This document shows positions 1 to 35,438 of a stretch of DNA of 35,438 bases, one piece after another. Source of the DNA: Paracoccaceae bacterium (GTDB taxonomy: Bacteria > Pseudomonadota > Alphaproteobacteria > Rhodobacterales > Rhodobacteraceae); assembly GCA_007120685.1 (NCBI GenBank), contig SKNG01000261.1:1-35438 (forward strand), given 5' to 3'. The translations under genes and the position numbers were made by a program. The notes under the pieces are model-generated. The model saw nothing but the letters and a program-made list of their open reading frames with translations, was not told where the DNA came from and ran no database searches. The first letter of the stretch is position 1. Each line of letters starts with the position of its first letter.

Positions 1-2
1 AA

Positions 3-446
3 CGCAGCGCCCGCGCCGTCTTCGTCGCCCGCCGCGCTCCGGGGCTGAAGCCGCGCGACCTGTGCACGCCCGCCGCCGAAGTGGCCGCTGCGATGGCCGC
101 GCTCGCCCAGCGGATCGAGGCGTTGTGGCGGGCCGCCGAGCCCGCCCCGCCGTCGCCCGATGCCGCTTTCGCGCAGCTGGCCGAGGTCAGCCACGGGTTC
201 CTGGCTGTGCACCCCTATGTCGACGGCAACGGCCATGTCTTCCGCCTGACGCTGCCGGTATTCGCCGCCCGGCTGGGGCTGGCGGCGCGGCCGGACTGGA
301 CCGCGCACCCCCGGCCCTATGATCATGTCCTGAGCCTGTGCCTGCAATGGTATCCGCATCACCCACTGCTGCTGGCCTGCTACCTGCGCCGGTGGTTCGA
401 CCCCGCCGCGACAAGGGACAATGCCAGCCGCCTGACACGCCCCTGA
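3..446 (+). CDS. Fic/DOC-family protein, C-terminal part (5' end lies outside the window)
   Basis: Open frame from the window edge; contains HPYVDGNGHVFRL, matching the Fic core HxFx(D/E)GNGRxxR except R to H. The ORF track lists 81..446 from a GTG, but the frame stays open upstream. Confidence 0.8.
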   Translation, partial: RSARAVFVARRAPGLKPRDLCTPAAEVAAAMAALAQRIEALWRAAEPAPPSPDAAFAQLAEVSHGFLAVHPYVDGNGHVFRLTLPVFAARLGLAARPDWTAHPRPYDHVLSLCLQWYPHHPLLLACYLRRWFDPAATRDNASRLTRP

Positions 447-593
447 CAGCCAGCTTCCTTATTTCCGCCAGATTTTCGCGCAGACTGGAACGGGCGAAAC
501 GAGTGATCGAGTTGCCCGTGAAATCGCTGCGGCCATCAGCGCCGCAGACGTTGCAGAGGCCCGCAAGGACCCGATTTCCCATCAACCCGTGAT

Positions 594-1957
594 CTCGTCG
601 CGCGTTCGGCTGCCGGTGGCTGCGTCCCTCAAGGGATTGCCACCGTCTGCCGGATCGCGATCGCAGGTGTTGAGGACGACCAGACCGTTTCGACCGTCGT
701 TCTGGCATCGGGGCAGCCGTTCGGCCCGCTCGCACGCTATCGTGCGTTCGGGAAAGGCGAACGCGCAGCTCGTGATGCGGAATGTCTGACGGAACCGGTT
801 GTCGGTCGGATGTGTCGCGGCGGTCTGGCTGCCGTCTGCAAACCCTGCCCGGAAAGGGGCGGTTGCAGCAGCAACAGGCACCGTGACGCATGGAGAGAGA
901 AGGAAGGAGACAAAGACTGCTTGTGACGTGAAACCGACTGTCGAGCGCCCGGCCTGACCCCAAGGGGAAGGAATGGGACATCGAAGGTTCGGCGCAACGT
1001 CCAGGGCTTGCGGACCGAAACCGGCCGCCCGCTGCCATCGGCACCCGTCAGGGGGTCGGACCGGCAGTCGGCCAACGGTTTACCGGACATCCCGCGTCTG
1101 CCCTTGCCCGTCGCCCTGTCGCACCCCGTTCTGGCTTTGCCAGGGCAAGGGGCGGCAGCGCGGGGCAGAGGTGGAACGGGGGTTCGGGGGCGGTTTTCCG
1201 CGTGTGGTGGGGTATGCATGTCATGCCTTTCCCGTGCGACGGAGAGCGGCTTGTTCAGAGGGTCACGGATGCGACCGAACTGACGATGATCGGATTGTTT
1301 CCGATGGTGGACGGAAGGATCACGCGCCTGGCCAGACTGCGCCGCGGATGCCGGCTTGCAAACCCCGAAAGGGCGGCGCAAGCTTGGACATCCCGGGTCG
1401 GTTCCTGGTAGCGATGGGCGTGGTTTTCCGGCACTGGACAGGGGTTCAGGGCAGACTGGTGACGGTCTGGCGGGTAACGGGGCAGGCGAAGCCGCCCGGT
1501 GATACCGCCGCCGAAACCGGCCCTTGCCAGGAACACCTGCCAGGGCAACGGATGAAGCACCCATTGCGACGGGTCGAACCAAGATGCCTGCACCTGCCAG
1601 CCCCTTTGGGCGAACGGGCGCAAGGGATCAAGGGGACGGCCCCGACGGGTGGAAAGACGGTCCAGAGCCGAGACGGAAGCACGATCCGTTCGCGGGCACC
1701 GGGGCGAGGAGGCGGGCGCTTATGCGTCAGCCTTCAGGCCGCCGACCTGTGAACCGGATCGGGGCAACCGGATCGACGCTGGGATGTCGTGAAAAGGTCA
1801 CGCTTGCGGCGCTGCTGCCTGTGTCACCGGGTAACCTGGAAAAGGTTGCCATGGTGGCGGGGCAAGGGGCGTCGCAGGAAACGGACCGGCGGTCAACGGA
1901 CCGGACAGACAAAGCCGAGAGCACCGAGAGTCAGCACCAGCTGAGTCGATGCCACCC
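594..1957 (+). repeat. Arm A of the giant imperfect palindrome
   Basis: See the 490..3405 entry; roughly 60-70% identity to the reverse complement of 1960..3328 in segments aligned by eye. Confidence 0.85.
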
Positions 1958-1959
1958 GG

Positions 1960-3328
1960 GCCTGGCCAACCCCCGGCAAGGTAACGGTGTTCAACGCCAA
2001 GTCTGTACCGCCCAATGACCGCAGGTTCACTGCGCCGATGCTTGCTGACGCAGCATCCCGAAACGCACGGTCAAGTTGCCGTTGCACCAGGGATGCCGCC
2101 GAGAGGATCGGCAATCGACCATCACACGGCATCCCGTTCCGGATCCGGCGTACCCCGACCGCGAAGCAAACCGGCGGTGGGTGTGAAGACAAAGGTGCAT
2201 GAACAATGCCCCCTTCGCCCCATCGCCCGCAACGTGGATCGAGATCGCCGATTCGGCAACGGACAGTCAAACCCGCCTGACCAGGACCGCACCCGCGAGA
2301 CCAGACGCCAACCGCCCTGAAGGGTGGCAACGGCAGGGATCGACGGCAAGGCCTGTCACGGTGGGTGGTTCATCCACTGCCACGGCAGGGGTTTCGGCAA
2401 GGGCCGGTAACGGTGGCGGCACGCCGGCGGGGATGACTTTCCCGTCGCTTGTCGGACCAGAACCATCCTGCGCTGAAATCCTGTCCGGTGTCGGCAAACC
2501 GTGCCCATGGCACCAGGACCGACCCGCGATGTTCCGGCAAGCGCCGCCCCTGAAGGGCACGCAAACCGGCATCCGGGGAGGGGACTGGCCAGCCACGTGG
2601 CCTGGCCCGACACCGACGGAGGCAAGACGACAATCGGCAGCACGGACGCAGCCGGGACCGGACGGACAGACCGCTCCGGTTCGCTCGGGCAATAGCATGC
2701 AGGTCATGCCTTGCCCGTGCGGCAAACCGCCCCGGAACCCCGCGTTCCGCCTCTGGCCCGCCTTGCGGCCCCGCACCCCGGCACATGCCCGGACGCGGTG
2801 GCAGGCATGGCGCGGTGCAGGGCAGACACGGGATGACCGGAAAACCCAAGGCCGAATGCCGGCGCGGTCTCTGACCGGCTGGCGATGGCAAGGGCGAATG
2901 GTTTCGGCCCAAAGGCTGTGGACGGCACGGCGAACCGGAGATGGATCAGGCCACCCCCTTGGGGAAAGGCAGGGTGCAGCGCCGGTTGGCACCGTGTGGC
3001 AGGCAGTCGAAGGCTTCAACCTTCTTGAACCATGTGCATGGCGGCTTAGCGCCGCTTGCGGCTGTTCCTCATGGGGAGCGGTGCGCGGGCGGTGGCAAAG
3101 GCAGCCCGGCATATCCGGCTGACAGACGGAACCGAAGGACGGACGGCAAAGCGGCCGCGCCTCGCCAGACCCGGGCAGCGAAAGCTGCTGGCAGGTCAGG
3201 CGGTGCGCACCGGCGCCGGACGAAGGCGGAACGGTCTGGAAGCCCAGGGCACCGGCGAAAGCGGTCCGGACGGCGATACCGACCCCGACAAGGGGGCAAG
3301 GTCATCGGCGACCGGGCGCGACGACGAG
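1960..3328 (-). repeat. Arm B of the giant imperfect palindrome
   Basis: Reverse complement aligns to 594..1957 with few indels. Confidence 0.85.
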
Positions 3329-3435
3329 CCCATGGCAAGATGAAGGAGATGGGGCGCCTGCGGGCCTCCATTCATTTCCGGTTGCTCTGATACGAGATCC
3401 GTTTCATTGACTCGGGTCGCATGCGCAATGACGAA

Positions 3436-3481
3436 AAACGGGCCTTGTGATAGGCCCGTTTGCACGCGCCTTGGAAGGCGA
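3436..3481 (+). terminator. Double stem-loop AAACGGGCCT-tgtgat-AGGCCCGTTT + CGCGCCTT-gg-AAGGCG
   Basis: Two adjacent inverted repeats directly outside the right arm of the palindrome; same tandem arrangement as 30976-31024. Confidence 0.6.
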
Positions 3482-3557
3482 TTAACTCCTGCGCCTGCCG
3501 AAGCGATCAGCCGGAAACGGTGTGACATCCCTCGCAGTACTGTCGCCAGGCGGGCGG

Positions 3558-3586
3558 TTGTGCCAGGTCCGTAGTGCCCCTATCTA
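3558..3586 (+). promoter_or_regulatory. Putative sigma70-type promoter (TTGTGC - 17 nt - TATCTA) for the ParB-like gene
   Basis: -35-like and -10-like hexamers with 17 nt spacing upstream of AGGAG-N8-ATG at 3618. Confidence 0.4.
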
Positions 3587-3617
3587 ATCCGGCATGACCC
3601 GCGACAGGAGCGCCGAC

Positions 3618-5003
3618 ATGCCCCCCAGTGCCGCCCAGCCAGTCAGCACGGCCGCGCCCCTGGCGCAGCCGCGGCCGGAGTCAGAGCGCGCCGCCATGCT
3701 GGCCGAGGCCGCTGCCGGCCGCGAACCCACGTATTTCGTCCCCATGCCCGACGGCATGCGCCGGCTGCCGGTGGTGCATGTTCCCGCCGACCTGCCGGTC
3801 TACCGGTTCGACAACGGCCGGCTGATCGCCGAACTGCACGAGCATGTGCATGCTGCCGGCGGCGACTTCGACGCCCTGCGCCGCAAGGCCCAGAGCGGCG
3901 AGACCCAGGCGCTGCTGCATCGGCTCCTGATGGCGCATGCCGGCGATGAGCGCGGGCCGATCCTGCAGGAACTGCGCCGCCTGCGCCAGCAGACGGAACC
4001 GCTGCTGGTCACCGCAGGCGGAGAAGTGATCAACGGCAACCGGCGGCTGGCAGCGATGCGCAGCCTTCTGGCCGAGGACGCCGGTCACTTCGACTGTTAC
4101 GCGCAGGTGGCCGTGGCGGTGCTGCCAGGGGACTGCCCGCCGGCGGATATCGACTTCATCGAAGCCGCGCTGCAGATGGCACCGGAAACCAAGCTGGGCT
4201 ACGGCTGGGTGAACCGCCGCCTGAAACTGCGCCGTCAGGTGGAGGAATTGAAATTGCCGCGCGACTGGGTGATGGCAGCCTATCAGATCGACGATCCGGC
4301 GCAGGTGGACCGGGAACTGGGCGAACTGGCCCTGGCCGAGCAGTTTCTGCGCGATCGCCTGCATCAGCCGGATCACTTTGCGGCGATCGCCGATGCCGAG
4401 GCGCTGTTCGTGGCCTTGCACGCGCAGCTGCAGGACCTGGCGCCCGCCCTGCGCGCGGTGTGGCAGAGCATCGGTTTCGCGATGATCCAGGCCCGTGACG
4501 CCCTGATCAAGGAGATCGGCGGCAGCTATCCGTTCGAGCCCGCAGTGCCGCGTCACCTGCCCAGCCTGGCGCTACGCCGATTCGCGCAGGAAAAACTGCA
4601 TGCGGAAACCGAAACCGAGGATGAAGGGGCGGCGCCGTCCGGCGGGTTGCTCGACGACCTGCGCGCCTTTTTCGACGGTTGCGGGCCGGATGACACCGAT
4701 GCGCTGCGCGACCTGACCGAGGTGATGCATACGATCCGTGAAGAGCAGCGCGAGGCGGAAAAGCCTGCAGTCATGCTGCAGCGGGTGCGGCGGGCACGCG
4801 CGCAGATGGACCGGTTGACGCCCGAGCGCCTGACCGCCGGGCAACGCAACGCGCTGCGCAGCGAGGTGGCGGCGATTCAGGCGCAGGCTGCCTATCTGTT
4901 GGGCGAGGCACCTGAGCATCGCTTCGAGCAGCGCAAGACCACGATGGTGAGGGCCGTGTCCGGCTACCTGCGCCGCTGGCGCGAGACCTCGGCAGGGGGC
5001 TGA
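3618..5003 (+). CDS. ParB/Srx (ParB-like N-terminal domain) protein
   Basis: PLLVTAGGEVINGNRRLAAMRSL resembles the ParB/Srx GxRR motif. ATG 3618 has an upstream AGGAG; the ORF track start at 3594 lies only 8 nt past the putative -10. Confidence 0.65.
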   Translation: MPPSAAQPVSTAAPLAQPRPESERAAMLAEAAAGREPTYFVPMPDGMRRLPVVHVPADLPVYRFDNGRLIAELHEHVHAAGGDFDALRRKAQSGETQALLHRLLMAHAGDERGPILQELRRLRQQTEPLLVTAGGEVINGNRRLAAMRSLLAEDAGHFDCYAQVAVAVLPGDCPPADIDFIEAALQMAPETKLGYGWVNRRLKLRRQVEELKLPRDWVMAAYQIDDPAQVDRELGELALAEQFLRDRLHQPDHFAAIADAEALFVALHAQLQDLAPALRAVWQSIGFAMIQARDALIKEIGGSYPFEPAVPRHLPSLALRRFAQEKLHAETETEDEGAAPSGGLLDDLRAFFDGCGPDDTDALRDLTEVMHTIREEQREAEKPAVMLQRVRRARAQMDRLTPERLTAGQRNALRSEVAAIQAQAAYLLGEAPEHRFEQRKTTMVRAVSGYLRRWRETSAGG

Positions 5004-5057
5004 GCCGCCACCCGCCTGTCTGCCCGCCCGCAGGCCCGCCCTGTCGGTAGCCGCTGA

Positions 5058-5963
5058 TCAGGGCGCCGCCGCCGCAGCCCGGCTGGCGCTGCTCGGCCCC
5101 GGGGAGGTGGCAAAGACACAGGGGTCGCCCGGCAGCTCGACCGGGGTGGCGCAAAGGCCGCGCGCCACGTTCCAGGCCGCCAGCACGCGGGGCACGTAGT
5201 CGCGCGTCTCGGCAAAGGGGGGCACGCCGCCGTTGCGCCGCACCGCGCCCTCGCCGGCATTGTATCCGGCAAGCGCCAGCACCAGATCGCCGCCGAATTC
5301 GCCCAGCAGCCAGTCCAGATAGGCGATGCCGCCGCGCAGGTTCTGCGCCGGGTCGAAGGCGTCGGAGACTTCGAACCGGGCCGCCGTGGCGGGGATCAGC
5401 TGCATCAGCCCCTGCGCGCCGGCGCGGCTGACCGCATCCACCCGCCCGGCCGATTCGACCGAGATGACCGCCAGCGCCAGCGCCGGCGATACCCGCGTGC
5501 CGATGCTGGCGCGCAGAATGTCGGGCCCGTGACGGTCGGCGATGGCCTGCAGATGGGACAGGCGCGGCTCTGGGACGCGGTCAGCGCCGTCCGGCGGGGC
5601 GCCGAGGGCCTCCATCGACAGCAGGAAACGGCCGTCACGCGCCTCCAGATCCGCCGGGACCCGGGACCAGAACCAGCCGAAGCGCGCCGTCGCGGGGGTG
5701 GCCGGCGCGCCGTTCCGGGGGGTGGTGTTCTCGGCTCCGGGGGATGCGGGCCGCGGCGCCGACGCAGCGGGCGGCGCGATTCGGCGCGCCTGCTCCTCGG
5801 GGTCGATTTGCACGGTGATGCGCGGGCCGGTGCCGCCGGGGGCGACGGTGACACGACGAAAGGTGAAATCCTCTTCGGCTGCCCAACCGGCCGTTGTGGT
5901 GCCGGCAAGGGCCAACACCAGCGGCAAGACGCCAGAAGCCAGAAAACGGGTTGCGCTGCTCAT
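5058..5963 (-). CDS. Lytic transglycosylase (SLT domain) protein with signal peptide
   Basis: ALAVISVESAGRVDAVSRAGAQGLMQLIPATAARFEVSDAFDPAQNLRGGIAYLDWLL...LALAGYNAGEGAV: SLT Glu, GLMQLIP, and AYNAG-type motifs. Confidence 0.92.
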   Translation of the reverse strand: MSSATRFLASGVLPLVLALAGTTTAGWAAEEDFTFRRVTVAPGGTGPRITVQIDPEEQARRIAPPAASAPRPASPGAENTTPRNGAPATPATARFGWFWSRVPADLEARDGRFLLSMEALGAPPDGADRVPEPRLSHLQAIADRHGPDILRASIGTRVSPALALAVISVESAGRVDAVSRAGAQGLMQLIPATAARFEVSDAFDPAQNLRGGIAYLDWLLGEFGGDLVLALAGYNAGEGAVRRNGGVPPFAETRDYVPRVLAAWNVARGLCATPVELPGDPCVFATSPGPSSASRAAAAAP

Positions 5964-6026
5964 GCCCGATCTTTGTTTTTCTTAAACCCTTGTGACAGAT
6001 ACTGCGACGAATCGCAATTCTCTTGC

Positions 6027-6066
6027 AGCGTTTCGGCCCGGCGATGGGCCAGAAATCGGAAACGCT
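6027..6066 (+). promoter_or_regulatory. Stem-loop in the leader region upstream of the flp pilin
   Basis: AGCGTTTC (6027-6034) pairs with GAAACGCT (6059-6066), enclosing GGCCC/GGGCC. Confidence 0.4.
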
Positions 6067-6274
6067 ACGCGCAGCTTTCAGCGAATTGTTTCCGCTAGGA
6101 AAATACTGCGCGATGATTTCCCGCAAGTGCCACGCAAAGACCGTAATCCGCCCCATTCCGGCCACGGTTCAGGGTCAAACAGTTTCCAGCCAAGCGGGCA
6201 CCGACCCCAACCAAATCAACCTTCGGTTCCCAGAGCGCGGCGTCAACAGAGTGCAATGAAACTGGAGAGAGCAC

Positions 6275-6490
6275 ATGAAACTGGTTGCGATGATCAAGAA
6301 CTTCCACAACGACGAATCGGGCGCCGTGACGGTCGACTGGGTCGTACTGACCGCCGCCATCGTCGGCCTGGGCATCGCCGTTGTCGCCTCGGTCTCGGGC
6401 GGTGTCGGGACGCTGGGCGACAACATCTCGAGCGCGCTGAGCGGTGCCTCTGTCGCCACGCCGGGCGGCGAAGACGGCCTGGGCTTCTGA
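6275..6490 (+). CDS. flp: Flp-family type IVb pilin
   Basis: 71 aa, short charged leader, NDESGAVTVDWVVLTAAIVGLGIAVVASVSGGV hydrophobic N-terminal pilin helix; heads a tad locus. Confidence 0.88.
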   Translation: MKLVAMIKNFHNDESGAVTVDWVVLTAAIVGLGIAVVASVSGGVGTLGDNISSALSGASVATPGGEDGLGF

Positions 6491-6519
6491 TCGGCCGCGC
6501 CTGATCGAAGCAAGAGAAG

Positions 6520-6556
6520 AAAAGAGCCATGTCGAAAGGCATGGCTCTTTTTTTTG
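6520..6556 (+). terminator. Rho-independent terminator after the flp pilin
   Basis: AAAGAGCCATG-tcgaaagg-CATGGCTCTTT followed by a T-run. Confidence 0.92.
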
Positions 6557-6707
6557 TTTTCGCCCCTGACGGTGCCGACGCTGATCTACATGGGGGCGGT
6601 CATAATTTGGTCCAAGTTGTCAGCCATGCTGCCGTCATGGCGGCAATGCTGCCCCGGTCTGGAAAGCGTCCTGTTCCGGTTAGGTTTTTTCGCTGAAGAG
6701 GTGAATC

Positions 6708-7541
6708 ATGCGCGTGACACAACTGGCCGTTCTGGGCATCGGCGTGGCCCTGGCAGGCTTCGGGGTCTATATGGCGCAATCCTATGTCGCACAGACGCAG
6801 GCGGCGATTGCCGCCGCGCAGGCCCAGCGGGACAATCAGCCGGCAATCGAAACGCGCGAGGTGCTAGTCGCCGCCCGGGCGCTGCGCTTTGGCGAGCCGA
6901 TAACCGAGGATGTCGTGCGCGCCGTGCCCTGGCCGGCGGACGCCCTGCCGCCGGACGTCTTTCAGGACATGGCAGCGCTTCTGCCCGTAGCCGGACGCCC
7001 GCGCGTGGCGCTGCGCGCCATCGAACCGATGGAACCGCTGATGCGGGTCAAGGTCAGCGAGCCCGGCCAGTCTGCCGGCATTGCCGCCACGCTTTCGCCG
7101 GGCATGCGGGCCTTTACCATCCGTATCGATTCCTCCAGCGGCATCTCGGGCTCGCTGCGTCCGTCCAACCTGGTTGATATATACTGGACGGGGCGGGGCC
7201 GCGACGGCGAGGTGACGCGGCTGATCGGCAGCAATGTGCGGATCATCGCGCTGGACGAGAACGCCGATCAGGACCGCGATTTCACCGGCGTGCCGCGTTC
7301 GGTCACCATCGAGGGCACGCCAGAGAAGGTTGCCACGCTGGCTCAGGGGCAATCGACCGGACGGTTGTCATTGTCGCTGGTGGGGCTGGACGATGCGTCC
7401 GACCTGTCAACCTTCGAGGTGGACCGCCGTTCGCTTCTGGGTTTTGCGCCAGAGGCCGCGCCGACACAAGAGGAACGCTGCAGCATCCGCACCCGGCGCG
7501 GCAACGAGGTGGTTCTGATCGAAATCCCCTGCACCAACTGA
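6708..7541 (+). CDS. cpaB: Flp pilus assembly protein CpaB (RcpC)
   Basis: N-terminal TM, EVLVAARALRFGEPITEDVVRAVPWP (SAF-like), FTIRIDSSSGISGSLRPSNLVDIYWTGR; position in tad locus. Confidence 0.9.
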   Translation: MRVTQLAVLGIGVALAGFGVYMAQSYVAQTQAAIAAAQAQRDNQPAIETREVLVAARALRFGEPITEDVVRAVPWPADALPPDVFQDMAALLPVAGRPRVALRAIEPMEPLMRVKVSEPGQSAGIAATLSPGMRAFTIRIDSSSGISGSLRPSNLVDIYWTGRGRDGEVTRLIGSNVRIIALDENADQDRDFTGVPRSVTIEGTPEKVATLAQGQSTGRLSLSLVGLDDASDLSTFEVDRRSLLGFAPEAAPTQEERCSIRTRRGNEVVLIEIPCTN

Positions 7542-7573
7542 TCCGCCGGGTAGTCCCTGCCTGGTACGATCCT

Positions 7574-7601
7574 CGCCCGTCCGCGTCTGGCGCGGCGGGC
7601 G
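7574..7601 (+). terminator. GC-rich stem-loop after cpaB (attenuator or terminator-like)
   Basis: CGCCCG-t-CCGCG-tctgg-CGCGG-CGGGCG; no T-run. Confidence 0.45.
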
Positions 7602-7844
7602 TGCAGGAAAGGCAGGTCGGGTGCGTCAGCGACACGAGTTGTTGCCGTCGCGCCACGGTCTAGCCCCTCTATCTAGCGTCTGCTGGCCCTTTACATACCA
7701 CAAATCGAACATTGATCGGCGAAAGACTTTAAAAGCGCCCTACAAGCATTTGATTCTTGCAATAAAGATCGAATGCATGCATCTTTCTGATCCAAAGGGG
7801 GCCGCTAGACGCCTCAATGTTGGTGATCGAAGAGGCAGGATCAC

Positions 7845-9260
7845 ATGAAATCGGGTAAACTTTTCGCCGCAGGCCTGCTGGGGCTGTCGCTTGCCGGTCT
7901 GGTGGCGCCGGTGGCCGTGCAGGCACAATCGCAGGCGCTGCGCATCACCAATGGCAGCTTCAGTCAGACCCTTGAAGTGGCAATGAACCGCGCGGTGGTC
8001 GTCGACAGCGAGGTCCCCTTCGCGGAACTCTCCATCGCCAATCCGGGCATCGCCGACATTTCCACCCTGTCGGACCGGTCGATCTATGTGCTGGGCAAGG
8101 CGCCGGGGCGCACCACACTGACCATCCTGGCGCCCGATGGCAGCTTAATTTCCAACGTCGAGGTGCGGGTCACACCGGACCTCGCCGAATTCCGCGAGCG
8201 CCTGCGCCAGATTCTGCCCGGCGAATCGATCGAGGTGCGCTCGGCCAATGATGGTATCGTGCTGTCCGGCAACGTCACCTCGATCTCGCGGCTGGACGCG
8301 GCGCTGCAGCTTGCCGAACGCTATGCGCCGGGGCGGGTGTCCAACCTGATGAGCGTCGGCGGCACCCAGCAGGTGATGCTGCGCGTGCGGTTTTCGGAAG
8401 TGCAGCGCAACGTGGCCCGCAACCTGGCGGCCAGCCTTGCCGTTGGCAGCACCAGCCCTTCAGGTTCGTTGCTGGGCAGCGGGGGCTTTTCTTCCGTCGA
8501 TACCGCGCGTGCAGCGCTTTCGGGCAACCCGACGGCCTCTGGCGCGCCGCGTGCCGGTGTCATCAGCGGCTCGCTGGGCATCGGCAGCGTGCAGTTTCAG
8601 GTGTTGCTGGAAGCGCTGGAAAGCAACGGCCTGGCGCGCACCTTGTCCGAGCCCAGCCTGACCGCGCTGTCAGGCCAGGAGGCGGACTTTCTGGCCGGTG
8701 GCGAATTCCCGGTGCCGGTACTGGCCGAAACCGGGCAGGTGACCATCGAATACCGCCCCTTCGGCGTGCAGCTGGCCTTCACCCCGCGCGTGCTCGACGG
8801 CGATGTGATCAATCTGATCCTCAACGCCTCGGTCAGTTCGATCGATCCGTCAACGGTGGCCGCTACTGGTGGCGGGATCCAGATCCCGGCCTTCCGTCGC
8901 CGCCAGACCTCGACCACGGTGGAACTGCGCGACGGCGAGAGCTTTGCCATCGCAGGATTGTTGCAGGATGATTTCCGTGGCGGCACCCGCGCTGTGCCCT
9001 GGCTCAGCGAAATTCCCGTGCTGGGTGCGTTGTTCCGCAGCGCCGAATACCAGCGTGACCAGAGCGAGCTGATCATCTTCGTCACCGCCCATCTGGTTAC
9101 CCCCACCCGTGGCGAGGCACTGATGATGCCCACCGACCGGGTGCGCCTGCCGAACGAAAGCGAGCTGTTCCTGTCCGGCCGGCTGGAAGGTCGCAACGAC
9201 CCCGCCGCAGAGGTGGCACGCCAGGACTTTCGCGGTGGCTACGGCTACGTGATGGATTGA
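7845..9260 (+). CDS. cpaC: Type II/III secretion system secretin-family protein CpaC (RcpA)
   Basis: Signal peptide, pilus formation N-terminal domain, SGNVTS BON-like, secretin domain ALSGQEADFLAGGEFPVPV...FGVQLAFTPRVLDGDVINLIL. Confidence 0.93.
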   Translation: MKSGKLFAAGLLGLSLAGLVAPVAVQAQSQALRITNGSFSQTLEVAMNRAVVVDSEVPFAELSIANPGIADISTLSDRSIYVLGKAPGRTTLTILAPDGSLISNVEVRVTPDLAEFRERLRQILPGESIEVRSANDGIVLSGNVTSISRLDAALQLAERYAPGRVSNLMSVGGTQQVMLRVRFSEVQRNVARNLAASLAVGSTSPSGSLLGSGGFSSVDTARAALSGNPTASGAPRAGVISGSLGIGSVQFQVLLEALESNGLARTLSEPSLTALSGQEADFLAGGEFPVPVLAETGQVTIEYRPFGVQLAFTPRVLDGDVINLILNASVSSIDPSTVAATGGGIQIPAFRRRQTSTTVELRDGESFAIAGLLQDDFRGGTRAVPWLSEIPVLGALFRSAEYQRDQSELIIFVTAHLVTPTRGEALMMPTDRVRLPNESELFLSGRLEGRNDPAAEVARQDFRGGYGYVMD

Positions 9261-9289
9261 TCAGGACGCAGGGAACGAGGGAGCGCCCC

Positions 9290-9907
9290 ATGCCGATAAC
9301 CCGCCGTTTCTTCCTGGCCGCGCTGGCCGCCGTTCCGGTTGCCGCCTGCGACAGGGCTCTTCCGATGGGCGAGGACGGCCTGATCGGAGGGCTGGGCGAG
9401 CCGTCCGACCACAACCTGAGGGTGCAGACCGGGCAGTTGCCCTATGCCATGAACCTCGGCGAGCGCTTCGCCCGCGAAGTGCCGACCACGATCAACTTTG
9501 CCTTCGACAGCGCCGCGCTGGATGCCGAGGCGCAGGGGATCCTGCGCCGTCAGGCCGGCTGGATGCGGCAGTTTCCGGAACTGTCTTTCCGGGTCTTCGG
9601 CCATGCCGATCTGGTGGGGCCATCGGCCTATAACCGCCGGCTGGGGATGCGCCGGGCACGCGCCGCCGTGGCCTATCTGCGCCGTCAGGGCGTTGGCCAG
9701 GCAAGGCTGGAGGCCGTTGTCTCGTTGGGCGACACCCAGCCGTTGATCTTTACCCGTGGGCGCGAGCGACAGAACCGGCGGGTTGTGACCGAGGTGTCGG
9801 GCTTCATGCAGCGCCATCCCACGGTGATGAGCGGCCAGTATGCGCAGATCATCCAGCGCGAATTCGTCGAAAGCGCGACCTGGGAACATCCCTTGACCCG
9901 GCGCTGA
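9290..9907 (+). CDS. OmpA-family lipoprotein of the tad locus
   Basis: TINFAFDSAALDAEAQGILRRQAGWMRQFPELSFRVFGHADLVGPSAYNRRLGMRRARAAVAYL OmpA C-like; lipobox-like AAVPVAAC; ATG at 9290 preceded by a purine-rich RBS (the 9257 ORF start overlaps cpaC). Confidence 0.88.
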   Translation: MPITRRFFLAALAAVPVAACDRALPMGEDGLIGGLGEPSDHNLRVQTGQLPYAMNLGERFAREVPTTINFAFDSAALDAEAQGILRRQAGWMRQFPELSFRVFGHADLVGPSAYNRRLGMRRARAAVAYLRRQGVGQARLEAVVSLGDTQPLIFTRGRERQNRRVVTEVSGFMQRHPTVMSGQYAQIIQREFVESATWEHPLTRR

Positions 9908-9940
9908 CGGACCGCACGCGCAGCAATCCTGTTCCGCGCC

Positions 9941-9983
9941 GATGACGCCGCGCCCGGCCGCAAGGCCGCGGCGCGGCGTCATC
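9941..9983 (+). terminator. Long GC-rich hairpin between the OmpA-like gene and cpaE
   Basis: GATGACGCCGCGCC...GGCC-gcaa-GGCC...GGCGCGGCGTCATC near-perfect stem; no T-run. Confidence 0.6.
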
Positions 9984-10237
9984 GGCTTGCGCGCGTCGGG
10001 CCTGGGCAGCATGTGCCGACGGCTGATTTCCACAGTGGCGACAAGCCTGTCCTGAACAGGGAAATCGTTCGCGAATTTACCCGTTTTGGCCCCAATCTCG
10101 CCAAGATCATCGTCAAACATCAAGGCATGCCAGGGTACTTGCCGCTGGCCGACCCGCCACATTTGCGGGCCGGGCAGTGGTTCAGGCCCCGATCCTGACC
10201 AGTGCCTCTTGCCGGAAGGCATGCAAACGAGGAGACG

Positions 10238-11491
10238 ATGATGTCCAGCACTGCCGCGATGAAGCCGGAAACGGCCCCCATCCGCGCCTGCACCGTATCG
10301 CGGGACGTTCAGAATTTCGATCTGCTGATCGAGGACATGGAAATGGAACTGGGCGAGGCCTGGGGCGATCTCACCCTGTCGAACGCCATGAAGTTCCTTG
10401 ATCAGCCCGACGCCCGCAATCTGGAATTCCTGGCCATCGCGCTGGATGACGAGGATGCGGGCAGCATGCCGCAGATCGAGGCGATCATCCAGCGGGCGCG
10501 CGGGTTGAACATCGACGTGATCCTGATCGCCGAGGAACTGGGACCCATTGTCCTGCACCGGCTGTTGCGCTTCGGCGCCAGCGATTTCGTGCCCTATCCG
10601 CTGCCGGAAGGCGCGCTGCATGACGCGATCGAGCGTACCCGGCAGGCTAGCTTCACCCCCGGTGCCGGGGCCAACGGCACGGCGCCCCCGCCTGCGCCGC
10701 ATCTGGGCGGCAAGAAGGGCACCGTCCTGGCGGTGCAACCGCTGGCCGGCGGTGCCGGGGCCACAACCTTCGCGGTGAACCTGGCCTGGGAACTGGCCGG
10801 TCAGGGCGGCAACGAGGCGCCTTCCGTCTGCGTGCTCGATTTCGACCTGCAGACCGGCTCGGTTTCCACCTATCTGGATCTGGCGCGCACCGAGCGGGTG
10901 TTCGAACTGCTGTCGAACACCGCCGTAATGGACCGGGATTTCTTCCTCAGCACGCTGCAGACCTATAACGAGAAGCTGAAGGTGCTGACCGCCGCTGCCG
11001 ACATGCTGCCGCTGGATCTGATCACGCCTGACGATATCGAACGGGTGGTCGAGATGGCGCGGGCCAATTTCGACTTCGTCGTGATCGACATGCCCGGCAC
11101 CGTGGTCCAGTGGACCGAGACCGTGCTTTCCGCGGCCGATTGCTATTTCGCCATGATGGAGCTGGACATGCGCTCGGCGCAGAACGCGCTGCGCCTGATC
11201 CGCGCCCTGAAGGCCGAGGAACTGCCGATGGACAGCCTGCGCTATGTCCTCAACCGCGCGCCGAAATTCACCGACCTTTCGGGCAAGGCCCGCGCCCGCC
11301 GAATGGCCGAAAGCCTGGACATCTCTTTCGAGATGATGCTGCCCGACGGCACCTATCAGGTGACCCACGCCAATGACCACGGCCTGCCGCTGGCGGAGAT
11401 GGCACCGAAGAACCCGCTGCTGAAGGAAATCCGCAAGACCGCGCAGGCGATCATCGAGTCGCGCCGGAACGCGGCCCAGGCCGCGGCCTGA
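10238..11491 (+). CDS. cpaE: CpaE/TadZ-like pilus assembly ATPase (MinD/ParA-like with N-terminal receiver-like domain)
   Basis: GTVLAVQPLAGGAGATTFAVNLAWELA deviant Walker A, SVCVLDFDLQTGSVSTYL, FVVIDMPGTVVQWTETVL; start chosen after GAGGAGACG. Confidence 0.9.
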   Translation: MMSSTAAMKPETAPIRACTVSRDVQNFDLLIEDMEMELGEAWGDLTLSNAMKFLDQPDARNLEFLAIALDDEDAGSMPQIEAIIQRARGLNIDVILIAEELGPIVLHRLLRFGASDFVPYPLPEGALHDAIERTRQASFTPGAGANGTAPPPAPHLGGKKGTVLAVQPLAGGAGATTFAVNLAWELAGQGGNEAPSVCVLDFDLQTGSVSTYLDLARTERVFELLSNTAVMDRDFFLSTLQTYNEKLKVLTAAADMLPLDLITPDDIERVVEMARANFDFVVIDMPGTVVQWTETVLSAADCYFAMMELDMRSAQNALRLIRALKAEELPMDSLRYVLNRAPKFTDLSGKARARRMAESLDISFEMMLPDGTYQVTHANDHGLPLAEMAPKNPLLKEIRKTAQAIIESRRNAAQAAA

Positions 11492-11502
11492 GGGGGACAG
11501 AC

Positions 11503-12968
<1,466 letters not shown>

Positions 12969-12972
<4 letters not shown>

Positions 12973-13937
12973 ACATCGATCCAACCCTCGTCATCTATAT
13001 CCTGATCTTCGCCGGCATCCTGCTGCTGGTCGAGGCGATCTATCTGATGATCTTTGGCCGCTCGATCAGCCTGCATAGCCGGATGAATCGCCGCCTGGAA
13101 AAGATGGATGCCAAGAACAGCCGGGTCGAGGTGATCGAATCGCTGCGCAAGGAGATCACCCAGCACCAGCGCAGCACGGGCATTCCCTTCTACTCGCTGC
13201 TGGCCGAAAAGGCGCTCAAGGCGCAGATTGCCTTTTCGCCCCTGATGCTGATTTTGATGATGGTGGTCCTGGCCGGTACCGCCTTCCTGGCGCTCAGCCT
13301 GGCGACCGAGGCCGCGACCAGTTTGCGCGCCGGGCTGTCGGTGGTGATGGGGGTGGGGGCGATCTGGTTCTGGGTCTCGTCCAAGGCCAACAAGCGGCTG
13401 AGCATGATCGAGTCACAGTTGCCCGACGCCATCGATCTGATCGTGCGCGGGCTGCGCGTGGGCCATCCGTTCAGCCATGCGCTAAGCGCCGCCGCGCGCG
13501 AGATCGCGGACCCCTTGGGCACCGAACTGGGCCTGATCGCCGACGAGGGCGCCTATGGCCGCGATCTGGGCGAGGCGCTGATGGCCTTTGCGCAACGCAT
13601 GGACATGCAGGACCTGCGTTTTCTGGCGGTGGCAGTCAGCATCCAGCAGCAGTCCGGCGGCAATCTGGCCGATATCCTGGACGGGCTGTCGAAAGTGGTG
13701 CGCGCCCGGTTCAAGCTGTTCCGGAAGGTCAGGGCCATTACCGCCGAGGCGAAATGGTCCGGCATGTTCCTGTCCGGCTTTCCCATCGTGGCGATGCTAA
13801 TGATCTCGCTGATCAAGCCGGACTATTATGACGACGTCAAGGAGACCGCGCTGTTCGTTCCCATGGCGCTCGTGGTGTTCGCCCTGTTGATCGTGAACGT
13901 GCTCTACATGCGCAAGATGGTCAACATCAAGGTCTGA
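12969..13937 (+). CDS. tadB: TadB, type II secretion system F family protein
   Basis: LPDAIDLIVRGLRVGHPFSHALSAAAREIADPLGTELGLI, QSGGNLADILDGLSKVVRARFK; start overlaps the cpaF stop. Confidence 0.93.
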
Positions 13938-13953
13938 GCGGAGAGGACAGCAG

Positions 13954-14931
13954 ATGGATACGTTTTTTCAGGGTCTTACGATGCCGCTTGGGATGACCGT
14001 TCTGATCGCTGTGGCGGGGATGTTCCTGGTCGGTTTCTCGGTGGTCGGTGGCCGGCAGGAAAGGCCCGATCCGATGACCCGCCTGCGCGAACAGGTGCGC
14101 ACCGGCCGTTCCGCCCCGCGCAGTACGCTGTCTCGGCGCGAGGAGTCGAACGAGCTTCAGAAGCGGCTGGAAAAGTTCAAGTCGTTCCTTGAACCGGCCA
14201 CCGAACAGGAACGGGATGCCGCGCGGCTGGAAATGATCCAGGCCGGCTACGTGGGCCGCAACGCGGTGCGCGATTTCCACGCTGCGAAATTCATCATGGC
14301 GCTCGGCGGGTTGTTGCTGGGGCTTGCCTTCTTCATGGTGACGTCGGACGATCAGGAACGGTCGCTTCTGATGACCGTGCTGCCGATCATGGCGCCGACG
14401 CTGGTGGGCTATTACGTGCCCATCTACTGGGTCAACAAACGCCGCGCCGAACGTCAGGATCAGATTGCCTCCGGCTTTCCGGACGCGCTGGACATGCTGC
14501 TGATCTGCACCGAGGCCGGGCAATCGCTGGATCAGTCCATCAATCGTGTCGGCAAGGAATTGCAGGCCGGCTACCCGGCACTGGCCGAGGAATTTGCCAC
14601 CGTCACGCATGAGACCCGCGCCGGCAAGGACCGGATGGAAGTGCTGAAGGACATGGGCGAACGCTGCGGTAACCCGGATATCCGATCCTTTGCCACGGTG
14701 ATGATCCAATCGGCGACCTATGGCACCTCGGTCGCCGATGCGCTGCGCGTCTATGCCGCCGAAATGCGTGACAAGCGCGTCATGCTGGCCGAGGAAAAGG
14801 CCAATGTGCTGCCTACCAAGTTGACACTCGGCACAATGCTGTTCACCGTGCCCCCGTTGCTGATCATCCTGGTCGGCCCCTCGGTGCATGGCGTGGTCAC
14901 TATGCTCGGTTCGTCAGATTTCGGCCTGTGA
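13954..14931 (+). CDS. tadC: TadC, type II secretion system F family protein
   Basis: GFPDALDMLLICTEAGQSLDQSINRVGKELQ, YGTSVADALRVYAAEMRDKRVMLAEEKANVLPTKLTLGTMLF. Confidence 0.93.
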   Translation: MDTFFQGLTMPLGMTVLIAVAGMFLVGFSVVGGRQERPDPMTRLREQVRTGRSAPRSTLSRREESNELQKRLEKFKSFLEPATEQERDAARLEMIQAGYVGRNAVRDFHAAKFIMALGGLLLGLAFFMVTSDDQERSLLMTVLPIMAPTLVGYYVPIYWVNKRRAERQDQIASGFPDALDMLLICTEAGQSLDQSINRVGKELQAGYPALAEEFATVTHETRAGKDRMEVLKDMGERCGNPDIRSFATVMIQSATYGTSVADALRVYAAEMRDKRVMLAEEKANVLPTKLTLGTMLFTVPPLLIILVGPSVHGVVTMLGSSDFGL

Positions 14932-15497
14932 TGGCCAGACGCTGCGCGGTGGCTGTGCTGGCCTTGGCGCTGGCCGGTTGTGCCGGCGGCGGGGATAACC
15001 CGCTGTCAGACTTCCCGCCTGACCGCTTGCCGGGCGGCGCGATTAGCATTGACGAGGCCGTGGACGGGCTGGAGGTCGGTCACCGCCTGATGGCGGCGGG
15101 CGAGTTCGATCTGGCGCTCAGTGCCTATTTCCGCGCCGCCGCGCAGCAGGGGCCCACGGTTGATGTGCTGTCGGCCATCGGTTCAGCCAATCTGCGGCTG
15201 GGACGGTTGGGTCAGGCCGAACAGATGCTGCGCCGCGCTGTCGAGCGTGATCCGGAATTCGTGCCGGCGCTCAACAACCTGGGCGTGGTGATGGTGGAAC
15301 GCCAGCAGTGGGGGCAGGCGCGGCACTATTTCCAGACCGCCTTTGCCGTCGACAGTGGTCGCGCGCCAGAAATTCGCGAAAACCTGCGACTTGCGCTCGC
15401 AAATCTGCAGGATTCGGGCTATAGTGAGCAAAACAACGATAATTTCGCTCTGGTACGGCGCGGCGACGGACGTTTCCTTCTTCTCGCTACACCCTAG
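14928..15497 (+). CDS. TadD-like TPR lipoprotein (first copy)
   Basis: Lipobox ALALAGCAGG; TPR-like repeats; overlaps the tadC stop. Confidence 0.85.
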   Translation: MMARRCAVAVLALALAGCAGGGDNPLSDFPPDRLPGGAISIDEAVDGLEVGHRLMAAGEFDLALSAYFRAAAQQGPTVDVLSAIGSANLRLGRLGQAEQMLRRAVERDPEFVPALNNLGVVMVERQQWGQARHYFQTAFAVDSGRAPEIRENLRLALANLQDSGYSEQNNDNFALVRRGDGRFLLLATP

Positions 15498-15522
15498 AGC
15501 ATCGAGCAGTGAAGGAACCGAC

Positions 15523-16365
15523 ATGCGCTCTATCCAGCGGGTAGCAGTATGTCTGCTGGCGCTTGGCCTTCTGGCCGGGTGCGAGCAGTCTCGTCACGCA
15601 CAGACGGCGCGGGCCATCGACAGCGTTGCCGATATAGACCAGGAAAACATGGCCGAAATGATGCTGGCCGTTTCCGACCCGCGCGAGGCGGTGACCTGGT
15701 TTCGTCAGGCCGCCGACGCCGACCCCGAAAGGCTGAGTTTGCAGCGCGGCCTGGCCCGCTCGCTGGCCCGTTCGGGGCAGGCAGAGGAGTCGATACCGGT
15801 CTGGGACCGCGTGATCGCCCATGCCGAGGCGACGCTGGACGATCAGGTGCAACTGGCCGATGCCCATATCCGCGCCAGCAACTGGGATCAGGCGCGCGCC
15901 GTGCTCGATGCCATCCCGCCCACGCATGAAACCTATCAGCGCTACCGGCTGGAGGCGATGCTGGCCGACTCCCGGCAGCAATGGGACCGCGCCGACCATT
16001 TCTACGAGGTCGCCGCCGGCCTGACCCCGCGGCCCGCCGGGGTTCTGAACAACTGGGGCTTTTCGCGCCTGACCCGAGGCGATGCGCGCGGTGCCGAGCG
16101 GCTGTTCATCGATGCCCTGCGTCACCAGCCTTCGCTCTATACTGCCAAGAACAACCTGGTGCTGGCCCGCGCCGCGCAGCGCCGGTACGAACTGCCGGTC
16201 ATGGAAATCACCCAGACCGAACGCGCGCAGCTTCTGCACACCATGGCACTGGCGGCGATCCGGCAGGGCGATGTCTCGGTCGGCCGGGCGCTGTTGCAAG
16301 AAGCCATCGCCACCCATCCGCAGCATTTCGAGCCCGCGGTGCTGGCACTGCGCGCGCTGGGCTGA
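15523..16365 (+). CDS. TadD-like TPR lipoprotein (second copy)
   Basis: MRSIQRVAVCLLALGLLAGCEQ lipoprotein signal; TPR repeats; start trimmed from ORF 15343. Confidence 0.85.
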   Translation: MRSIQRVAVCLLALGLLAGCEQSRHAQTARAIDSVADIDQENMAEMMLAVSDPREAVTWFRQAADADPERLSLQRGLARSLARSGQAEESIPVWDRVIAHAEATLDDQVQLADAHIRASNWDQARAVLDAIPPTHETYQRYRLEAMLADSRQQWDRADHFYEVAAGLTPRPAGVLNNWGFSRLTRGDARGAERLFIDALRHQPSLYTAKNNLVLARAAQRRYELPVMEITQTERAQLLHTMALAAIRQGDVSVGRALLQEAIATHPQHFEPAVLALRALG

Positions 16366-16381
16366 CGGCGGGACCGGGCAG

Positions 16382-16882
16382 ATGATGATGTCGCAATCCG
16401 CCTCCGCCGCGCTCTGGCTGCTTGTCCTTGCCACGCCGGTTGCGCTTTGGGTCGTCTACAGCGACCTGAGATCGATGCGCATTCCCAACCTGGCGGTGCT
16501 GGCGCTGCTCGTCATCTTCGCGGTGGTTGGCCTTCTTACCCTGCCGATATCCACCTGGGCCTGGGCCTGGCTGCATTTCGCGGTGGTGTTGCTGATCGGC
16601 TTCCTGCTCAGCCTCACCGGCGGGTTCGGTGCGGGCGACGCCAAGTTCGCCGCTGCCATGGCGCCCTTCGTGGCACTGGGCGATCTGCGGCTTTTTCTGG
16701 TGTTGCTGGGCGCGGTGATCGTCAGCGCCTTCGTCGCGCATCGGCTGGCGCGCCGCATTACCCCCCTTCGGCGCCTCGCCCCGCATTGGGAAAGCTGGGA
16801 ACGAAAAGAGTTCCCGATGGGCCTCGCGCTGGGTCCGACGTTAATCTTTTATCTGGCTTTGGCCAGCATCTATGGCAGTTGA
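16382..16882 (+). CDS. cpaA: A24-family prepilin peptidase (CpaA/TadV-like)
   Basis: VVYSDLRSMRIPN and GGFGAGDAKFAAAMAPF (A24 GxGD motif); start MMMSQSAS trimmed from ORF 16082. Confidence 0.9.
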   Translation: MMMSQSASAALWLLVLATPVALWVVYSDLRSMRIPNLAVLALLVIFAVVGLLTLPISTWAWAWLHFAVVLLIGFLLSLTGGFGAGDAKFAAAMAPFVALGDLRLFLVLLGAVIVSAFVAHRLARRITPLRRLAPHWESWERKEFPMGLALGPTLIFYLALASIYGS

Positions 16883-16918
16883 CCGGCCTCAGCCCGGCCT
16901 TGTAGCAGGAGTCTTGTC

Positions 16919-18238
16919 ATGAACATCATGGCCAATCACCCCGCCATCACCCCGCCGCCGCTGCCGGCAAAGCTGGAGAACAACAATCTTCCGCTTACGC
17001 TGATGCGCGACATCCTGATGAAGACCATCTATCGACGCTCGCTTACCAGCGCTTCGGAAATCGCCAAGGCCGTCTGCCTGCCGTTTGCCCAGGTCATGGA
17101 ACTGATCGATGCCGCCCGCGCCGAGCATTTGCTGGAGGTCACGGGCAGCCTTCATGCCAATAGCGACAACAAGGAGATCGGCTTTCAGTTGACCGAGGCG
17201 GGCCGCCGCCACGCGCTGGCCGCTTTGGCGCTGTCGGAATACTACGGGCCGATGCCGGTGCCGCTGGATGATTACGCCCAGCAAGTGAAACGCCAGTCGA
17301 TCCGCAGCATCAGGCTGACCCGCACCGAATTGCAGAAATCGATGGGTGACCTGATCCTGCCGCCGGGGCTGATGGCGACGCTGGGACCGGCGGTCACCTC
17401 GGGCCGGTCGATCCTGCTCTACGGTCCGCCGGGCAACGGCAAATCCTCCATCGCCAATGGCATCCGCGATGCGCTGGGCGATCATATCTATGTGCCCCAT
17501 GCCGTGGCCCATGCCGGGCAGGTGATCGCCGTCTTCGATCCGGTGGTGCACAACCTGGTGCCGGAACCGGCCGAGACCGGCAATCGCCTGCGGCTGAGCA
17601 GCTTGCGCCATGACCCCCGCTATGTGCTGTGCGAACGCCCCACGGTGATGACCGGGGGCGAACTGACGCTGGACATGCTGGAGCTGAAATACAACGCCAC
17701 TGCCCGCACCTATCAGGCGCCCTTGCAGTTCAAGGCTACCGGCGGCGTGTTCATCGTCGACGACCTTGGCCGCCAGGAAGAGCCGCCCCAGGCGTTGATC
17801 AACCGCTGGATCGTGCCGATGGAGATGAATTACGACATCCTGTCGCTGCAATCGGGCGAGAAGTTCCTGGTGCCCTTCGATACGCTGGTGATCTTTTCCA
17901 CCAACTTCCACCCCAACGAGATCTTCGACCAGGCCGCGCTGCGCCGGATCTTCTACAAGATCAAGATCGACGGGCCGGACCAGGAGGATTTCCTGAAGAT
18001 TTTCGCCCTCGTCGCGCGCAAGCGCCGGATACCGCTGAACGAGGATGCGCTGATCCATCTGCTGGAAAAGAAGTATCCCGCCATCGACAATGTCTATGCC
18101 AATTATCAGCCGATATTCCTGATCGACCAGATGATCTCGATCTGCCAGTTCGAAGGCAAACCCTATCACATGACGCCCGCCCTGATCGATCGGGCCTGGG
18201 ACAACATGTTCGTCCGCGACGAGGAGATCGTGAAATAA
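16919..18238 (+). CDS. AAA+ ATPase with N-terminal winged-helix-like region, tad-linked
   Basis: ILLYGPPGNGKSSIANGI Walker A; GGVFIVDDLGRQ Walker B; LVIFSTNF sensor 1-like; N-terminus SASEIAKAVCLPFAQVMELIDAARAEHLLEVTG HTH-like. Confidence 0.85.
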   Translation: MNIMANHPAITPPPLPAKLENNNLPLTLMRDILMKTIYRRSLTSASEIAKAVCLPFAQVMELIDAARAEHLLEVTGSLHANSDNKEIGFQLTEAGRRHALAALALSEYYGPMPVPLDDYAQQVKRQSIRSIRLTRTELQKSMGDLILPPGLMATLGPAVTSGRSILLYGPPGNGKSSIANGIRDALGDHIYVPHAVAHAGQVIAVFDPVVHNLVPEPAETGNRLRLSSLRHDPRYVLCERPTVMTGGELTLDMLELKYNATARTYQAPLQFKATGGVFIVDDLGRQEEPPQALINRWIVPMEMNYDILSLQSGEKFLVPFDTLVIFSTNFHPNEIFDQAALRRIFYKIKIDGPDQEDFLKIFALVARKRRIPLNEDALIHLLEKKYPAIDNVYANYQPIFLIDQMISICQFEGKPYHMTPALIDRAWDNMFVRDEEIVK

Positions 18239-18313
18239 CGCAAGGTCCGGGTTGCAGGGCCGTGGCCTGCAAGGTCTGATGTGCGCGCCACCGCCGTCAC
18301 GCAGGAACCTGCC

Positions 18314-18742
18314 ATGTCCGAGCATCCCATCGCCCCGCATCTGCAGGCCAGTTTCGACCGGCAGACGATGATGGCCACCTTTGGCGCCACGCTGGTCTCC
18401 GCCGCCGATGGCCGCGCCGTGATCCGGGCACCATTGATGCCAGGTGTTCGTCAGCAGCACGGCGCCGGGCATGCGGCCCTGGCCTTCGGCATTGGCGACT
18501 CCGCCGCCGGCTATGCCGCGCTGTCACTCCTGCCCGGGGGGCGCGAGGTGATGACGGCCGAGATCAAGATCAACCTGCTGTCGCCCGCGCTTGGTGACTG
18601 GTTCGAGGCCACAGGCGAGGTGGTCAAGGCGGGCCGCCGCCTGAGCGTGGTGCGCGCCGAGGTGGTGGCGATCACGGGCACAGCGCGCAAGACCATCGCC
18701 ATCCTGCAGGGCACCATGGTCCCGGTCGACCCGGCACCCTGA
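18314..18742 (+). CDS. PaaI-family (hotdog fold) thioesterase
   Basis: QQHGAGHAALAFGIGDSAAGYAALSLLPGGREVMTAEIKINLLSPALGDWFEATGEVVKAGRRLSVVRAEV. Confidence 0.85.
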   Translation: MSEHPIAPHLQASFDRQTMMATFGATLVSAADGRAVIRAPLMPGVRQQHGAGHAALAFGIGDSAAGYAALSLLPGGREVMTAEIKINLLSPALGDWFEATGEVVKAGRRLSVVRAEVVAITGTARKTIAILQGTMVPVDPAP

Positions 18743-18762
18743 GCGGCCTGAACACGACAGAG

Positions 18763-18795
18763 GGGGACGGGCTTTCGAAACCCTTTTCCGTTCCC
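18763..18795. terminator. Putative bidirectional terminator between the convergent thioesterase gene and folD
   Basis: GGGGACGG...CCGTTCCC stem in the convergent intergenic region. Confidence 0.5.
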
Positions 18796-18817
18796 GACCC
18801 CTCAGGCGGATACCGTA

Positions 18818-19705
18818 TCAGGCCGTCAGCCCTTCGGGCTCGGGCAGCCCATGCGCGCGGCAGGTGGCGGTCAGCGTATTGGCCAGCAGGCAGGCAATCG
18901 TCATCGGCCCCACCCCGCCCGGCACCGGGGTAATCGCCCCGGCCACCGCCGCCGCGCTGTCGAAATCCACATCACCTACCAGCCGTGTGCCGCCCTCATG
19001 CGCTACCCGGTTGATGCCCACATCGATCACCGTCGCGCCCGGCTTGATCCAGTCGCCCGGCACCATCTGCGGCCGGCCCACGGCGGCCACCAGAATATCC
19101 GCCCGCCGGCAGACATCGGGCAGATCACGCGTACGCGAATGCGCCACCGTCACCGTGCAACTGTCGCCCAGCAGAAGCTGCACCATCGGCTTGCCGACGA
19201 TGTTCGACCGGCCCAGCACCACAGCCTCCAGCCCCGAAAGCGACCCCAGATGATCGCGCAGCATCATCAGGCAGCCCAGCGGCGTGCAGGGCACCATCGC
19301 CTTCTGCCCCGTGCTCAGCAGCCCGACGTTCGAAATATGGAACCCGTCCACATCCTTGGCCGGATCGATGGCGTTGATCACCAGATCGCTGTTCAGATGG
19401 CCCGGCAGCGGCAGTTGCACCAGGATCCCGTTCACCGCCGGGTCGGCGTTCAGCTGCGCGATCAGATCCAGCAGCGCGGCCTCGCCCGTATCCGCCGGCA
19501 GGCGATGCTCGAAGGACCGCATCCCCACCTCGACCGTCTGTCGGCCCTTGGAGCGCACATAGACCTGGCTGGCCGGGTCCTCGCCCACCAGCACCACTGC
19601 CAGCCCCGGCACGATCCCGCGCCCGGCCAGCCCCGCCACACCCTCGGCCACTCGCGCCCGCACCCGCGCCGCAAAAGCCTTGCCGTCGATGATCGCCGCG
19701 CCCAT
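18818..19705 (-). CDS. folD: Bifunctional methylenetetrahydrofolate dehydrogenase/cyclohydrolase
   Basis: [59 protein letters not shown]. Confidence 0.97.
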
Positions 19706-19787
19706 GCCTGCCCCTTTCTGCCCCCATACGGGCGGCACTATCCCAACGCGCCGGCCCACACCAGCAATGCAGACCCCGCCCTTCATC

Positions 19788-19856
19788 TTGCCTTAGATAC
19801 TCAAGGCCGCAGGCCGGCGGCGAAGGGGGCTCGATGCCCCCGCCGCCGCCACCCCC
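19788..19856. repeat. Rhodobacteraceae-type intergenic GC-rich repeat, copy 1
   Basis: cttgccttagatactcaaggccgcaggccGGCGGCGaaGGGGGCtcgatGCCCCCGCCGCC. Confidence 0.6.
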
Positions 19857-19867
19857 GTCACCCGGCC

Positions 19868-21544
19868 TCAGAACAACCCTTCCACGAAGCCCGCCTCGCC
19901 GATGCGGATACTTTCGGCCGCCGGCTGACGCGGCAGGCCCGGCATGGTCATGATCTCGCCGCAGATCACCACGATGAACCCCGCCCCCGCCGAGAGCCGC
20001 ACCTCGCGCACCGGCACCGAATGACCCACGGGCGCGCCCCGCAGGTTCGGGTCGGTGGAAAACGAATACTGCGTCTTGGCCATGCAGACCGGATAATCGC
20101 CGTAACCCGCCGCCTCCCAGGCGCGCAACTGATCGCGGATCGCCTTGTCCGCCAGCACCGCATCGGCGTGATAGATGCGCTTGGCGATGGTCTCGATCTT
20201 CTCGAACAATCCCATCTCGTCAGGGTAGAGCGGCGCGAAGGCCGACGCTCCACTATCGGCCAGTTCCGCCACGCGCTGCGCCAGCGCCTCCACCCCGGCG
20301 CTGCCCTCGGCCCAGTGGCGGCAGACTATCGCCTCGGCCCCCTGCTCGGCGACATAGGCCTGCACGGCGGCGATTTCGGCCTCGGTGTCGGAATGGAAAT
20401 GGTTGATCGCCACCACCACCGGCACGCCGAAGCCCTTCACATTGGCGATGTGCCGGCCCAGGTTGGGGCAGCCGCGCTCCACCGCCGCCACATCCTCGGC
20501 CCCCAGATCGGCCTTGGCCACGCCACCGTTCATCTTCATCGCCCGCACCGTGGCCACGATAACGGCGGCAGCCGGGCTCAGCCCCGCCTTGCGGCACTTG
20601 ATGTCGAAGAACTTCTCCGCTCCCAGATCGGCACCGAACCCGGCCTCGGTGACCACGTAATCGGCCAGTTTCAGCGCCGTGCGCGTAGCGATCACCGAAT
20701 TGCAGCCATGCGCGATATTGGCGAAAGGCCCGCCATGGACAAAGGCCGGGTTGTTTTCCAGCGTCTGCACCAGATTGGGCTGCATCGCATCGCGCAGCAG
20801 CACCGTCATGGCGCCATCGGCCTTCAAGTCACGCGCGTATACCGGCGTCCTGTCGCGCCGATAGGCCACCACGATATCGCCCAGCCGCGCCTGCAGGTCA
20901 TCCAGATCCCGCGCCAGACACAGGATCGCCATCACCTCGGAGGCCACGGTGATGTCGAACCCCGTCTGCCGGGCAAAGCCGTTGGCCACGCCGCCCAGGC
21001 CCACCACCACATCGCGCAGCGCGCGGTCGTTCATGTCCATCACCCGGCGCCAGACGATGCGGCGCTCATCGATCTCCAGCGCGTTGCCCCAGTAGATGTG
21101 GTTATCGATCATCGCCGACAGCAGGTTATGCGCGGCGGTGATGGCGTGGAAATCGCCGGTGAAATGCAGGTTCATCTCTTCCATCGGCACCACCTGCGCA
21201 TACCCGCCCCCGGCCGCCCCGCCCTTCATGCCGAAATTCGGGCCAAGGCTGGCCTCGCGGATGCAGATCGCTGCCCGCTTGCCGATCCGGTTCAGCCCGT
21301 CGCCCAGGCCCACGGTGGTGGTGGTCTTGCCCTCGCCCGCCGGCGTCGGGTTGATCGCCGTGACCAGGATCAGCTTGCCATCCGGCCGCTCGGCCAGGCT
21401 GTCGATGAACCCCTGCCCGATCTTGGCCTTGTCATGGCCATAGGGCAGCAGATGCTCGGCCGGGATGCCCAGCTTCTCGCCCACCTGCTGGATCGGCTGC
21501 TTTCTCGCCTCGCGGGCGATTTCGATGTCACTCTTGAAGGCCAT
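19868..21544 (-). CDS. fhs: Formate--tetrahydrofolate ligase
   Basis: [71 protein letters not shown]. Confidence 0.98.
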
Positions 21545-21684
21545 GCCGGTCTCCTGCTGGGCTGGGGCGTTGCCGGTCCTGCATAGGCAGATGCCGGGCG
21601 GCGGTGAACACCGTTTGCGACGCCTCGGCGCCGGATTTCGGCAAGCGCGGTTTCCGATAGGTCACAGGCAGCCGCGTAAGCCGC

Positions 21685-22194
21685 TCACCCCACCCAGGGC
21701 TGGGGCTGTTGTGCATAGCCGATATAAAGCGGGTGCTTCGGATGCCCCGCCTGACTCAGCCCAAGATTAAAGAGCGGCCGCCCGGTCGCGCGCAACAGCC
21801 GCGCCACCGCCGGGCCACGGCCCAGATGCGCCCCATGCGTGCCCCAGGCGCAGACAATCGTGTCGGCCCAGCCCGCCCCCTCAGTGATCACCGCGTCATT
21901 CTCCGGCCCCACCGGGTCGGCCTGTGCCCGCATCACACGCGGGTCGGTGGCGCGAAAGGCGAAGATGTTGCACACCCTGAAGGCCCCGAACCCCAGCGCC
22001 CGCGCTCGCCTCTCGCAGCGTTCCACCGTGGGGTCGTTCTGCACCTCGGTCGCGGTCGAGGGGTTGAGCATGACGAACAGGACCCGCCCCGCGCCCGCCT
22101 CCCAGACCCGCGTCAGCGCGTAGCGATAATGCAGACAGGGCGAATAGACCGCCACGCTATCGGCATCGCCCTTCCGATGTTCCCGCGTGATCAT
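21685..22194 (-). CDS. DUF1643 domain-containing protein
   Basis: YRYALTRVWEAGAGRVLFVMLNPSTATEVQNDPTVERCERRARALGFGAFRVCNIFAFRATDP. Confidence 0.92.
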   Translation of the reverse strand: MITREHRKGDADSVAVYSPCLHYRYALTRVWEAGAGRVLFVMLNPSTATEVQNDPTVERCERRARALGFGAFRVCNIFAFRATDPRVMRAQADPVGPENDAVITEGAGWADTIVCAWGTHGAHLGRGPAVARLLRATGRPLFNLGLSQAGHPKHPLYIGYAQQPQPWVG

Positions 22195-22210
22195 GGCGGC
22201 CCGGCTGCCT

Positions 22211-22275
22211 TCATCTTACTGAAAATACGCCGGGGGTGAATTGGCCGCAGGCCAAGAGGGGGCAGCGCCCCCTTC
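22211..22275. repeat. Rhodobacteraceae-type intergenic GC-rich repeat, copy 2
   Basis: tcatcttactgaaaatacgccgggggtgaattGGCCgcaGGCCaagaGGGGGCagcGCCCCC. Confidence 0.65.
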
Positions 22276-22279
22276 CCTC

Positions 22280-23803
22280 TCACCCCGCTGCAAACTGCCC
22301 TGCAAAGCGCTCGCGCAGCGCCGCTTTCTGCACCTTGCCCATCGTGTTGCGCGGCAGTTCCGGCACCACCGCAACCGCGCGCGGCTGCTTGAAACGGGCC
22401 AGACTGTCCCCAACCGCCGCCATCACTGCCCCCGGCTCCAGTACCGCGCCTGGCTCCGGCACCAGCACAGCCAGCACCGCCTCGCCCAGATCGGAATGCG
22501 GCACGCCGATCACGGCGCTTTCCTGCACCCCGGGCAGAGCATCCAGCACCAGTTCCACCTCCTTGGGGTATATGTTGTAGCCACCGGCGATGATCAGATC
22601 CTTCTGCCGACCGACGATCTGCAGATAGCCATCGGGATCGAACCGCCCCAGATCGCCGCTGATGAAGAACCCGTCGGCCCGGATCTCGGCCGCGGTCTTT
22701 TCCGGCATCTGCCAGTAGCCCTGAAACACATTCGGCCCGCGCAACTCCACCATGCCGGTCTCGCCCCGCGCCAGTTCCGCGCCGGTCTCCGGGTCGGTGA
22801 TGCGCACCTCCACCCCCGGCAGGGGCGGGCCCACTGTGCCCGCGCGCCGCTCGCCGGCATAGGGGTTCGAGGTATTCATGTTGGTCTCGGTCATTCCGTA
22901 GCGTTCCAGGATACGCTGCCCGGTACGCGCCTCGAATGCCGCATGCGTCTCGGCCAGCAGCGGGGCCGAGCCGGAGACGAAGAGCCGCATATGCGTGACC
23001 AGATCACGTGTCAGGCGGGGATCGTCCAGCAGGCGCGTATAGAAGGTCGGCACCCCCATCAGGCAGGTGGCACGCGGCATCCAGGCGATCAGCGCCTCCA
23101 CGTCCAGCCGGGGCAGGAAGATCATGCTGCCGCCCGAGGCCAGCACCGTGTTGGTGGCCACGAAGAGCCCGTGGGTATGAAAGATCGGCAGCGCGTGCAG
23201 CAGCACGTCGAGGTCGGTGAAGGCCCAGGCCTCGGCCAGCACCTCGGCATTCGACAGAAGGTTTCTCTGGCTGATCATCGCGCCCTTGGACCGGCCCGTA
23301 GTGCCCGAGGTATAAAGCAGCGCCGCCAGATCATCCTCGGCGCGGGGGGTGGCGGTTTCGCGCGGCGCCGCGGCGTGCATTGCTTCGGCGAAGCTGCCCC
23401 TGCCATCGGCGCCCAGCGTCAGCATCCGCGCCCCGCAACGCGCGGCCACCGGCGCCATCACCCCCTCGCGGCCCGGGTCAGCCAGAAACAACGCGGCGCC
23501 GGCGTTTTCAAGGAAATAGGCCACTTCCTCGGCCGTGTAGGCGGGGTTCAGGGGCAGAAACACCACCCCCGCCATCGCCGCGCCGTAGAACAGGGCCAGC
23601 GCCTGCGGACTCTTTTCCACCTGTGCGGCCAGCCGGTCGCCGGGCCGCAGCCCCTGCGCATCCAACGTGCCGGCAATCTGTGCGCAAAGACCGTAGAAGC
23701 CCGCGCCACTGAGCGTGCCACCGTCGGGCAGATGCAGGAACGGGTCCGCGCGCCCTTTCAGCGGGGCCAGCAACCGGTCGTGCAGCGGGTTCGTGTCAGT
23801 CAT
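22280..23803 (-). CDS. matB: Malonyl-CoA synthetase (AMP-binding)
   Basis: LLYTSGTTGRSKGAMISQRNL, LPIFHTHGLFVATN, ILERYGMTETNMNTSNPY, GGYNIYPKEVE; start trimmed to MTDTNPLHDR. Confidence 0.92.
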   Translation of the reverse strand: MTDTNPLHDRLLAPLKGRADPFLHLPDGGTLSGAGFYGLCAQIAGTLDAQGLRPGDRLAAQVEKSPQALALFYGAAMAGVVFLPLNPAYTAEEVAYFLENAGAALFLADPGREGVMAPVAARCGARMLTLGADGRGSFAEAMHAAAPRETATPRAEDDLAALLYTSGTTGRSKGAMISQRNLLSNAEVLAEAWAFTDLDVLLHALPIFHTHGLFVATNTVLASGGSMIFLPRLDVEALIAWMPRATCLMGVPTFYTRLLDDPRLTRDLVTHMRLFVSGSAPLLAETHAAFEARTGQRILERYGMTETNMNTSNPYAGERRAGTVGPPLPGVEVRITDPETGAELARGETGMVELRGPNVFQGYWQMPEKTAAEIRADGFFISGDLGRFDPDGYLQIVGRQKDLIIAGGYNIYPKEVELVLDALPGVQESAVIGVPHSDLGEAVLAVLVPEPGAVLEPGAVMAAVGDSLARFKQPRAVAVVPELPRNTMGKVQKAALRERFAGQFAAG

Positions 23804-23861
23804 GCCTGGGCCCTCCCGTCCGCTGGCATAGCGCGCCCTCGTGCCCCGGTCCAGAAGCGGG

Positions 23862-23881
23862 ATTGCATCGCGGGATGCAAT
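23862..23881. promoter_or_regulatory. 20-bp palindrome, candidate operator in the divergent matB/arginase intergenic region
   Basis: ATTGCATC-gcgg-GATGCAAT perfect 8-bp arms. Confidence 0.5.
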
Positions 23882-23934
23882 GCCTGCCGATATGCCCGAT
23901 ACTGCGGTGACTGCAGCCATGAACGGAGCCCGCC

Positions 23935-24873
23935 ATGACCCAACGCCACTGCATCCTGATCGGCGCGCCGGTCGACAGCGGCCAGCGCCGCCCCGGCTGC
24001 CTTATGGGCCCCGCCGCGCTGCGCGTCGCGGGTATCGCCGAGACGCTCGCCAGCCTCGGTCACCAGGTCGAAGATCGCGGCGACCTCAGCCCCGGCCCCC
24101 CACCGCCTGACGCGCATCACCCCAACCCGGCGCTTCACGCGCTGCCGGAAACCATGGCCTGGCAGCAGACCCTCGCCCGCGCGGGCCTTGCCGCGCTGCA
24201 AGACGGCATGCCGATCTGGCTGGGCGGCGATCACAGCATGTCGCTGGGCACGCTCGCGGCCTCGGCCGCGCATGCGCAGGCCGAAGGCCGCCCGCTCTTC
24301 ATCCTCTGGCTGGACGCCCATAGCGATTTCCACACGCTGAACAGCACCCAAAGCGGCAACCTCCACGGCACCCCCATCGCCTATGCGGCGGGCCTCGATT
24401 GCGCCCCGCTCCCCGCTTTCCCGGCGCCCGTGCCGCCCGAGAACATCTGCCTCTTCGGCATCCGCTCGGTCGATCCGGCCGAACATGCGTCGCTGCTCGC
24501 CCATGACATCACTCCCTGCGACATGCGGGTGATCGACGAACAGGGCATCACCGCCCCCCTGCGCGCCTTCCTGGACCGGGTCGCCACGGCAGGGGGCCAT
24601 CTGCATGTCTCGCTCGATGTCGATTTCCTGGACCCCGGCATCGCCCCGGCGGTCGGCACCACCGTCCCCGGCGGCACCAGCTTCCGCGAGGCGCATCTGG
24701 TCATGGAACTGCTGCACGAATCCGGCCTCGCCACCGCCATCGACCTCGTCGAACTCAACCCCTTCCTGGATGAACGCGGCCGCACCGCGCATCTGATGGT
24801 CGATCTGCTTGCCTCGCTGATGGGGCGTAAGGTCTTCGACCGCCCCACCCGCGCCTGGCGCGGCCGCGCCTGA
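23935..24873 (+). CDS. rocF: Arginase
   Basis: WLGGDHSMSLGT, LWLDAHSDFHT, SGNLHGTPIAY, LHVSLDVDFLDPGIAPAVGTTVPGG, VELNPFLDERGRTA. Confidence 0.95.
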   Translation: MTQRHCILIGAPVDSGQRRPGCLMGPAALRVAGIAETLASLGHQVEDRGDLSPGPPPPDAHHPNPALHALPETMAWQQTLARAGLAALQDGMPIWLGGDHSMSLGTLAASAAHAQAEGRPLFILWLDAHSDFHTLNSTQSGNLHGTPIAYAAGLDCAPLPAFPAPVPPENICLFGIRSVDPAEHASLLAHDITPCDMRVIDEQGITAPLRAFLDRVATAGGHLHVSLDVDFLDPGIAPAVGTTVPGGTSFREAHLVMELLHESGLATAIDLVELNPFLDERGRTAHLMVDLLASLMGRKVFDRPTRAWRGRA

Positions 24874-24891
24874 CGGCAGCGCAGTCTCTCT

Positions 24892-24950
24892 TTGCTCTTC
24901 AAATATCCCGGGGGGGACGGCGCAGCCGACGGGGGGCAGCGCCCCCCACC
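24892..24950. repeat. Rhodobacteraceae-type intergenic GC-rich repeat, copy 3
   Basis: gctcttcaaatatcccgggggggacggcgcagccgacGGGGGGCagcGCCCCCC. Confidence 0.65.
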
Positions 24951-24961
24951 GCCCTCACCGC

Positions 24962-25777
24962 TCACGCCCCCCGCTCGGCCTGCTTGGCGGCGTCCCACAG
25001 CGCATCCATCTCGGCCAGATCGCTGTCCTCGGGCCGTCGCCCCTGCGCGGCCAGCGCTGCCTCGATGGCCCGGAACCGGCGCACGAATTTCCCGTTCGCC
25101 GCCCGCAGCGCCACCTCCGGGTCCACCTTCAGATGCCGCGCCAGATTGGCGATGACGAACAAGAGATCCCCCATCTCCTCGGCCACCGCCTCGGCCGGCA
25201 GGGCATCATGCGCCTCGGCCAGTTCGCGCGCCTCCTCGGTGATCTTCTCCACCACCTGGCCGATATCGGGCCAGTCGAACCCCACCCGCGCCGCCCGCTT
25301 CTGCAGCTTCACCGCCCGCATCAACGCCGGCAGGGCCAGCGGCACATCGTCCAGCACCCCGGTCTGCGCCCGCGCCGCGCGCTCACGCGCCTTCTGCTCT
25401 TCCCAGGCATCGACCTGCGCCTCGGCCGAGCGCGCCGCCGCATCCCCGAACACATGCGGATGGCGAGAGACCATCTTGTCGGCGGCATCGTGGATCACGT
25501 CGTCGAGCGTGAAATGCCCCGCCTCGCCCGCCATCTGCGCGTGATAGACCACCTGGAACAGAAGATCGCCCAATTCGCTGCGCAGCCCCGGCCAGTCGCG
25601 CCGGGCGATCGCGTCGGCGACCTCATGCGCTTCTTCAATCGCATAGGGGGCGATGGAGTCGAAATCCTGCTCCAGATCCCAGGCGCAGCCACCCTCGGGC
25701 TCGCGCAGCCGGCGCATGATTTCCACAAGCCGGGGCATCCCGCCTTCGGGGTCGTGGATCAAGGGGTCTTCCGCCAC
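24962..25777 (-). CDS. mazG: Nucleoside triphosphate pyrophosphohydrolase MazG
   Basis: LREPEGGCAWDLEQDFDSIAPYAIEEAHEVADAI, ELGDLLFQVVYHAQMA, EEMGDLLFVIANLARHL; GTG 25777 preferred over TTG 25810. Confidence 0.94.
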   Translation of the reverse strand: MAEDPLIHDPEGGMPRLVEIMRRLREPEGGCAWDLEQDFDSIAPYAIEEAHEVADAIARRDWPGLRSELGDLLFQVVYHAQMAGEAGHFTLDDVIHDAADKMVSRHPHVFGDAAARSAEAQVDAWEEQKARERAARAQTGVLDDVPLALPALMRAVKLQKRAARVGFDWPDIGQVVEKITEEARELAEAHDALPAEAVAEEMGDLLFVIANLARHLKVDPEVALRAANGKFVRRFRAIEAALAAQGRRPEDSDLAEMDALWDAAKQAERGA

Positions 25778-25858
25778 TGCGCCATCTCCCACTACGCTTT
25801 GTTCATGCAAAAGGGGCGGGGATCACCCCGCCCCGAAGCCGTCATCCGGCAACCGCCT

Positions 25859-27154
25859 TCAGCGGTCCTCGACCTCGATGTAGCCGCGCCGCGGCTCGCC
25901 GGTGTAAAGCTGGCGCGGCCGGCCGATCTTCTGCTGCGGATCGGCGATCATTTCCTTCCACTGCGAAATCCAGCCCACCGTGCGCGACAGCGCAAAGATC
26001 GGCGTGAACATCGCGGTGGGGAAGCCCATCGCTTCCAGCATGATGCCGGAATAGAAATCGACATTCGGATAGAGCTTTTTCTCGACGAAATACTCGTCCT
26101 CCAGCGCGATGCGCTCCAGCTCCTTGGCGACCTTCAGGGTCTCGTTGTCGGCGATGCCCAGAAGCCCCAGCACTTCATCGGCGGACTGTTTCATCACCTT
26201 CGCGCGCGGATCGAAATTCTTGTAGACGCGGTGGCCGAAGCCCATCAGGCGGAAGGGATCGTCCTTGTCCTTGGCGCGCTTGATGTATTCCGGGATGCGG
26301 TCGACCGTGCCGATCTCGCGCAGCATCTCCAGACAGGCCTGGTTTGCGCCGCCATGCGCGGGCCCCCACAGGCAGGCGATGCCGGCGGCGATGCAGGCAA
26401 AGGGGTTCGCGCCCGAAGAGCCCGCCAGCCGCACCGTGCTGGTCGAGGCATTCTGCTCATGATCGGCATGCAGCATCATGATCCGGTCCATGGCGCGCGC
26501 GAGGATCGGGTCGACAACATAATCCTCGGCCGGGACCGAGAAGCACATGTGCAGGAAATTACCCGCATAATCCAGGCTGTTCTTCGGATAGACGAAGGGC
26601 TGACCGATGGAATACTTGTGCGCCATGGCGGCGATGGTGGGCAGCTTGGCGATCATCCGGATCGCCGCCACCTCACGCTGCCAGGAGTCGTTGATATCGG
26701 TCGAATCGTGGTAGAAGGCCGACATCGCGCCGACCACGCCCACCATCGTGGCCATCGGATGCGCGTCACGGCGGAACCCGCGGAAGAAGTTGTGCATCTG
26801 CTCATGCACCATCGTGTGGCGGGTCACACGGGTTTCAAAGTCCAGCATCTGCGAAGCGGTCGGCAATTCGCCGTACAGCAGCAGGTAGCAGACCTCCAGG
26901 TGATGCGATTTCTCGGCCAGCTCGTCGATCGGATAGCCGCGATAGAGCAACTCGCCCTTGTCGCCGTCGATATAGGTGATGTTCGATTCGCAGGCCGCGG
27001 TCGAGGTAAAGCCCGGGTCGAAGGTGAACACGTCCCCCTGCGCGTAAAGCTTGCGGATATCGATCACATCCGGACCAACGCTGGGCGAATAGATCGGCAT
27101 GTCGATCGTCTTGTCGCCAAAGGTCAGCGTCGCGGTTCCTTTTTGGTCGGCCAT
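25859..27154 (-). CDS. gltA: Citrate synthase
   Basis: [58 protein letters not shown]-type motif, [15 protein letters not shown]. Confidence 0.98.
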
Positions 27155-27212
27155 GGCAATCCCTCGCTCTTGTCTGTCCTGCTCCGCCCGGTGTCCCGGT
27201 GCGGCGCGGCTG

Positions 27213-28640
27213 TCAGTCGGCAGTCAGGCCGCAGGCATCGGCCAGTCGCGCCAGGGTTTCGTCGCGTCCCAGAACGATCATCATGTCGAAAACGCTTGGC
27301 GTCACGGTTCGCCCGGCCAAGGCGGCGCGCAGCGGTTGCGCCAGCTTGCCCAGGCCCAGACCGTGCGCCGCAGCAGCCGCGCTCACAATGGATTCAAGAC
27401 CCTCGCGTGTCCAGCTAGCATTTCGCAACTGCGGCGTCAATTCTGTCAGTATACCACGGGATACATTGTCAAGGGCCGCGGTTGCCTTCTGATCCGGTTC
27501 CAGCGGGCGTGTTGCCAGAACGAAGTGCAGTTTTTCAAAGAGTTGCGTGTAGGATCGCGCCCTTTCCTTTGCCAGCGGCAGCGCCGCTTCTATCAGGGTA
27601 AGACGGTCTGCTGGCAGGGGGCCTGCGCCACTGGCGGTCAGATAGTCGCGCATTCCCTGCAGCACCGCAGCATCCGGCATGGCCGAGAAATGAAGCCCCG
27701 TCAGATGGTCCAGCTTCTTCAGGTCCAGCCTTGCGGGCGCGCGGTTGATACCGTTCAGGTCGAACCAGTCCAGCGCTTGTGCGTCGGTGAAGAACTCGTC
27801 GTCGCCATGGCTCCAGCCCAGCCGGGCCAGATAGTTGCGCAGCGCCGGCGCGGGGTAACCCATGCGGGCGTATTCCTCCAGCCCCAGCGCGCCGTGGCGT
27901 TTGGACAGTTTCTTGCCGTCCGGGCCGTGGATCAGCGGGATATGCGCCCAGACCGGCTCTGCCCAGCCCATCGCCCGGTAGATCTGGGCCTGCCGCGCGG
28001 CGTTGTTCAGATGGTCGTCGCCCCGGATGACATGCGTTACCCCCATGTCATGGTCATCCACCACCACCGCCAGCATATAGGTGGGCGTGCCATCGGATCG
28101 TAACAGCACCATGTCATCCAACTGGTCACTGCCGAAGGTCACCTGGCCCTGCACGGCGTCCTTGATCACCGTCTGCCCGTCGCGCGGCGCCTTCAGGCGG
28201 ATCACGAAGGGTGCATCGGGGTGGCTGGCCGGATCGGCATCGCGCCAGGGGCTCTGGAACAGGGTCGAGCGCCCCTCGGCCCGGGCGGACTCGCGGAAAC
28301 TCTCGATTTCCTCCTGCGCGGCGAAGCACCTGTAGGCATGGCCGCTGGCCAGCATGGCGCGGGCGACCTCGGCATGGCGGGGGGCGCGGGCGAACTGGCT
28401 GACCGCCTCGCCATCCCAGTCCAGCCCCAGCCAGCGCAGCCCGTCCAGGATCGCCGCCGTGGCCTCGGGCGTGGACCGGGCGCGGTCGGTATCTTCGATC
28501 CGTAGCAGGAACTGCCCGCCCCGGCCGCGCGCATAGAGCCAGTTGAACAGGGCGGTGCGCGCCCCCCCGATATGCAGAAAGCCGGTGGGCGAAGGGGCGA
28601 AACGGGTAACGACCGGGCTGTCGGTCGGCGTCTGGCGCAT
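27213..28640 (-). CDS. gltX: Glutamate--tRNA ligase
   Basis: [36 protein letters not shown]; start trimmed from ORF 28922. Confidence 0.97.
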
Positions 28641-28762
28641 CAAGGGACATCCTCTCGGCGTGTTCGTCGGGGCCACGTTGACGGTCTGCGTTAACCTTCT
28701 GGAAACCATGCGGCCGCTACAGTTGGAAGATGGTCTAGGCAAACGAACGGGCAAGAACAAGG

Positions 28763-30898
28763 GTGCCGGCATACGCTGCGATACGTCCCCTGACGGGCTG
28801 GCGCGGCATACTGTCGGGCCGGTTGTCGGCACTGGTGAGTGCGCCGCTGACGGCGCTGGCGGCGGCGCGGGGGCGGTTGTTTCCCTTTGTGCCGGTGCTG
28901 CTGGCGTTGGGGATCGGGGCATATTTCGCCCTGCCGGCCGAACCGGGCGCGGGAAGTTTCACGGCGCTGGCGGCGGGCGCGTTGGCGACGGGCGTGGCCG
29001 GCATCATCGGGCCGGAACGGCTGCGGCCGCTGTTTCTGGCGCTGATGCTGGTGCTGTCGGGCCTGCTGGTGGCGGGCTGGCGCGCACATGCGAGCGCCGC
29101 GCCGGTGCTGGGCTGGCGCTATTACGGCCCGGTCGAGGGGCGGGTGGTGCGCATCGACCGCTCGGTGTCGGATGCGCTGCGCCTGACGCTGGACCGTGTG
29201 GTGCTGCATGACGTTGCGGTGCATCGGGTGCCGGAACGGGTGCGTGTATCGATCCATGGCGAGCGGCCGGACATCGACCCGGTGCCGGGCATGCGGGTGG
29301 TGCTGACCGGCCATCTGTCCCCGCCCGGCGGCCCGGTCGAACCCGGCGGCTTCGACTTCCGCCGCCTGGCCTGGTTCGACCGGTTGGGCGCGGTGGGCTA
29401 CACGCGCAGCCCGGTGCTGGCCATCGCGCCACCGGAGCCGGGGCCGGCGCTGGCGGTGGAGCGGTTGCGCATGCGAATGAGCGCGGCCCTGCAGGACCGA
29501 CTGCCGGGCGAGGCCGGGGGCTTTGTCGCCGCCATCCTGACGGGTGACCGCGCGGGCGTCAGCCAGGACACGACAGAGGCGCTGCGCCGATCCAACCTGG
29601 CGCATCTTCTGGCTATTTCCGGGCTGCACATGGGGCTTCTGACCGGGATCGTCTATGGCGCGCTGCGGCTCGTGCTGGCGCTGGTGCCGGTGGTTGCGCT
29701 GCGCCTGCCGGGGCGCAAGCTGGCCGCAGCGGGGGCGCTTGCGGCGGCGGTGTTCTATCTGGCGCTCTCGGGCGGCAACGTCGCCACCCAGCGGGCCTTC
29801 GTGATGGTGGCGGTGATGCTGGGCGCGGTGCTGTTCGACCGGCGCGCGATCTCGCTGCATTCGGTCGCGCTGGCCGCGCTGCTGATCCTGCTATGGCGGC
29901 CCGAGGCGCTGCTCTCGCCGGGTTTCCAGATGTCCTTTGCCGCCACCACGGCGCTGGTTGCGGTCTTTGCGGCCCTGCGTGACTGGCGCCGTGCGCGGCC
30001 GCGTGGGCGCGCCCCGCCGAGCTGGCCGAAACGGCTGTTGCTGGGGATTGGCTCGGTAGCACTATGCTCGCTGGTGGCGGGGCTGGCCACGGCGCCGGTG
30101 GCGGCGGCGCATTTCCACCGCATCGCCGATTACGGGCTTCTTGCCAATATCCTGTCGGTGCCGTTGATGGGCACGCTGGTGATGCCGGCGGCGGTGCTGG
30201 CGGCAACGCTCTGGCCCCTGGGGCTGGAAGGGGCGGGGCTGTGGCTGATGGCGGCGGGCGTGCAGTGGATCCTGGGCGTGGCGCATTGGGTGGCGGGGTT
30301 GGACGGCGCGGTGCGCTGGGTGACCACGCCGCCCGGCTGGGTGCTGCCGGGCATGGCGCTGGGGGTGTTGTGGCTGATCATGTGGCGCGGCCGGGCGCGA
30401 TGGGCGGGGGCGCTGGTGGCCGCGGCCTGTCTGGCGGGCTGGGGGCAGGCGCCGCGCCCGGCGCTGCTGATCGCCGAAAGCGGCGGGCAGGTCGGCGTCA
30501 TGGGGCCCGAGGGCCGCGCCCTGTCCCGTCCACGGGGCGAGGGGTTCGTGGTGCGCAACTGGCTGGCTGCCGATGGCGACGCGGCCAGCGCGGAAGAGGC
30601 CGCGGCCCGGCCCGGCCCGGGTGGGGAGGCGCTGGCGGCGGGGTTCGCGCTGGGCGGCACGCGCTTCGTCCATCTGACCGGGCGCGGTGCGGCGGACCGA
30701 GTGGGGGAAGCCTGCGCAGCAAGTCAGGTGGTGATCCTCTCGGTCGCCGCCCCACCGGATCGGCCCGCCGGCTGCCGGATCATCGCCCCGTCCGATCTGC
30801 ACGAAAGCGGCGCGCTGGCGGCAAGCCTGCGGGGGGATGATCTGCACTGGCGTCGCGCGCGGGATGTGGCGGGCAGGCGGCCTTGGACGGGGTATTGA
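28763..30898 (+). CDS. comEC: ComEC/Rec2-family competence protein
   Basis: [48 protein letters not shown]; multiple TM segments; GTG start. Confidence 0.93.
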
Positions 30899-30975
30899 GA
30901 AAGACGATCGGCGCGGTCGGGGCGGTGCATGCTGCACGGCGCTTGCGCTTGATCGGGTCGGCAGACGTCCCGGCA

Positions 30976-31024
30976 ACGCGCCTTCGAAGGCGCGTGCAAA
31001 CGGGCTTTCGAAAGCCCGTTTTGC
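30976..31024. terminator. Tandem perfect palindromes between convergent comEC and clpB
   Basis: ACGCGCCTTCGAAGGCGCGT (30976-30995) and AAACGGGCTTTCGAAAGCCCGTTT (30998-31021); related to 3436-3481. Confidence 0.7.
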
Positions 31025-31088
31025 GCCCATGCGGTAATGCGTGAACCAGTCGGTTGAAGACCCTGTCGCGCCTCGGCAAGGCTTGCGG

Positions 31089-31122
31089 CGCTCGGGTGCC
31101 GGCAAAGTCCGACACCCGAGCG
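31089..31122. terminator. Stem-loop near the clpB 3' end
   Basis: CGCTCGGGTGcCGG-caaag-tCCGaCACCCGAGCG. Confidence 0.6.
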
Positions 31123-31139
31123 TGGTTTGTGACGGCAGA

Positions 31140-33767
31140 TCAGTGCACCACGGTCATCCGCGGCGGGGCATCGCTGTCACCCGGGTCGACCCCGGCGGCG
31201 CGGCCGGCGATCACCAGCCCGTCCGGCCCTGCCGTCACCGGCACGGTGGCGCCGTCCATGATTTCGCCGCTCAGCAGCATTTGCGCCAGCGGGTCCTGCA
31301 GATGGCGCTGGATCACCCGCTTCAGCGGTCGCGCGCCATAGACCGGGTCATAGCCCTTGTCGGCCAGCCATTGCCGGGCGCCCGCGTCGAGGTCCAACGA
31401 GATCTTGCGCCCCGCCAGCCGCTTCAGCAGCCGCGCCATCTGGATATCGACGATCCCGTCCATATCCGCCCGGCCCAGCCGGTCAAAGATCACCGTCTCA
31501 TCCAGCCGGTTCAGGAACTCGGGGCGGAAATGCGCCCGCACCGCCTCCATCACCTGCGCGCGGGCCAGGGCCGCATCGCCGCCCTCGGGTAACTGGCTCA
31601 GCGCCTGGGACCCGAGGTTAGAGGTCAGCACGATCAGCGTCTGCTTGAAGTCCACCGTGCGGCCGTGGCTGTCGGTCAGCACCCCGTCATCGAGCACCTG
31701 CAACAGCACGTTGAACACGTCCGGGTGCGCCTTTTCCACCTCGTCAAAGAGCACCACCTGATAGGGCCGGCGCCGCACCGCTTCGGTCAGCACGCCGCCT
31801 TCCTCATAGCCGACATAGCCCGGGGGCGCGCCGATCAGCCGCGCGACCGCGTGCTTTTCCATGAATTCCGACATGTCGATGCGCACCATCGCGCTGTCAT
31901 CGTCGAACAGGAATTCGGCCACGGCCTTGGTCAGTTCGGTCTTGCCCACCCCGGTGGGGCCCAGGAACAGGAAGCTGCCCAGCGGCCGCCCCTCGTCATT
32001 CAGCCCGGCGCGGGCCCGGCGCACGGCATTGGCCACCGCGCGCACCGCCTTGTGCTGGCCGATGACGCGCTTGTGCAGGCCCTCTTCCATGCGCAAGAGC
32101 TTCTCGCGCTCGCCCTCCAGCATCTTCGAGGTCGGAATGCCGGTCCAGCGCTCCACCACCTCGGCGATCTGTTCGGGCCGGACGGCATCGCCGACCATCT
32201 TCTCGGCCTCGCGCGCCTCGGCCTCGGCCAGGTTGCGCTCCAGTTCCGGGATGCGGCCATATTGCAACTCGCCGGCCTTGGCGAAATCGCCCTGCCGCTT
32301 GGCCTGGTCCAGTTCGGCCCGCGCCCGGTCTAGCTGCTCCTTCAACTCGCGCGCGGCCTCCAGCCGGTCACGCTCGGCCTGCCATTGGGCGGTCATCTCT
32401 GTGGAACGCTGCTGCAACTCGGCCAGTTCGCCCTCCAGCTTTTCCAGCCGGTCGCGCGAGGCGGCGTCGTCTTCCTTCTTCAGCGCCTCGGCCTCGATCT
32501 GCTTTTGCAGGATCTCGCGGTCCAGCGCGTCCAGTTCCTCGGGCTTCGAGTCAATCTGCATGCGCAGCCGGCTGGCGGCCTCGTCCATCAGGTCGATGGC
32601 CTTGTCCGGCAGGAAACGGTCGGTGATATAGCGGTTTGACAGCGTCGCCGCCGCCACCAGCGCCGAATCGGCGATGCGCACGCCGTGGTGCAGCTCGTAT
32701 TTTTCCTTGATGCCGCGCAGGATGCTGATCGAGTCCTCAACCGTCGGCTCGGAAATGAACACCGGCTGGAAGCGCCGGGCCAGCGCCGCGTCCTTCTCCA
32801 CATGCTTGCGGTATTCATCCAGCGTCGTGGCACCCACGCAGTGCAACTCGCCCCGCGCCAGGGCCGGCTTGATCAGGTTGGCGGCATCCATTGCGCCTTC
32901 GGATTTGCCGGCGCCAACGAGCGTGTGCATTTCGTCGATGAAGAGGATGATCTCGCCCGCCGCGGCCGTGACCTCGTTCAAGACGCCCTTCAGGCGCTCC
33001 TCGAACTCGCCGCGATACTTCGCCCCGGCGATCAGCGCGCCCATGTCCAACGCCAGAAGCTTCTTGTCGGCCAGGCTTTCGGGCACGTCGCCGTTGACGA
33101 TGCGCAGCGCCAGCCCCTCGGCGATGGCGGTCTTGCCGACGCCGGGTTCGCCGATCAGCACCGGGTTGTTCTTGGTCCGGCGGCTCAGCACCTGCATGGC
33201 GCGGCGGATTTCCTCGTCACGGCCGATGATGGGGTCGATCTTGCCCTCGCGCGCGGCCTCGGTCAGGTCATGGGCGTATTTCTTCAACGCCTCATAGCTG
33301 TCCTCGGCACTGGCAGAATCCGCCGTGCGGCCCTTGCGGATGTCGTTGACGGCGGCGTTGAGCGCCTGCGCGGTCACCGCGCCTGCGTCCAGCGCGTCCT
33401 TGGCCGGGCTTTTCACCATGGCCAGCGCCATCAGGATGCGTTCGACCGGCACAAAGCTGTCGCCGGCCTTCTGGGCGATCTTTTGCGCCTCATCCAGCAC
33501 CCGCATCAGCGCCTGTTCGGTATAAATCTGGCCTGCATCGCCGGAAACCTTCGGCAGCTTGCCCAGCGCCAGATCATTGGCCTGTGCCACCCGTTCCGGC
33601 GCGCCGCCGGCGCGGCGGATCAGATTGGCGGCCATGCCCTGTTCGTCATCCAAGAGCGCTTTGAGCAGATGCTCGGCGCCCAGGCGTTGATGGCTTTCGC
33701 GCATGGCGATGGTCTGGGCGGCCTGCAGGAAACCCCGCGCCCGTTCGGTGAATTTTTCCAGGTTCAT
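31140..33767 (-). CDS. clpB: ATP-dependent chaperone ClpB
   Basis: Two Walker A motifs ([32 protein letters not shown]), Clp N-domain, coiled-coil middle domain. Confidence 0.98.
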
Positions 33768-33847
33768 TGCTGTCTCTCCTCGTCAAGCGCCCGTGGCTCG
33801 GCGGGGCCTGCCAGTCAGCACCCCGCCCGTTCGGGCCTCACCCGAGG

Positions 33848-33876
33848 ATTTGGGAAGCGAGAGCGACCGTTGCAAG
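33848..33876 (-). promoter_or_regulatory. Putative RpoH (sigma32) promoter for clpB
   Basis: Minus strand CTTGCA-N16-CCCAAAT about 80 nt upstream of the clpB ATG; resembles CTTG...CC.AT heat-shock promoters. Confidence 0.45.
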
Positions 33877-33900
33877 AGGGCAACAGTCCGAATTCGCGCC

Positions 33901-35256
33901 TTACGCCTTTGCCAGCGCGGCCTCGCGGATGGTGCCGGCCACGGTGCCCAGCACATCGTCAAGCAGGGCCTCGTCCTCGGCCTCGACCATGACGCGGATC
34001 AGGGGTTCGGTTCCGGAGGGGCGGATCAGCAGCCGCCCCCGCGTGCCCAGCCGGGCGGTCTGATCGGCGATGACCGCCTTCACCACAGGCTGGGCCAGCG
34101 AGGCACTGGCCGAGGTGCAGCGGATGTTTTCCAGCCGCTGCGGCACCGGGGCGAAATTACGCGCCAGCCTGGACGCGGGTTGGCCGGTTTCCACCATCGC
34201 CGCCAGGAACTGCAGCGCGGCGATAAGCCCGTCACCGGTAGTGGCATGGTCGGTCATCACGATATGGCCGGATTGCTCGCCGCCCAGGTTCCAGCCACCG
34301 CTGCGCATGCGCTCCACCACATGGCGGTCGCCGACGCGTGTGCGCTCCAGCCGCAGCCCGTGGCCGGTCAGGAAATGCTCCAGCCCCAGATTCGACATCA
34401 CGGTGGCGACCAGCGTGCCGTCCTGCAGCCGCCCCGCCTGCGCCCAGCGGCGGGCGAACAGCGCCATGATCTGGTCGCCATCGGCCACCGTGCCCTGTTC
34501 GTCGATAAGGATAAGCCGGTCGGCATCGCCATCCAGTGCGATGCCCAGATCGGCGCCGGTTTCGCGCACCAGCGCCGCTGCGGCCTGGGGATGGGTGGAG
34601 CCGCAATCGCGGTTGATGTTGAAGCCGTCGGGCTTGACCGCCATCGGCACCACTTCGGCGCCCAGTTCCCAAAGCACCTCTGGCGCGGCCTTGTAGGCGG
34701 CGCCATTGGCGCAATCGACCACCACCTTCAGCCCGGACAGCGTTTTCCGGCGCGGGAAGGTGGTCTTGGCGTATTCGATGTAGCGCCCCAGCCCGTCGTC
34801 CAGACGTTTCGCCCGCCCGATCTCATCGGGCGGGGCAGGGTGCAGCCCGTTGTGGAACAGCGCCTCTATCCCTGCCTCTGCCTGATCCGACAGCTTGAAG
34901 CCGTCGGGGCCGAAGAACTTGATTCCGTTGTCGTGATGCGGGTTGTGGCTGGCGGAAATCATGATGCCCAGATCAGCGCGCATGGACCGGGTCAGATAGC
35001 CCACGGCAGGTGTCGGCACTGGGCCCAGCAGGAGCACATTCATGCCGGTGGAAATCAGTCCCGCCGACAGCGCGTTTTCCAGCATGTAGCAGGACCGGCG
35101 CGTGTCCTTGCCGATCACCACGCGGTGCCCGTTCTGCCCGTCCCTGCGGAAATAGCGCCCCGCCGCCGCGCCCAGCTTCAGCGCCGCCTCTGCCGTGATC
35201 GGAAAGCTGTTTGCCGTGCCGCGCACCCCATCGGTGCCGAAAAGCCTGTCTGCCAT
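33901..35256 (-). CDS. glmM: Phosphoglucosamine mutase
   Basis: [68 protein letters not shown]. Confidence 0.98.
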
Positions 35257-35438
35257 GGTGTTCCTGTCCCGCCTTGCCCGATTTGCCGGTGCTTGCTGCC
35301 TTTAAGCAAAGTTTACCCCCAGCCGTATCCCCAGCGCAAGGCATGCCGCCGGTGGTTCCCCGCGCATCGGCGCTGGCCCGCGCAAAGCTTGCCGCCGGGC
35401 ACAGGCATGTTAAACCGGCGGAAACGGCGACAACCGGG

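Follow-up and report, generated by a model that had tools for sequence, protein, structure and literature searches.

A giant, imperfect and almost spacer-less palindrome in the window (the whole 35,438-nt stretch of Paracoccaceae DNA that was analysed, from genome G000) was confirmed to be genuine and far beyond chance, and a diverged counterpart was found in G946, a Rhodobacteraceae genome of another genus. We consider it slightly better than an even bet that the two represent a family of giant rods not described before, in which the + strand of the window element specifies a putative noncoding RNA of ~2.8 kb shaped as a bulged rod. With the caveat that the set comprises two members only, known from sequence, the element would be categorically new, and we know of no bacterial RNA family that forms a kb-scale bulged rod with conserved ends, free length (0.84-2.8 kb) and a free interior. 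Sequence-based RNA discovery is blind to such rods, which a self-antidiagonal scan can detect.

The initial annotation of this DNA had described a giant, diverged, near spacer-less palindrome with ends at 594 and 3328; the palindrome itself was borne out, with slightly wider ends at 556 and 3368 (Table 1). Alignment of positions 450-1957 against the reverse-complemented stretch 1959-3490 yielded an inverted repeat in which 928 positions match, 404 mismatch and 61 gap events take up 91 nt, corresponding to an arm-arm identity of 70% with strict gapping. BLAST extends it through the axis as one symmetric self-match of 2902 columns (873 bits) at 64.8% identity. The alignment score is 713, vs 42.7±5.4 (maximum 62) in 100 dinucleotide shuffles and at most 143 elsewhere in the window, and the next-best local palindrome in 573 kb of G000, window included, reached 64 bits. 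The comparison of the fold with shuffles that had been proposed as a check also came out in favor of the palindrome, the minimum free energy (MFE) being -1888 kcal/mol for the + strand and -1709 for the - strand vs -1428±11 for shuffles that were mononucleotide rather than dinucleotide. Helices in the predicted rods of both elements are short (mean 4.7-4.9 bp, maximum 14-18). Local folding inside each arm exceeds that of shuffles (z about -3 to -9) and sub-palindromes of the left arm score above the null (112 vs 48.7±8.7), while those in shorter sub-windows of the arms were mostly within or just above the null maxima, local perfect hairpins of at least 5 bp were not enriched within the arms, and no significant helical-turn periodicity of mismatches was found in the window element.

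Table 1. Features of the window and gene orders at the related loci; positions are those of the window unless a locus or contig is named.
Feature	Position	Strand	Remark
Fic-domain protein, C-terminal part (HPYVDGNGH), cut by contig end	3..446	+	PF02661, E 4e-6; cassette member
Conserved 5' terminus GCAGAGGCCCGCAAGGA	553..569	+	identical in G946 element, 17/17 nt
Left arm of giant imperfect palindrome (predicted rod)	556..1926	+	aligns to reverse complement of 1974-3368
CAA(A)GG motifs (17)	564..3301: 564, 630, 961, 1146, 1621, 1629, 1863, 1977, 2190, 2347, 2398, 2847, 2889, 2910, 3096, 3289, 3297	+	both arms
Centre (tip of predicted rod), almost spacer-less	1927..1973	+	axis ~1962; MFE innermost axis pair 1965/1970
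Right arm of palindrome	1974..3368	+	aligns to reverse complement of left arm
Conserved 3' terminus GGGGCGCC-TG-CGGGCCTCCAT	3351..3371	+	about 20/21 nt in G946; weak terminator-like match 3351-3368
Dispersed repeat of ~150 bp, ends inverted, abutting the palindrome	3387..3540	+	inverted copy beyond PLD gene on C472
Downstream host gene, weak ParB-like N-terminus	3594..5003	+	conserved in four genomes of the same genus that lack the element; outside cassette
G946 gene order	L140		Mrp-antiporter(-), palindrome(+), PLDc_2(-), RTX-Hint(-), Fic(+), tRNA-Gly
G000 gene order	contig C472		helicase gene(+), 150-bp repeat, PLD(-), Hint(-), contig end

By its sequence characters the palindrome is non-coding. 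Tested open reading frames had no Pfam match, and similarity of an arm to a known protein gene, named beforehand as one of the observations that would speak against the element, was not found in them. Three-base GC periodicity is absent across 601-3300 and present in the neighboring genes, and the longest open frame within the palindrome (344 aa vs 324 at the 95th percentile of shuffles) is only slightly above the shuffled range, helped by the lack of TA. An inverted IS or gene pair was rejected for the same want of a recognizable protein or Pfam match in the tested frames and of three-base periodicity in the arms. Rfam gave no match in the window or in L140, the 20-kb stretch of G946 described below, except for tRNA-Gly, and none of its large noncoding RNA families (GOLLD, ROOL, OLE and others) reached the gathering score in either; the literature searched likewise held no description of such an element, in agreement with the initial annotation, which could name no described family that fits it.

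By DNA search the giant palindrome is single-copy in G000, its other matches being to the separate 150-bp repeat at its end, and plasmids, phages and ~450 related genomes yielded only chance-level matches of 30-58 nt. With REP and MITE elements (PMC3733652, PMC2229807) it has in common that it is palindromic, non-coding and conserved at the ends, but those are short and present in high copy, and MITE/REP membership was rejected since the palindrome matches only itself. The neighboring 150-bp repeat does fit this short, high-copy kind. It is intergenic, is bounded by inverted ends (TGATACGAGATCCGGTTGATTGGCTCGG ... CCGAAGCGATCAACCGGAAACGGTATGA) with two hairpins inside, and occurs in at least 40 copies in G000 and in two in the congener G006; it is found also at window positions 30935-31033 and in at least 38 further places in G000, one of them at about 2290-2480 of L346.

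A close homolog of the window Fic protein (53% identity to the fragment, E 1e-41) led to G946, and in the stretch around it a diverged palindrome of 843 nt was found at L140:5617-6459 (64.8% identity, 293 bits), the best fold of which is a single unbranched rod of about -500 kcal/mol (z=-22). Its 3' terminus reads GGGGCGCC-CGG-CGGGCCTCCAT and is followed by CTTTTTTT, so that the 3' ends of the two elements, GGGGCGCCCGGCGGGCCTCCAT in G946 and GGGGCGCCTGCGGGCCTCCAT in the window, differ only in the CGG/TG stretch, and seven T residues (T7) directly follow the closing stem at the + strand 3' end in G946. Similarity between the two interiors was not significant (score 69 vs a null of 52±7). On the basis of their conserved termini, imperfect rods and association with a PLD–Hint–Fic cassette, the two elements qualify as two members, so far, of what appears to be one family. 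Further members were not recovered: the G946 element was absent by DNA search from 12 other genomes of its genus and from plasmids, and 70 Rhodobacterales loci (480 kb) that contain the 5' 17-mer, one mismatch being allowed, or overlap such stretches, the listed exact matches included, contained no palindrome above 44 bits. GCC-GAG-GCC-CGC-AAG being a coding string, matches to this 17-mer at one mismatch are frequent; searches by pattern for the 3' terminus returned unrelated coding or chance sites only, and a promoter search gave no match. Along the G946 rod, blocks of mismatches return at intervals of about 8 nt, with a spectral peak above the permutation limit, an unusually regular succession of short helices that is not seen in the window element.

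The two elements share a strand-specific composition. Over-represented k-mers common to the two interiors are CAAGG/GCAAGG, and the motif CAA(A)GG, with a background density of ~1 per kb on either strand, occurs 17 times on the + strand of the window element and 16 times on that of the G946 element, compared with 6 and 1 occurrences of its reverse complement. Since this motif was picked post hoc from the same data, the probability attached to the resulting 33:7 bias (about 4e-5, hand binomial) is optimistic. Its copies are divided between the arms (7 + 10 in the window, 7 + 9 in G946), a distribution that cannot be inherited from a duplication, because inverted duplication places the reverse complement opposite. 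In the predicted folds both A's of the motif are unpaired in 12 of the 17 window copies (one A in 3 more) and in 15 of 16 in G946, whereas the GG forms pairs in every one of the 33. Mismatches are similarly asymmetric, with A·A vs U·U at 57:4 in the window (p=5e-13) and 19:2 in G946 (p=2e-4), and A·G vs U·C at 80:25 and 32:2, respectively; A accounts for 48-52% and U for only 3-7% of the unpaired residues in the rods. UpA is found 16 times vs 75 expected in the window element and once vs 21 expected in the G946 element, values as low being reached in about 0.2% of 548 and in 0/2120 background windows, respectively. Counts of G·U vs A·C are 102:79 for the window element (p=0.10) and reversed in G946 (14:48, p=2e-5); this conflict weakens the interpretation as a + strand RNA, because pairing on the + strand alone should favor G·U in both. 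We infer that the G946 loops are genuinely open A/C loops and not damaged pairs.

Both palindromes lie beside genes for a PLD, a Hint-domain and a Fic protein, which share 57%, 43% and 53% identity, respectively, between G000 and G946. Since Hint-domain proteins are common in the family Rhodobacteraceae, PLD and Fic are the diagnostic genes of the cassette: a close Fic homolog (E<1e-40) was found only in G000 and G946 among 395 genomes of the order, and the PLD gene only in these two among 32 genomes, 18 + 12 congeners included. In G000 the last part of C472 (L346 4820-5041) runs into a frame that resembles the N-terminal portion of Fic, while C92, the contig of the window, starts inside Fic (1-446), so the two contigs appear to adjoin with a small gap, and we infer a cassette split over both in the order PLD–Hint–Fic–palindrome. 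Two inverted copies of the 150-bp repeat flank this block. The palindrome lies to one side of the cassette in G000 and to the other in G946, and has the same orientation as Fic in both. The PLD protein carries two HKD motifs, its nearest solved structures by sequence being the endonuclease Nuc (1byr) and mitochondrial cardiolipin hydrolase (MitoPLD/Zucchini), and its AlphaFold model is of low confidence (pLDDT 54); no homologs of it were found in phages, plasmids or viral contigs. On plasmids of sphingomonads and of Azospirillum, distant homologs of Fic have no giant palindrome nearby, and a single small palindrome following one of them was dismissed as resembling an IS-type hairpin. On the sphingomonad plasmids these homologs sit directly behind a site-specific integrase gene (L349:6964-8645, L351:6869-8639), hinting that the Fic subfamily may ride on mobile elements.

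The strand asymmetry bears directly on the possibility that the palindrome is an inverted duplication of ordinary DNA, such as a pseudogene or IS pair, that has decayed neutrally. The initial annotation had argued that the arms hold too few indels for such decay; this argument fails, because 61 indels are present and cancel each other in net register, and decay simulated with an indel load set close to the observed one is compatible with both the indel:substitution ratio (61:404) and the overall score. Imperfect arms would, moreover, evade palindrome-specific cleavage. We nevertheless regard neutral decay as very unlikely, given that the arms show neither a protein family nor coding periodicity, that the termini are conserved and the same architecture recurs in a second genus, that isolated matches in the window alignment are depleted relative to the simulation (74 vs 115±11, z=-3.7), and that neither the + strand CAAGG in both arms nor the large excess of A·A over U·U can follow from symmetric decay. 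The broader proposal of a selected long-hairpin RNA or DNA element is upheld in part, without its indel argument, by the second element, the strand-specific loop chemistry and the common loop motif.

An element acting as DNA would account for part of these observations without any transcription, the palindrome then being a cruciform or hairpin end that serves as a recombination, replication or transfer signal of a mobile cassette. The absence of the cassette from the 30 congeners searched, its different chromosomal sites in the two genomes, the location of a palindrome with conserved termini at one cassette edge in each, and the inverted 150-bp repeats around the G000 cassette are consistent with this explanation, which we hold to be unlikely, as strand-specific mismatches, a CAAGG/AA-loop motif in both arms and UpA depletion would not be expected if the DNA formed a double-stranded cruciform, an obvious target duplication is missing and the placement relative to the cassette is opposite in the two genomes. 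Alternatively, the RNA might derive from the - strand, or from both strands as a source of dsRNA. Read on the - strand, the G946 element has 48 G·U pairs vs 14 on the + strand and the lower MFE (-555 vs -499); in the window, however, it is the + strand that folds better and has more G·U, - strand loops would be U-rich, and in G946 itself the T7 tail lies behind the + strand 3' end and local arm folding exceeds shuffles more on the + strand, so that a - strand or double-stranded RNA seems quite unlikely.

If, as we favor, the + strand is transcribed, the product would be a rod of ~5-bp helices between small A-rich internal loops, closed by the conserved GAGGCCCGC/GCGGGCCTC end stem, and selection would act on the shape of the rod rather than on its sequence. 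The arms of the transcript may first fold as local hairpins and then zip into the bulged rod. Long hairpin RNA has, at least in one account (PMC6627737), been reported not to accumulate in bacteria; the rod proposed here would have loops nearly free of U and UpA, frequent enough to keep its helices so short that RNase III should cut them poorly. Its repeated AA loops and paired GG might present many identical sites and thereby a multivalent binding surface, the partner presumably being encoded in the cassette, with the tandem-HKD PLD nuclease as the simplest candidate, for which the rod could act as an uncleavable decoy or scaffold. That it is a decoy, antitoxin or scaffold for this nuclease is the most economical guess, if a doubtful one, and it is likewise rather unlikely that the locus represents a new RNA–protein system in which the PLD nuclease and/or Fic of the mobile cassette is bound and held in check by rod RNA, or senses it. 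Were the latter true, it would constitute an RNA-controlled toxin or defense module with a conserved structure and a sequence free to turn over. Transcription of the element would raise the questions of how the rod survives RNase III, what reads the AA loops and whether the PLD–Hint–Fic cassette uses it.

In its kb-scale, unbranched and imperfect rod the element resembles the rod-like RNAs of viroids and obelisks and eukaryotic hairpin-RNA (hpRNA) loci; the rods described here are, in contrast, chromosomally encoded in bacteria and tied to a protein cassette. Unlike in those systems, we know of no RNA replication or RNAi machinery here. With GOLLD, ROOL and OLE, which were described as ornate RNAs in homo-oligomeric complexes (PMC12286853), the element shares its character as a large, DNA-encoded, highly structured non-coding candidate of sporadic distribution, but differs from them in being one long bulged rod with conserved ends, a freely varying interior and no Rfam match. 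A predicted structured RNA beside a possible nuclease or toxin gene is also reminiscent of type III toxin-antitoxin (ToxIN-like) systems. However, the rods measure 0.84-2.8 kb, and no ToxN/AbiQ-fold endoribonuclease was identified beside them, the neighbors being Fic, PLDc_2 and RTX-Hint. As to the short tandem repeats of such antitoxin RNAs, no tandem array was seen, but a short motif, CAA(A)GG, does recur at irregular spacing.

The host gene downstream of the window element encodes a protein of 469 aa with no Pfam or NCBIfam assignment, which is 53-74% conserved in only a few genomes of the same genus, where it occurs in differing neighborhoods.
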